Both the position numbers and the translations under genes were made by a program. The notes under the pieces are model-generated. The model did no database searches and was not told where the DNA came from. It saw nothing but the letters and a program-made list of their open reading frames with translations. Positions 1 through 62,718 of a stretch of 62,718 bases of DNA are shown here, piece by piece. The stretch is from the NCBI RefSeq assembly GCF_014762765.1, contig NZ_JABURH010000070.1, positions 1 through 62,718 of the forward strand, written 5' to 3'. Numbering within the stretch: the stretch's first letter is position 1; each line of letters opens with the position of its first letter. The DNA is from Alcanivorax sp. Its GTDB lineage: Bacteria; Pseudomonadota; Gammaproteobacteria; Pseudomonadales; Alcanivoracaceae.

Positions 1-466
1 AGCAGGCCGCCACCGCCACCGGGAAGCGCAGGCCAACCATGGCGTAGACAATCACCAGCGCATAGATCACCGACACATGGGCCAGCTGGACCGCCACCGG
101 CCCGTCGATAAAACCGGGAATCGCCATGGACACAGCCACGGCCAGAAAACTGCCCAGCCCCGCATACCAGGGAAAGTAACGATTCAGGGCCGACACCTGG
201 GCCAGACCACCGGCCACCAGCACGATGACTCCCACCCAGATATAAGTTGCCAGCCAGCGGCCGCGCACCGCTTCCGGTGCCAGCGCATAGATACCGGTGA
301 TCAGCAGGACATAAAGCAGAAGAATATAAAAGGCGTTGACCCGGAAACCCTCTACGGCTTCCCGGCACTGATATTCACGGTATTCCGTTTCCAGGCGCCG
401 GGGAAAGCGTAACCAGCGCACCCCCGGCACCACCACCCGCCTGGAACGGGGATCGGTATCCGACAT
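1..466 (-). CDS. N-terminal part of a multi-TM membrane protein (sensor-like region), truncated by window edge
   Basis: Manual minus-strand translation MSDTDPRSRRVVVPGVRWLRFPRRLETEYREYQCREAVEGFRVNAFYILLLYVLLITGIYAL... with several hydrophobic helices; open at base 1. Confidence 0.6.
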   Translation of the reverse strand, partial: MSDTDPRSRRVVVPGVRWLRFPRRLETEYREYQCREAVEGFRVNAFYILLLYVLLITGIYALAPEAVRGRWLATYIWVGVIVLVAGGLAQVSALNRYFPWYAGLGSFLAVAVSMAIPGFIDGPVAVQLAHVSVIYALVIVYAMVGLRFPVAVAAC

Positions 467-648
467 GGCAAATCCCTGCCTGCGGTTGGTCAGTTATTAT
501 GCGTTCAGGCTAAGAGCTAACCCCGCCTGGCGCTATCCTTTTCGTGCCAGCGGTAGTGACAAAACGATATTAGGGCAACAATGGTTAGTGCAATAAGGAA
601 CATATCAAGCAAGCAGCGCACTCCAGCAACGGCGTTTTCTGCGATGGC

Positions 649-1140
649 TCAGGTAAACCACTGTGGCAGAAACACAATCAGCAACTGCACCACCGCCGCC
701 GCGTACACCCCGGCCAACAGATCGTCCACCATGATCCCCAGCCCCCCTTCCACGCGGCGGTCCAGCCAACCGATGGGCCAGGGCTTGATGATGTCGAAAA
801 CCCGAAAAGCCACAAAACCGGCCAGTGCCCCCCACCAGGTCACCGGCACCGCAATCATCGTTATCAGCAGGCCGGCAATTTCGTCCCAGACAATGCCGGG
901 GTGATCATGCACATGCATGTCATGGGAGGTTTTTCCACACAAATACGGCCCCACCGCGATGATTAACGCCGTCACCAGCAAATAGCCCCACAGTGGCAGC
1001 TGGGCACACAGCCACCAGATGGGCATGGCCGCCACCGTACCGAAAGTGCCCGGCGCAATGGGCGCCAACCCGGAGCCAAAGCCGAAAGCAAGAAAGTGGA
1101 CCGGGTTTGTCATCTTCGGGCGTTTCAGTTCCATCGACAT
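649..1140 (-). CDS. pgpA: Phosphatidylglycerophosphatase A
   Basis: GFGSGLAPIAPGTFGT, WDEIAGLLITM and FDIIKPWPIGWLDRR motifs of PgpA. Confidence 0.93.
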   Translation of the reverse strand: MSMELKRPKMTNPVHFLAFGFGSGLAPIAPGTFGTVAAMPIWWLCAQLPLWGYLLVTALIIAVGPYLCGKTSHDMHVHDHPGIVWDEIAGLLITMIAVPVTWWGALAGFVAFRVFDIIKPWPIGWLDRRVEGGLGIMVDDLLAGVYAAAVVQLLIVFLPQWFT

Positions 1141-1157
1141 TTCTCTTTCATTATGAC

Positions 1158-1194
1158 GTAGGGTGCACTGAGCCGAAGGCGAACTGCACCCTAC
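1158..1194. repeat. Short palindromic intergenic repeat (GTAGGGTGCA...TGCACCCTAC)
   Basis: Perfect 10-bp inverted repeat around CTGAGCCGAAGGCGAAC. Confidence 0.7.
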
Positions 1195-1209
1195 ACCCAC
1201 CCTGCGTTA

Positions 1210-2163
1210 TCAAAAGTGCTGCCAGCCGCTGGCTTGCAACGTGGTTATTGTTCCATCCGGGGCTGCCAGTCGCAGGCCCTCCTGCTGCTCTACCGCACCC
1301 AGACAATAGCAGCCCGGCGGCAGCTTTTCCTGCGCCGGCAGAGTGAAAAGCAGCAGGTAATCATCGCCGCCCTGTAATTGCAGACGGAGCTGCTCTTCCT
1401 CACTGCAACCGGCCAGCACAGCAGTGGCCCGCGGCAGGGCATCTTTCTGCAAACAGGCACCGAGATTACCGGATGCGGCCAGGATATGGCCCAGGTCCGC
1501 CAACACCCCGTCGGAGATATCAATGCATGCCGTGGCCCGGCCCCGCAGCGCCTGCCCCAGACTGAGTTGCGGAGACGGACGACGGAAGTGATCGATGGCG
1601 GCACCACTGCGCATCCCCTGTTGCCATTGCTGCAAACCCAGCAAGCCTGCGCCGGTGACACCCCCCACACAGATGCGATCGCCGACCCGCGCGCCATCAC
1701 GACGCAGGGCCTGACCCGGCGGCACTGCCCCGGTGGCCTGGATGGAAACGGACAACGGGCCCCGGGTCACATCGCCGCCCACCAGGGAGATCCCTGCCTG
1801 ATCCGCCAGCGCAAACAAGCCATCAGCAAAGCCGGACAGCCAGGTTTCATCCACATCAGGCAGAGTCAGCGAAAGCAGAAACCAGAGGGGATCGGCACCC
1901 ATGGCCGCCAGGTCGGACAGATTCACCGCCAGGCAGCGGTAACCCACATCGGCGGCATCCATGTCGTCGGGGAAATGGCGCCCCCCCAGACTGGTGTCCT
2001 GGGTCATCACCAGTTGCTGACCGGCAGGGGGAGCCAGGATGGCTGCATCATCACCGGGGCCGAGCACCACGCCGGCATCCGGGCCGTGGTGACCATGGCG
2101 ATGAAAGTAGCGCCGGATCAGGGAAAACTCATCCAGGCTCTGCTGCTTTGGGGTGTCTGTCAT
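1210..2163 (-). CDS. thiL: Thiamine-monophosphate kinase
   Basis: MTDTPKQQSLDEFSLIRRYF...GPGDDAAIL...DTSLGGRHFP...VGGDVTRGP...DISDGVLADLGHI. Confidence 0.94.
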   Translation of the reverse strand: MTDTPKQQSLDEFSLIRRYFHRHGHHGPDAGVVLGPGDDAAILAPPAGQQLVMTQDTSLGGRHFPDDMDAADVGYRCLAVNLSDLAAMGADPLWFLLSLTLPDVDETWLSGFADGLFALADQAGISLVGGDVTRGPLSVSIQATGAVPPGQALRRDGARVGDRICVGGVTGAGLLGLQQWQQGMRSGAAIDHFRRPSPQLSLGQALRGRATACIDISDGVLADLGHILAASGNLGACLQKDALPRATAVLAGCSEEEQLRLQLQGGDDYLLLFTLPAQEKLPPGCYCLGAVEQQEGLRLAAPDGTITTLQASGWQHF

Positions 2164-2203
2164 GGAAGAAGCATAGCGCGCAGGGGACCCTGCACGCACC
2201 CGC

Positions 2204-2656
2204 TCAGTCGCGGAAAGGACGTTCTGACGCTTCCTGGTAGCGCAGCTTGCGCGCCAGCTTGTCGAGTACGCCGTTGACGTACTTGAAGGAATCGTCGGCA
2301 CCGAACACCTTGGCCAGTTCGATACCTTCGTTGATCACCACCCGGTAGGGCACATCCAGGCGCTCTTTCAGCTCGTAGGCGCCGAGTCGCAGGATCGCTT
2401 TCTCGATCTGGGACAGCTCCTCTACCCGGCGATCCAGATAGGGCGTGAGCAGCTCGTCGAGCTCTTTCACCTGGGCCGGCACCCCGTGCAGCAGGTCATG
2501 GAAGTACTCGCGATCTGCCTTGGCAAAATCCTGGTTAGCCAGGAACTGGGCTTCGATGTCGCTCACCGCGGCACCGGCCAGCTGCCATTGATACAGGGCC
2601 TGCATGGTGAATCGGCGCGCCTTGCGGCGGGCACTGGGTGTGGAAGGATTGTTCAT
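2204..2656 (-). CDS. nusB: Transcription antitermination protein NusB
   Basis: [20 protein letters not shown]...[29 protein letters not shown]. Confidence 0.96.
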
Positions 2657-2716
2657 GCTGCCTCAACGTCAGGAAGTGGTGCGGGACGCCTGCGCCCCGC
2701 GCCGCGTCCCGAATAA

Positions 2717-3187
2717 TTACAGTGCCTTAAACAGGGAGACCATTTCCAGCGCGCTCATGGCCGCTTCGGCACCCTTGTTGCCGGCCTTGGTGCCGGAACG
2801 TTCGATGGCCTGCTCGATGGTATCCACGGTCAGTACGCCGAAGACTACCGGCACGCCGGTGGCGTTCTGCACGGCAGCAATGCCTTTGGCGGCTTCGCCG
2901 GCCACATATTCGAAGTGGGCGGTGCCACCGCGAATCACCGCACCCAGGGTGATCACGGCGTCGTAGTCACGCTTTTCGATGATCTTCTTCACTGCCACCG
3001 GCATTTCCCAGGCTCCGGGGACACGGATGATCTCGATGTCATCGGGGCTGACACCGTGACGGACCAGCGCATCCACTGCGCCCTCCAGCAGGGCTTCCAC
3101 CACAAAACTGTTGAAGCGAGCCACGACGATGCCATATCGACCGCCAACGTTGTTCAGGGTGCCTTCAAGGGTCTTGATGTTTTGCAT
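2717..3187 (-). CDS. ribH: 6,7-dimethyl-8-ribityllumazine synthase
   Basis: [23 protein letters not shown]...[13 protein letters not shown]...[18 protein letters not shown]. Confidence 0.96.
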
Positions 3188-3240
3188 GCTTGCCTTCCTG
3201 TCAGTGCCGGTGGCTCACGGCTACCGACGCAGTATTTAAC

Positions 3241-3320
3241 TTGGGGCCGGACGTCGGAAGTCTGACGCCTGACGCTCTTGAACTTGTCGTCGGACGTCCG
3301 ACCTCAGACGTCCGACTTGT
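3241..3320. repeat. Iterated-end inverted repeat (GACGTCNGA units), ribH/ribBA gap
   Basis: GGCCGGACGTCGGAAGTCTGACGCCTGACG ... GTCGGACGTCCGACCTCAGACGTCCGACTTGTC, imperfect inverted repeats. Confidence 0.65.
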
Positions 3321-3321
3321 C

Positions 3322-4431
3322 TCAACTATCCGCTTCCACGTACTCGGTGATTTCCAGATCGAAGCCACTGAGCGCGTTGAACTTCATCGGCGAGCTGAGC
3401 AGGCGCATCTTGCGCACGCCCAGGGCCTTGAGGATCTGGGAGCCGGTGCCAATATTCCGGTAGGCACGGGATTCACCCTTGGGCTTGGCGGCGGTGCCGC
3501 CAAAGAAACTCTCCAGGCGCTCCACGGTGTCCTGGGATTCATAATCCTGGCCGAGAATAATCACCACACCGGCATCGGCCTCGGAAACGGCTTCCAGCAC
3601 CCGATGCATGTTCCAGCCGGTGCGACCATTCATCTTGGCGCTCATCAGATCCCGCAACGGGTCCACCTGGTGCACCCGAACCGTCACTTCCCGGTCTTCG
3701 CTGATCTCGCCTTTCACCAGTGCCACATGGGTGAGCCCGTCCACGGTGTCGCGGAAAGCCACCAGACGAAAGTCGCCATACCAGGTATCCAGGGCATTAT
3801 CGGATACCTGCTCAATGGTTTTCTCGTTCAGGGCGCGGTACTGAATCAGGTCCGCAATGGTGCCGATTTTCAGGTCATGTTCCTTGGCGAACACTTCCAG
3901 ATCTTCCCGGCGAGCCATGGAGCCGTCTTCGTTCATCACCTCACAGATCACCCCCGCAGGCTCGCAGCCGGCCAGCATGGCCAGGTCACAGGACGCCTCG
4001 GTATGACCGGCGCGACGCAGCACGCCACCGGGCTCGGCCATCAGCGGGAAGATGTGGCCAGGCTGAACAATGTCATAGGCGCGGGCATTGCGGGCCACGG
4101 CGGCCTGCACGGTACGTGCGCGGTCCGCGGCGGAAATACCGGTGGTCACCCCTTCACGGGCCTCGATGGACACGGTGAACTTGGTACCGAAACCGCTGCC
4201 ATTACTCTGCACCATCAACGGCAGCTCCAGCAGCTCGCAGCGCTCCCGGGACATGGGCATACAGATCAGGCCACGGCCGTACTTGGCCATAAAGTTGATG
4301 GCTTCGGCAGTCACATGCTCGGCGGCCATCACCAGGTCACCCTCGTTTTCCCGGTCTTCATCATCCATCAGGACGACCATCTTGCCCTGGCGGATGTCTT
4401 CGATCAGTTCTTCAATACTGTTGAGCTGCAT
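3322..4431 (-). CDS. ribBA: Bifunctional 3,4-dihydroxy-2-butanone-4-phosphate synthase / GTP cyclohydrolase II-like protein
   Basis: [41 protein letters not shown]...[10 protein letters not shown] plus C-terminal RibA-like domain. Confidence 0.93.
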
Positions 4432-4494
4432 AGTGGTACTCGACCTATTTAGCGTGGAAGCAAACTGCACTTCCTCTGCATTTTTCACCGGTGA

Positions 4495-4646
4495 TGAGCT
4501 GCAAACTACAAGCCGCAAGCTACAAGGAAAACCAGTGCGAACCCTGTCTTTCCGGTACGCGATGTTCGCGCACTCCAAGCCTGCAATTGATGGCAACTCG
4601 CTTTTATCGCGTTGAAGCCTGTCGCTTGCGGCTCGTTACTGGCGGC
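4495..4646. repeat. Iterated-end inverted repeat (GCAAGCTACAAG units), ribBA/ribE gap
   Basis: Left CTGCAAACTACAAGCCGCAAGCTACAAGG; right GAAGCCTGTCGCTTGCGGCTCGTTACTGGC is its imperfect reverse complement. Confidence 0.6.
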
Positions 4647-5312
4647 TCAGCCGCCCTTCAAAAACCCGTTTTCGGCCAGAAACGCCATGGAGATGCCTTC
4701 CGCATTGGGCTCGGCGGCCTTGTTTCCCAGCAACAGGCGCTCCAGATAGCGGGCGATTATATCAACTTCCAGGTTCACTGGCGTCCCCACCTGCCACTGG
4801 CCGATGGTGGTCACGTCCTGGGTATGGGGGATGATGTTCAGGGAAAATACCGCACCGTCCACACTGTTCACCGTCAAGCTGATGCCATCCACTGTGATCG
4901 AGCCCTTGTGGGCAATGTAGCGGGCCAGCTCCACCGGGGCTTCGATATCGATGCGTACCGAGCGGGCATCCTGCTTCATCTGCACGACCTTGCCCAGACC
5001 ATCCACGTGACCACTGACCAGGTGACCGCCCAGCCGGGTGGTCGGTGTCAGGGCCTTTTCCAGGTTTACCTTGCTGCCTACGGCAATCTGCTTGAGGGAC
5101 GTCAGCGACAGGGTTTCCCCGGACACATCCGCCTCGAAGGCGCCACCGGGCAAGGCCGTGGCGGTCAGGCAGACGCCGTTAACGGCAATGGAATCACCCA
5201 GCTGCACATCGGAAAAATCCAGCGCGTCGCTCTTGATCAGCAGGGTCACGTCGCCCCCCTTCGGGGTCATGGCCGCAACCTTGCCCATGGCTTCAATAAT
5301 GCCGGTAAACAT
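4647..5312 (-). CDS. ribE: Riboflavin synthase alpha chain
   Basis: MFTGIIEAMGKV...DSIAVNGVCLTAT...GHLVSGHVDGLG, duplicated lumazine-binding domain. Confidence 0.95.
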   Translation of the reverse strand: MFTGIIEAMGKVAAMTPKGGDVTLLIKSDALDFSDVQLGDSIAVNGVCLTATALPGGAFEADVSGETLSLTSLKQIAVGSKVNLEKALTPTTRLGGHLVSGHVDGLGKVVQMKQDARSVRIDIEAPVELARYIAHKGSITVDGISLTVNSVDGAVFSLNIIPHTQDVTTIGQWQVGTPVNLEVDIIARYLERLLLGNKAAEPNAEGISMAFLAENGFLKGG

Positions 5313-5335
5313 GGAAAAACCTCGTCATTTCAGGC

Positions 5336-5415
5336 TGTAGGAGCGGCGCTTGAGCCGCGAAACCGACTGCAGAAACCTTACCGAAGCGCTTCGCGGCTCA
5401 AGCGCCGCTCCTACG
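5336..5415. repeat. REP doublet (REPIN-like), ribE/ribD gap
   Basis: TGTAGGAGCGGCGCTTGAGCCGCGAA (5336-5361) and TTCGCGGCTCAAGCGCCGCTCCTACG (5390-5415), inverted with 1 mismatch in 26. Confidence 0.85.
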
Positions 5416-5426
5416 GCGAAATTCCA

Positions 5427-6554
5427 TCAGACTGGCGTCAGCGTCAGCCGCAGGTCATCACCGATCCGCCGCACGTCCTGCCACTTCAGCGACACCTTCT
5501 CGCTCATGCTGGCCAGTTGCGGCAAACCTAGTAGCGGGCGCGCCGATGAGCCCAGCAGGGCCGGCGCCATATAGACGATCAGCTCGTCGAACAACCCCTC
5601 GCGAACAAAGGCCCCGGCCAGCGTGGCGCCACATTCTACCAGTACTTCGTTGCATTCGCGCCGGTTCAGTTCGATCAGTAACTGTTGCAGGTCGATCCCG
5701 GACCCGGAGGCGGGCAAAAGCATCACCTCGGCACCGGCGGATTCCAGGGCATTCTGGCGCCCCGGATGCTGCTCGCCGGCCACCAGCAGACAATGTCCGG
5801 GGGCGCTGACCACCGGCACATCCGGCGGTGTTTGCAGGGTACGGTCGAGGATCACCCGCAGGGGCTGGCGCACCCACTGGCTATCTGCCTGGCGATGATA
5901 ATCCGCACGCTTCCACTGATCCGGACGCACGGTATAAGAGGGACGATCCGCCAACACCGTCCCCACGCCGGTAATCACTGCGGAGCTACGGGCGCGCAAC
6001 CGCTGCACATCTTCACGGGCTGCCGGGCCGGTAATCCACTGGGACTCGCCACTGGCCATGGCTGTGCGGCCATCCACGCTGGCAGCTATCTTTACGCGGA
6101 TATAGGGCCGCTGGCGGCTCATGCGCGAGATAAAGCCGGGATTCAGGGCCCGCGCGTCGGCTTCCAGCAAGCCGGACGCGGTTTCGATTCCCGCCGCCGC
6201 CAGCGTTTGCATGCCATTGCCCGCCACCAGGGGGTTCGGGTCTTCCATGGCGGCGATCACCCTGGACACTCCGGCGGCCACCAGCGCATCCGCGCAGGGC
6301 CCGGTACGACCGGTGTGGGAACAGGGCTCCAGCGTCACGTAGGCGGTGGCACCACGCGCCCGCTCGCCCGCTGCGGCCAGGGCATGACGTTCTGCATGGG
6401 GCTCACCGGCACGGGCATGAAAGCCCTCGCCAACAATCTCACCATCGCGCACCAGCACACACCCTACCCGGGGGTTGGGGTCGGTGGTGTACAGTCCCTG
6501 CTCCGCCAGTTGCAGGGCGCGGGCCATGTATTGAGTATCCAAACGCGTAAACAT
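5427..6554 (-). CDS. ribD: Diaminohydroxyphosphoribosylaminopyrimidine deaminase / 5-amino-6-(5-phosphoribosylamino)uracil reductase
   Basis: HAERHALAAAGERARGATAYVTLEPCSHTGRTGPC deaminase site; C-terminal RibD reductase. Confidence 0.95.
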   Translation of the reverse strand: MFTRLDTQYMARALQLAEQGLYTTDPNPRVGCVLVRDGEIVGEGFHARAGEPHAERHALAAAGERARGATAYVTLEPCSHTGRTGPCADALVAAGVSRVIAAMEDPNPLVAGNGMQTLAAAGIETASGLLEADARALNPGFISRMSRQRPYIRVKIAASVDGRTAMASGESQWITGPAAREDVQRLRARSSAVITGVGTVLADRPSYTVRPDQWKRADYHRQADSQWVRQPLRVILDRTLQTPPDVPVVSAPGHCLLVAGEQHPGRQNALESAGAEVMLLPASGSGIDLQQLLIELNRRECNEVLVECGATLAGAFVREGLFDELIVYMAPALLGSSARPLLGLPQLASMSEKVSLKWQDVRRIGDDLRLTLTPV

Positions 6555-6564
6555 GGCGGGCATT

Positions 6565-7533
6565 CTACTGGATGCGAGAGTCCGGTGCCGCAACAAAGCG
6601 ATCCGCATCCTCCACAAAATCCGCCAGCACCGCTCTGCCCTCACTGGCCATGAACTGCTGGAATGCCTGCGCCACGATGGAGAGCCTTTTCCCGGAAGGC
6701 CGCACCAGGTACCACTGGGTAACGATGGGGAGACCAACCACCTTCAAGGGTGCCAGCCCCACCCAACCGCCCAGATTGAGGGTATGGGCCGACAGGATCG
6801 AGATACCCAGCCCGGCCATCACCGAATGGCGAATGGCCTCGTTGCTTTCCACCGTCATCTTCACGTTCAGCTGTTTGCCCTGCTGCTGCAGATAGTGCTC
6901 GATGGCATGACGAGTGCCGGAGCCGGGCTCGCGCATCAGAAAAGGCTCCTTGGCAATGTCATCCAGGGTCAGATGGGAGCGACGGGTCAGCGGATGGTGC
7001 TCAGCGGCAATGGCCACCAGCGGGTTATCCAGAAAGGCACTGGAGATCAACGGGCGACCACCGGGAACATGACTGAAGACGCAGAAATCATCCAGCCCCT
7101 GCTCCAGCCGCTCAATGATCTGCTCACGGTTACCCACATGAAAAGACACTTCCACGCCGGGATACCGGGCACAGAAGGGCCCCAGCAAATGGGGCACGAA
7201 ATACTTGGCGGTGCTGACCACCGCCAGACGCAGGGTGCCAGCCTTGAGCCCGCGCAGATCCGCCAGGGTCATATCCAGGTGTTCGAACTCCTCCAGCACC
7301 CGGCGCGCACTGGCCACCGCCGCCAACCCCGCATCGGTGAAGCGCAATTTGCGGCCCTGCTGCTCGTACAGGGGCATGCCCATGGCCTCCACCAGTTTAC
7401 GCAGCTGCATGGATACCGTGGGCTGGGTCAGGTGCAGCACTTCCGCGGCCCCGGTCACGGTGCCCGCCTCATGCACCGCCAGCAGAATTTCCAATTGCCT
7501 GAGAGTGCCCACGCGGGCATGCAACCGACTCAT
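6565..7533 (-). CDS. LysR-family transcriptional regulator, CbbR-like
   Basis: TLRQLEILLAVHEAGTVTGAAEVLHLTQPTVSMQLRKLVEAMG HTH; CbbR-like effector domain; divergent from SbtA-like gene. Confidence 0.85.
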   Translation of the reverse strand: MSRLHARVGTLRQLEILLAVHEAGTVTGAAEVLHLTQPTVSMQLRKLVEAMGMPLYEQQGRKLRFTDAGLAAVASARRVLEEFEHLDMTLADLRGLKAGTLRLAVVSTAKYFVPHLLGPFCARYPGVEVSFHVGNREQIIERLEQGLDDFCVFSHVPGGRPLISSAFLDNPLVAIAAEHHPLTRRSHLTLDDIAKEPFLMREPGSGTRHAIEHYLQQQGKQLNVKMTVESNEAIRHSVMAGLGISILSAHTLNLGGWVGLAPLKVVGLPIVTQWYLVRPSGKRLSIVAQAFQQFMASEGRAVLADFVEDADRFVAAPDSRIQ

Positions 7534-7580
7534 AAATAGACCTTTATCTATATTAAAACTAGATAGTATCTATTTTTATC
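7534..7580. promoter_or_regulatory. Candidate LysR operator region
   Basis: AT-rich intergenic region with palindrome TAGATAGTATCTA (7560-7572) and ATAGACCTTTATCTAT just upstream of divergent genes. Confidence 0.5.
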
Positions 7581-7630
7581 TAATCTTTCTCTCTCGGATA
7601 ATAGCCTCCGTTTTGACTCCAGGAGGTCTC

Positions 7631-7837
7631 ATGCCACAACACACCCGACAGCGTCTCTTTATTCTCCTCGTTGCCCTGATCAACCTTGGCCTGGCAATGG
7701 CCCTCACTGCCAACGGGCACGCCGGCATTCCGCTGGGAGTAATCGGCACCGCCTTACTGCCGCTGGCCTGGTTGGCAGGACGCAACCCGGCCGCCATCAC
7801 TGACGCCCAGCGAGGCGGGGACAGCTATGCAGCTTGA
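7631..7837 (+). CDS. Small two-helix membrane protein upstream of SbtA-like transporter
   Basis: MPQHTRQRLFILLVALINLGLAMALTANGHAGIPLGVIGTALLPLAWLAGRNPAAITDAQRGGDSYAA, overlaps next start; internal start within ORF 7205..7837. Confidence 0.6.
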   Translation: MPQHTRQRLFILLVALINLGLAMALTANGHAGIPLGVIGTALLPLAWLAGRNPAAITDAQRGGDSYAA

Positions 7838-8759
7838 TGCGGTAGTACTTTTCTTCGTGCTGGGACTGGCCGCTGGCGTATTGAAAGTCCGCCTTCCCTT
7901 CCCCGGCGGCCTGTATCAAAGCCTGACCCTGTTCCTGCTGCTGGCCATCGGATTGAAGGGCGGCGCCGCCCTGGCGGAACATGCCAGCCTGCGGATTGTC
8001 CGGGAATCGTTACTGGTGGTGGGTTTCGGCGTGGTTCTGCCGCTACTGGCCTTCCCGCTGCTGCGCTATGTAGGCGGCCTGAACCGGATCAACGCGGCCG
8101 CCATCGCCGCCCATTACGGCAGCGTCAGTGTGGCCACCTATGCAGTCGCCGTAGCGGTGCTGGATGCCGCAGGCGTGGCCTACGAGCCCTACTTTCCTCT
8201 GTTTGTAGTGCTGCTGGAAATTCCCGCCATCATTGTCGGCCTGGTACTGGCAAAGGGGCTATCCGTCGGCCTGGCCAACCGCCAACTGGCCCACGAAACC
8301 CTGCTCAGCCCGGGGATCGTGTTGATGGTTGGCGGCCTGCTGATCGGTGCCTTCGCCGGCGACAGTCTGAGCAAGATTTCCCCCTTCTTCATGGACCTGT
8401 TCCAGGGCGCTTTGGCATTGTTTCTGCTGAAGATGGGGCTGATTACCACGGAGCAACTGGGCGCGCTCAAGCAGGACGGCCCGTTTCTGACCGCCTTCGG
8501 TATCTTCATGCCGCTACTGGCAGGCGGACTGGGTGCCCTGCTGGGCCACGGGCTGGGCCTGTCAGTAGGCGGCATCACCCTGCTTGCGGTTCTGGGAGCC
8601 AGCGCGTCCTACATTGCAGTGCCCGCAGCCATGCGCGTCGCCCTGCCTCAGGCGAACGCCACCCTCTCCATGGCTGCATCACTGGGCATTACCTTTCCGT
8701 TCAATGTGCTGGCAGGCATCCCACTGTATCTGCTGCTTGCCCAATGGCTGCACAGCTAA
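7827..8759 (+). CDS. SbtA-type sodium-dependent bicarbonate transporter family (DUF897)
   Basis: MQLDAVVLFFVLGLAAGVLKVRLPFPGGLYQSLTLFLLLAIGLKGGAAL ... GASASYIAVPAAMRVALPQANATLSMAASLGITFPFNVLAGIPLYL, ten-TM-like. Confidence 0.88.
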   Translation: MQLDAVVLFFVLGLAAGVLKVRLPFPGGLYQSLTLFLLLAIGLKGGAALAEHASLRIVRESLLVVGFGVVLPLLAFPLLRYVGGLNRINAAAIAAHYGSVSVATYAVAVAVLDAAGVAYEPYFPLFVVLLEIPAIIVGLVLAKGLSVGLANRQLAHETLLSPGIVLMVGGLLIGAFAGDSLSKISPFFMDLFQGALALFLLKMGLITTEQLGALKQDGPFLTAFGIFMPLLAGGLGALLGHGLGLSVGGITLLAVLGASASYIAVPAAMRVALPQANATLSMAASLGITFPFNVLAGIPLYLLLAQWLHS

Positions 8760-8783
8760 GGAGCCTTCTTGCAGCACAACGAA

Positions 8784-8819
8784 AAAGCCACCCGTCACAA
8801 GGCTGTGACCGGTGGCTTT
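8784..8819 (+). terminator. Rho-independent-type terminator after SbtA-like gene
   Basis: AAAGCCACCCGTCACAAGGCTGTGACCGGTGGCTTT hairpin. Confidence 0.75.
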
Positions 8820-8925
8820 ATGTTTCAGGGCGCCTTTGAAAAAATCTCAACGCTTCTGGATTTTCAGTGGGAAGCGATCAAGCATCGCCTCCCACAACAA
8901 GAACAGGCGTTTAGAGGCTCCCAGC

Positions 8926-9396
8926 CTAATCCTCTTTCTTGTCACTTCTCCCGCGCAGTCGATCCACCTCTGCGGAAAACTCGGAAATATCCTGAAAGCT
9001 GCGATACACGGACGCAAAACGCACATAGGCCACATCGTCCAGTTGCTGCAACTCTTCCATCACGAACTCGCCCAGCTCCCGGGCCGGCAGCTCACGCTCC
9101 CCGGTGGCCCGCAAGCGGTGACAGACACGACTGATCGCCGCCTCCAGATCCTCCATGCTCACCGGCCGCTTCTCCAGCGCCCGCAACATGCCGGCCCGCA
9201 ACTTGGCTTCATCGAATGGCTGACGAGTGCCGTCGGACTTCACCAATCGCGGCATCACCAGCTCCGCCGTTTCAAAGGTGGTAAAGCGTTCGTTGCAGCT
9301 AAGACACTCACGCCGACGACGCACCTGCCCGCCATCCGCGACCAGACGCGAATCGATCACTTTGGTGTCTTGGGCCGAACAAAACGGGCAATACAT
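8926..9396 (-). CDS. nrdR: Transcriptional repressor NrdR
   Basis: [42 protein letters not shown] zinc ribbon + ATP cone. Confidence 0.97.
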
Positions 9397-9404
9397 GGAA
9401 ACCC

Positions 9405-9847
9405 CAATTGAAAATTGATAATTAATAATTGATAACGAAAACCCGCTATCTCCGACTCTTGGTGGTTTTGATAATCGAGGTAAGCAGTTTCAATAACTCA
9501 TCAACATCCTTGAGCACTGAACCTCCCGCATGTCTCTCGAAATAACCTGATTCAGTGAGCAAATCAAGCCAGTACTCGGTTTCACTGGCCTCCTTGAGCG
9601 CGATGGACAGCTTATGAATAAAGTCTGCCCGGCTCTCGGCCTGCTCAGCTTCCCGTACTAATGCACCTATAGCTGTTCCGCTGCGCAAAAGTTGCTTGCT
9701 TAGCACATATTCCCGCTTTTGCTCTTGCAAGTACTGACACACTTTCACCACCCGCAAAGCAAAAGCGCGGGATTTCTCCCGCGCCACACTACCTTCAGCC
9801 ATCCGTGGCCTCCAGTTATCAATTATCCATTCTCAATTATCAATTAC
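9405..9847. mobile_element. Candidate mobile element: iterated TTGATAATTGATA inverted ends enclosing a four-helix-bundle gene
   Basis: Left CAATTGAAAATTGATAATTAATAATTGATAACG (9405-9437); right AGTTATCAATTATCCATTCTCAATTATCAATTAC (9814-9847) inverted; cargo ORF 9446..9802. Confidence 0.6.
9446..9802 (-). CDS. S23/IVP-type four-helix-bundle protein
   Basis: [78 protein letters not shown], matches the 23S rRNA intervening-sequence protein family pattern. Confidence 0.9.
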
Positions 9848-11100
9848 CGCTCATACACCGGCAACCGTGCACAAATTTCCTTCACCTTGCCCTTCACGGT
9901 CTCGATCACGGACTCATCGCCCATGTTATCGAGAATGTCGCAAATCCAGCCGGCCAGCTGTTTGGCGTCGTCTTCATTGAAGCCGCGACGGGTGATGGAC
10001 GGGGAGCCGATGCGCAGGCCGGAGGTGACGAACGGGGAACGCGGATCGTTAGGGACAGCGTTCTTGTTCACGGTGATGTTGGCGCGGCCCAGGGCTGCGT
10101 CAGCATCTTTGCCGGTGATGTCCTGCTTGATCAGGCTGAGCAGGAACAGGTGGTTCTCGGTTCCGTTGGAAACCACATCAAAGCCACGCTCGATGAACAC
10201 ACTGGCCATGGCCTGGGCGTTCTTCACTACCTGCTGCTGGTAGCCCTTGAAATCAGCCTGCATGGCTTCCTTGAAGCAGATCGCCTTGGCGGCAATCACG
10301 TGCTCCAGCGGACCACCCTGACCACCAGGGAACACTGCAGAGTTGATCTTCTTCTGAATTTCTTCGTTGGCCTTGCCCATGATCAGGCCGCCACGGGGAC
10401 CACCCAGGGTCTTGTGGGTGGTGGTGGTGGTGATGTCAGCGATGCCCACCGGGCTCGGGTACACGCCGGCAGCAACCAGACCGGCCACGTGGGCCATGTC
10501 CACCAGCAGGATGGCGCCCACTTCGTCGGCGATATCCCGGAAACGCTGCCAGTCCACGACCTGAGAGTAGGCGGAGAAGCCGGCCACGATCATCTTCGGC
10601 TTGTGCTCACGGGCCAGAGCTTCCACCTGGTCGTAGTCGATCAGACCAGTGTCGTTATCCAGGCCATACTGCACCGCGTTGTAGGTCTTGCCGGAGAAGT
10701 TCGGCTTGGCACCGTGGGTCAGGTGGCCACCGGCGTCCAGGCTCATGCCCAGTACGGTGTCGCCCGGCTGCAGCATGGCCATGTAGACCGCGCCGTTGGC
10801 CTGGGAACCGGAATGCGGCTGCACGTTGGCCCAATCGGCACCAAACAGTTCGCAGGCCCGGTCGATGGCCAACTGCTCGACTACGTCCACATTCTCGCAA
10901 CCGCCGTAATAGCGCTTGCCCGGGTAGCCTTCCGCGTATTTGTTGGTCAGCACGGACCCCTGGGCTTCCATGACCCGTGGAGACGCGTAGTTTTCAGAGG
11001 CAATCAGCTCGATATGCTCTTCCTGGCGAACTTCCTCGGCCTCGATGGCCGCCTGGATTTCCGGGTCGAACTCGGCGATGGACATGGATTTCGGGAACAT
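9844..11100 (-). CDS. glyA: Serine hydroxymethyltransferase
   Basis: [40 protein letters not shown] ... [16 protein letters not shown]. Confidence 0.97.
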
Positions 11101-11394
11101 GGGCTACCTGTCAGCATGCAAAGAGATGGGTTGGGGCGCGTATTCTACCCAAAAGCCAGCGTCTTGGCACATGAAGGCCTTTCATTTCTCCATGACAGGC
11201 CTTCATTATTCCGGCCCGTTCATCACTCCATTGTTGAGACCTGTATCACATTTATTGCCAACAGCGGGGCAGCCTGCCTACACTGATGGCCAAGTGAAAT
11301 ACCCATAATAATTCTAAGGGAAAGCAGCATCAGGTGAGTGTCGGGTGCCCATTGCACCACTGATAATGCTGAAAATAGTGCTGCGGGGAGCGCC

Positions 11395-12561
11395 ATGGAA
11401 CGAGCCAGAGGGAATGCGGCAGAGGGTACCGCAGAAGAGATTCTTGAGTTTATCGGTGATATTTATGAAGCCTGCCACCACCCCGAGCACTGGAAGGAGG
11501 TCATTACCGAGCTGTGCCGGCGCTTGAATGCCAAGTCCGGCGGCATCCACGTGGAGGACTACCACCAGAATACCCGTTACATGATGGCCAGTTACGGGTT
11601 ACCCAAAGCTGCCGAGCTATCCTATCGGCTGGGCATGGCCAAATATGATCCTATCTATAAGATCCAGAGTCTTCGCCCCATTGGCAAAGCCGGCCTGGTC
11701 TCCCGACATGATGAGGCCCGCCTGGCCCACCCGCTCTACTACCGGCTGATCGCCAAACCCAACGATCTGGGCTACGTGGCCGCCATCAGCTTCTTCAACG
11801 ATGATCACTGGCATGTAGGTATAGGCGTTCACCGCTCCTTCAAGGCAGAACCCTTCACAGAGCGGGAACTGCAGCTGCTGGATCAGCTGGCTCCCCATTT
11901 TCAGCGGGCCTTGCTGATCCAGCGACAGCTGCACCTTCAGGAAAGCCGGGCACAAACACTCCAGTACGCCCTGTCCAAAGTCATGCTGGGCACGGTCATC
12001 ATCGACCAGGACAACCGCATCCGCTACTGCAATGACCTGGCTACCCTGCTGCTGGAAACCCATCCTGCTCTGGTGCAAACACAACAAGGTTTCAAGGCCT
12101 ATTACCCGGAAGACGAGCTGAAGCTCCAGGAAATGCTGCTTCGCCTGCGCGAGACACCCGAGCCCTCCCCCTGGCCGCAAGATCAGGCTGTTGGTTTGCG
12201 CCATCCGGAACGCAACCACCCCCTTACCCTGATTGGTGTTCCCTGTCACGAGACTCCGCATTCGCAGTTTGGCCCGGCAGAACCCGGGCTGGTGGTGCTT
12301 TACCTGTCTGACCCCGGCGCTTCCTTTAATGCCTCCGAGGAACAACTAACCCTGGCCTTTGGCCTGACCCGCAAAGAAGCAGGCATTGCCATTGCGCTCA
12401 CCAACGGTCTGGATCTCAAGGAAATCAGCAATCAGAAAGGCGTCAGTCTGGCCACCGTCCGGACCCAGCTAAAAGGTATCTTCCACAAACTCGGCGTCAA
12501 CAAGCAGCAGGACATCATCCGGATCCTTCTCGGCAGCGGCATTGGCAACTCCCCTCAGTAG
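11395..12561 (+). CDS. LuxR-type HTH transcriptional regulator
   Basis: C-terminal LTLAFGLTRKEAGIAIALTNGLDLKEISNQKGVSLATVRTQLKGIFHKLGVNKQQDIIRILL GerE-like HTH. Confidence 0.85.
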   Translation: MERARGNAAEGTAEEILEFIGDIYEACHHPEHWKEVITELCRRLNAKSGGIHVEDYHQNTRYMMASYGLPKAAELSYRLGMAKYDPIYKIQSLRPIGKAGLVSRHDEARLAHPLYYRLIAKPNDLGYVAAISFFNDDHWHVGIGVHRSFKAEPFTERELQLLDQLAPHFQRALLIQRQLHLQESRAQTLQYALSKVMLGTVIIDQDNRIRYCNDLATLLLETHPALVQTQQGFKAYYPEDELKLQEMLLRLRETPEPSPWPQDQAVGLRHPERNHPLTLIGVPCHETPHSQFGPAEPGLVVLYLSDPGASFNASEEQLTLAFGLTRKEAGIAIALTNGLDLKEISNQKGVSLATVRTQLKGIFHKLGVNKQQDIIRILLGSGIGNSPQ

Positions 12562-12697
12562 GGGGCCAGAAGCTACCCACCTCCTGATGTTCCGGGGCCC
12601 GCAGCCTTTCACTCGGCGCCGCTTTCCGTTAGCTTAGGCGCCATTCCGACGGGACCCGCAGGGCCCCGTACACTCAATGACACTGCGGTCGGAGTTT

Positions 12698-14365
12698 ATG
12701 AGCCAGTACATCTTCACCATGGACAAGGTGGGCAAGGTTGTCCCGCCGAAAAAGCACATCCTCAAAGACATCTCCCTGTCGTTCTTCCCCGGCGCCAAAA
12801 TCGGCGTGTTGGGCCTGAACGGCTCAGGTAAATCCACCCTGCTGCGCATCATGGCCGGCGTGGACAAGGATTATCTGGGTGAAGCACGGCCGCAGCCGGG
12901 CACCAATATCGGCTACCTGCCCCAGGAGCCGGAACTGGACCCAAGCAAGAATGTCCGCGAAATCGTGGAAGAAGCCCTGTCCGAGATCCTCAGTGCCCAG
13001 CAGCGCCTGGACGAAGTCTATGCAGCCTACGCGGAAGAAGATGCGGATTTCGACAAGCTGGCCGCCGAGCAGGCCAAGCTGGAAGCCATCATCGAAACCA
13101 GCGATGCCCATAACCTGGAGCGCAAGCTGGAAATCGCCGCCGACGCCCTGCGTCTGCCACCCTGGGATGCCAGCGTCGAGCATCTGTCCGGGGGTGAACG
13201 CCGCCGGGTGGCCCTGTGCCGCCTGATCATGAGCGCCCCGGACATGCTGCTGCTGGATGAGCCCACCAACCACCTGGACGCGGAGTCCGTGGCCTGGCTG
13301 GAGCGCTTCCTTCACGAGTTTCCCGGCACTGTGGTGGCGGTGACCCACGACCGCTACTTCCTGGACAATTCCTGCGAATGGATTCTGGAACTGGACCGCG
13401 GCGAAGGCATCCCCTGGAAAGGGAACTACTCCTCCTGGCTGGAACAGAAAGAGAAGCGCCTGGAGCAGGAAGCCAAATCCGAATCGGCCCACCGCAAGAC
13501 CGTGGAGAAGGAACTGGAATGGGTACGCCAGAACCCCAAAGGTCGGCGCAGCAAGAACAAGGCCCGGGTGAGCGCGTTCGAGGAACTGGCCAGCCAGGAA
13601 TTCCAGAAACGCAACGAAACCCAGGAACTCTATATCCCACCGGGTGATCGTCTCGGTGAGCAGGTTTTCGAGCTACACGGTGTCGGCAAGCAGTTCGACC
13701 ACAAACTGCTCTACGAAGATCTGAGCTTCCAGATTCCCCGTGGCGCCATCGTCGGCATTATCGGCCCCAACGGTGCCGGTAAAACCACCCTGTTCCGCAT
13801 GCTGGCCGGCCAGGAAACCCCGGATAGCGGTGAAATCGTTACTGGCGACACCGTACAAATGGCCTACGTGGACCAGAGCCGCGAGGACCTGGACAGCAAG
13901 AAGACTGTCTGGGAAGAAGTCTCAGACGGCAACGATATCCTCAAGATCGGTAATTACGAGGTCCCCAGCCGCGCCTACCTGGGCCGCTTCAACTTCAAGG
14001 GTGGCGATCAACAGAAACGCGTCGGCGACCTGTCTGGCGGGGAACGAAATCGCCTGCACCTTGCCAAACTTCTCAAGCAGGGCGCCAATGTGCTGCTGCT
14101 CGATGAGCCCACCAACGATCTGGACGTGGAAACCCTGCGGGCCCTGGAAGAAGCCCTGCTGGCCTTCCCCGGCTGTGCCATCGTGATTTCGCACGATCGC
14201 TGGTTCCTGGATCGGGTGGCGACCCATATTCTCTCCTTTGAGGGGGATGCACGGGTAGAATGGTTTGAAGGCTCCTATACCGAATACGAGGAGTTCAAGC
14301 GCAAGCAACTGGGTGACGACGCCCTGCAGCCCAAGCGCATGAAATACAAGCGTATCGAGGTGTAA
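12698..14365 (+). CDS. ettA: Energy-dependent translational throttle protein (ABC-F)
   Basis: [54 protein letters not shown]; two ABC domains; LSGGERRR and LSGGERNR. Confidence 0.96.
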
Positions 14366-14432
14366 GACGAGAGAGGGTCACCCCGGCAACAGGAGCGTCG
14401 CCGGGGTGCGGGGATCGACAAGGACAAACAAC

Positions 14433-14786
14433 ATGAATGAACGGCGCCGGGCCAATCGCGTTGCCTTTGATGGTGAAGCCACACTGATCTTCCAGCAGGA
14501 CACCTTTGCGGTGGAACTGGTGGACCTGTCCGTCATGGGTGCCCAGGTTCACAGCAATCAGCCGCTGGCCCTGCCGGACGCCTCCCCGGTCACCCTGACC
14601 ATCACCCTGGAGGATTCGGATATCCACCTGACCCTACCCGGCACCGTGAAACGCCAACAGGGTCTGGAAATCGGCCTCATGTTCAACCGTCCCTCCGTAG
14701 ACGACATGCAGCACCTGCGCCGTCTGGTCATGCTGCACCAGGGAGACGACGGCGAAGACGACCCCAGCAACCTCCTCCCCCGCTAG
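14433..14786 (+). CDS. PilZ domain protein
   Basis: MNERRRANRVAFDGEATLIF...VELVDLSVMGAQV (RxxxR...DxSxxG PilZ motif). Confidence 0.82.
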   Translation: MNERRRANRVAFDGEATLIFQQDTFAVELVDLSVMGAQVHSNQPLALPDASPVTLTITLEDSDIHLTLPGTVKRQQGLEIGLMFNRPSVDDMQHLRRLVMLHQGDDGEDDPSNLLPR

Positions 14787-14802
14787 CCAACCGGAACTGC
14801 CA

Positions 14803-15414
14803 ATGGCCGATACCCAGCTGGAAGATCCCCGCTTTATCGAAAAACTTCGTCAGGGAGACCCGGTTGCCTTTGGCCAACTCGTCAAAGGCCATCACAACAT
14901 GTTGCTGGCCACTGCACGCACCTTGCTCAGCCCGGCTGATGCCGAAGAAGCCGTGCAGGATGCCTGGATTGCCGCGCATAGGGCGATCGCAAAATTCGAG
15001 GGGCGCAGCCTGCTGCGCACCTGGTTGACGCGGATCGTGATCAATCAGGCAAAAATGATGCTCAGGAAGCGGGGGCGGGAAATTCAGTTTGATCCCACCA
15101 ACGATCCTGACGCTCTGGCGCATCGCTTTCACGGTGATGGCCACTGGCAGCACCCTCCACAGCACTGGGAACTGTCCAGTCCTGAAAACCTGCTGACCCG
15201 CGAAGAACTGCGCCGCTGCATGGAAAAACACCTGCACTTCATGCCGGACAGCCAACGTCTGGTGCTGGAGCTGCGCGATCTGCAAGGCCTGCCCGCAGAC
15301 GATGTCTGTAACATGCTGGAAATCAGTGCATCGAATGTTCGGGTATTGCTTCATCGGGCCAGGGCCCGATTATTCGAAATGGTGGATCACTTCCAGGAGA
15401 CAGGCGAATGCTGA
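14803..15414 (+). CDS. ECF-type RNA polymerase sigma factor
   Basis: ADAEEAVQDAWIAAHRAIAKFEGRSLLRTWLTRIVINQAKMMLRKR; sigma-4 LELRDLQGLPADDVCNMLEISASNVRVLLHRARARL. Confidence 0.92.
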   Translation: MADTQLEDPRFIEKLRQGDPVAFGQLVKGHHNMLLATARTLLSPADAEEAVQDAWIAAHRAIAKFEGRSLLRTWLTRIVINQAKMMLRKRGREIQFDPTNDPDALAHRFHGDGHWQHPPQHWELSSPENLLTREELRRCMEKHLHFMPDSQRLVLELRDLQGLPADDVCNMLEISASNVRVLLHRARARLFEMVDHFQETGEC

Positions 15415-15641
15415 AATGCCAACACCTCGTTGAAAAGGCGGACGCCCTGGTTGATGGCACGCCGATCAGCCGCCGCGAGCGCTTTGCGTTGCGCCTGCAT
15501 CTGATTATGTGCCGCCATTGCCGACGCTATGTCAGGCAGCTACGTGCATTGCTGGGCTTTCTGCCCCGCGAGGAGACACCGTTAGACGATGCCCGCACAG
15601 AAGCCATTCTCAAAAAGCTGGACGCATCAAGAGACCACTAG
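15408..15641 (+). CDS. Short zinc-finger (anti-sigma-like) protein
   Basis: LRLHLIMCRHCRRYVRQLRAL (HxxxCxxC); overlaps the end of the sigma gene. Confidence 0.7.
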   Translation: MLKCQHLVEKADALVDGTPISRRERFALRLHLIMCRHCRRYVRQLRALLGFLPREETPLDDARTEAILKKLDASRDH

Positions 15642-15707
15642 TCCGGCTAGCCTGCCCCTTACTGATGCGAAGAAGACTTACTCCCGGTGAAATATTCGCA
15701 AGAGCGA

Positions 15708-16136
15708 TTAATTGTCACCCGCGATGCCAGGCGTCGTCCGATCCCCCGCCATCCATTTGGCACTGTCCATCACATCGAACACCAGGCTGATACCATTGAT
15801 AACCAGCAACAGTGCAGCCAGGCCCAACTCCATGGAGGAGGCTTCAGCGCGGAAGTCACTATTCGCCAACAGCATCAACAGATAGATTTCCAGCGGTCCC
15901 CAGGCAATCAGGTGCGGGATCGACAGGACCTTGTTCATGCCCCGATACACCCACATCAGGGGCCCGTTAGTCACCAGTACCAGTAAGGCGGCCAGCGCCC
16001 CGGCCTGTCCCACAACGCTCTCCAGCAGGAAAAAGGGCAGCACATTCACTGGTACCAGTATGCCGGCCACCCAGATCTGCACCCACAGTGGCAAGCTCCG
16101 CCAGGAGCGCCAGATATCCGTCATCCGATCCATCAT
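15708..16136 (-). CDS. Small four-TM membrane protein, paralog A
   Basis: MMDRMTDIWRSWRSLPLWVQIWVAGILVPVNVLPFFLLES...YRGMNKVLSIPHLIAWGPLEIYLL; similar to ORF 27255..27686. Confidence 0.75.
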   Translation of the reverse strand: MMDRMTDIWRSWRSLPLWVQIWVAGILVPVNVLPFFLLESVVGQAGALAALLVLVTNGPLMWVYRGMNKVLSIPHLIAWGPLEIYLLMLLANSDFRAEASSMELGLAALLLVINGISLVFDVMDSAKWMAGDRTTPGIAGDN

Positions 16137-16137
16137 G

Positions 16138-16902
16138 CTAGCCGGCCTCCCCGGCACAATAGGCCGCGGTGATGGGGTGGCTGGGGTGTTCGAACACCTG
16201 ACGGCAGCCACTGGATTCCACCACACAGCCACAGCCTTCCTGCACCCAGCAGACCGTCACGCTGTCAGCAATACGTCGGGCCTGGGCCAGGTTGTGAGTC
16301 ACCATCAACAGGGTATAACGCCCCTTGAGCGACACAATCAGTTCTTCCACCACTTTCGAGGACACCGGGTCCAGCGCCGAGCAGGGCTCGTCCAGCAGCA
16401 GCACCTGCGGTTCCAGCACCAGCGCCCGGGCAATGCACAGCCGCTGCTGTTGCCCGCCGGACAATCCCAACGCCGACTGCGACAGCCGGTCTTTGACTTC
16501 CTCCCACAGCCCCACCGCCCGCAGCGCCTGTTCGGCACGGGGGTCGCGCTCACGGCGCGGCACACCGTGCTCCGCCAGGGGAAAACGCAGGTTGTCGATA
16601 ATGGAGAGCGGAAAAGGATTGGGCTGCTGGAACACCATGCCAATCCGGCGGCGCAGGGCCGTGGCATCCTGGCTGGCAGACAGCGCCTCTCCGCCAAGCA
16701 TAATGGTGCCACTGACCCGGCACCCGGGGAGGCTGTCCGTCATGCGATTGATGCTGGCCAGCAGACTGCTCTTGCCACAGCCACTGGGGCCCACCAGCGC
16801 CATCAGCTCGCCAGCCTGCACCGTCAGGCTGGCCTGCTCTATGGCAGCCTGATTGCCGTAATAGACGGAGACCTGTTGCAGTTCCAGGGTCGGGGACGTC
16901 AT
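16138..16902 (-). CDS. pstB: Phosphate ABC transporter ATP-binding protein
   Basis: VGPSGCGKSSLLASINRMTD...GMVFQQPNPFPLSIIDNLRFPL...ALGLSGGQQQRLCIARAL. Confidence 0.93.
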   Translation of the reverse strand: MTSPTLELQQVSVYYGNQAAIEQASLTVQAGELMALVGPSGCGKSSLLASINRMTDSLPGCRVSGTIMLGGEALSASQDATALRRRIGMVFQQPNPFPLSIIDNLRFPLAEHGVPRRERDPRAEQALRAVGLWEEVKDRLSQSALGLSGGQQQRLCIARALVLEPQVLLLDEPCSALDPVSSKVVEELIVSLKGRYTLLMVTHNLAQARRIADSVTVCWVQEGCGCVVESSGCRQVFEHPSHPITAAYCAGEAG

Positions 16903-17729
16903 TGCCAGGCTCCTTGTGCCGGGCGCAGCCAGCGCCGCACCAGCAGATTCAGTATCACCAGTATGGCCACCAGCACCAGGCCGGTGGCCGCCGCCCGGGG
17001 CATGCCGCCGGGTACGTTCATGGCCAGATCATAGATGTGCACGCTCAATGCCCGGCCGGAATCCAGCAACGAATCCGGCTGACGAAGTACATAACCGGCA
17101 GTGAAAAGCAGCACGGCGGTTTCCGCCAATGCCCGACCAATGCTGAGAATAATGCCCACCGCAATGCCCGGTGCCGCCTGGGGCACCAGAATGCGCCTGA
17201 CCCAGCCCCAGCGGCTGATCGACAGAGCTTCACTGGCCTGCCGGTAGGACATCGGCACCCCACGCAGGGCCTGCTCGGCACTGCGTATCATCAGCGGCAA
17301 GACCATCAGCGCCAGCGCCAGAGCGCCACTGAGAATGGAGAAACCCAGCCCCAGGCTGATGGCGAAAAACTGGTAACCAAACAGCCCGTAAACGATGGAG
17401 GGAACCGCCGCCAGCATATCCAGCACCCCGCCCAGCCACTGGGCACGGCGGGTGCCCGCCGGTACCTGCTCGCTCAGATAGAGCGCACAGCCCAGCCCCA
17501 CCGGCACCGCCACCAGCAGACACACTGCCAGGATCCAGCCGGTGCTGACCAGCAGCGCAGCAATGCCGCCAGCGCGGCCCGCCTGGCGCGGGTCTTCCAG
17601 CAGGAAGTCCATGGAAAGCACGCCGGCACCCTGCTCCAGCAAGGACCACAACATCAGGCCCATGGGCACCAGCACCGCCAGCAACAGCAGCCCGCCGATC
17701 ATGCCGGCAAGGCGGTCAGGCCATCTCAT
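16899..17729 (-). CDS. pstA: Phosphate ABC transporter permease PstA
   Basis: VPSIVYGLFGYQFFAISLGLGFSILSGALALALMVLPLMIRSAEQALRGVP. Confidence 0.92.
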   Translation of the reverse strand: MRWPDRLAGMIGGLLLLAVLVPMGLMLWSLLEQGAGVLSMDFLLEDPRQAGRAGGIAALLVSTGWILAVCLLVAVPVGLGCALYLSEQVPAGTRRAQWLGGVLDMLAAVPSIVYGLFGYQFFAISLGLGFSILSGALALALMVLPLMIRSAEQALRGVPMSYRQASEALSISRWGWVRRILVPQAAPGIAVGIILSIGRALAETAVLLFTAGYVLRQPDSLLDSGRALSVHIYDLAMNVPGGMPRAAATGLVLVAILVILNLLVRRWLRPAQGAWQ

Positions 17730-18591
17730 GCCGCTCTCCCCGCAGACGCCAGCTCAACATCAACAGCACCGCCGTCACCAGCAGCAGCAACAACCCGCTG
17801 ACAAACAGGGCCACCCGGTGGTCCCCGGTCGCATAGGCCATTTCCAGAGCGATATTGGCGGTCAGGGTGCGCACCGGGTCGAACAGGGACGTGGGCCACT
17901 GCACCACATTCCCGGCCACCATCAACACCGCCATGGTCTCCCCCAGAGCGCGGCCAAATTGCAGTACCAGACCACTGACAATGGCCGGCCCGGCCTGGGG
18001 CAACAGCACCCGGCGCAGCATACCCACCCGGGACAGGGACAGGGCCTGCCCCGCCTGCAGATAACGGGCGGGCAACTGGCCCAGCGCCGTGTCGGTGACC
18101 AGCAACGCCAGCGGCAGAATCATCAGTGCCAGCACCAGCGAGGCGGCCAGCCAGGACGCCCCCGGCGGCGCCCACTGATTGATCCAGGGGACCAGCACCA
18201 GCATCCCCCACAGCCCATACACCACCGACGGAATCCCCGCCATCAGCTCCACCAACGCCAATACCGGCCGACGAATCAGCGGCGCGAAATAGCGTAGCCA
18301 GGCCGCCAGCAGCACCGCCAGCGGGCCGGCAATCACCAGCGCCAGCACGCTCACCAGCACGGAGCCGGCAATCATGGCCGCCATGCCATAACGGGCCTGG
18401 CCAGGCTGCCAGTCGTTGCGCCACAGGGCACTGCCATGCTCGACCAGAAAGGGCGCGGACTGTATCAACAGCACGGCCACGATGCCGCCCAGCACCAGCA
18501 CCGCCGCCGCGCCAGTGAGGCGCAGCAGCCAGCTCAGCAGCGAATCAGCGTGAAACCGGGAGGAAGTAGTAATCATGGTAGGTCGCAGCAC
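17716..18591 (-). CDS. pstC: Phosphate ABC transporter permease PstC
   Basis: AGIPSVVYGLWGMLVLVPWINQW...GRALGETMAVLMVAGNV. Confidence 0.92.
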   Translation of the reverse strand: MLRPTMITTSSRFHADSLLSWLLRLTGAAAVLVLGGIVAVLLIQSAPFLVEHGSALWRNDWQPGQARYGMAAMIAGSVLVSVLALVIAGPLAVLLAAWLRYFAPLIRRPVLALVELMAGIPSVVYGLWGMLVLVPWINQWAPPGASWLAASLVLALMILPLALLVTDTALGQLPARYLQAGQALSLSRVGMLRRVLLPQAGPAIVSGLVLQFGRALGETMAVLMVAGNVVQWPTSLFDPVRTLTANIALEMAYATGDHRVALFVSGLLLLLVTAVLLMLSWRLRGERHEMA

Positions 18592-19348
18592 GGTCCGGGT
18601 CAGTCATGAAGTCCAGCAGCTGGCTGGCCGTCTCGGACAGCTCGCCCTGGCTGACCAGATTCAGCTCCCGACTCAGGGGATAGCGCCCCTGATCAACGCT
18701 TTCCAGTGTGGCAGGCACACCGGACAGGGGCAGCAAGCGCAGGGGGGCGCCGGCATCCGCTTCGTAGATGGCGGTGCCAATGGACACGTAACCAATGGCA
18801 TTCACATCATTGGCCACCGCCTTGATGCCCTGCTGGTTTTCACCAATGACCATATCCGGTTGCACCTGGTCATTGTTCAGGCCGAAATGGGCCAGAAAGA
18901 GCTCCTGGGTAGAGCGACCATCCGCCTTGTGCACCACGGTGATGGCAGCGTCATTACCACCCAATGATGACCAGTTTTGCTGTTCCCCGGTGTAAATGGC
19001 GACAATTTCCGCATTACTGAGAGCGGTCACCGGGTTCGCCGCGTTAACGATCATGGCGATGCCGTCGCGACCGATCAGGTGAGCGGTGAGATCCTGCTCA
19101 TCTGTCTTCAGCGCCCGGCTGACCATACCGAAATCCGCCAGCCCCTGGCGGGCATCGCTGATGCCGCGACCGGAACCACCGCTTTGCACATCCACCTGAA
19201 TGCCGCTTTGTGCTTCAAACTGCTCGGCCAGCTCCGCCATTAACGGCGAGATGGTACTAGAACCGGTAATGACCAGCTTGTCCTCTGCCGGCTGGCAGCC
19301 GCTCAACAGCCACACCAATAAAAAGCCTTTCAACGTCTTCCCGAGCAT
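18545..19348 (-). CDS. pstS: Phosphate ABC transporter substrate-binding protein (lipoprotein)
   Basis: LLSGCQPAEDKLVITGSSTISPLMAELAEQFEAQSGIQVDVQSGGSGRGISDARQGLADFGMVSRAL. Confidence 0.9.
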   Translation of the reverse strand: MLGKTLKGFLLVWLLSGCQPAEDKLVITGSSTISPLMAELAEQFEAQSGIQVDVQSGGSGRGISDARQGLADFGMVSRALKTDEQDLTAHLIGRDGIAMIVNAANPVTALSNAEIVAIYTGEQQNWSSLGGNDAAITVVHKADGRSTQELFLAHFGLNNDQVQPDMVIGENQQGIKAVANDVNAIGYVSIGTAIYEADAGAPLRLLPLSGVPATLESVDQGRYPLSRELNLVSQGELSETASQLLDFMTDPDRAATYHDYYFLPVSR

Positions 19349-19422
19349 GCGTCGTCCTTATTCACCTTTTCCTGTCGCTTTGGATGCCATCTTGACGCAA
19401 AAATTACAGTCAAGGACGCTCG

Positions 19423-19500
19423 TCGGTGTAACCTGATCAGAGAGACGGCATCAATATGTCATCGGGCCCCATCATTCCCACTGATCATACGTTACACCGA
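19423..19500. promoter_or_regulatory. Spaced inverted repeat between pstS and arsM
   Basis: TCGGTGTAACCTGATCAG (19423-19440) and CTGATCATACGTTACACCGA (19481-19500). Confidence 0.5.
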
Positions 19501-19522
19501 TGCACCCACCAGAGGATCAACA

Positions 19523-20566
19523 ATGCGTGAAGAGGTACAGAACTACTACGGCCAACAGCTGCACTCCAGTGACGATCTGCAGACCAATGCTTGCTGTGAC
19601 CAGGAGCCACCGGCCTATCTGAAACCCCTTCTTGCGCAGCTCCATGATGAAGTTGTCATGCGCTACTACGGCTGCGGTCTGGTAGCTCCCCAGCTATTGA
19701 AGGGGATGCGTATTCTCGACCTGGGCTCCGGCTCCGGGCGCGACGTCTATCTCCTTTCCGCCCTGGTCGGCGAGCATGGTGAAGTGGTGGGCGTGGACAT
19801 GACCGATGAACAGCTGGAGGTAGCCAAACGTCATCAGGACTACCACCGGGACGTTTTCGGCTATGCGAAAAGCAATGTGCGCTTTTTGAAGGGATATATC
19901 GAAGAGCTGGATCAACTGGATCTGCAAGACGGCTACTTCGACATTGTTATTTCCAACTGCGTGATCAATCTCAGCACTGACAAGCCCAAGGTCATCCGTG
20001 ACGTGAAACGCCTGCTCAAACCCGGGGGCGAGTTCTTTTTCTCGGATGTGTATGCAGATCGTCGCGTGCCACAACCGCTCCTCAACGACCCGGTGTTGTA
20101 TGGCGAATGTCTGGCCGGCGCTCTGTACTGGAATGACTTTATCAACCTGGCCAAGCAGAACGGCTTTGCTGATCCCCGGCTGGTGGAATCCCGTCGGCTC
20201 ACCATCGAAAACCCGGACATCGAGTCCCGCCTCGGTCAACAACGTTTTTATTCTGCCACCTACCGTTTGTTCAATATTGAAGGGCTGGAACCGGCCTGCG
20301 AAGACTACGGCCAGGCGGTGATCTATCAGGGCACCGTGGAGCAGCATCCCCATGCGTTCATGCTGGACGATCACCATGTAATGGAAACCGGCAAGGTATT
20401 TCCGGTCTGCGGCAATACCTGGCTGATGCTGGAGAAAAGCCGCTTCGCCGAGCATTTCACCTTCGTCGGGAACTTCGACACCCATTACGGCATCTTTGAA
20501 GGGTGCGGATTGAACGTTCCCTTTGAAGATAACGATGCCGGCAACGATGGAGCTCCCTGTTGCTGA
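19523..20566 (+). CDS. arsM: Arsenite S-adenosylmethionine methyltransferase-like protein
   Basis: MREEVQNYYGQQL...TNACCDQ...ILDLGSGSGRDVYLLSALVGEHGEVVGVDMTDEQLEVA...ISNCVINLSTDKPKV; terminal CC. Confidence 0.85.
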   Translation: MREEVQNYYGQQLHSSDDLQTNACCDQEPPAYLKPLLAQLHDEVVMRYYGCGLVAPQLLKGMRILDLGSGSGRDVYLLSALVGEHGEVVGVDMTDEQLEVAKRHQDYHRDVFGYAKSNVRFLKGYIEELDQLDLQDGYFDIVISNCVINLSTDKPKVIRDVKRLLKPGGEFFFSDVYADRRVPQPLLNDPVLYGECLAGALYWNDFINLAKQNGFADPRLVESRRLTIENPDIESRLGQQRFYSATYRLFNIEGLEPACEDYGQAVIYQGTVEQHPHAFMLDDHHVMETGKVFPVCGNTWLMLEKSRFAEHFTFVGNFDTHYGIFEGCGLNVPFEDNDAGNDGAPCC

Positions 20567-20659
20567 CAGGGTAACGTCACGCTTGCTGTCATCGCCCGCG
20601 GTGTAACACCCGTTCTTTCCACGCATCCTATTGCTGTACCGGGCCAACAGGAGAGAACA

Positions 20660-20761
20660 ATGCAACGAGCCATCATCGTTCTGGTGTCAATGGCATTCAG
20701 TCGCCTCACTCTGGCGGGCACGACTCATGTTCCCGTCAAGGGAGAGCGGCACTCTCTCTGA
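20660..20761 (+). CDS. Possible 33-aa signal-peptide-like small ORF
   Basis: MQRAIIVLVSMAFSRLTLAGTTHVPVKGERHSL; preceded by AGGAGAGAACA; short, so uncertain. Confidence 0.3.
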   Translation: MQRAIIVLVSMAFSRLTLAGTTHVPVKGERHSL

Positions 20762-20815
20762 ACCCTGATCGACCAACCCTGGATTTTCCAGGGTTAACCC
20801 GGCAAGGACTCACCC

Positions 20816-22960
20816 ATGAATGTTCGCAAACTCATCCTGCTGGCGGTCTTTGCCATCCTGATCGCCAGCTACTTTTTTTTCGATCTTGGCCAATACCTGA
20901 GCCTGGATTACATCAAGAATCAACAAGCCTCTTTTGATGCTCTTTACCAGGAAAACCCGGCACTGATTCTTGGCGGTTTCTTCATCATGTATGTGGTGGT
21001 TACCGCCCTGAGCCTGCCCGGTGCCGCCATCATGACACTGGCCGCCGGCGCCCTGTTTGGGTTTTGGGTCGCTTTGCTGTTGGTGTCTTTTGCGTCATCC
21101 ATGGGGGCCACCCTGGCCTTTCTCGCTTCCCGGTTTCTGTTTCACGATACGGTGCAGCAACGCTTCGGCGATCGTCTGAAAAAACTCAACGAAGGTGTCA
21201 GAAAAGACGGGGCCTTCTATCTCTTTACCCTGCGTCTGGTACCTGCCTTTCCGTTTTTTGTCATCAACCTGGTGATGGGCCTGACTCCCATCAAGGTCCG
21301 CACTTTTTACTTTGTCAGCCAGGTGGGCATGCTGGCGGGCACCGCCGTCTATGTACTGGCGGGCACGCAACTGGGGCAAATAGAGAGCGCCAGCGGATTG
21401 CTGTCACCGGAACTGATCGGCGCCTTTGTATTGCTGGGCATCTTCCCGTGGATTGCCAAAGGCATCATGGCTCGCCTGCAGGCCCGCAAGGTCTATCAGG
21501 GCTGGAAGAAACCCAAACACTTTGACCGCAACCTGATCGTCATCGGCGCCGGTTCCGCAGGCTTGGTGAGCGCCTATATTGCCGCCATGGTGAAAGCCAA
21601 AGTCACTCTGATCGAAAAGCACAAGATGGGCGGTGATTGCCTCAACACCGGCTGCGTGCCGTCCAAGGCGTTGATCAAGAGCGCCAGCGTGGCCTTCCAT
21701 GACAAACAAGCGGAAAAATATGGTTTCGATAGCATCAACAGCCAGTTCCAGTTCAGCAAACTGATGGCGCGGGTACACAGGGCCATCGCAAAAATCGAAC
21801 CCCATGATTCTGTAGAACGCTACACCGACCTGGGCGTGGACTGCCGCCAGGGGGAAGCCCGCTTCCTGTCACCCTGGGAAGTGGAAATCCGTAACGGTGA
21901 CCAGGTGGAAACCCTCACCGCACGCAGCATCATTATTGCCTCCGGTGCCCGCCCCTTTGTGCCACCCATTCCCGGCATTGAGGACATGGACATTCTCACC
22001 TCCGACAATCTCTGGAAGCTGGATAAACAACCCGAACGACTGCTGGTACTGGGAGGCGGCCCCATCGGCTGCGAGCTGGCGCAGACCTTTGCCCGGCTGG
22101 GCAGTCAGGTCACCCAGGTGCAAAGACAGCCGCGTCTGATGGTGCGGGAAGATCCAGAGGCCTGTCAGCTGGTGAAGCAATCTCTGGAGGACAGTGGCGT
22201 ACAGGTGCTCACCGGGCACAATGCCATTCGTTTCAGTAACGAGGCCGGAGAGAAATACCTGCATGTGGAGCACGAAGGCGAAGAAAAAGCACTGCCCTTC
22301 GATGCCGTGCTGGTGGCCGTAGGCCGGCAGGCCAATACTGACAATCTCGGTCTGGAGACTCTTGCACTACCCACCGATCCGGACGGCACCATTCAGACCA
22401 ACGAGCTGCTGCAAAGCCGCTATCCGAATATCTATGCCTGCGGCGATGTGGCTGGCCCTTATCAGTTTACCCACACCGCCGCCCACCAGGCCTGGTATGC
22501 CTCAGTCAACGCGCTGTTTGGCTTCCTGAAATCCTTCAAGGTGGATTACCGTGTCATCCCCTGGTGCACCTTTACCTCCCCGGAGGTGGCCCGGGTGGGA
22601 CTCAACGAGCAGGAAGCGGATGCGCAAGGCATCGACTACGAGGTTACCCGGTACGGCATTGACGATCTGGACCGGGCCATTGCCGACAGTGCCGACGAAG
22701 GCTACGTGAAAGTGATCACCGCCAGTGGCAGCGACCGAATTCTCGGTGTCACCATTGTCGGCCAGCATGCCGGCGAGCTGATCGCCGAGTATGTGCTGGC
22801 AATGAAACATGGTCTGGGCCTGAACAAGATCCTTGGCACCATCCACATCTACCCGACCATGGCGGAAGCCAACAAGTTTGCCGCCGGCGAATGGAAGAAG
22901 GCCCACAAGCCCGAAGGCGTGCTGCGCTGGGTAGAGCGCTTTCATGATTGGCGGCGCTGA
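20816..22960 (+). CDS. Fusion of TVP38/TMEM64 (SNARE-associated) membrane domain with mercuric-reductase-like FAD/NAD disulfide oxidoreductase
   Basis: N-term ALSLPGAAIMTLAAGALFG...LRLVPAFPFFVINLVMGLTPI; C-term IVIGAGSAGLVSAYIAA...GGDCLNTGCVPSKALIKSA and YACGDVAGPYQFTH. Confidence 0.92.
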   Translation: MNVRKLILLAVFAILIASYFFFDLGQYLSLDYIKNQQASFDALYQENPALILGGFFIMYVVVTALSLPGAAIMTLAAGALFGFWVALLLVSFASSMGATLAFLASRFLFHDTVQQRFGDRLKKLNEGVRKDGAFYLFTLRLVPAFPFFVINLVMGLTPIKVRTFYFVSQVGMLAGTAVYVLAGTQLGQIESASGLLSPELIGAFVLLGIFPWIAKGIMARLQARKVYQGWKKPKHFDRNLIVIGAGSAGLVSAYIAAMVKAKVTLIEKHKMGGDCLNTGCVPSKALIKSASVAFHDKQAEKYGFDSINSQFQFSKLMARVHRAIAKIEPHDSVERYTDLGVDCRQGEARFLSPWEVEIRNGDQVETLTARSIIIASGARPFVPPIPGIEDMDILTSDNLWKLDKQPERLLVLGGGPIGCELAQTFARLGSQVTQVQRQPRLMVREDPEACQLVKQSLEDSGVQVLTGHNAIRFSNEAGEKYLHVEHEGEEKALPFDAVLVAVGRQANTDNLGLETLALPTDPDGTIQTNELLQSRYPNIYACGDVAGPYQFTHTAAHQAWYASVNALFGFLKSFKVDYRVIPWCTFTSPEVARVGLNEQEADAQGIDYEVTRYGIDDLDRAIADSADEGYVKVITASGSDRILGVTIVGQHAGELIAEYVLAMKHGLGLNKILGTIHIYPTMAEANKFAAGEWKKAHKPEGVLRWVERFHDWRR

Positions 22961-22970
22961 ATCAATTTTC

Positions 22971-22990
22971 AATTGACAATCATTCTCATC
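22971..22990 (+). promoter_or_regulatory. Candidate Fur box
   Basis: AATTGACAATCATTCTCATC resembles GATAATGATAATCATTATC; upstream of TonB receptor. Confidence 0.65.
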
Positions 22991-23045
22991 AACACTAACG
23001 TGCACGGCGCATTTACATTCGATACAGATTATCGAGGAGAGCGCC

Positions 23046-25151
23046 GTGCCCCGTTTGTGCCGTTTTGGCTTGCCTGTTTCCCTGCTGACCCTGACCTGCG
23101 CGCCCCTGGCCATGGCCGAGGATGCCCACCAACTGGGTGAAATCACCGTATCCGCCACCCGTGCCAACAGCACCGAAGGCAAGACACCGCAAAAGATCAC
23201 CGTGATCAACCGGGACCAGATCGAGCAGCAACTGCGCACGAGCTCGGACCAGTCCCAGGTGCTGAGCAACCTGATTCCGGGCTATACCCCCAGCCGCCAG
23301 AAGCTGAGCAATGCCGGTGAAACCTTCCGGGGTCGCAACCCGCTGTTCCTGATTGACGGGATTCCCCAGTCCAACCCGTTACGCGACGGTTCCCGGGACG
23401 GCTACACCATTGACCTGTCCATGGTGGAGCGCATCGAGGTGATTCACGGGGCCAGCGCCGAGCATGGCCTGGGCGCCACCGGTGGCATCATCAACTTCGT
23501 TACCCGTCGCCCGGAAGACGGCACCCTGAACCAGCATGTGGGCGTCCAGTTCACCGCCCCCACCGATGACACCCTGCCCGACAGCCACAGCTACAAGGTG
23601 GACTACCGGGTGGACGGCATCAAAGGCGACTGGGATTACCTGCTGGGGCTGAGCTATATCGACCGGGGCATGTTCTATGATGCGGATGACCGCACCATCG
23701 GCGTGGACGGCACCCAGGGCGACATCATGGATTCGCGTAGCCACGATATTTTCCTGAAACTGGGCTACTGGATCAGCGACGAGCAGAACATCGAACTGAG
23801 CGTTAACCGTTTCCAGCTGGAAGGCAATTACGACTACGTTGCCGTTGAAGGGGACTGGAAAAAGGGTATTTCCACCAAATCCCGCCGCGGTAACCCGGAA
23901 GGCGACGCGCCGCAGAACGAAGTGCTGACCACCGGCCTGAAGTATCACCATAGCAACTTGGCGGGCAATCAGTTCACCGCGCAGCTCTACACCCAGCGCT
24001 TCCGCGCCCGTTACGGCGGCGGCACCTTTGATACTTTCCAGTTTACTCAGGGGCTAAATGATGAAGACAAAATCTTCGACCAGTCCCAGAACGAATCCGA
24101 CAAGGTGGGCGGCAAACTGACCCTGAACCGGGCCGGCCTGCTGGACAACAAACTCAAGCTCACCACCGGCCTGGACGTTCTCCAGGACGAGACCAGCCAG
24201 GTACTGGCCCAGACCGGTCGCGAGTGGGTGCCGGAAACCCGTTTCCGCAATATCGCCCCCTTCCTCCAGGCGGAAGTACAGCCCCTGCAGCAACTGACCC
24301 TGCAGGCCGGAATCCGCTACGAATACGCCAAACTGAACGTGGACGACTTCACCACCCTGGCCTCCTATGGCAGCAAACAGGTGGAAGGCGGCAGCCCCAG
24401 TTTTGATGAAACTCTGACCAACTTCGGTGTGGTCTTTCAGGCCACCGAACACGCCCAGCTGTTTGCCAACTACGCCGAAGGCTTCGGCATGCCGGATGTG
24501 GGCCGGGTACTGCGTGGCATCAACCAGGACAACCAGCGGGTCGATGACTTTCTCAACCTGCAGCCCATTGTCACCGACAACACCGAAATCGGTGTCCGCC
24601 TGAACGGTGACAGCACTCACTTCCAGCTCAGCCACTTCAGCTCCGATTCCGATCTGGGTCAGCGACTGGAAAACAACGGTGGCACCTTTGATGTGAAACG
24701 CGAGCGCACCGAGATCCAGGGCATCGAAGCCGAAGCCGGCTGGCAGATCAACACACAGCACCACCTGAACGCCAGCTATGCCCATATCAGCGGCAAGTTC
24801 GACAGCGACGAAGACGGCAGCGTGGATACCCGCCTGGACGGTCGCAACATCTCACCGGACAGTGTCGCCCTGCGCTGGCAGGCCAACTGGACCGGCAAGC
24901 TCAACTCCCAGCTGCAGGCCCGCCACTACTTCAACAAGGACTTTGAAGACCACAAGGATTTTTCCGCCTACCAGCTGGTGGACCTGTCTCTGGGCTACCA
25001 GTTGCCCAAGGGCCAGATCACCGCAGGCATCGACAACCTGCTTAACGAGGACTACTTCACCTACTTCTCGCAGACCGCCACCGACCGCGACGATCAGAAC
25101 TTCAAGGGTAGAGGCCGCACTATTACCCTGGGCTACAATCTGGATTTCTGA
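23046..25151 (+). CDS. TonB-dependent siderophore/iron receptor
   Basis: Signal peptide; GEITVSATRANSTEGKTPQKITVINRDQIEQQL plug; C-terminal GRTITLGYNLDF beta-barrel end; GTG start. Confidence 0.9.
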   Translation: MPRLCRFGLPVSLLTLTCAPLAMAEDAHQLGEITVSATRANSTEGKTPQKITVINRDQIEQQLRTSSDQSQVLSNLIPGYTPSRQKLSNAGETFRGRNPLFLIDGIPQSNPLRDGSRDGYTIDLSMVERIEVIHGASAEHGLGATGGIINFVTRRPEDGTLNQHVGVQFTAPTDDTLPDSHSYKVDYRVDGIKGDWDYLLGLSYIDRGMFYDADDRTIGVDGTQGDIMDSRSHDIFLKLGYWISDEQNIELSVNRFQLEGNYDYVAVEGDWKKGISTKSRRGNPEGDAPQNEVLTTGLKYHHSNLAGNQFTAQLYTQRFRARYGGGTFDTFQFTQGLNDEDKIFDQSQNESDKVGGKLTLNRAGLLDNKLKLTTGLDVLQDETSQVLAQTGREWVPETRFRNIAPFLQAEVQPLQQLTLQAGIRYEYAKLNVDDFTTLASYGSKQVEGGSPSFDETLTNFGVVFQATEHAQLFANYAEGFGMPDVGRVLRGINQDNQRVDDFLNLQPIVTDNTEIGVRLNGDSTHFQLSHFSSDSDLGQRLENNGGTFDVKRERTEIQGIEAEAGWQINTQHHLNASYAHISGKFDSDEDGSVDTRLDGRNISPDSVALRWQANWTGKLNSQLQARHYFNKDFEDHKDFSAYQLVDLSLGYQLPKGQITAGIDNLLNEDYFTYFSQTATDRDDQNFKGRGRTITLGYNLDF

Positions 25152-25221
25152 CGCAGATTTCATCGTCCTGCACCGGGCCGCCACAGCGCTGCCCGGTTTT
25201 CTTTCTTGAGCATTCCTGTCC

Positions 25222-26343
25222 ATGCGCCAACTGCTTTTTTCGCTGCACAAATATACCGGCCTGATCGCCGGGCTACTGTTGGTTGTCAGCGGCCTGACCG
25301 GCAGCCTGCTGGTGTTTCACGATGTACTGGACGAACAGCTGACACCGGGACTGGTCAGTGACGTCGGCACACCACTGCCGTTGGCAGACATCATTGCCCG
25401 CGCGGATGCCGCCATCCCCGATGCCAGTCCGCAACGGATCGACCTGGCTCGTCAACCGGGCAGCCCACACACACTGCGCTTCCCTTCTCCGGAAGGCTCA
25501 CCGGGACCACGGCAGATTAGCGTCTCCCCTTATAGTGGCGAGATTCTGGCCGACCGTATCTGGGGCAACTACCCGGTGACCTGGATCTATCGGCTGCATT
25601 ACACCCTGCTGGCCGGGGCCACCGGCAAGATCGTGGTGGGCGTGCTGGGCCTGTGCCTGCTCGGTTTCTGTCTGACCGGCCTCTACCTGTGGTGGCCGAA
25701 GCCCGGCAAGTGGAAACGGGCACTGACCCTGCAGCGCCATGCGGGCCGGTTCCGCTTTCATTTTGATCTGCATAACGTGGTGGGGATCTACCTGCTGCCG
25801 GTGTTGCTGGTGATCGCCTTCTCCGGTGTGAGTCTGGTGTTCAGTCAGCAGGTATCGACCCTGGTGAGCGCCTTGCTCCCCATGGAAGAGCGCCCGACTC
25901 CAAAATCACGGCCCAGCGACCTGCCGATGCTCGACGCGGACCAGGCGGTGGCAGCCGCACGCACCGTGTTTGCGGAAGCCGAGTTAAAGCGTCTGTACTT
26001 GCCCGATGGCCCCGATGGCAGCTACCGGCTGGCCTTCAACCAACCCGGCGAACCCTGGTCGGATTTCGGTGCCAGCAGCGTCTGGGTGGATGCATACAGC
26101 GGCGAGATTCTGGCGGCCTGGGATGTCCTGAACGTGGCCGCCGGCAGCCAGGTAATGAGCTGGCAATTCCCTCTGCACAATGGCGATGCCCTGGGCCTGC
26201 CGGGACGATTTCTGGTGCTGTTGAGTGGCATTGCTCCGTTGCTGCTGTTCATCACTGGCAGCTACCTGTGGTGGCAGAAGCGGCAGTTGCGGCTTCGCGC
26301 CCGGCGACGCAGGAAAGGGGTCGCTACGCGGCTTGATCCCTAA
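25222..26343 (+). CDS. PepSY-associated TM protein (iron-regulated)
   Basis: MRQLLFSLHKYTGLIAGLLLVVSGLTGSLLVFHDVLDEQL...WVDAYSGEILAAWD; follows TonB receptor. Confidence 0.88.
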   Translation: MRQLLFSLHKYTGLIAGLLLVVSGLTGSLLVFHDVLDEQLTPGLVSDVGTPLPLADIIARADAAIPDASPQRIDLARQPGSPHTLRFPSPEGSPGPRQISVSPYSGEILADRIWGNYPVTWIYRLHYTLLAGATGKIVVGVLGLCLLGFCLTGLYLWWPKPGKWKRALTLQRHAGRFRFHFDLHNVVGIYLLPVLLVIAFSGVSLVFSQQVSTLVSALLPMEERPTPKSRPSDLPMLDADQAVAAARTVFAEAELKRLYLPDGPDGSYRLAFNQPGEPWSDFGASSVWVDAYSGEILAAWDVLNVAAGSQVMSWQFPLHNGDALGLPGRFLVLLSGIAPLLLFITGSYLWWQKRQLRLRARRRRKGVATRLDP

Positions 26344-26456
26344 GCCGACACCAACGTGCTCAGCCACATTCCCGACACCGCGGCGAAAGCGCTGTAACAT
26401 CACGGCATGCACACACTCAAACCGGTATCGTTCATGGATAACCGACTGGAGCTGTA

Positions 26457-27236
26457 ATGACTGTCCGTTTGCTGATCCCGCTACTGTTGCTGCTGTGCTC
26501 TCCGCTGATGGCCTTTGATCACCAGCGCTGGGATGCATTACTTGCTGATAATGTGCAATGGCAACGCAATGGCGTCACTACCGTTGTCAATTACCGTGGT
26601 TTCCAAACGGATCGGAAAGCACTGAACCGCTACCTTGAGGCATTGTCGTCAGTTTCTGCAGACGACTTCGGCAAATGGAGTGGTGACGAGCAACTGGCTT
26701 TTCTGATCAACGCCTATAATGCCTTCACCATCGACCTGATCCTGCGCCAGGACTCCCTGCCCGACTCCATCCGCGATATCGGCTCCTTCTTCTCCGGCCC
26801 CTGGGACCAGCGCTTTTTTGCCCTGCTGGGCAAAGAACGCACCCTGGACGAAGTGGAGCATGAAATGATTCGCGGCAATCCGGCGCTGATGGATCCGCGT
26901 ATCCATTTTGCGGTGAATTGCGCCTCCGTGGGCTGCCCGGCATTGCGGCCGGAAGCCTACCGCGGAGAGACGCTGGAGCAACAGCTGGCCGACAGCACCC
27001 GCCGCTTTCTTTCCGACCGGCAGCGCAATCACTTCAATGAGAATCCGGCACGCCTGGAAGTATCGAAGATCTTCGACTGGTATGAGGAGGATTTTGTGGA
27101 TGCCGCCGGCAGCCTGCACCATTACCTTCTGCAGTATGCGGATACGCTGGAGATACCCGCCAGCCACCGAAAAGCACTGGACGCGGAACAGCTGAAGATT
27201 CAGTTTCTGGATTATGACTGGTCACTGAACCAATAA
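26457..27236 (+). CDS. DUF547 domain protein, secreted
   Basis: NYRGF...LEALSSVSADDFGKWSGDEQLAFLINAYNAFTIDLIL...DPRIHFAVNCASVGCPALRPEAY. Confidence 0.9.
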   Translation: MTVRLLIPLLLLLCSPLMAFDHQRWDALLADNVQWQRNGVTTVVNYRGFQTDRKALNRYLEALSSVSADDFGKWSGDEQLAFLINAYNAFTIDLILRQDSLPDSIRDIGSFFSGPWDQRFFALLGKERTLDEVEHEMIRGNPALMDPRIHFAVNCASVGCPALRPEAYRGETLEQQLADSTRRFLSDRQRNHFNENPARLEVSKIFDWYEEDFVDAAGSLHHYLLQYADTLEIPASHRKALDAEQLKIQFLDYDWSLNQ

Positions 27237-27254
27237 ACCAACGGGAGCTGAGTC

Positions 27255-27686
27255 ATGGAAGGCAACACCGCTTCGCACCGCCTGCTGGGCATCTGGCATT
27301 CCTTTCGTAACCTTCCCCTGTGGCTGCAGGGCTGGGTGCTGCTGATCCTGATGCCTCTGAACGGCGCCAGTTTGTTATTACTGGACAGCTTCAGCGGCCA
27401 GGCCACGGCCCTGGCCCTGCTGCTGGTACTGGCGGTCAACCTGTCGCTCATGTGGCACCACGGCGGCATGAACAAGGACATGTCTCTGGTTCACCTGCTC
27501 GCCTGGATCCCTCTGGAGCTGGGACTGCTCGGCCAACTCGCCGGCGTCTGGGGCGACGACTTCATGACCCCAAGCCAATGGGCGTTCACCGTGGCCATCG
27601 TAATGGTCAATGCCGTCAGCCTGTTCTACGACATCATCGATGCCTGGTGCTGGGCGCAGGGGGATCGGGTGACGCTACACCCGTGA
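27255..27686 (+). CDS. Small four-TM membrane protein, paralog B
   Basis: SFRNLPLWLQGWVLLILMPLNGASLLLLDS...MWHHGGMNKDMSLVHLLAWIPLELGLL...VNAVSLFYDIIDAWCWAQGDRV; aligns with ORF 15708..16136. Confidence 0.78.
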   Translation: MEGNTASHRLLGIWHSFRNLPLWLQGWVLLILMPLNGASLLLLDSFSGQATALALLLVLAVNLSLMWHHGGMNKDMSLVHLLAWIPLELGLLGQLAGVWGDDFMTPSQWAFTVAIVMVNAVSLFYDIIDAWCWAQGDRVTLHP

Positions 27687-27690
27687 AATG

Positions 27691-27847
27691 CAATTGATAG
27701 TTGAGAATGGATAATTGATAACGTCGCGAGAAGAGCTCTCACGACCTAAACCTATGAGGCCGCGCCCAAAGCATGGGCGCGGCCTCATAAATTTCAGAAA
27801 AGATAACCCCGCATCGCGAGTTATCAATTATCCATTCTCAATTAACT
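27691..27847. repeat. Gene-less TTGATAATTGATA-type iterated-end element with internal hairpin
   Basis: Left CAATTGATAGTTGAGAATGGATAATTGATAACGTCGCGAG; right TCGCGAGTTATCAATTATCCATTCTCAATTAACT; internal perfect 16-bp stem 27753-27789. Confidence 0.75.
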
Positions 27848-29213
27848 AAAGGTATTCCAGCGCCTGCGCCACCGTACTGACCCCGATCACCTCCACCCCT
27901 TCCGGTAGTTGTCGTGGAAGGTTTGCCTTGGGGACAATGGCTTTCTTGAAGCCGTGTTTGACCGCTTCGTAGAGCCGCTCCTGGCCCTGGGGCACGGGGC
28001 GAATTTCGCCGGACAGACCCACTTCACCGAACACCACCAGCTCCCGGCCCAGAGCCCGGTCGCGGAAGCTGGAGACGATGGCCAGCACCTGGGCCAGGTC
28101 GGCGGCGGTTTCAGTGACCTTGACGCCGCCCACCACGTTCATGAATACATCCTGATCCCCTACCTGGATGCCACCATGGCGATGCAGCACCGCCAGTAGC
28201 ATGGCGAGACGATTTGCCTCCAGGCCCACACACACCCGGCGCGGGTTACCGAAGTGGGAGGCATCCACCAGCGCCTGCAGTTCCACCAGCAAGGGACGAG
28301 TGCCCTCCCAGACCACCGTCACCAGGGAGCCCGATGCAATCTCGTCTGCCCGGTTAAGGAAGATGGCGGAGGGGTTCTTGACCTCTTTCAGCCCTTCGCC
28401 GGTCATGGCAAACACGCCCAGCTCATTCACTGCGCCAAAACGATTCTTCAGCCCGCGCAGGGTGCGGAAACGGGAATCCGTGGAGCCTTCCAGCATCAGT
28501 GAGCAGTCGATCATATGCTCCAGCACCTTGGGGCCAGCCAGGGTGCCATCCTTGGTGACATGGCCCACCAGCAACAGCACGGTGCCGGTCTGCTTGGCAA
28601 AACGGGTGAGCGCGGCAGCACATTCGCGCACCTGGGCCACACTGCCAGGGGCAGACTGCAAGGCGGCCAGGAACATGACCTGGATGGAATCAACCACCAG
28701 CACCCGAGGCTGCTCCTTGCGAGCCAGATCCAGGATTTGCTCCACATCGGTTTCCGCCGCCAGCCGCAGCTGTTCCTTGGGCAGCTTGAGTCGGTCAGCA
28801 CGCATGGCCACCTGAGAAAGTGACTCTTCACCGGTGATATAAAGGCACTTCTGGGTAGCCGCCAGCTTGCACAAGGTTTGCAGCAATAAGGTCGATTTAC
28901 CGGCACCGGGGTGCCCGCCAATCAGGATCGCCGAGCCCGGCACCAAACCTCCGCCCAGCACCCGGTCCAGCTCACCCATGCTGGAACTGATGCGCGGCGT
29001 TTCCGCCAGCACGATCTCACCCAGATTCTGTACCTCGGACAACTGCCCGGAAAAGCCGCCACGACTGCCCGCCCCCTTGGACATGGGCGTGGCCGGGTCA
29101 TGGACGAATTCCTGCAGGGTATTCCAGGTACCACAGGCAGGGCATTGCCCCTGCCACTTGGGGAAATCAGCACCACAATCGGTGCAGACAAAAGCGGTTT
29201 TTTTCTTGGCCAA
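27846..29213 (-). CDS. radA: DNA repair protein RadA
   Basis: KKKTAFVCTDCGADFPKWQGQCPACGTWNTL...GGHPGAGKSTLLLQ...KNRFG motif; probable TTG start. Confidence 0.95.
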   Translation of the reverse strand: MAKKKTAFVCTDCGADFPKWQGQCPACGTWNTLQEFVHDPATPMSKGAGSRGGFSGQLSEVQNLGEIVLAETPRISSSMGELDRVLGGGLVPGSAILIGGHPGAGKSTLLLQTLCKLAATQKCLYITGEESLSQVAMRADRLKLPKEQLRLAAETDVEQILDLARKEQPRVLVVDSIQVMFLAALQSAPGSVAQVRECAAALTRFAKQTGTVLLLVGHVTKDGTLAGPKVLEHMIDCSLMLEGSTDSRFRTLRGLKNRFGAVNELGVFAMTGEGLKEVKNPSAIFLNRADEIASGSLVTVVWEGTRPLLVELQALVDASHFGNPRRVCVGLEANRLAMLLAVLHRHGGIQVGDQDVFMNVVGGVKVTETAADLAQVLAIVSSFRDRALGRELVVFGEVGLSGEIRPVPQGQERLYEAVKHGFKKAIVPKANLPRQLPEGVEVIGVSTVAQALEYL

Positions 29214-29257
29214 AACAATTCCTTCTTGTGCAGGCGTAGCTACGGAGCCGCTGCAGG

Positions 29258-29340
29258 AACGTAGCGCAGCGGAGTAGCGCACGGAGTGCCGCCCCAAAGG
29301 GGTGAGCGCAGCGAATAACACCTCAAGAGGTGCTCCTACA
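29258..29340. repeat. Intergenic repeat with GGGGTGAGCGCAGCGAATA core and terminal GTAGGAGC-like segment
   Basis: GCGCAGCGGAGTAGCGCACGGAGTGCCGCCCCAAAGGGGTGAGCGCAGCGAATAAC resembles reverse complement of 53188-53243. Confidence 0.5.
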
Positions 29341-29351
29341 GCGACGTCGAA

Positions 29352-30413
29352 TCAAACGATGACGCGTTCCGGCCGACCGGTGATCTGACAGAACAATTCA
29401 TAGCTGATGGTGCCACAGGCGCGAGCAACCTTGTCCACGTCCACATGGTCCCCCCATAGTTCTACCTCATCGCCGATGTCAGCCTGGATGCCATTCAGAT
29501 CGATGGTCAGCATATCCATGGATACTCGCCCCACCAATATCGTGGGCTGGCCATTGACGGCGGCGGGGGTACCACTGGGGGCGTGGCGCGGGTAGCCGTC
29601 GCCATAGCCGGCGGCTACCACGCCAATGCGACCGGGGCGCGGGGCGGTCCAGGTGGCGCCATAGCCCACAGTGTCGCCAGGCTGAACCTCGTTAATGGCA
29701 ATCAGGCGGGCACTGAAACGGTGGCTCACCGCCAGATCCAGTTCCGCCGCGCTTTGCCAATCGAACGGCGACGATCCATATAGCATGATACCCGGCCGCA
29801 CCCGCTGGGCCCGGGCATTGGGATAACGAATCAGAGCGGCTGAATTAGCGGCAGAGAGAGGCAGGTCGAGGGCATCAGCAACCTCATCAGCCAGGCGCAG
29901 CTGGGTGTTACTGCGACCATCGCTGGCTTCATCAGCACAGGCGAAATGGCTCATCACTCCCATCGGCTTCATCCCGGCGGCAGCAAGCTGACCGGCAGCT
30001 TCCAGAGCAATATCCGGGCGCAATCCCAGCCGGTTCATACCGGTATTCAGTTTCAGCCAGATGCGTAGCGGGCCAGGGTGCTCCAGCAACAGCCCCACCT
30101 GCCATGAGGAGTGAACTACCACTTCCAACGACAGTTCCCGGGCCTGCTCAAGCTCATCCCGATCGAAAAAACCTTCCGCTACCAGAATCGGTGCACTGAC
30201 CCCATGTTCGCGCAGGGCCCGGGCCTCTTCCAGGACCGCCACGCCGAAACCGTCCACCTCCCCTGCCATGGCGTCTGCCGCCAGCGTCATTCCATGGCCA
30301 TAGCCATCAGCCTTGACCATGGCAAACACCTGGGCACTCTCCGCCAGAGCCCTGGCACGTCGAGCATTGTGCGTCAGTGCTGCGCAGCGGATCTCTACTC
30401 GGGTTCCTCTCAT
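29352..30413 (-). CDS. alr: Alanine racemase
   Basis: FAMVKADGYGHGM...MLYGSSPFD...VGRVSMDMLTIDL...VELWG. Confidence 0.95.
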   Translation of the reverse strand: MRGTRVEIRCAALTHNARRARALAESAQVFAMVKADGYGHGMTLAADAMAGEVDGFGVAVLEEARALREHGVSAPILVAEGFFDRDELEQARELSLEVVVHSSWQVGLLLEHPGPLRIWLKLNTGMNRLGLRPDIALEAAGQLAAAGMKPMGVMSHFACADEASDGRSNTQLRLADEVADALDLPLSAANSAALIRYPNARAQRVRPGIMLYGSSPFDWQSAAELDLAVSHRFSARLIAINEVQPGDTVGYGATWTAPRPGRIGVVAAGYGDGYPRHAPSGTPAAVNGQPTILVGRVSMDMLTIDLNGIQADIGDEVELWGDHVDVDKVARACGTISYELFCQITGRPERVIV

Positions 30414-30498
30414 CAGGACAGACTCCCGCAGGGGGCAGACCAGGTCAGCACTCTGCTCTCCTTGTCGTCTCTTCCAGTCTCTGCATCATGCAAGGCCG

Positions 30499-31893
30499 TT
30501 ACTCGTCCATGGAGGCCAGCTGAGCATAGTATTCAGGTGCCAGATCATCGAACCGGGAGAACTGCCCCTGGAAGGCAAGACGTACCGTGCCGATAGGCCC
30601 GTTACGCTGTTTGCCGATAATCACTTCCGCCACACCTTTTTCGTTACTGTCCTTGTTGTAAACCTCATCCCGGTACAAGAACGCGATCAAGTCAGCATCC
30701 TGTTCAATCGCCCCTGACTCACGCAAGTCGGACATCACCGGGCGCTTATTGGGGCGTTGTTCAAGAGAACGGTTCAGCTGGGAAAGAGCCAGCACCGGAC
30801 AGCTTAATTCCTTGGCAAGCCCTTTCAGGGAGCGGGAAATCTCTGAAATTTCATTGACCCGGTTATCGACCCCCGGCACCTGCATCAGCTGCAGGTAATC
30901 CACCATGATGGCGCCAAGCTCACCGCCGCATTCGCGGGCAACCCGACGGGCACGGGCACGCATTTCCAGGGGACTGAGCGCCGGCGTGTCGTCGATAAAG
31001 AATTTTTGCTCACTGAGCATGTGAATGGCGGAAGTAATGCGGGGCCAGTCATCCTTTTCCAACTGACCGGATCGGATAGATGTCTGGTTAATGCGTCCCA
31101 GGGAAGCCAGCATACGCATGACAATGGAATCGGCAGGCATCTCCATGGAGAAGACCAGCACCGGCTTGCCGGCCTTGATCGCCACGTTCTCGCACAGATT
31201 CATGGCAAAGGTGGTCTTACCCATGGAGGGCCGGCCGGCAATCACGATCATGTCGGAGGGCTGCAAGCCACCGGTCATTTTATCCAGTTCGTCAAAGCCG
31301 GTGGTCACCCCGGTAATAGCGCTCTTGTTCTTGTAGAGCTCATCAATGCGGTCCACGGTTTTCTTGAGGACGGATTTGATGTCCTGCGGCCCCGAGCCTT
31401 TCTTCTGCTGCTCGGCAATCTCGAAAATCGCGGATTCTGCCAGGTCAAGGATTTCCAGGGACTTGCGTCCTTCCGGCTTGAAGGCATTGTCCGCCACATT
31501 CTGGGACACACTGATCAACTGGCGAAGAATGCTGCGCTCGCGAACAATTTCTGCGTAAGCGGTAATATTCGCCGCACTGGGTGTATTGCGTGCCAGCTCA
31601 GACAGATAGGTCATGCCACCAATACCCTCCAGCTGCCCCAACTGGGTCAGAGCCTGGGATACGGTGACCAGGTCACAGGGATTCTCCTCCTCAACCAGCT
31701 GCGCAATAACCTCAAAAATCTGCCGATGGGTCTTGCGGTAGAAATCACGGGCACCCACGCGTTCCGCCACATCATCCCAGGCACTGTTATTGAGAAGCAG
31801 CCCACCGAGGATGGCCTGTTCCGCCTCAAGGGAATTGGGGGGAATCCGGAGGTTTTCCGGCAGATGTTTATCCAGAGACAGCGGTTCGTTCAT
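30499..31893 (-). CDS. dnaB: Replicative DNA helicase
   Basis: PPNSLEAEQAILGGLLL...VIAGRPSMGKTTFAMN...DYLQLM...LSQLNRSLEQRPNKRPVMSDLRESGAIEQDAD. Confidence 0.97.
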   Translation of the reverse strand: MNEPLSLDKHLPENLRIPPNSLEAEQAILGGLLLNNSAWDDVAERVGARDFYRKTHRQIFEVIAQLVEEENPCDLVTVSQALTQLGQLEGIGGMTYLSELARNTPSAANITAYAEIVRERSILRQLISVSQNVADNAFKPEGRKSLEILDLAESAIFEIAEQQKKGSGPQDIKSVLKKTVDRIDELYKNKSAITGVTTGFDELDKMTGGLQPSDMIVIAGRPSMGKTTFAMNLCENVAIKAGKPVLVFSMEMPADSIVMRMLASLGRINQTSIRSGQLEKDDWPRITSAIHMLSEQKFFIDDTPALSPLEMRARARRVARECGGELGAIMVDYLQLMQVPGVDNRVNEISEISRSLKGLAKELSCPVLALSQLNRSLEQRPNKRPVMSDLRESGAIEQDADLIAFLYRDEVYNKDSNEKGVAEVIIGKQRNGPIGTVRLAFQGQFSRFDDLAPEYYAQLASMDE

Positions 31894-31915
31894 GGGGCAA
31901 CCAACATAAGAGGAG

Positions 31916-32065
31916 AAAGTTGAAAGTTAAAAGTCCCAACGCAATCGGGGACGCAGAGCTCCATTCTATGCTTCTCTCTGTGCCAACGTCCTGCACACGG
32001 CCAGCAACCCTGAAATTGTGACCGGATTGGCTCGCGTTTCAACTTTGAACTTTCAACTTGTAACT
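31916..32065. repeat. Iterated-end inverted repeat (TTGAAAGT units), dnaB upstream region
   Basis: Left AAAGTTGAAAGTTAAAAGTCCCAACGC; right GCGTTTCAACTTTGAACTTTCAACTTGTAACT is its imperfect reverse complement. Confidence 0.7.
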
Positions 32066-32070
32066 AAACG

Positions 32071-32102
32071 AAAAAGGGCACTGTCCTTGCGGACAATGCC
32101 CT
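32071..32102 (-). terminator. Terminator of rpsF-priB-rpsR-rplI operon
   Basis: Minus-strand AGGGCATTGTCCGCAAGGACAGTGCCCTTTTT. Confidence 0.85.
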
Positions 32103-32155
32103 GATTCTGTCACCGCGCCCCGCAAGGGGCAAACCGGTTGTCGGTCAACTGTCGA

Positions 32156-32608
32156 TTACTCGGCAGGAACCACAGCCAGCTTGATGGTCACGGTCACATC
32201 AGCGTGGAGAACCACGTCGATTTCGTACTCACCGGTGTTACGCAGCGCACCGTGGGGCAGCTTCACTTCCGATTTTTCCACTTCCACGCCAGTGGCGGCG
32301 GTAATGGCTTCGGCGATGTCGCGGGTACCCACGGAACCGAACAGTTTGCCTTCGTCACCGGCCTTGGAGGTCACGGTTACGCTGGCTTCGTTCAGTTTTT
32401 CACCACGTTCCTGGGCAGCAGCCAGCTGCTCGGCGGCGTGCTTCTCGAGCTCGGCGCGACGCTGCTCTACTTCGGCCAGGTTGTTTTTGGTGGCCGGCAG
32501 GGCTTTGCCTTGCGGGATCAGGAAGTTACGGCCGTAACCGGAACGTACATCCACCACAGCACCCAGGTCGCCCAGGTTCTTGATCGTTTCCAGCAGGATC
32601 ACTTGCAT
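32156..32608 (-). CDS. rplI: 50S ribosomal protein L9
   Basis: [40 protein letters not shown]. Confidence 0.97.
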
Positions 32609-32623
32609 GATGGTCCCCTCGGC

Positions 32624-32854
32624 TTAATTGTCGTGGCTGTCAGTGTACGGCAGCAGCGCCAGAAAGCGGGCCTGCTTGATCGCAGAGGCCAGCTGACGCT
32701 GGTAGCGTGCCTTGGTGCCGGTGATACGGCTGGGCACGATTTTGCCGGTTTCGGTGATGTAGGCTTTCAGGGTGTCGAGATCTTTGTAATCGATGTACTC
32801 AACACCTTCCGCGGTAAAGCGGCAGAACTTGCGGCGGCGATAAAAACGGGCCAT
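32624..32854 (-). CDS. rpsR: 30S ribosomal protein S18
   Basis: [55 protein letters not shown]. Confidence 0.98.
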
Positions 32855-32869
32855 TGGATAATCTCCTGT

Positions 32870-33184
32870 TTAATCCTGGTTGAGGGTGTCCAGCGTCTGG
32901 GCAATCAGTTGCAAACGGTCCCGGGCGTCACCTTTGTAACCGGCACGACTCAGGCAACCGGTAACCTTGATGCGCTGACCCTCTCTCAGGCCCTGGGCCT
33001 GTCGGGTCATCCCGCCTGCCAGTATTACGGCAATGCGGGCCTGGACTTCACGGGGATGGCCATCTTCCAGTTGTCGGGAGCGATGCTCCAGCCAAAGGCG
33101 TTGGCGCGGCACCCCTGCCGGCGTCAGTGCCACTTTTTCCAAAGTGACGATCACACCGGTGAGTTCGCAGCGATTGCTTTCCAA
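32870..33184 (-). CDS. priB: Primosomal replication protein PriB
   Basis: Single-strand-binding-like NRCELTGVIVTLEKVALTPAGVPRQRLWLEHRS between rpsR and rpsF. Confidence 0.88.
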   Translation of the reverse strand: MESNRCELTGVIVTLEKVALTPAGVPRQRLWLEHRSRQLEDGHPREVQARIAVILAGGMTRQAQGLREGQRIKVTGCLSRAGYKGDARDRLQLIAQTLDTLNQD

Positions 33185-33186
33185 AA

Positions 33187-33528
33187 TCAGCTGGCAGCCC
33201 CCTCCTTCTCGTCATTCTTGGCTAGCGGGGACGGCTCGGTGGCCGCCTTGTCGCAACGAATTACGAGGTGACGGATTACGGCATCGTTAAAGCGGAAAGT
33301 GTTTTCCAGCTCGCCCAGGGTTTCGCCGTCACATTCGATGTTCAGCATCACGTAGTGGGCTTTGTGGATCTTGTTGATCGGGTACGCCAGCTGACGACGG
33401 CCCCAATCTTCAAGACGGTGGATAGTGCCCTTACCATCAGTCACGATCGCGCTGTAACGCTCGATCATGGCCGGCACCTGTTCGCTCTGGTCCGGATGAA
33501 CCAGGAACACAACTTCGTAATGACGCAT
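33187..33528 (-). CDS. rpsF: 30S ribosomal protein S6
   Basis: [29 protein letters not shown]...[25 protein letters not shown]. Confidence 0.98.
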
Positions 33529-33814
33529 ATTAGCTCCTTACGGTTGCGATACCTCACGGCATCAATTCAGCTTCCCATCCGCATAGGCGTGACGGTGAAG
33601 CAAGGAGACCTGCCCGACAGTTAATCCCTGTCGGACGCAGGAAGCGCGCGATTCTATCCCATAGCACGCCCCCTCCTCAAGGTATATCCGTTGCCATCCG
33701 GCAAAGACGGACGTATCCTCAGTAGAAACAAAACGCTACAAACGCTTACAAGAAGCGTCGTTAACCCTAAATCCCTGAAATAAAAGGGGAAAACAACAAG
33801 AACGGGATACGACC

Positions 33815-34549
33815 ATGAAACTCAGAGCTCTGGCCCTCGGCCTGTGCAGCATCTGCATGCTGAGCCCCCTGTCTGCGCGGGAATCGGCCCCGCCGCCCTG
33901 TGGCAGCCCAGTGATCGTACCGGACAAACCGGCACTGGAAGATTACCCGGATTACTCGGACTTCCTGCTGCAGGTCATGCAGTACAAGCAGGCCAATCGC
34001 GATCAGGCAGCCCATCAGGCAGCCTGCCCCCAGGATTATCAGCCGGAGCCGGTGGCCAGCAGCGACCCCACCGTGATTGATCAGCCGGAAACCCTGGACA
34101 GCGCCCTGGCCCGCACCGAGCGCCTGAGCCCCATTGACTACCAGCGCAACCGAACCTGGTACAACCGCTCCACCTCGCAGAGCTTCGGCCTGCCCGCCCT
34201 GCCCGGCAACTCCCTGTCCGGGGAGCATATCCGTACCCTGCTCGGCAATGCTGGCTCCGACACCCCCCTGGTGCTGCCCATGACCATTGTCGGCATGCAA
34301 CTGGACGGACTGAACGACGGCGGTGACGCCAGAAATCTGCTCACCGAACAGCTTTACCGAAACCTGTTTAACGAAGAGCGCAAGGCAGACCTGGCCACCC
34401 TGCTGGCCAGCAATCCCAATGCCATCGTCGAGATATCCCGCAACGGCAACCTGATGCTCTATCTGGATCTGAACAATGAGCCTGTGCTGACCACTGGCAT
34501 CATTGAAGTGGAAAGCTGTTTGAGCAGCGACTGCGACAGTTCCCCCTAG
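33815..34549 (+). CDS. Hypothetical secreted protein
   Basis: MKLRALALGLCSICMLSPLSARESAPPPCG signal peptide; no family recognised. Confidence 0.7.
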   Translation: MKLRALALGLCSICMLSPLSARESAPPPCGSPVIVPDKPALEDYPDYSDFLLQVMQYKQANRDQAAHQAACPQDYQPEPVASSDPTVIDQPETLDSALARTERLSPIDYQRNRTWYNRSTSQSFGLPALPGNSLSGEHIRTLLGNAGSDTPLVLPMTIVGMQLDGLNDGGDARNLLTEQLYRNLFNEERKADLATLLASNPNAIVEISRNGNLMLYLDLNNEPVLTTGIIEVESCLSSDCDSSP

Positions 34550-34590
34550 CGCCGCCGGAGACACGAAGGAGAGGAGCCCCGGAGCACATC

Positions 34591-35184
34591 ATGACCCTGA
34601 TCCGCTTTATTGCCTTTCTTGCCCTGCTGGGCCCGATGTTGCCAGCGGCCACGTCGGCGGCCGGTGACAACGGGCTGAGCCAAGGTCAGCAGCAGGCTCT
34701 TGAGCAGGCCCTGGGGCCACGCCCGGACATCCAGAACTACCGCCGTCAGGACCAGTTCGTCACCGACTTGCTGGCCTGGCAGCAACGCAAAACTCGCCTG
34801 ACCGCCAGGCTGTCCCGCGGTGAGTCCATTACCCCGCCCCGGCCCAGCACACCCAACGACTGGCACCATGTCACCGGCCCGGAGGATCTGGATACCGCCG
34901 TGCGCAATGCCCACGGCTATGTACAGCCCAAATACCGGGAACCGATCCGTTTCAACCGTACCACCCATGTCAGTTTTCCATTGGCGCCACTGCCCGGCCA
35001 GCAACTGGCCGACAAGGCCCTGAGCGCCCCGGGCATCTTGCCGGACAACCATGACAAGGAGATCCCGGAGATACTGCTGGAGGACAACGTGCGCATCCAG
35101 CGGGAACTCTCCGCCCGCCGCCCCCAACTGCCACTGCCCACCCTGGAGCGGCAAACCGTCGTCAACCAGGCCGAACTGCGGTGA
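34591..35184 (+). CDS. Hypothetical secreted protein
   Basis: MTLIRFIAFLALLGPMLPAATSAAGDN signal peptide; Pro-rich; tandem with preceding gene. Confidence 0.7.
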   Translation: MTLIRFIAFLALLGPMLPAATSAAGDNGLSQGQQQALEQALGPRPDIQNYRRQDQFVTDLLAWQQRKTRLTARLSRGESITPPRPSTPNDWHHVTGPEDLDTAVRNAHGYVQPKYREPIRFNRTTHVSFPLAPLPGQQLADKALSAPGILPDNHDKEIPEILLEDNVRIQRELSARRPQLPLPTLERQTVVNQAELR

Positions 35185-35186
35185 AA

Positions 35187-35352
35187 GGCAGTTGATAATT
35201 GATAGTTGATAATTGACAACGGCGCGGGGCAGCGCCATCGATTCTTCAACGTAAGAGGCCGCGCCCAGACAATGAGCGCGGCCTCTTACGTTGAAGAATC
35301 AGATCAGCCCAGAGCGCGAGCTATCAATTATCAACTATCAACTGTCAATTGC
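35187..35352. repeat. Gene-less TTGATAATTGATA-type iterated-end element with long internal hairpin
   Basis: Left GGCAGTTGATAATTGATAGTTGATAATTGACAAC; right CTATCAATTATCAACTATCAACTGTCAATTGC; internal perfect 25-bp stem 35240-35264/35276-35300. Confidence 0.78.
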
Positions 35353-36108
35353 TCTTCTTTGCGCCCGCACATGGAACAACATCACCCCCGTCGCCACGGA
35401 CACATTCAGGCTCTGCACTTCGCCAGCCATGGGAATTTCCAGTAGCTGGTCGCACTTGTCCCGGGTCAGCCGCTTCAGGCCGGCGCCTTCCGCCCCCATC
35501 ACGACGGCCAGGGCATCCGGGGCCTGGAACGTAAACAAGGACTCGCTGCGCTCCTCGAGCGCGGTGCCTACCACCCAGACACCTCTCTCACGAAGCTGAT
35601 CCAGCAGGCTGGCCAGATTGCCCACTTCGTAATAGGCCAGACTCTCTGCCGCCCCCACCGCTGTGCGGCAGGCCACCGGGGTGAGCCCGGCGGCGTTGCG
35701 ACGCGGTACGATCACCGCATCCACGCCAGCCGCATCGGCACTGCGCAGGCAGGCCCCCAGGTTATGAGGGTCTGTCACGTTCTCCAGAATCAGTAGCCAG
35801 GGCCGCGCGGGTTTACCGTCCAGCCACTTCAGCAGACCGCTTTCATCACCCGGTTTACGCGGCCTTGCCCGGGCCACAATGCCCTGATGCTGAGGACCGG
35901 CGTGTTTTTCCAGGACTTCCCGACGGGCGCGCTGCACCGCGATACCGAAATCCCGGGCGGACTGGATCATGGCCGCCAGCCGCGGCTCCTCCCGTTCCGC
36001 ACGGCTGTCCTGCACGAACAGCTCCAACACCGCCTCAGGGCGATGCCGCAACAGGGCTTCAACCGCGTGGAAGCCGGAATACATCAAGGGTTTCTGGGGT
36101 TTGCTCAT
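35338..36108 (-). CDS. rlmB: 23S rRNA (guanosine-2'-O-)-methyltransferase
   Basis: MSKPQKPLMYSGFHAVEALLRHRPEAV...LENVTDPHNLGACLRSADAAGVDAVIVPRRN...VMGAEGAGLKRLT. Confidence 0.95.
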   Translation of the reverse strand: MSKPQKPLMYSGFHAVEALLRHRPEAVLELFVQDSRAEREEPRLAAMIQSARDFGIAVQRARREVLEKHAGPQHQGIVARARPRKPGDESGLLKWLDGKPARPWLLILENVTDPHNLGACLRSADAAGVDAVIVPRRNAAGLTPVACRTAVGAAESLAYYEVGNLASLLDQLRERGVWVVGTALEERSESLFTFQAPDALAVVMGAEGAGLKRLTRDKCDQLLEIPMAGEVQSLNVSVATGVMLFHVRAQRRAIDS

Positions 36109-36147
36109 GATAACGCCTGCACGTAACACGACCGGGCAAATATTGGA

Positions 36148-36239
36148 TGTAGGAGCTCTCTGTGCCCCGCGGGTATGCCTGCAAGCGCCCCCGCTACGCA
36201 GCGTGGTTCATTCACTTGCAGGCAAGCTCATACAGAAGG
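36148..36239. repeat. Degenerate REP-like inverted repeat, rlmB/rnr side
   Basis: TGTAGGAGCT...ATGCCTGCAAG ... CTTGCAGGCAAGCTCATACA. Confidence 0.45.
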
Positions 36240-36241
36240 CT

Positions 36242-38689
36242 CTAGCTCTTGCTGCTACGCCGGGCCGCCTTCTTGCCACGCGGCGGGCCCTTGCGTTTGG
36301 CCTTGGGCTTGGGGATATCGCCCTTGGCCAACTTTTCCCGTTCACTGTTGCCGCCTCTGCGGTTACCGCCACTCGCCTTCTTGCTGCCACCCTTGGGCCG
36401 GCCCCTGCCAGACGGGGTGGAGGATTCCAGTTGCAGATCAATCTTGCGCTCTTCGGTATGCACCGCAGCCACACGCACGGTGACACCGTCGCCGAGCCCA
36501 AATTTACGGCCACTGCTTTCCCCGGTGAGGGTCAAATTGACCTCATCGAAGTGGTAGTAGTCACTATCCAGGTTGGCCACGTGCACCAGACCATCAATGT
36601 GCAGCTCGTTGAGCTGCACAAAGAGGCCAAAGTTGGCCACACCACTGATAACGCCCTCAAACACATCTCCGATGTGCGATTCCATGAACTGGCATTTGAG
36701 CCAGGACACCACATCGCGGGTGGCATCGTCCGCCCGGCGCTCAGTCATGGAGCACTGCTCACCGATGGCCACCATGTCCGCCTGGCTGTAGGGGATGATT
36801 TTCTCGCTGGGAATCTTCGGCAACTTACCCGGATTATCTACGTGATTGGGCACAGCCTCGCTACGGATCAGGAAGCGAATGGCCCGGTGCACCAGCAAGT
36901 CCGGGTAGCGGCGAATCGGCGAGGTGAAGTGGGTATAGGCCTTGTAGGCCAGCCCGAAGTGCCCCTTGTTCTCCGCTTCGTATTTGGCCTGGGTCATCGA
37001 GCGCAGCATCATGGTCTGGATCACGTTGCGATCCGGGCGCTCCAGGATCTGCTCGCGCAGATCCTGATAGACATGGGGGCTGGGAGCCCCTTCCGACCAA
37101 CCCAGGCTCAACCCCAGGCCACCGAGGAATTGCTGCAACTTGCTCAGTCGCTCTTCCTTGGGCGGCTCGTGGTTACGGAACAGGGCCGGTACACCGGCCT
37201 TTTCCAGCAGCTTGGCGGAGCAGATGTTGGCGGCCAGCATGGCCTCCTCGATCATGATATGCGCCACGTTGCGGGTCACCGGCACAATCGCCTGAATTTT
37301 CTGGTTTTCATCGTAAATGATGCGGGTGTCATCGCTGTCGAAATCGATGGCGCCCCGCTCCGCACGGCGCTTGCGCAGTGCCAGGAACATTTCGTGGAAC
37401 GACCAGATCATGTCCAGAGATTCATCATCCAGGCTGGCCACGGTGTCCTGGGCCAATTGGGAATCCGGCTCCTCGATCATGGCGCCGACCTTGTTGTAGG
37501 TCAGGCGGTGCCGCGAGCGCATCACCCCTTCACGGAAGACAAACCCGGTCAGGCGACCGTTGGCGGAAATCCTCATGTCGCAATAGAGACACAGCCGATC
37601 CACATGGGGATTGAGCGAGCAAAGGCCGTTGGACAGGGCTTCCGGCAGCATCGGCACTACCCGGTTGGGGAAGTAGACCGAGTTGCCACGGGTGGCCGCT
37701 TCCCGATCCAGGGCGGAACCCGGTGACACATAGTGGCTGACATCGGCAATGGCGACGATCAGGCGCCAACCACCACGGGGACGGCGCTCCACATAGACCG
37801 CATCGTCGAAATCCCGGGCGGTTTCGTCATCGATGGTGACCAGCGGCAGATCACGCAGATCCACCCGATGGGCTTTGGCCTTGTGGGGCACACCGGCGCC
37901 GAAACGCTCGGCGTCGGCTTCCACACCGTCCGGCCAGACATGGGGAATCTCGAAACGGCGCAGGGCCACCTCGATTTCCATGCCGGCCTGATCCGGGGTG
38001 GCAATGATTTCTTCCAGGCGCACCAACACATGGTGGTCGCGGCTGGGGTACTGGGTAATGATGGCGCGGACATGGTCGCCAGGATTTGGCTTCAGGCCGT
38101 TCTTGTCCTCAACCAGCACTTCCTTGGTGATGCGGCGATTTTCCGGCTCCACAAAGCTGATACCGGCTTCACGGCGATAGCGGCCCACCACTTCGGTGGC
38201 AACCCGCTCGGTAATCTCCACGATACGGGCTTCTTTCTTGCCGAAGCGGTTGTAGCCGGCATCGCTGACCAGCACCCGATCCCCGTCCATGACCTTTTCC
38301 ATCTGGCGCGGGCCGAGAAACAGGTCACTCTGGGCCTTGTCATCGGGAATCAGGAAGCCGAAGCCATCCTTGTGGCCTTGCACGCGTCCGGGAATCAGGT
38401 CCATTCGGGACACAACACCCAACTTGCCATTGCGATTCTGCACCAACTGGGCATCACGCAGCATGGCCTTCAAGCGGCGCTCGAGCCCGACTTCACCGTC
38501 CTCATCAACCTCCAGCAGGGAGGCGATCTGGTCGAACTCCATGGGCTTGCCATGGTCGTTGAGCACTTCCAGGATCAGTTCCCGGCTGGGGACGGGGTTT
38601 TCGTAATTTTCGGCCTCACGATCGGCATGGGGGTCGCGGTAACGTTTTTTAGGGGGCATTAAATTTTTTTCGGAAAGAGGGTTTGACAT
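36242..38689 (-). CDS. rnr: Ribonuclease R
   Basis: RNB domain TIDDETARDFDDAVYVERRPRGGWRLIVAIADVSHYV; S1 domain; basic C-terminus. Confidence 0.96.
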   Translation of the reverse strand: MSNPLSEKNLMPPKKRYRDPHADREAENYENPVPSRELILEVLNDHGKPMEFDQIASLLEVDEDGEVGLERRLKAMLRDAQLVQNRNGKLGVVSRMDLIPGRVQGHKDGFGFLIPDDKAQSDLFLGPRQMEKVMDGDRVLVSDAGYNRFGKKEARIVEITERVATEVVGRYRREAGISFVEPENRRITKEVLVEDKNGLKPNPGDHVRAIITQYPSRDHHVLVRLEEIIATPDQAGMEIEVALRRFEIPHVWPDGVEADAERFGAGVPHKAKAHRVDLRDLPLVTIDDETARDFDDAVYVERRPRGGWRLIVAIADVSHYVSPGSALDREAATRGNSVYFPNRVVPMLPEALSNGLCSLNPHVDRLCLYCDMRISANGRLTGFVFREGVMRSRHRLTYNKVGAMIEEPDSQLAQDTVASLDDESLDMIWSFHEMFLALRKRRAERGAIDFDSDDTRIIYDENQKIQAIVPVTRNVAHIMIEEAMLAANICSAKLLEKAGVPALFRNHEPPKEERLSKLQQFLGGLGLSLGWSEGAPSPHVYQDLREQILERPDRNVIQTMMLRSMTQAKYEAENKGHFGLAYKAYTHFTSPIRRYPDLLVHRAIRFLIRSEAVPNHVDNPGKLPKIPSEKIIPYSQADMVAIGEQCSMTERRADDATRDVVSWLKCQFMESHIGDVFEGVISGVANFGLFVQLNELHIDGLVHVANLDSDYYHFDEVNLTLTGESSGRKFGLGDGVTVRVAAVHTEERKIDLQLESSTPSGRGRPKGGSKKASGGNRRGGNSEREKLAKGDIPKPKAKRKGPPRGKKAARRSSKS

Positions 38690-38789
38690 CCGGCCATCAT
38701 ATACTAGAATGCACGCGCTTTCGCGATGAACCGGCCGGAAACGGTAAGAAACTTTACCTTATCTACAAGGGTCCGGTACAGCACGAAAC

Positions 38790-38876
38790 GCCGAGGTGGT
38801 GAAATTGGTAGACACGCTAGCTTCAGGTGCTAGTGGGGGCAACCCCGTGGAGGTTCAAGTCCTCTCCTCGGCACCA
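38790..38876 (+). tRNA. tRNA-Leu(CAG)
   Basis: GCCGAGGTGGTGAAATTGGTAGACACGCTAGCTTCAGGTGCTAGTGGGGGCAACCCCGTGGAGGTTCAAGTCCTCTCCTCGGCACCA; anticodon loop TTCAGGT; encoded CCA. Confidence 0.96.
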
Positions 38877-38880
38877 ATTC

Positions 38881-38908
38881 AAAGGGCTCCCAGACGGGGG
38901 CCCTTTTT
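38881..38908 (+). terminator. Terminator after tRNA-Leu
   Basis: AAAGGGCTCCCAGACGGGGGCCCTTTTT. Confidence 0.85.
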
Positions 38909-38947
38909 CGTTTCAGGCCAGACACCACCAGTCTCCACAGAGCCAGG

Positions 38948-39190
38948 GTGCAGAAAGCCATGACTATTCTCCGCTCCATGATCGCCGCATTGGTACTGGC
39001 CACCGGCCTGTTTCTGGCCCCGGTTGCCACCTACGCCGACAACGACGCCACCAGCAAGCATCCGGCCATCCAGCAGGCCGACGCCCAGCGGGAGAAAGAA
39101 GCCAACCGAAAACGCTACCTGCTGGTGTTTCCGGCGGCCGTCATCGGTATCACCGTGGCACTGATCATCATTACCCGGCGCCGGAAGTAA
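38948..39190 (+). CDS. Small membrane protein with signal peptide and C-terminal TM
   Basis: MTILRSMIAALVLATGLFLAPVATYADN...RYLLVFPAAVIGITVALIIITRRRK. Confidence 0.6.
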   Translation: MQKAMTILRSMIAALVLATGLFLAPVATYADNDATSKHPAIQQADAQREKEANRKRYLLVFPAAVIGITVALIIITRRRK

Positions 39191-39357
39191 CCCGGCACCG
39201 GGAACAACTGAACAGCCCCTGGACACTCTCCTCGCGCCCCCGGCAAATCCCGAACAGACTCCAGAGAATCCCCCCTGTCTGTCCGCCAGTAAACCGCTCT
39301 TTCATGTCAGCCTGATCTCACTCTCCCTACATCTTTATTGCTGCCACAACTCCAGTG

Positions 39358-39380
39358 TTGTCACTTTCCTGTCATTGCCA
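39358..39380 (+). promoter_or_regulatory. Candidate PhoB (Pho) box
   Basis: TTGTCACTTTCCTGTCATTGCC: two TGTCA half-sites with 11-nt periodicity, 40 nt upstream of ORF 39421. Confidence 0.55.
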
Positions 39381-39420
39381 CTGACTAGGCTGCGGGCGTC
39401 CCCGATCAACAGGAAACAAC

Positions 39421-41076
39421 ATGACTCAATACACCGTCCCAGCCCTGCTACTTCTCGGCCTTGCCACCCTGCCGCTGCACGGTTGCGACGGGGATACCGA
39501 CAACGCCCTGCTACCGCCCGTTGATACCGAGTCGCGCACGCCCGTCACTGACGAACGCATCGGCAACCTGGAGGCACCCATCCCGCCACAGTGCTATACA
39601 AAAACCGAAGCAGAGCACAATCCCTGCTACACCTGTCACCAGAATTACGACCGGGACAAAGCGGCAAGAATGAATCAGCTTGATGACGGGCATCTGCAAG
39701 GCGGTTATCTATTTTCTGATGTAGGCGTCACCAATCACTGGGACAACCTGTTCGTGGATCGACGCGACTGGCAGGCAAGCATTAGCGACGAACAGATCCT
39801 CACCTACATCAACCAGGACAATTACAGTGACTTGGCGCCACGCCTTGAAAAACAGGGCTGGGAGGGCTTCACCCCCGATCTGGATAATTACCACCTGGCC
39901 GCCGGTGCCTTTGATAAGCAGGGGCTGGCCCGCGACGGCAGCCACTGGGTTGCCTTTAACTACAAGCCTTTCCCCGGCACCTTCTGGCCAACCAATGGCT
40001 CAACCGATGACGTGGTGATACGACTACCCGCCGCCTTCCGGGAAATCGACGGCAGCTACCAACGCGAACTTTATCTACTCAATCTGACGCTGCTGGAAAT
40101 GGCGATCAAGCAACACGAAAGCATGTCGATTCCTGCCACCGATGAAACCCGCCTCAACACCGACCTGAATGGCGACGGTCGCGTGTCAGGCATCGCCCGT
40201 ACTCTGAAAAAACGCCAGCATTATCTGGGCGATGCCCGCAACATTGAAATCGCTTTTCAACAATATCCGCAAGGCGCCGAACTCATGCATACGGTGCGCT
40301 ATGTGGGCATTGATGAGCATGATGTGATTGGCGTGCCACCACGCATGAAAGAACTGCGCTACATGCGCAAGATCCGGGCACTGGAAAACCATGATGTTCG
40401 CAGCCGTTATGATCGCGAACGCAAGGACAAGCACCGGGGGCTGCTGCCAACGTTCGTCAACCTTCACGAGAAAGGCATGGAAAACGGCATGGGCTGGGTA
40501 ATGCAGGGGTTTATTGAAGACTATGATGGCCGCCTGCGCCCGCAAAGCCATGAAGAAAACCTTTTCTGTATGGGCTGCCATGCCGCAGTGGGCGTCACCA
40601 TTGACCAGACTTTCGCTTTGGCCCGCAAGGTAGATGGCGCCGAGGGCTGGGGTTACATCGACCTGCAAGGCATGCCGGATGCTGCCAACATCAGTGAACC
40701 TGGCGGCGAAATTCGCAACTACCTGAAACGTGCCGGTGGCGGCAGTGAGTTCCGGGAAAATCCGGAAATGGTGGACAAGTGGTACCGTGCGGACGGCAGC
40801 CTGAACGAAGAGGCCATTGCCAATGCCGATGTCTATACTTTGATCACACCCTCCCGGGAAAGGGCCCTGAAACTAAACAAGGCCTATACCCATATCGTGC
40901 GCCATCAAAGCTACATTCACGGCCGTGATGCCACCTGGCTACCCGCCAGGAATGTGTTTACCGAAGTGGATGAAAGCGAGCCGCCTCTGCCAGCGGAATT
41001 CCGCTTCTTCCAATGGGATTTGCGCATGGACTGGCAACCGCCCAGAGACCAGGAGAAGCTCGCCCGCCACCCCTGA
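39421..41076 (+). CDS. Lipoprotein with two CxxCH haem-binding motifs
   Basis: LATLPLHGCDGD lipobox; NPCYTCHQN and LFCMGCHAAVG. Confidence 0.75.
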   Translation: MTQYTVPALLLLGLATLPLHGCDGDTDNALLPPVDTESRTPVTDERIGNLEAPIPPQCYTKTEAEHNPCYTCHQNYDRDKAARMNQLDDGHLQGGYLFSDVGVTNHWDNLFVDRRDWQASISDEQILTYINQDNYSDLAPRLEKQGWEGFTPDLDNYHLAAGAFDKQGLARDGSHWVAFNYKPFPGTFWPTNGSTDDVVIRLPAAFREIDGSYQRELYLLNLTLLEMAIKQHESMSIPATDETRLNTDLNGDGRVSGIARTLKKRQHYLGDARNIEIAFQQYPQGAELMHTVRYVGIDEHDVIGVPPRMKELRYMRKIRALENHDVRSRYDRERKDKHRGLLPTFVNLHEKGMENGMGWVMQGFIEDYDGRLRPQSHEENLFCMGCHAAVGVTIDQTFALARKVDGAEGWGYIDLQGMPDAANISEPGGEIRNYLKRAGGGSEFRENPEMVDKWYRADGSLNEEAIANADVYTLITPSRERALKLNKAYTHIVRHQSYIHGRDATWLPARNVFTEVDESEPPLPAEFRFFQWDLRMDWQPPRDQEKLARHP

Positions 41077-41214
41077 CAACCCGCCCCAGCGTCGAATATG
41101 AGAGGGTGCGAAGTGCATTGTCATTTAATGTTATTTTCATCGACATAAAACTTCATAGTTTGAGTCCTAGGCTTTTCCCACCCTTGAGTTCATTCGACAA
41201 CTGGTGGGAAAACC

Positions 41215-42915
41215 ATGACTATCAATACACGCAAAACACAGCTGGCTATCGCCATTGCTGCCACTTCCTTGCTGGCGGCCTGCGGTGGCGACAGCGACAA
41301 TGACAACAACCCCAGTAACGGCAGCGAACAATCTGCAACCCTTCCCTTGACCCGCTTGGCCACCATTCCGTTGGGCGCCGAACTGACCGGCCTGGAAGTG
41401 ACCGAGGAAGGCGATGCCTTCTTTAACATCCAGCACCCGGCAGACTCTCTCCCGGATGCAGAGAACAAGGCCGCTATCGGCGCCTGGGTTGGTGCCAACA
41501 TCAACGAGCTGCCTGCAGGCATTACACCAATCACCGTTCCCGACCCCACCAGCAGCGATGCGGAAACCACCCGCATGGCTCTGGGCAGCTACCAGGTACT
41601 CGGCCGCGAAGGTTACAACTACCGTGGAGATCTGCCCTTCGGTCTCGGTCATATCACAGTGCTGGACAAAAATGAGGCTTCCGTTCTGCAGTCCAACGAT
41701 CCGGACTTCAACGCCTGGATCGCCGACGGCGAGAACAGCGGCTATCTTTTCACTGCCTGGGAAGATCGCCCCGGCGGCGTTTCCCGACTGGCCCTCAGCA
41801 AGACCGACGACGGCTGGACCGTGAATGGCGCCCTCAATGTGGACTTCAGTGGCGTGAACGGCACCATGATCAATTGCTTCGGCAGTGTATCTCCCTGGGG
41901 TACACCACTCACCTCGGAGGAAAACTACATGGCTTCCGAGGTATCAGCCACGGCACAGTGGAACCAGGCTGGGGCCGGCGGTTACCCCAGTTACAACGAT
42001 GTAAAGAACATCCAGACCTATCTGGATGGCACCTTCCCCAACCCCTATGACTACGGGTATATCGTTGAACTGACGGCACCCACCGGCACACCGCAACCGG
42101 TGAAACACTTCACCACCGGCCGTATGGCCCATGAAAATGCCATCATCATGCCCGATGAGAAAACCGTCTACCTGACCTCCGACGGCGGCTCCCAGGGCTT
42201 TTTCAAGTTTGTCGCCGATGACGCTCAGAACCTGTCAGCGGGCACACTGTATGCAGCCAAAGTGACCCAGGATGCCGGCACTGACAATGCCACCACCGGC
42301 TTTGACATCAGCTGGATCGAACTCGGCAAATCCGACAACGCCACGATCGAAACCTTGATCCGCTCCTTCGACGGCCTGGACGAAAACGACTTCGTTGAAG
42401 GGGACACCAATTACATTTCCCAGCAGCAAGTGGACGACTATGCCGCCGCCTATGTGGCTGGCGGAGACAATAGCGCCCTTGACCCCATCGCCTTCCTGGA
42501 AACCAACGCGGTTGCCATGGCCATGGGGGCGACCACCGAGTTCAACAAAATGGAAGGGATCAACATCAATCCCGCCGGCGCAGCCAGCGGTGAAGTGCCC
42601 TACATGTATGTGGCCATGGCCGACGTGGCCGGCTCCATGGCTGATGGTACAGGCGACATTGCCATCGACGCCAACCGCTGCGGCATCGTTTACCGGTTTG
42701 ATCTGGAAACGGATTTCAACGTCAGCCGCATGGAACCGGCAGTAGTGGGCGGGCCATATGACGGTGGAGCCACCGGCGACAAGTGCTCTGTAGACAACAT
42801 CGCGCAGCCGGACAATTTGTTCGTCATGAACGATGGTCGCCTGCTGATCGGCGAGGACTCCGGCAACCACGTCAACAACATGTTGTGGCTTTACACCCCC
42901 AACGCGGCGGAATAA
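41215..42915 (+). CDS. PhoX-like / DUF839 family lipoprotein (putative alkaline phosphatase)
   Basis: LLAACGGDSD lipobox; GGVSRLALSKTDDGWTV, NCFGSVSPWGTPLTSEENY, MAHENAIIMPDEKTVYLTSDGGSQGFFKFVAD. Confidence 0.8.
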   Translation: MTINTRKTQLAIAIAATSLLAACGGDSDNDNNPSNGSEQSATLPLTRLATIPLGAELTGLEVTEEGDAFFNIQHPADSLPDAENKAAIGAWVGANINELPAGITPITVPDPTSSDAETTRMALGSYQVLGREGYNYRGDLPFGLGHITVLDKNEASVLQSNDPDFNAWIADGENSGYLFTAWEDRPGGVSRLALSKTDDGWTVNGALNVDFSGVNGTMINCFGSVSPWGTPLTSEENYMASEVSATAQWNQAGAGGYPSYNDVKNIQTYLDGTFPNPYDYGYIVELTAPTGTPQPVKHFTTGRMAHENAIIMPDEKTVYLTSDGGSQGFFKFVADDAQNLSAGTLYAAKVTQDAGTDNATTGFDISWIELGKSDNATIETLIRSFDGLDENDFVEGDTNYISQQQVDDYAAAYVAGGDNSALDPIAFLETNAVAMAMGATTEFNKMEGININPAGAASGEVPYMYVAMADVAGSMADGTGDIAIDANRCGIVYRFDLETDFNVSRMEPAVVGGPYDGGATGDKCSVDNIAQPDNLFVMNDGRLLIGEDSGNHVNNMLWLYTPNAAE

Positions 42916-42930
42916 GTTTCCGTAGGCACC

Positions 42931-42966
42931 AACAAAAACGCCCCGGCATGCCGGGGCGTTTTTGTT
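42931..42966. terminator. Bidirectional terminator between convergent genes
   Basis: AACAAAAACGCCCCGGCATGCCGGGGCGTTTTTGTT, perfect 36-nt palindrome. Confidence 0.92.
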
Positions 42967-42985
42967 TATCGAACAGGAAGCCTGT

Positions 42986-44338
<1,353 letters not shown>

Positions 44339-44400
44339 TCACCCCGGGCTGGCGAATGCCCACCCGGAGGTTGTATCAGACACTTCCCCGGGGAAGTGTC

Positions 44401-45579
44401 CTAGGAAATATCCTGGATTACCCAGCGACTGCCATCCTGCACCAGCCGGCGCTGGCATCCCAGTTCCTGCGGGTCATTATCTGCTCCGGTCAGAGCCAGC
44501 ACCACCCGCTCACCGGCATCGCGCAAGGCCCTCACCTTGTCCGCGAAGCCCGCGTCTTGCAAAGAGCCTTCCGCCAGGATGCCATTGAGCGCGGCCGCTT
44601 CGGTACGCGCCGCCAGCATCTTCAGATCGGCGCTGAAACCGGTAGCCGGACGGGCACGGCCAAACACCTCACCGATGTGATCATAACGACCGCCCTTGGC
44701 CACAGGCTCACTCTCGCCGGGCAGGTAGGCGGCGAAAACACAGCCGGTGTGGTAGTGATAGCCACGCAGCTCACCCAGATCCAGGTGCAACTGCACGCCA
44801 CGGGAGTCCAGGACCCCGGCAAGCACCGAGAGTTCATCCAGCGCCGCCAGAGCGCCTGGGAAATCGCCTAGCAAGGTGCGGGCCTCATCAAGAATGCCGA
44901 TGCCACCAGCCAGCCAGGGCAGGGACGCCAGGGCACTAGCTGCCGGCGCGGGCAGATTGCGCTCCGCCAAAAAACTATCCAGCTCTACCCGCGCCTTGCG
45001 GACATAAATGTCTTCCAGCTGGCCTTGCTCGGCATCACTCAAATCACAGGCATCCAGCAGCCCGCGGAACAGTCCCACGTGCCCCAGATCCAGCACCACT
45101 TCATTGGCTACGCCAGCCAGGGCCAGGGTATCCAGCAGCAGGGTCATCACTTCCAGATCGCTGTCGCTGCCGGCATGGCCGAACAGCTCCACCCCCAGCT
45201 GGTAGGGCAGCCGGGTAGCGCCGGCCACCGCCGGGCGAGTGCGCAGGGCACTGGAGCAGTAACACAGGCGGGAGGGGGCCGAACGGCGCAGGCTGTGGGC
45301 ATCCATGCGCGCCACCTGAGGGGTTATATCCGCGCGCACGCCCATCAGGCGGCCAGTCAGCTGATCAGTGATCTTGAAGGTTTCCCGCTCAAGATCACGA
45401 CCGGCGCCGTTGAGCAAGGACTCGAGAAACTCGATCAGTGGCGGGAAAACCAGTTCATAGCCCCAGCGCTGGTACAGATCCAGCGTCTGCCGGCGTAATT
45501 GCTCAATGGCCCGGGCTCGGCCCGGGAGAACCTCTTCTACCCCGTCGGGCAGTAGCCACTGTTCTTCCTGGTTCATCAT
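44401..45579 (-). CDS. hisZ: ATP phosphoribosyltransferase regulatory subunit
   Basis: WLLPDGVEEVLPGRARAIEQLRRQTLDLYQRWGYELVFPPLIEFLESLL; next to purA. Confidence 0.92.
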   Translation of the reverse strand: MMNQEEQWLLPDGVEEVLPGRARAIEQLRRQTLDLYQRWGYELVFPPLIEFLESLLNGAGRDLERETFKITDQLTGRLMGVRADITPQVARMDAHSLRRSAPSRLCYCSSALRTRPAVAGATRLPYQLGVELFGHAGSDSDLEVMTLLLDTLALAGVANEVVLDLGHVGLFRGLLDACDLSDAEQGQLEDIYVRKARVELDSFLAERNLPAPAASALASLPWLAGGIGILDEARTLLGDFPGALAALDELSVLAGVLDSRGVQLHLDLGELRGYHYHTGCVFAAYLPGESEPVAKGGRYDHIGEVFGRARPATGFSADLKMLAARTEAAALNGILAEGSLQDAGFADKVRALRDAGERVVLALTGADNDPQELGCQRRLVQDGSRWVIQDIS

Positions 45580-45771
45580 TTACGACCGCATCAGTAGTAG
45601 CAGGCCGGCACCCAGTATCATCAGCACCAGCCCCAGAATTCTCAGTGAGCGCCCGGGCATGCGGGCAACCTGCAAGGCCGCCTCACGCGCACGATTAGGC
45701 GCCAGAAACAGCGGAATGCCCTCGATCACCAATACCAGGCACAGGGCCTTGATCAATAAGCTGAAGTCCAT
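45580..45771 (-). CDS. DUF2065 family small membrane protein
   Basis: LCLVLVIEGIPLFLAPNRAREAALQVARMPGRSLRILGLVLMILGAGLL. Confidence 0.85.
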   Translation of the reverse strand: MDFSLLIKALCLVLVIEGIPLFLAPNRAREAALQVARMPGRSLRILGLVLMILGAGLLLLMRS

Positions 45772-45796
45772 TGTTCCTGCCAGACAGCCACAAAAA

Positions 45797-45820
45797 AACC
45801 GGGAGCCTCGGCCCCCGGTT
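45797..45820 (-). terminator. Hairpin terminator
   Basis: AACCGGGAGCCTCGGCCCCCGGTT with A-run on + strand (U-run on minus). Confidence 0.6.
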
Positions 45821-45883
45821 GCAGCATTCTACCACGGTCTCCCGGCGGCGGACAGGTTAACGCCCTCTTCCCTGGAGTCACAA

Positions 45884-45916
45884 AAAAGCCCTGCCGACCG
45901 GGTCGACAGGGCTTTT
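45884..45916 (-). terminator. Terminator after hflC
   Basis: AAAAGCCCTGCCGACCGGGTCGACAGGGCTTTT. Confidence 0.75.
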
Positions 45917-45926
45917 CAGAATGGGC

Positions 45927-46991
45927 TTAGGGCTGCGTGCCCTTGGCCCCCTTCAGATAGCGGAAGAACTCGCCATCCGGCTCCAGGATCAGCACATCTT
46001 CCTTGTCCTTGAAGCTCTCCTTGTAGGCCTGGAGGCTGCGATAGAAGCGGAAGAACTCCTTGTCCTGATTGTAGGCCTGGGCATAAGTGGCAGCGGCCTG
46101 AGCGTCACCCTCACCGCGAGTGGCCTGAGCCTTGCGGTAGGCTTCAGCAAGGATTTCACTACGCTGACGATCCGCACCGGCGCGGATTTTCTCCGCTTCC
46201 TCACGGCCCTGGGAACGGTGGGCTGCCGCATCACGCTGACGCTCGGCGCGCATACGATCAAACACCCGGCCACGGACCTGATCGGGCCAGTCCACCTGCT
46301 TGACACGGATATCCACCACTTCGATACCCAGGTCTTCCATGGTGGATTCGTTCACTTTGGCACGAACCTGATCCATCAGCGCTTCGCGCTGATCGCTGGC
46401 CATTTTCCGGGGATCCACCTTGTCCGTGGAGGCTTCGGCCTCGGCTTCACGGATAATGGACTCGTCCAGCTGATCCCTCGGCACCTCGGTCATTTCACCA
46501 GTTACCGGATCGCGCAGTACGGCCGTGTCACCTTCCAGTTTCTCCACATCGCTTTCACCAGCGACAACCTGGAATACGGTGCGTGAGGCAAACTCGTTAC
46601 GCAACGCCTCGTTGACCCGCGGGTCCAGCAACTGGCGGGCCCGCCCTTCCATTACCTGGGCATTGGAAGAGCCGCCACCCACACTGACGATGTAGCGCTG
46701 CACATTGTTGATACGCCAGACCACAAAGGCATCCACGTTGAGCAATTTCTTTTCGGCCGTGAGGAAAGACTGGGTGGGCACGTCGTACACCAGGGCACGA
46801 CCATCTACCCGTACCACCTCTTCCACCAGTGGCCATTTGAAATAAATGCCCGGCTCCACGTCGGCCTTGTCGATCCGGCTAAACTGCTTGAGCACCGCCT
46901 TTTCGGCCTGGTTCACAATAAAGAAGGAATCCAGCGCCAGCAGGGCCAGAACACCCAGAGCCAGCAGCGCCAACCATCCACGATTATTCAT
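45927..46991 (-). CDS. hflC: FtsH protease modulator HflC
   Basis: FFIVNQAEKAVLKQFSRIDKADVEPGIYFKWPLVEEVVRVDGRALVYDVPTQSFLTAEKK. Confidence 0.95.
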   Translation of the reverse strand: MNNRGWLALLALGVLALLALDSFFIVNQAEKAVLKQFSRIDKADVEPGIYFKWPLVEEVVRVDGRALVYDVPTQSFLTAEKKLLNVDAFVVWRINNVQRYIVSVGGGSSNAQVMEGRARQLLDPRVNEALRNEFASRTVFQVVAGESDVEKLEGDTAVLRDPVTGEMTEVPRDQLDESIIREAEAEASTDKVDPRKMASDQREALMDQVRAKVNESTMEDLGIEVVDIRVKQVDWPDQVRGRVFDRMRAERQRDAAAHRSQGREEAEKIRAGADRQRSEILAEAYRKAQATRGEGDAQAAATYAQAYNQDKEFFRFYRSLQAYKESFKDKEDVLILEPDGEFFRYLKGAKGTQP

Positions 46992-48175
46992 TAGCGCAAC
47001 TCCCGATTTGGTGTGCTGTAGAGGCTGCGAGAGGCCTCGCGACCACTGCCGCCATCGTCGGCTCCTGCTGATGAAGAACTGGCCGGATTGGCGCCTCCTT
47101 TACTCTCTGGCACTTTGACATTGCCCCCACGCCCCTTGACCAGCTGCTCCAGTGGCAGGTAGATGAGGCTATTGCCGTTATCCACATCCACCAGCACCTT
47201 GCTGGTGGCGCTGTACACCTCCGTCATGGTTTCCAGATAGAGACGCTCACGGGTCACTTCAGGTGCCTTGCGGTATTCGGTCAACAGATCGCTAAAGCGC
47301 TCTGCATCACCCACGGCGCTGTCAATCAGACGGTTCCGGTAGGCTTCCGCCTCCTCTTCCAGGCGCTTGGCCTCGCCTCGAGCCTGAGGAATCACCGCAT
47401 TACGATAGGCTTCCGCTTCCTTCTTGAAACGGTCCTCATCTTCCTTGGCTCTGGATACATCATCGAAGGCGTCACGTACGGCATCCGGTGCCTGGGTCCG
47501 ATCCAGCACCACCTGCTTCAATACCAGACCGGTATCGTAACGATTCAGGTATTCATCAAGACGTTCACGGACCTGTACCCGGATGGCCTCACGGTTGTCC
47601 TTGAGCACATCATCCATGGTGGAGGTACCCACCACATGGCGCAGGGCAGAGCTGGTGGCGTGCTGCAGAATGACTTCCGGGCGCGCCACTTTCAGCAGGA
47701 AGGGAATCGGGTCCAGCACCTGATACTGCACCTGCAAGGTCACACTGACGATGTTGGTGTCACGGGTGAGCATTGCCTCAGTGATTTCGTAGCGGCGATT
47801 CTGCTCCACGTCCACCTTCTCGTACTGCTCAATGATCGGTGCACGCCAGCGCAGACCTGGATCTACGGTGCGGTTGTATTCACCGAAACGCAGCACCACG
47901 GCACGTTCGCGCTGATCCACCTGGAAAAAGCCGACCAGGCCGTAAACCACCACGCCGATCACCACAGCGATGATCAGCACCGGCCAGGGAGAACCACCGC
48001 CACTGCGACCGCCGCCTCCTGACTTGCCGCCCTTGCCGCCGAATACGCTGTTGATCTTCTCTTTCAGATTCTTCAGAGCTTCATCCAGATCCGGCGGCCC
48101 CTGGTCACCGCCTCCACCCCAAGGGTCCTTCGGCTTGTTGCCGCCGGGTTCATTCCACGCCATGTAGGTCTCCAA
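46991..48175 (-). CDS. hflK: FtsH protease modulator HflK
   Basis: MAWNEPGGNKPKDPWGGGGDQGPPDLDEALKNLKEKINSVFGGKGG; SPFH domain. Confidence 0.95.
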   Translation of the reverse strand: METYMAWNEPGGNKPKDPWGGGGDQGPPDLDEALKNLKEKINSVFGGKGGKSGGGGRSGGGSPWPVLIIAVVIGVVVYGLVGFFQVDQRERAVVLRFGEYNRTVDPGLRWRAPIIEQYEKVDVEQNRRYEITEAMLTRDTNIVSVTLQVQYQVLDPIPFLLKVARPEVILQHATSSALRHVVGTSTMDDVLKDNREAIRVQVRERLDEYLNRYDTGLVLKQVVLDRTQAPDAVRDAFDDVSRAKEDEDRFKKEAEAYRNAVIPQARGEAKRLEEEAEAYRNRLIDSAVGDAERFSDLLTEYRKAPEVTRERLYLETMTEVYSATSKVLVDVDNGNSLIYLPLEQLVKGRGGNVKVPESKGGANPASSSSAGADDGGSGREASRSLYSTPNRELR

Positions 48176-48201
48176 TCGGTCCGGGCGCTGTGCCCACCGG
48201 A

Positions 48202-49575
48202 TTATTGATGGCTCGCATCGTGCGAGCGTTGTGAATTGTAGGAAGGGGCATCATCCCCTGCAACCGCAGGAGCCGGCACCACCAGTTCTTCTTCCGTGAG
48301 CCCCTGCTCACGCAATAGACGTTCAAAATGCACCCGGTTCACGTTGATACGCAGCAGCATGCTGCCATCCAGAGCCGCCTGCTCCTCCAGCACTTCGCCG
48401 GCCTCGTGCAGGCGAGCACGCAGACGACCGGCAGACGCGGGCAGACGCACCCAGCAATCCACCCAACCGGCGGCCAGTCGCTCGGCGATGGCCTGAAACA
48501 GTAGATCAAAACCATCTCCCGTCTGCGCAGAAATCCATACGCGCCAGGGATTGCCGTGCTCATCCCGATCAATTTTCGGTGACTGGCCCAGATTATCCAC
48601 CTTGTTGTAAACGTGCAGCACTGGCAGGGTGTCACCGCCAATCTCTTCCAGCACTTCGTTCACCGCCGCCACATTACTGTCGCGCTCTTCTGCACTGCAG
48701 TCTGTCACGTGCAACAGCAAGGTGGCGTTAACGGTTTCTTCCAGAGTCGCGCGAAACGCCTGCACCAGCCGGTGGGGCAGATGACGGATAAAACCCACGG
48801 TGTCGGCCAGAATCGCCGGCCCCACGCCCGGCACCTTTACCTTGCGCAGGGTCGGGTCCAGGGTGGCGAACAGCTGGTCTGCCACATACACATCGCCAGT
48901 GGTGATGGCGTTGAACAAAGTGGACTTGCCCGCATTGGTATAGCCCACCAGGGAAATCAGTGGTGTTTCGGAACGCTGGCGAGCGCGACGTCCCTGAGCC
49001 CGCTGCTTGCGCACCTTCTCCAGACGCGATTCGATGGCGCGGATACGATCACGAAGCAACCGGCGGTCGGTTTCCAGCTGGGTTTCACCGGGACCACGCA
49101 GGCCGATGCCGCCCTTCTGCCGCTCCAGGTGAGTCCAGCCCCTGACCAGCCGGGAAGACAAGTGGCGCAACTGGGCCAGCTCCACCTGCAAGCGCCCTTC
49201 ATGGGTACGGGCACGCTGGGCGAAGATATCCAGAATCAGGCCGGTGCGATCCAGCACCCGGCATTTGACCACCCGCTCCAGGTTACGCTCCTGAGCCGGG
49301 CTCAGAGCATGATTGAACAGCACCACATCCGCTTTGATGTCGCTTACCAGCGCCGCCAGCTCCTCACTCTTGCCTGAGCCGATAAACAGGGCCGGATCAG
49401 GCCGGTCACGCTTGCCGGTCAACTCCGCCGCCGGTTCTACGCCGCTTGACGTGACCAGGTGATAAAATTCATCCAGATCTTCGCGGCCCATGGCATCGGG
49501 CAGATCCAAATGCACCAGAACAGCGCGTTCACCGGCGCCGGTTCTGGTCTGCTCTGTGCGATCAAATAGGTCCAT
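48202..49575 (-). CDS. hflX: GTPase HflX
   Basis: LRGPGETQLETDRRLLRDRI...SLVGYTNAGKSTLFNAIT...ADTVGFIRHLPHRLVQAFRATLEE. Confidence 0.95.
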   Translation of the reverse strand: MDLFDRTEQTRTGAGERAVLVHLDLPDAMGREDLDEFYHLVTSSGVEPAAELTGKRDRPDPALFIGSGKSEELAALVSDIKADVVLFNHALSPAQERNLERVVKCRVLDRTGLILDIFAQRARTHEGRLQVELAQLRHLSSRLVRGWTHLERQKGGIGLRGPGETQLETDRRLLRDRIRAIESRLEKVRKQRAQGRRARQRSETPLISLVGYTNAGKSTLFNAITTGDVYVADQLFATLDPTLRKVKVPGVGPAILADTVGFIRHLPHRLVQAFRATLEETVNATLLLHVTDCSAEERDSNVAAVNEVLEEIGGDTLPVLHVYNKVDNLGQSPKIDRDEHGNPWRVWISAQTGDGFDLLFQAIAERLAAGWVDCWVRLPASAGRLRARLHEAGEVLEEQAALDGSMLLRINVNRVHFERLLREQGLTEEELVVPAPAVAGDDAPSYNSQRSHDASHQ

Positions 49576-49687
49576 AAAGAACTGACATGGGGGATGTGAC
49601 CGCCAGTTTAAACCAGTCAGAGCAAGAAGACAGGGAAACCGGCATGAAAAAGTACCGATCAGGACCGTTAGCCCGGCCACAACGCAA

Positions 49688-49709
49688 AGAGCCACCCGAA
49701 GGTGGCTCT
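49688..49709 (-). terminator. Hairpin terminator/attenuator between hfq and hflX
   Basis: Minus-strand AGAGCCACCTTCGGGTGGCTCTTT. Confidence 0.7.
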
Positions 49710-49730
49710 ATTACAGGATCTGCGGCAGTG

Positions 49731-50021
49731 TTACTGGTTGCCGAAACCCTCATCGGCAGCAGGAGCAGCAGGCGCGCCTGTACCGGTGGCAGTCATGGCC
49801 GGGTTACCGCCGCCACGGGGGTTGCGGGCGGGCACGACGGTGGAAATAGCGTGTTTGTAAACCATCTGACTGACTGCATTTTTCAGCAGCACGACATATT
49901 GGTCAAAAGACTCAATCTGCCCCTGCAGCTTTATTCCGTTCACCAGAAAGATAGAAACCGGAATACGCTCTTTACGAAGGGCGTTGAGAAAAGGGTCTTG
50001 TAGCGAGTGCCCCTTTGACAT
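49731..50021 (-). CDS. hfq: RNA chaperone Hfq
   Basis: [66 protein letters not shown]. Confidence 0.98.
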
Positions 50022-50275
50022 GGCAAGTCTCCTTGAAATAACAGTAAAAAGTAGTGCCCAACACTTCGGGCAATCAGCGCTGCAACACAGTGAAACCGTC
50101 CCATACGGTCACTGCCTTCACCCGATGCGCTATCGGGCAAATTTTTTGTCAACAACCCAGCAAATTGGTTCCAGGTCCCGACCCAACACATTCTGCGCCA
50201 CACATCTCAAATTGCCGCAAAATGGCTCAAAATCGATATTTGGCGAATTATAAACCAAAAAGTCCAGCAACAGGG

Positions 50276-51298
50276 CTAACTAAACACAGATTTACAGATC
50301 TTCGCAAGCTGCTCCACTAGCGCCTGCCGCTGTGACGCATCGTTACTGTCGAAGCCGTGCAGATACGGCCATTTACGCAGCCAGGTGAACTGTCGTTTGG
50401 CTAATTGCCGGGTCGCGATAATGCCACGCTCCACCATGCTGTCATAATCATACTGGCCATCCAGATAGTCCCACACCTGGCGGTAACCCACCGCCTTCAT
50501 GGCCGGCAGATTCCGATGGATTTCGGGCAGCTGTCGCAGGCCCTGCACCTCTTCTACCAACCCCTGTTCCAGCATCTGCCGGAAACGCTGCTCAATCATG
50601 TGATGTAGCCAGGCACGATCTGGCGGCACCAGGGCCGCGCTATACACCGGCCAGGGAAAGGCACTGAACTCACTCAAACCATCCCGGTTCTGTGTGACAG
50701 TTGTATGATGATCCGCATGAAAGGCGGACAGGGGCCGACCGGTGACCCGGTGCACTTCCAGGGCCCGCTGCAGGCGCTGACGGTCCGTGGACTTGAGCCG
50801 TTCGGCGCTGACCGGGTCCACCTGGGCCAGGGCCGCATGCACTGCCGGCCAGCCTTTACTCTCGGCCAGGGCCGTAATCTCGGCTCGCACCGCCGGATCC
50901 GCCTCCGGCAGGGGCGCCAGCCCCTCCACCAGTGCCTTGAAATAGAGAATGGTGCCGCCCACCAGCAGGGGCAGTTTGCCATTGGCATGGATCTGTTCGA
51001 TTTCCCGCAGGGCATCGGCGCGAAAATCCGCCGCCGAGTAAGGCATGTTCAGCTCGCGAAATCCCAGCAGCCGGTGCGGGGCCGCTGCCAGCTCCTCGTC
51101 ACTGGGCCGCGCCGCACCGATGTCCAGCCCCCGATAGACCAGCGCGGAATCCACATTGATGATGTCGATGGGCAGTGTCTGCGCCGCCTCGATGGCCAGC
51201 GCAGTCTTGCCAGAGCAGGTGGGCCCCATGAGGAGCAGCACAGGCAGCCCGAGATCTGTCCTGTCCTCAGCGGACGATGCCCAGCTTGCAGCTTCCAC
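50276..51298 (-). CDS. miaA: tRNA dimethylallyltransferase
   Basis: [44 protein letters not shown]. Confidence 0.96.
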
Positions 51299-53125
51299 TC
51301 ACTGCCCCCGCATAAACAGCCGATCCAGATCCTTCAGGCTCATCTGGGTCCAGGTGGGACGGCCATGGTTGCACTGGCCAGAACGCTCGGTGGCTTCCAT
51401 GTCGCGTAGCAGAGCATTCATTTCCGGGATGGTCAGCCGGCGGTTGGCACGCACACTGCCGTGGCAGGCCATGGTGGAGAGCAACTCATCCAGCTTCTGT
51501 TCAATTCGTTCGCTGCTTCCCTGGGCCAGCAGGTCAGACAATACATCGCGCACCATGGCCTCGCTGTCACTATCACGCAGCATGGCCGGCACTTCGCGTA
51601 CCACCAGAGTCTCCGGCCCGGCACGCTCCACCATAAAGCCCAGCCGGGAAAACACCTCCGGCTGCTGCTCGGCAAAGTCTGCTTCCCGGGAGGATACCGC
51701 CAGCGACACCGGCACCAGCAACGGCTGGCTGCGCACCTTGTCCTCGGACCAGCTCTGTTTCAGCCGCTCGTAGGTAATGCGCTCGTGGGCAGCGTGCATA
51801 TCCACCACCACCAACCCCTGCTGGTTTTCAGCGAGAATAAAGATGCCATGTAACTGCGCCACCGCATAACCCAGCGGCGGCACGGCTTCCTGGTCCGAGG
51901 CCGCCGGCATGGCTGGCGCTTCAGCCACACCGGAACGCACCAGCGCTCCGTAGGCGTCTGCCTGCCGCTGACCTTGGCCATAGCCGAATCCGTTGCCGGA
52001 CGGTGACGCATAAGAAGGCCGGCCTGCCGGGGCGGACAGGGACATGCTGGCCTGACTGGGCTCCATGGCCGGCATCACCGACTCCCCCTCGTCCACCACA
52101 TTGGCGGCCAATGACTGGCCCGGGCGCACCTCAGCAATGGCCCGGTGCAGGGAGCTATAAAGGAAGCCGTGCACCATGCGCTGCTCACGGAAACGCACCT
52201 CGTGCTTGGTGGGGTGCACATTCACATCCACCTGAGCCGGGTCCAGCTCCAGAAATAGCACATAGGCCGGATGGCGACCGTGATAGAGCACATCCGCATA
52301 GGCCTGACGGACCGCGTGACTGACTACCTTGTCGCGAATCACCCGGCCATTCACATAAAAGTATTGAAGATCCGCTTGGGAGCGGGAAAACGTGGGCAGC
52401 CCCATCCAGCCGTGCAGACGGATGCCATCGCGCTCCACATCCACCGGGATCGCCTGCTCCATGAAGCCCTTGCCGCACAGCTTCGCCACCCGCGCCGCGC
52501 GCAGGGTGTCATCCAGTCCTGCGGGCAACTGGTGGATCACCTTCTGGTTGTGGGTCAGACGGAAAGCGGTATTGAATTCACTGAGCGCGATACGCCGAAA
52601 CACTTCTTCCAGGTGATTGAATTCGGTCTTCTCAGTACGCAGGAAACGACGCCGGGCCGGAGTATTGAAGAACAGGTCGCGCATGGTCACGGTGGTGCCG
52701 CGCGGATGCCCGGCCGGGGTCACAGAGGGGGCCATGTCGCGCCCTTCCACCTGCACCTGCCAGCCTTCCGCTTCGCCCTCCACGTTGCTGGCCAGAGTCA
52801 GCCGCGATACCGAACTGATTGCGGCCAGGGCCTCGCCGCGAAACCCGAGAGTGCCGATAGCTTCCAGATCGTCGAGGCCACGGATCTTGCTGGTGGCATG
52901 ACGGGACAGGGCCAGGGGCAGATCGTCGCGGTCGATGCCGCTGCCGTTATCGCGCACCCGCACCAGCTTTACCCCACCCTGCTCCACATCCACGCTGATG
53001 GATTCCGAGCCGGCATCCAGGGCGTTCTCCAGCAGTTCTTTCAATACCGAGGCAGGACGTTCCACCACCTCACCGGCGGCGATCTGGTTGGCAAGGCGGG
53101 AATCAAGCAGTTGGATCTTTGTCAC
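51299..53125 (-). CDS. mutL: DNA mismatch repair protein MutL
   Basis: [37 protein letters not shown]...[16 protein letters not shown]. Confidence 0.97.
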
Positions 53126-53174
53126 GGGCGTCTCTGTTGGTGGGATTCATGGCTATTCGCCAATTAAGCGGCAT

Positions 53175-53256
53175 GTCATCCCGGGGCTATTCACTGCGCT
53201 CACCCCTTCGGGGCCAGACTTCGTCTGTTCTGCGCTGCGCTTGTGCCCGGGATGAC
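53175..53256. repeat. Intergenic inverted-repeat element (GTCATCCCGGG...CCCGGGATGAC)
   Basis: Perfect 11-bp terminal inverted repeats, 82 bp total, mutL/amidase gap. Confidence 0.75.
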
Positions 53257-53288
53257 GTTGGCATAGAGGATGCGCCCTCATAGCCCCT

Positions 53289-54641
53289 TCATGAACGAGG
53301 AATTTTTAATACCTGCCCAACCACAATGCGATCACCATTCAGGGCATTGGCACTGCGGATTGCCTGTTCGGATACGCTGTACTGACGGGCAATTTCCGAG
53401 AGTGTATCACCGGGCTGGATACGATACTGCTCGCCGTGCTCACGGCGCTGCGCCGCATACCAGCTATGCGGCGCCGGGTGACTGCGAAAATAGGCGTCCA
53501 CCCCGTTGACGATGGAACGGGCCAGCTTGCTCTGGTGGGCAGAGGAGCGCAGGTTGCGCTCCTCCCTGGGGTTGGAAATAAAACCGGTCTCCACCAGGAT
53601 CGATACCATTTCCGGCTCCTTGAGCACGGCAAACCCGGCCTGCTCCACCCGGTCCCGGTTGCCGTGCAGCTTGGTCACCTTGCCCATTTCCCCCAGCACC
53701 TGGCGCCCCAGGTAAAGGCTGCCGGCCATGGAGCCGTTCATGCGCAGATCCGCCAGCACGCTGAGCAGGGAGCTGTCGTCCTTTTCCTCTTCGTAGACCC
53801 CGGCCACCCGGTCTGATTCATTGGCAATCTTGGCCAGGTAGCGGGCCCGGGCACTGGTGGCTCCACTGCTGGACAGGGCGAACACGGAGGCACCGTTGGC
53901 GCGGGCATCCGTGAAGGCATCCGCGTGAATGGAAATAAACACATCCGCCCCGTGATCTTCACGGGCGATGCGACGACGCTCGGCGAGAGGCACATAATAA
54001 TCCCCGTCACGCACCATCACTGCACGCATGCCGGCCTGATCATTGACCTGCTTTTCCACCTTCTTGGCGATCTGCAATACCAGGGTTTTCTCGTAGACGC
54101 CGCTGGGCCCACGAGCACCCGGGTCTTCACCACCATGGCCGGCATCAATGGCAACTACCATCAACCGTGGCTCGCTGGGTGCTTCCTTTTTCTTTTCCGG
54201 TTCCGGACTGGTCTTGGCCGGACTCTGCAGTTCACTGTCAAACAGATCCACCACCAGACGCCAGCCATGGGGCTCAATAGGCTTGAGCAGGTTGGTGCGA
54301 GTGCGCACGCCGTCTTTCATGTCGAAGACCACACGGGTCTTGTCGCTGTGCTTGCCCACGCGAATGTTGGCGATAGGGCTGCTGGCGTAATCCAGGGTGT
54401 TGACGTCAAAGCCCAGGCTGGCATCCAGCAGATCCAGCACGATGCGGTCCGGATTGGCCAGCTTGTCGAGCTTGTGATCCACCGGCGCTGGCAGATCGAA
54501 GACGATACGGGTGTGGTCCGGCGCCCGGTGCAGGCGCACCGAATCAATGTTCGTCTGGGCAAACCCCTGACTGGCCCAGAATACACTGACCAGAAGGACA
54601 AACAGTGTCGTCAGGTTATTTTTATTGTCACGATGCGTCAT
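53289..54641 (-). CDS. N-acetylmuramoyl-L-alanine amidase with AMIN and LysM domains (AmiB/AmiC type)
   Basis: VVAIDAGHGGEDPGARGPSGVYEKTLVLQIAKKVEKQV...LVETGFISNPREERNLRSSAHQ...YRIQPGDTLSEIARQYSVSEQAI. Confidence 0.94.
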   Translation of the reverse strand: MTHRDNKNNLTTLFVLLVSVFWASQGFAQTNIDSVRLHRAPDHTRIVFDLPAPVDHKLDKLANPDRIVLDLLDASLGFDVNTLDYASSPIANIRVGKHSDKTRVVFDMKDGVRTRTNLLKPIEPHGWRLVVDLFDSELQSPAKTSPEPEKKKEAPSEPRLMVVAIDAGHGGEDPGARGPSGVYEKTLVLQIAKKVEKQVNDQAGMRAVMVRDGDYYVPLAERRRIAREDHGADVFISIHADAFTDARANGASVFALSSSGATSARARYLAKIANESDRVAGVYEEEKDDSSLLSVLADLRMNGSMAGSLYLGRQVLGEMGKVTKLHGNRDRVEQAGFAVLKEPEMVSILVETGFISNPREERNLRSSAHQSKLARSIVNGVDAYFRSHPAPHSWYAAQRREHGEQYRIQPGDTLSEIARQYSVSEQAIRSANALNGDRIVVGQVLKIPRS

Positions 54642-55077
54642 AGGCCCAATCCAGGGTCGCCTTTCTTCCACGGCCGTTAACGGCCAGTGTAATGGTCAAA
54701 TCCGGTGAAGGCACCACCCCGGCGCCCCGCTCCGGCCACTCCAGCAAGCACAGGCTGTCGGAGGAGAAATAATCACGTACGCCTATCAGCTCCAGTTCTT
54801 CCGGATCACCAAGACGATACAGGTCGAAGTGATAGATATGGACGCCGCCAAGCTCGTAGGGTTCCACAATCGTGTAAGTCGGGCTCTTTACCGCCCCCTG
54901 GTGGCCCAGGCCGCGCAGCAGACCGCGCACCAGAGTGGTCTTGCCGGCACCCAGATCCCCTTCCAGATAGACGCAGCCACCACCGGTAAGGCGCCGTGCC
55001 AAGCTGACTCCCAGCGCCAGGGTAGCGGCTTCATCGGGCAGCTCCACATGTTCAACAGTCATCCACGCTCTCGTCAT
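54628..55077 (-). CDS. tsaE: tRNA t6A biosynthesis ATPase TsaE
   Basis: YLEGDLGAGKTTLVRGLLRGLGHQGAVKSPTYTIVEPYE. Confidence 0.95.
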   Translation of the reverse strand: MTRAWMTVEHVELPDEAATLALGVSLARRLTGGGCVYLEGDLGAGKTTLVRGLLRGLGHQGAVKSPTYTIVEPYELGGVHIYHFDLYRLGDPEELELIGVRDYFSSDSLCLLEWPERGAGVVPSPDLTITLAVNGRGRKATLDWAYDAS

Positions 55078-56597
55078 CCAGCCAGACAGGTTTCATTCAG
55101 TTCGGCACGCAAATATGGCAACAGGTCCGTGGCCAGCATGCCTCGGGGGCCACGACGGGCCGCGCAGGCATCGGCAGCGCGAGCGTGAATCATGGCTCCC
55201 AGCCGGGTCGCATCATAGCTTGTCAGGCCCTGTGCGCGTAAGGCGGCTATCACACCGGTGAGCACATCGCCCATGCCCCCGGAAGCCATTCCAGGATTGC
55301 CGTCACGGATCAGGGCGCGCCCCTTCTCGCCCAGCACATCTTCGCCCTGAATCAGGGTTCCCAGGCCCTTCAGCAACACCGTGCCGCCATAGCGGGTCGC
55401 CAGACTTTCCAGAGCCGCAAAGCGATCCTGTTGAATATCCGCTGCAGATACGCCGAGCAGGCGCCCCGCCTCTCCCGGATGGGGGGTCAGCACCCAGTCG
55501 CCCTGACCAATGCCGTCATCGTCGGCCATCAGGGTCAGGGCATCCGCATCCACCACCAGCGGCTTGCCGCTTTCCAGAGCCAGCGCCAGCAGCGCACGCC
55601 CCCAGTCATCGCGGCCCAACCCAGGGCCAATGGCGATAACACTGGCCGCCGCCAGCAAGGACGCCGCCTCGCTGGCATTTTCCACTCCGCGAACCATTAT
55701 TTCCGGTTGGCGCATGAGCGCCACCGCCACATGATCCGGGCGGGTAATCAGGCTGACCTTGCCTGCCCCGCAGCGGGCGGCAGCCTGAGCGCTCATCACC
55801 GGCGCACCGGCAAAACCATGGTCTCCGCCGATGACCAACACATGGCCGTAGTGGCCCTTGTGGCCATCCGCCCGTCTCGGCGGCAGCAGTGCGTGCAGGT
55901 CAGCAGGCATGGGCACCCGGCAATCCGGCGGCACCTGGCTATAGACATCCCGGTCCACCTGCAAATCGAAGAAACACAGCTCACCGCTATGCACCGGACC
56001 CTCACCGGTCAGCAGCCCCCGCTTGAGACCGATAAAGCTACAGGTCAGCTCTGCTGACAATACGGCCCCCAGCGGCATGCCGGTATCCGCGCCCAGGCCG
56101 GAGGGAATATCCAGCGCCAGCCGGGGGACCGGCATTGCATCCAGGGCCGCGAGCAGAGCCGCCATTTCATCACGCAGCGCACCATTGAGACCGGTACCCA
56201 GCAAACCATCGACCAGCAGGTCCACTCCTTCGGGCAGATGGTCCAGTGTCAGGGGGATCATGGGGATACCGGCATCACGACAACGTTCTGCCATGGTCAG
56301 GGCATCGCCTTTCAGCGCTTCCGGCGGCGTGGTGAAATGGATTTGCGGCGCCAGCCCTGCCGCGTGAGCCAGGCGCGCCACCACATAGCCATCGCCACCG
56401 TTGTTGCCACCACCACAAAGCACGGCGATCCGGCGGGCTTCCGGCCAGCGCCCACACAACGCATCGAAGGCCGCCTGACCCGCCCGGGTCATCAGCTCGG
56501 CACCCGGCGTGCCGGCAGCAATCGCCAGCCGATCCAGTTCACGGGTCTGGGCAGCGGTATAGAGAGCCTTCGGCAGTGTCGTCATGTTACCCTTCAT
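55074..56597 (-). CDS. nnr: Bifunctional NAD(P)HX epimerase/dehydratase
   Basis: ALYTAAQTRELDRLAIAAGTPGAELMTRAG...LCGGGNNGGDGYVVARLA...NPGMASGGMGDVLTGVIAALRAQG. Confidence 0.95.
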   Translation of the reverse strand: MKGNMTTLPKALYTAAQTRELDRLAIAAGTPGAELMTRAGQAAFDALCGRWPEARRIAVLCGGGNNGGDGYVVARLAHAAGLAPQIHFTTPPEALKGDALTMAERCRDAGIPMIPLTLDHLPEGVDLLVDGLLGTGLNGALRDEMAALLAALDAMPVPRLALDIPSGLGADTGMPLGAVLSAELTCSFIGLKRGLLTGEGPVHSGELCFFDLQVDRDVYSQVPPDCRVPMPADLHALLPPRRADGHKGHYGHVLVIGGDHGFAGAPVMSAQAAARCGAGKVSLITRPDHVAVALMRQPEIMVRGVENASEAASLLAAASVIAIGPGLGRDDWGRALLALALESGKPLVVDADALTLMADDDGIGQGDWVLTPHPGEAGRLLGVSAADIQQDRFAALESLATRYGGTVLLKGLGTLIQGEDVLGEKGRALIRDGNPGMASGGMGDVLTGVIAALRAQGLTSYDATRLGAMIHARAADACAARRGPRGMLATDLLPYLRAELNETCLAG

Positions 56598-56630
56598 CGT
56601 TCATTTCCCGGCATTATATCCCTTCAAACC

Positions 56631-57680
56631 ATGGACCTGCAGGCACTGAAAGAAAAGATCCAGCTCTGGGGGCGCGAGCTCGGCTTCCAGCAGATCGGCA
56701 TTGCCGATACGGATCTGCGCGCCGCCGAGGCAGACCTGAAGGCCTGGCTGGAAAAAGGTTATCAGGGCCAGATGGAGTGGATGGCTGCCCACGGTAACAA
56801 ACGCTATCGCCCGGAAGAACTGGAACCGGGCACCCTGCGGGTAATCTCAGCACGGATGGACTATCTGCCGCCGGATACTCAACCGGTAAAGATGCTGCAG
56901 CAGAAGGACAAGGCCTATGTGTCCCGCTACGCCCTGGGCCGCGATTACCACAAGCTGATCCGCAAGCGCCTGGCCACCCTGGCCGCCCGCATCCGCGAGG
57001 AGGTGACCGACAGCCAGCTGGCCCGGGCCTTTGTAGACAGTGCGCCGGTGATGGAGAAGCCCCTGGCTGCCAAGGCCGGGCTGGGCTGGCAGGGCAAGCA
57101 CACTCTGGTACTGAACCGGGAAGCGGGAAGCTGGTTCTTTTTAGGCGAAATCTATACGGATATTCCGCTGCCGTTAGACCAGCCCGGCGAAGACCATTGC
57201 GGCAAGTGCCGGGCCTGCATCACCGTCTGCCCCACCGATGCCATCGTTGCACCTTACGAGCTGGATGCCCGACGCTGCATTTCCTACCTGACCATTGAGC
57301 ATGAAGGCAGCATCCCCGAAGACCTGCGCGAAGGCATCGGCAACCGCATTTTCGGCTGCGACGACTGCCAGCTCATGTGCCCGTGGAACCGCTTTGCCCA
57401 GCACACCGGGGAGGGGGATTTTCATCCCCGTCACGGGCTCGACGACAGCGATCTGGTGACGCTGTTTTCCTGGAGCGAGGAAGAATTTCTGGAGCGCACC
57501 GCAGGCAGCGCCATTCGCCGAGCCGGGTATCGCAAGTGGTTGAGGAATATTGCCGTGGCGCTGGGCAATGCGCCGGGTTCAGAAGAGATTATGCAGGCGC
57601 TAAGGGACAGGCAGGACTTTCCGGACGAAACAGTGCAGGAGCATGTGCAGTGGGCACTGGAGCGGCACACCCAAACCTGA
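56631..57680 (+). CDS. queG: Epoxyqueuosine reductase
   Basis: RYALGRDYHKLIRKRLATLAARI...CGKCRACITVCPTDAIVAPYELDARRCISYLTIEHEGSIPE...FGCDDCQLMCPWN. Confidence 0.96.
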   Translation: MDLQALKEKIQLWGRELGFQQIGIADTDLRAAEADLKAWLEKGYQGQMEWMAAHGNKRYRPEELEPGTLRVISARMDYLPPDTQPVKMLQQKDKAYVSRYALGRDYHKLIRKRLATLAARIREEVTDSQLARAFVDSAPVMEKPLAAKAGLGWQGKHTLVLNREAGSWFFLGEIYTDIPLPLDQPGEDHCGKCRACITVCPTDAIVAPYELDARRCISYLTIEHEGSIPEDLREGIGNRIFGCDDCQLMCPWNRFAQHTGEGDFHPRHGLDDSDLVTLFSWSEEEFLERTAGSAIRRAGYRKWLRNIAVALGNAPGSEEIMQALRDRQDFPDETVQEHVQWALERHTQT

Positions 57681-57686
57681 CACCCC

Positions 57687-57874
57687 GCTGTAGGCACGTC
57701 ACTGGCGGTGCGATAGCCTAACCTCTGAAAAGACTGATTTACCACAGAGAGCACAGAGAGCACAGAGATCACTGAGGAAAAAGCTGTTTTTTCTCAGTGT
57801 GCTCTGCGCCCTCTGTGGTTAAAAATGCTTTTGACCCAGCCTGGCTATCGCGCCGCAAGCGACGCTCCTACGAC
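57687..57874. repeat. Composite repeat: REP-like outer pair enclosing ACCACAGAG-type element
   Basis: Outer GCTGTAGGCACGTCACTGGCGGTGCGATAGCC / GGCTATCGCGCCGCAAGCGACGCTCCTACG; inner iterated-end element 57741-57819. Confidence 0.7.
57741..57819. repeat. Iterated-end inverted repeat (CACAGAGNG units)
   Basis: ACCACAGAGAGCACAGAGAGCACAGAGATCACTGAGGAAAAA ... TTTTTTCTCAGTGTGCTCTGCGCCCTCTGTGGT. Confidence 0.8.
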
Positions 57875-57883
57875 GGAGCATTT

Positions 57884-58429
57884 TCAAACGTCGATAAAAT
57901 GCTCGCGGTAGTACTGTAGCTCGGCAATGGATTCGCGAATGTCGTCCAGCGCCAGATGCTTGTTGTCCTTCTTGAAGCCCGGCAGGATCTCCGGCTTCCA
58001 GCGACGCGCCAGTTCTTTCAAGGTCGACACATCCAGGTTTCGGTAGTGAAAGAAGGCCTCCAGTTCTGGCATATAGTTGGCCAGAAAGCGGCGATCCTGG
58101 CAGATACTGTTGCCGCACATGGGGGACATGCCCGCCTCCACATGCTCCTTGAGGAAATCCAGGGTCTGAGCCTGGGCCTGCATCTCGCTGATGCGGCTTT
58201 CCTTCACCCGCGCCACCAGCCCGGAGTTGTTGTGGTGTTCGGTATTCCACTCGTCCATGCCCTCCAGCAGGGCATCACTCTGATGCACCGCCAGCACCGG
58301 CCCTTCAGCCAGCACATTCAGCTGGGCATCCGTGACAATGGTGGCAATTTCGATGATGCGATCGTTTTCCGGGCTCAGGCCGGTCATTTCCAGATCGATC
58401 CAGATCAGATTGTTGCGCTTGTCAGTCAT
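57884..58429 (-). CDS. orn: Oligoribonuclease
   Basis: [45 protein letters not shown]. Confidence 0.97.
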
Positions 58430-58496
58430 GGGGATTCCGTATCATGGCTTTATACCGGCATGGTAGCATGCAGCCACCAATCAATCGGAATACCTC

Positions 58497-59528
58497 GTGG
58501 CAAAACGCAAGCTCAACCGGCGCCAGCGCTGGCGCATTGAAAAAATCCAGGCAGAGAAACGCCAGCGGGCACAGCGCCGCAACGCGGAGCTGGAGACCCT
58601 GGTGGCGGACGACCTGGGCGATGAACAGACCGGCACCATCACCGCCCATTTCGGCCAGCAGGTGGGCGTGGAAAGCGCGGATGGCGAATCCATGCGCTGC
58701 CACTTCCGCGCCACCCTGGAGCAGCTGGTGGTGGGCGACCGGGTGATCTGGCAGCCGCCGAAAAGCGAAGGGCTGGGGGTGGTGGTAGCCATCGAACCAC
58801 GGCAGACGGTACTGAAACGGCCGGACATGTACGGCAACCTGAAACCGGTGGCCGCCAATGTGGAACAGATGTTGGTGGTGTTCGCGCCCTTGCCCACTCC
58901 CTCCAGCGCCCTGCTGGACCGCTATCTGGTAGCGGCGGAGCTGTCCGAGATTCCCGCTACCCTGGTGCTCAACAAGGCAGATCTGATCGATGAGGAAGTG
59001 CGGCCCTTCATCGACGAGCTGAAAGCCCTGTACCAGCGACTGGATTATCCGGTACTGGAAGTGAGCGCCCACGACAGCCAGGGCCTGGCCCCGCTGCAGG
59101 AAGCCCTGATCGGAAAGACCAGCGTGTTTGTGGGGCAATCCGGGGTGGGCAAATCCTCCCTGGTGAATGCGGTGCTGCCGGAAGCCGATCTGCAGGTGGG
59201 TGACCTGTCCGCCAGCTCGGGACTTGGCCAGCACACCACCGTCACCGCCCGGCTGTTCCACCTGCCCACCGGCGGTGAGCTGATCGATTCCCCGGGTATC
59301 CGCGAATTCGGCCTCTGGCATATCAGCGAAGATGAGCTGCTGCATGGCTACCGGGAGCTGTCCGCCCTAGCCGGCCACTGCAAATTCCGCAACTGCTCCC
59401 ACCGCAATGAACCCGGCTGCGCCCTGATCATGGCGGCAGAAAGTGGCGAGATCAGCGAGGAACGGCTGGCCAACTTCTACCAGATCGCCGATACGCTGGA
59501 TGAGGATGGGCGGGAGAGATACTCCTGA
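58497..59528 (+). CDS. rsgA: Ribosome small subunit-dependent GTPase
   Basis: VFVGQSGVGKSSLVNAVLPEADLQVGDLSASSGLGQHTTVTARLF circularly permuted GTPase; Cys/His zinc region. Confidence 0.96.
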   Translation: MAKRKLNRRQRWRIEKIQAEKRQRAQRRNAELETLVADDLGDEQTGTITAHFGQQVGVESADGESMRCHFRATLEQLVVGDRVIWQPPKSEGLGVVVAIEPRQTVLKRPDMYGNLKPVAANVEQMLVVFAPLPTPSSALLDRYLVAAELSEIPATLVLNKADLIDEEVRPFIDELKALYQRLDYPVLEVSAHDSQGLAPLQEALIGKTSVFVGQSGVGKSSLVNAVLPEADLQVGDLSASSGLGQHTTVTARLFHLPTGGELIDSPGIREFGLWHISEDELLHGYRELSALAGHCKFRNCSHRNEPGCALIMAAESGEISEERLANFYQIADTLDEDGRERYS

Positions 59529-59529
59529 C

Positions 59530-59624
59530 GGCAATGGATAATTGATAGTTGATAATTGATAATGGGGTTCGCTAACGGGCAGAGTCTCTCGTTATCCATT
59601 TTCAATTATCCATTATCAATTGCC
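59530..59624. repeat. Short TTGATAATTGATA-type iterated-end element
   Basis: Left GGCAATGGATAATTGATAGTTGATAATTGATAATGG; right GTTATCCATTTTCAATTATCCATTATCAATTGCC. Confidence 0.75.
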
Positions 59625-59628
59625 TTTT

Positions 59629-60444
59629 ATGCTTCCTCTGCTGCTCGAACCTGCCGACCTCGCCAAGCACCTGGGCGATGAAAAGCTGCTCATTCTCGAC
59701 CTGAGCAAGCCCACCATTTATGTTCAGGCCCATGTGCCCGGGGCTATCCATCTGGATTTCAGACGCCTGCAGACTGGCGCCCAGCCAGCACCGGGAATGC
59801 TGCCTGATGACGACACCCTCGGCGACCTGTTTTCCGGGTTGGGGCTGACCCCTGATACCCATGTGATCGCCTATGACGACGAAGGCGGCGGCTGGGCCGG
59901 GCGACTGCTGTGGACGCTGGATGCTATTGGCCACAAGCACTACAGCTATCTGAACGGCGGCATTCATGCCTGGCTGGCAGAGGGGCACCCCACCAGCAGC
60001 GAATCCACAGAACCCACACCCAGTGACTATGAAGTGGGCGAGCATGATCCGTTAACCGAGGTGAGCCTGGATTACCTGCTGGCCCATTATCAGGACCCGG
60101 CGGTGGCGATCTGGGATTCGCGCTCGGAAGAGGAGTTCTCCGGGGTACGCGCCTTTGCCCAGAAAGCCGGCCATATTCCCGGCGCCATTCACTATGAATG
60201 GACCGAACCCATGGACAAGCAGAACAACCTGCGCCTGCGTCCGCTGGATGAGATCCGCGCCGAGCTGGAAGCCCGCGGCATCACCCCCGACAAGGAAGTG
60301 ATCTGCCATTGCCAGACCCACCATCGCTCCAGCTTTTCCTGGCTGGTGGGCAAGATCCTCGGCTACCCCACCTTGCGTGGCTATGCCGGGTCCTGGGCAG
60401 AATGGGGCAACCACCCCGATACCCCGGCGGAAAAATCCGAATAA
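59629..60444 (+). CDS. Sulfurtransferase (tandem rhodanese domains)
   Basis: VPGAIHLDF...VIAYDDEGGGWAGRLLWTLDAIGH...VAIWDSRSEEEFSGV...VICHCQTHHRSS. Confidence 0.88.
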   Translation: MLPLLLEPADLAKHLGDEKLLILDLSKPTIYVQAHVPGAIHLDFRRLQTGAQPAPGMLPDDDTLGDLFSGLGLTPDTHVIAYDDEGGGWAGRLLWTLDAIGHKHYSYLNGGIHAWLAEGHPTSSESTEPTPSDYEVGEHDPLTEVSLDYLLAHYQDPAVAIWDSRSEEEFSGVRAFAQKAGHIPGAIHYEWTEPMDKQNNLRLRPLDEIRAELEARGITPDKEVICHCQTHHRSSFSWLVGKILGYPTLRGYAGSWAEWGNHPDTPAEKSE

Positions 60445-60463
60445 CCCACGTTAAGGACATCTC

Positions 60464-61342
60464 TTGAACAACTGGCGAGACAAGCTCTTCGTTACCCTGC
60501 AATACCTGATTCCCCAGCATGGCCTGTCCCGGCTGGTGGGCATACTGGCGCGTAGCGAAGTGCCGTGGATCAAGACCACCTTCATCAACCTCTTCATGAA
60601 GCGCTTTGGCATCGACCTGTCGGAAGCCCAGATCGAGGACCCGGACCAGTTCGAGACTTTCAACGCCTTCTTTACCCGGGCACTGAAAGCGGACGCCCGC
60701 CCACTGGAAGCAGCGGAAGACGCCGACATCGCCTGCCCGGCGGACGGAGCGGTGAGCCAGCTGGGTGCTATCCGCGCCAATCAGGTGTTCCAGGCCAAGG
60801 GCCACGACTATTCCCTGTACGACCTGCTCGGCGGCGACAGCGCCCTGGCCAGCGAATTCACCAATGGCCAGTTCGCCACCATCTATCTGTCTCCCCGGGA
60901 CTACCACCGTGTGCATATGCCGGTGACCGGCACCCTGCGCGAAACCCGCTACGTGCCCGGCGACCTGTTTTCCGTTAACGAAGCCACCGCCAATGGCGTG
61001 CCCAATCTGTTCGCCCGCAACGAGCGGCTGGTGTGCATCTTTGACACCGAGCGCGGCCCGGCGGCGGTGATTCTGGTAGGTGCCATGATCGTGGCGGGCA
61101 TCGAAACCGTATTCAGCGGTCAGGTCACGCCCCTGCCCAAACAGGTGGTGACCACCGACTACCAGCGCACCGCCCCCATTACCCTGGAAAAAGGCGACGA
61201 ACTGGGCCGCTTCCTGCTCGGTTCCACCGTGGTATTGCTGTTCCCGGAAGGTAAGGCCCGCTTCGAGTCGGACCTGAAAGCCGGCAGTCTGGTCAGGGTG
61301 AAAGGCAAGCTGGGACAATACAACCAAGACAACCCGGCCTGA
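60464..61342 (+). CDS. psd: Phosphatidylserine decarboxylase proenzyme
   Basis: [11 protein letters not shown]...[31 protein letters not shown]...[14 protein letters not shown] (GST processing site). Confidence 0.96.
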
Positions 61343-61551
61343 TTGGGCGCGGCGGGCCGATACCGTCGGCCCGTTTCTGCCCTCGGGCAGGAACATTTTC
61401 CTCTCTGTCGTCTACCTCATCTCCCCCGATCATTCAATGACCCGGATTGACCGGGTGTCCCGCCTGACATCAGGCCCGGTCCGCAAAGCAACTGCAGATT
61501 GGCGCATCTTCCCTACAATGGCCGCCCAATGAATTCATCGCCGGTGGAACC

Positions 61552-62697
61552 ATGATCACTGACACCCTGCAACAGGCTCTCCACAACACCACCCGCCCCT
61601 GGCGGCAACGCCTGGATAACGGCCGCGCCCGTCTGTTCCAGGCGGACGCCTTGAGTCAGGCAGAGCAGACCCCCTACGAGACCCTGTTCGACGATGGCCT
61701 GGTGAAACTGCGCTACTACCCACCGCTGCAGGAAAATGCCATCCCGCTTACCGATGGTACGGTGATGTCCGTGAGCCGGGACACCCAGCGCACACCACTG
61801 GTATTGGTGGCCCCGCTGGCAGTGAACATGCTGATCTATGACCTGTTCCCCCAGCGCAGCCTGGTGCGCTACCTGCGCGCCCGCGGCTTCGAACTGTACA
61901 TGGTGGATTGGGGCCGGCCCGGCAAGTATCACAACCATCTGAATCTGAGCAGCTATTTTTCCGATTACCTGCCCAAGCTGCTGGTGCAGGTACGCCAGCA
62001 CAGCGGCAAGCAGCAACTCAGCCTGCATGGCTGGAGTTTCGGTGGTCTGTTCAGCCTGTGCTACAGCGCGCTGGGCCAGGATCCGGATATCAAGAACCTG
62101 GTACTGGTGGGCGCGCCCACGGACTATCATCGCAACGGCGCCCTCGGCGCCCAGTACCGTCGCTTCAGCCGCCGCGCCAAATGGATACGCCGCAGCACCG
62201 GCCTGCGCATTCATGATGTGCCGGCAGGGCTGCTGCGCTCGCCCGGCTGGGTGAACAGTCTTGCCTTCAAACTCACCAACCCGGTGGGCAGCCTGCAGGG
62301 TTACTGGAATCTGGTTAAGAATCTGCACGACCGGGACTTCGTCTCCGCCCACGCCACCAATGGTGCCTTCCTGGATGACATGGTGGCGTACCCGGGCGGC
62401 GTGATTCAGGACATCATCCGTTATCTGTGGACCGACAACGTGGTGGCCCATGGTCAGCTCCCCATGGAGGGAACCGAGGGCCATCTGAATCAGGTCACTG
62501 CCAACGTGCTGAACGTTACCGGCGCCAGCGACCCCATCGTCACACCGGAATGCAGCCAGGCCATGGAGCCGCTGATCCGCAGCAAGGACAAGACCTTCAT
62601 CACCATCGAAGGGGGCCACATGGGCATCCTGGGCAGCGCCGCAGCCCAGAAGCAAAGCTGGGGCCGCATTGCTGACTGGTTGATTGAGCGGGATTGA
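61552..62697 (+). CDS. PhaC-like alpha/beta hydrolase with Ser nucleophile
   Basis: PLVLVAPLAVNMLIYDLFPQRSLVRYLRARGFELYMVDWGRPG...LSLHGWSFGGLFSLCY...GASDPIVTP...GGHMGIL. Confidence 0.8.
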   Translation: MITDTLQQALHNTTRPWRQRLDNGRARLFQADALSQAEQTPYETLFDDGLVKLRYYPPLQENAIPLTDGTVMSVSRDTQRTPLVLVAPLAVNMLIYDLFPQRSLVRYLRARGFELYMVDWGRPGKYHNHLNLSSYFSDYLPKLLVQVRQHSGKQQLSLHGWSFGGLFSLCYSALGQDPDIKNLVLVGAPTDYHRNGALGAQYRRFSRRAKWIRRSTGLRIHDVPAGLLRSPGWVNSLAFKLTNPVGSLQGYWNLVKNLHDRDFVSAHATNGAFLDDMVAYPGGVIQDIIRYLWTDNVVAHGQLPMEGTEGHLNQVTANVLNVTGASDPIVTPECSQAMEPLIRSKDKTFITIEGGHMGILGSAAAQKQSWGRIADWLIERD

Positions 62698-62718
62698 AAG
62701 CAGCTGCGAGCGGCTAGC

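What the first reader, a model, noticed from the sequence alone, without database searches (positions are those of the whole stretch)
9405..9847. Free-standing S23/IVP four-helix-bundle gene bounded by iterated AT-rich inverted ends: candidate mobile unit between nrdR and glyA
Seen: ORF 9446..9802 (S23-type four-helix bundle) is enclosed by CAATTGAAAATTGATAATTAATAATTGATAACG on the left and, inverted on the right, GTAATTGATAATTGAGAATGGATAATTGATAACT. The ends are AT-rich in a GC-rich region. The right end also supplies the TAA stop of glyA (CGG TAA TTG). Established: S23/IVP proteins are best known as ORFs within 23S rRNA intervening sequences, and the fold is related to Avd of diversity-generating retroelements. 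Inference: the ORF plus its ends is a discrete transposable or retro-mobile unit that can sit outside rRNA. I cannot name a described element of this design.
Basis: partly seen in the sequence, partly recalled or inferred. Interest (0 to 1): 0.82.

Follow-up and report, generated by a model that had tools for sequence, protein, structure and literature searches.

The report
Heptamer-ended S23 mobile gene units
A tiny bacterial gene of unknown job (S23, a four-helix-bundle protein) is, at most places we looked across bacteria, bracketed by inverted runs of a 7-letter DNA repeat, moves as a unit between gene pairs, and matches hundreds of gene-less copies of the same repeat, which points to an undescribed kind of small mobile element and a possible source for long-unexplained 7-base repeats.

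Summary
The ORF (PF05635/TIGR02436, S23 family) sits between nrdR and glyA, and its ends are tandem heptamers, (TTGATAA)4, inverted. Three more such pairs without the ORF lie in the window, and about 230 array hits lie in its genome. Among 140 S23 loci (genus, Gammaproteobacteria, GTDB-wide), flanks show strict period-7 (some period-8) inverted arrays. The heptamer differs between loci but shares a polarised NAG core, resembles that of related S23 proteins, and tracks the genome's dispersed repeats. Cyanobacterial plasmids give filled and empty sites: S23 plus arrays inserted at stop/start junctions, with no regular target duplication. A related gene-less element has split an S23 ORF. Most genus genomes lack a reverse transcriptase, and RAYT transposases there are not bracketed by heptamers. 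The window copy is an old, vertically inherited resident whose heptamers differ between species. Best reading: a REPIN/RAYT-like system in which a pentameric S23/Avd-fold protein, not a known recombinase, recognises heptamer arrays and is needed to move them. The unit and its association are well supported; the enzymology is inferred.

The parts
9446..9802 (-). S23/IVP four-helix-bundle gene, 118 aa
   Evidence: PF05635 E 4.3e-25; TIGR02436 E 3.1e-29; PDB 2RLD E 3.7e-36
9406..9435 (+). Left heptamer array (TTGATAA-type, 4 units), downstream of the S23 gene, close to the nrdR start
   Evidence: lag-7 self-match score 14
9816..9846 (-). Right heptamer array (inverted), upstream of the S23 gene; includes the glyA stop codon
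   Evidence: lag-7 score 12
27692..27845 (.). ORF-less element: inverted heptamer arrays around a terminator-like hairpin; present at the same site in G003, G004, G015
35190..35349 (.). ORF-less element of the same design; present at the same site in G003, G004, G015, short intergenic gap in G002, G005, G011
59533..59622 (.). Short ORF-less element: inverted heptamer arrays without the central hairpin
31915..32059 (.). Inverted pair of a second heptamer family (AAAGTTG)
   Evidence: S23 loci L012 and L020 in the genus carry this heptamer
3248..3275 (.). Single array of a third heptamer family (ACGTC-type)
   Evidence: S23 loci L002-L005 carry this heptamer

Best explanation
The S23 gene plus its two inverted heptamer arrays is a small mobile unit, and the S23 protein is the trans-acting factor that recognises the arrays. 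Proposed working: S23 (a solved relative forms a pentamer of four-helix bundles; Avd fold) binds an array of about four heptamers, each with a fixed NAG core and a protein-specific remainder. It brings the two inverted arrays together, and with host replication or repair enzymes the bracketed segment is copied into short intergenic junctions without a regular target duplication. Segments that keep the arrays but lose the gene are mobilised in trans, giving the dispersed ~150-bp and ~85-bp elements. The window copy is an old resident kept at nrdR-glyA. SHOWN: unit structure, period, polarity, protein-heptamer correlation, dispersed copies, filled/empty sites. INFERRED: direct binding, that S23 drives movement, and the chemistry of insertion.
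For: Period 7 at S23 flanks: 76 of 120 flanks have lag 7 or 14 as best lag, against 8 of 232 control stretches; GTDB-wide 81 of 160 against 12 of 285 (Fisher p 8e-31). Shared polarised core: A 0.76, G 0.93, information 3.24 bits against a control maximum of 2.60. Heptamer similarity rises with S23 identity, Mantel p<=0.0005 with and without the window's genus. S23-end heptamers track dispersed counts across the genus, permutation p=0.0001; the S23-less genome has 0-8 hits of each. Gene-less elements in G000. Filled/empty sites at three junctions, and a related gene-less element inserted in an S23 ORF. A 67%-identical S23 in another family, at another site, carries a similar heptamer. Fold: 2GSC, 2RLD, then Avd. 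RAYTs in the same genomes are not bracketed by heptamers.
Against: S23 has no recognisable nuclease, recombinase or polymerase domain. S23-positive genomes G135, G248 and G124 have 0-1 dispersed arrays per 200 kb. Genomes such as G003 carry many arrays (194 hits) that match their own S23 ends only loosely. Genus genomes are related, so the permutation test is not fully independent. Insertion junctions show no fixed rule. S23 could be a passenger or regulator, with another enzyme doing the work.
Confidence: 0.6

Rival explanations
1. S23 is a heptamer-binding translational or RNA-stability regulator. The arrays are its RNA operators next to start codons and at 3' ends, kept by selection; movement is rare and incidental.
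For: Arrays lie a median 8 bp from neighbouring genes; S23 is co-oriented with both neighbours in 45 of 49 co-directional pairs (p 8e-10). Some heptamers have an AGGAG-like purine core. MacGregor 2015 (PMC4679880) proposed translational control by an unidentified binder of TAACTGA heptamers.
Against: Gene-less elements also sit at 3' gene ends around terminator-like hairpins. Whole units are present or absent between closely related plasmids, and a related element has broken an S23 gene: behaviour of a mobile element.
Confidence: 0.17
2. An RNA-mediated route: the unit's RNA is inserted into transcripts at intercistronic junctions and copied back to DNA by a reverse transcriptase, S23 acting like Avd.
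For: Avd fold, strong sense orientation and position inside operons, no regular target duplication, and S23 ORFs in rRNA intervening sequences (PMC4990558).
Against: No RVT_1 in 11 of 17 genus genomes, including complete ones with many elements. The S23-less, nearly repeat-less G001 does have one. Sense orientation can also come from selection for expression.
Confidence: 0.1
3. A Y1 (RAYT/IS200-like) transposase encoded elsewhere moves the heptamer elements, S23 being a passenger.
For: Y1_Tnp is present in 16 of 17 genus genomes and absent from the same genome that lacks S23.
Against: None of 20 sampled RAYT loci is bracketed by heptamer arrays; many have GTAGGAGC-type REP hairpins. S23 is bracketed by heptamers across bacteria.
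Confidence: 0.07
4. Heptamer arrays are ordinary slippage-prone repeats into which S23 genes happened to insert.
For: Single and very long arrays exist.
Against: Empty sites have no array. Both ends carry the same heptamer, inverted, with fixed polarity.
Confidence: 0.04

Closest known systems
REPIN/RAYT systems (Bertels and Rainey 2011, PMC3116915)
   Same: A gene flanked by repeats that also occur as dispersed gene-less inverted pairs in intergenic DNA; gene and repeat types correspond.
   Different: The protein is a four-helix bundle, not a Y1 transposase; repeats are tandem heptamers, not REP hairpins. Both systems coexist separately in this genus.
23S rRNA intervening sequences with S23 ORFs (PMC4990558)
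   Same: Same protein family inside inverted ends; Coxiella has a 28-bp terminal stem; mobility was proposed in 1990-1993.
   Different: Free-standing between protein genes; none of 80 GTDB loci showed 23S landmarks within 2.5 kb. Whether IVS ends are heptameric was not tested.
Dispersed bacterial heptamer repeats: GGGAATC in Xanthomonas and GGGGA(C/T)T in Nostoc (PMC4692102), TAACTGA in Beggiatoaceae (PMC4679880)
   Same: Same class of 7-base tandem repeats; 70 convergent inverted pairs reported in X. campestris, the organism of the S23 structure 2GSC.
   Different: No protein or mechanism was attached to them; neither S23 nor XCC0516 appears in the main text of PMC4692102, and S23 is absent from that of PMC4679880.
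Avd of diversity-generating retroelements
   Same: Fold (4DWL, TM 0.74-0.78 by query length).
   Different: No RT needed to be present; inverted heptamer arrays around the gene.

Membership tests
S23/IVP protein family (PF05635, TIGR02436) | Profile match above curated cut-off | tested here: met
   89.6 bits against 33.8; 101 against 24
REPIN/RAYT | Y1 (HUH) transposase gene flanked by the repeats | tested here: not met
   The enclosed gene is S23; the genus's own RAYT genes are not bracketed by heptamer arrays
REPIN/RAYT | Repeats dispersed as inverted pairs in intergenic DNA | tested here: met
REPIN/RAYT | Each repeat is a palindromic REP hairpin | tested here: not met
   Ends are tandem heptamers
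23S rRNA intervening sequence | Location inside a 23S rRNA gene | tested here: not met
   Window copy lies between nrdR and glyA; no 23S landmarks near 80 GTDB loci
Diversity-generating retroelement | Reverse transcriptase | tested here: not met
   No RVT_1 in G000 or 10 other genus genomes
Diversity-generating retroelement | Template/variable repeat pair | not tested
   Not searched
Insertion sequence / MITE | Encoded DDE, serine, tyrosine or HUH transposase | tested here: not met
   Only the S23 ORF lies between the ends in the window and at three filled sites
Insertion sequence / MITE | Regular target-site duplication | tested here: inconclusive
   Three S23 junctions: 3 bp duplicated, about 2 bp lost, about 11 bp lost
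Mobile element (general) | Presence/absence at otherwise similar sites | tested here: met
   Nostoc A-B and B-C junctions, Calothrix integrase junction

The most novel reading that the evidence does not exclude
A bacteria-wide class of mobile elements whose only protein is a pentameric S23/Avd-fold ring without a known catalytic domain. It reads tandem heptamers (octamers in some lineages), spreads itself and gene-less derivatives with help from host enzymes, and is the source of the unexplained heptamer repeats of Xanthomonas, cyanobacteria and others.
Probability: 0.5. Interest if true: 0.95.

Novelty: categorically new. Interest (0 to 1): 0.88.

Why it matters
It would tie together three separate puzzles: the function of 'four helix bundle protein' (S23) genes, the origin of 23S rRNA intervening sequences with S23 ORFs, and the over-representation of 7-base tandem repeats in bacterial intergenic DNA, noted without a mechanism (PMC4692102, PMC4679880). 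It would also be a mobile-element class without a recognisable transposase or reverse transcriptase, with a readable protein-to-heptamer code.

Tried and rejected
Mirrored unit order between the two ends (expected if one end templates the other): not significant at 48 S23 loci (p 0.26) nor visible in 21 G000 elements, so ends look like recognised arrays rather than exact inverted copies. Reverse transcriptase in trans: absent from most genus genomes. RAYT as mover: not bracketed by heptamers. Location in rRNA: no landmarks. Defence association: no PADLOC match. S23 in the phage GenBank collection: no match. Searching GTDB with the most diverse alignment failed for lack of conserved stretches; a closer one worked. 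The Anabaena sp. 90 cas6-cas4 copy was not usable as a clean empty-site pair, because the 99%-identical relative carries a different insert there. The 16-mer used for AAAGTTG has a reversed control that is itself a heptamer of the same make-up, so that control is uninformative. RNA folding of the elements failed on a length limit and was not repeated.

Full report
1. What is there. The ORF at 9446-9802 (-) encodes a 118-aa S23-family protein (PF05635, TIGR02436) between glyA and nrdR, all three on the minus strand. Its ends are tandem heptamers, (TTGATAA)x4, inverted around the gene. The right array supplies the glyA stop codon and the left one ends just before the nrdR start. The pattern TTGATAATTGATAA (<=2 mismatches) has 22 hits in the window against 0.05 expected in shuffles.

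2. Gene-less copies. The window holds three further inverted pairs with the same heptamers and no ORF (27692-27845, 35190-35349, 59533-59622). From the fetched hits in G000, 21 paired elements were reconstructed, the S23 unit among them. Most are 148-161 bp: array, a CGCG-containing spacer, a terminator-like hairpin (AAGAGGCCGCGCCC...GGGCGCGGCCTCTT), spacer, inverted array. A few are 79-115 bp and lack the hairpin. Arrays have four units in 36 of 42 cases. Genome-wide there are 228 hits of the 16-mer AATTGATAATTGATAA with <=2 mismatches; these are overlapping hits, not elements.

3. Comparison inside the genus (17 anonymous genomes). Sixteen have 1-4 S23 genes, one (G001) has none. The 30 S23 loci fetched have iterated inverted ends by eye, with different heptamers at different loci: TTGATAA, TTGACAG, TTAACAG, GTAGCTT, GCTGTGA, GTCGGAC, TTGAAAG, AACTCGT, GCGTGTT. 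The nrdR-S23-glyA arrangement is conserved in seven genomes aligned base by base, and nrdR or glyA flanks are also visible at L028-L030. Its heptamer differs by species: TTGATAA in G000, G002, G005, G011; TTGACAG in G003, G015; TTAACAG in G004; related TTAATAG or TTGACAG ends in further members, whose neighbours were not checked. G001's nrdR-glyA gap has no S23 and no arrays. At 27692 and 35190 the element is present in G003, G004 and G015 at the same place with a conserved central hairpin, but often with a different heptamer spelling; in G002 (both sites) and G005/G011 (35190) the gap is short and has no element. So the window copy is an old vertical resident whose heptamers have changed between species.

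4. Generality. For 60 S23 loci (genus plus 30 across Gammaproteobacteria) the best self-match lag within 250 bp is 7 or 14 in 76 of 120 flanks, against 8 of 232 control stretches 0.6-1.1 kb away. In 80 further GTDB loci from Proteobacteria, Verrucomicrobia, Bacteroidota, Planctomycetes, Acidobacteria, Firmicutes and others, 81 of 160 flanks have lag 7 against 12 of 285 controls, and 54 of 80 loci have at least one such array; mean lag-7 score 16.4 against about 4 for every other lag. The 26 other loci have weaker, period-8 or no detectable arrays. Nine flanks, among them Bacteroidota loci (L252, L253, L254, L260, L267) and L227, have period 8. Cyanobacterial plasmid copies have heptamers too, as do most of 20 viral-contig loci checked.

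5. Protein and heptamer go together. An EM alignment of arrays finds a shared, polarised motif N-A-G-T: A 0.76, G 0.93 on the coding strand upstream, and the same on the reverse complement downstream (information 3.24 and 3.56 bits against control maxima of 2.60 and 2.77). Heptamer similarity rises from about 0.47 at 20-40% S23 identity to about 0.82 above 80% (Mantel p<=0.0005, also without the window's genus). A 67%-identical S23 from another family (L106), at a non-nrdR site, has TTGATAA-type ends. Across the genus, for five heptamers counted, genomes whose S23 ends carry a heptamer have more dispersed copies of it (mean normalised rank 0.748, permutation p 0.0001); G001 has 0-8 of each. 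Limits: only five of about a dozen heptamers were counted; mismatch thresholds differ (2 for the first, 1 for the rest); TTAATAG ends were pooled with TTAACAG; end types were assigned by eye; genomes are related; G003 and G005 fit poorly.

6. Movement. On related Nostoc plasmids (about 90-99% identical flanks) one operon shows S23 plus TCAGGAG arrays between genes A and B in three plasmids (L297, L324, L320) and only 3 bp there in five others; one more (L322) has an unrelated short gene. A different S23 with GGGAAAA arrays lies between genes B and C in one plasmid (L291), the other eight having no insert. In L320 a roughly 190-bp gene-less element with related heptamers has split the S23 ORF. 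At a third gap (Z-A) L319 and L324 share array ends around different interiors. In Calothrix, S23 plus AGGGTGT arrays sits between an integrase gene and the next gene, with no insert in three relatives. Junctions: 3 bp (ATG) duplicated, about 2 bp lost, about 11 bp lost. There is no regular target duplication; insertions fall at stop/start junctions. GTDB-wide, array edges lie a median 8 bp from the neighbouring gene, and S23 points the same way as both neighbours in 45 of 49 co-directional cases.

7. Mechanism. AlphaFold2 of a family member (L089; pLDDT 95.8) matches 2GSC and 2RLD, then Avd; 2GSC is described as an assembly of five four-helix bundles (title of a reference cited in PMC10053308). 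Arrays of about four heptamers with a fixed core suggest a ring binding one heptamer per subunit, by analogy with the TRAP protein (own knowledge); this is inference. Nothing in S23 looks like a recombinase. RVT_1 is absent from 11 of 17 genus genomes. RAYT genes are present in the same 16 genomes that have S23, but of 20 sampled loci none is bracketed by heptamers and many have REP-type hairpins, so they look like a parallel system. Unit order is not mirrored between the two ends, which argues against one end being copied from the other.

8. Relation to known things. Heptamer repeats have been reported without a mechanism (PMC4692102, PMC4679880). S23 ORFs in rRNA intervening sequences were suspected of mobility decades ago (PMC4990558). 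I found no paper linking free-standing S23 genes to heptamer arrays, but only open-licence PMC papers could be searched, so the novelty claim is limited to that library.

Noticed in passing
L061 5164-6451, L073 13026-14314, L160 218-1660, L070 4564-5291: Inverted heptamer arrays also bracket ordinary host genes (ribBA-like, purA-like, riboflavin-synthase-like), perhaps from separate insertions on either side.
   Followed up: no
L227, L252, L253, L254, L260, L267: S23 loci with period-8 instead of period-7 ends, several in Bacteroidota; the period may depend on the S23 subfamily.
   Followed up: no
L293 2617-3392: In Anabaena sp. 90 an S23 gene with long GGTGACA arrays lies between cas6 and cas4 of a type I-D CRISPR operon; a 99%-identical relative has an unrelated insert at that place.
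   Followed up: partly
L332, L335, L338, L340 and other RAYT loci: Y1 transposase genes of this genus carry classical GTAGGAGC-type REP inverted pairs; G001 lacks both RAYT and S23.
   Followed up: partly
window 31915-32059 and 3248-3275: Arrays of two other heptamer families (AAAGTTG pair, ACGTC single) in the window.
   Followed up: no
L319 and L324, gap between genes Z and A: Same heptamer ends around entirely different interiors at one plasmid site, as if interiors were exchanged between arrays.
   Followed up: no
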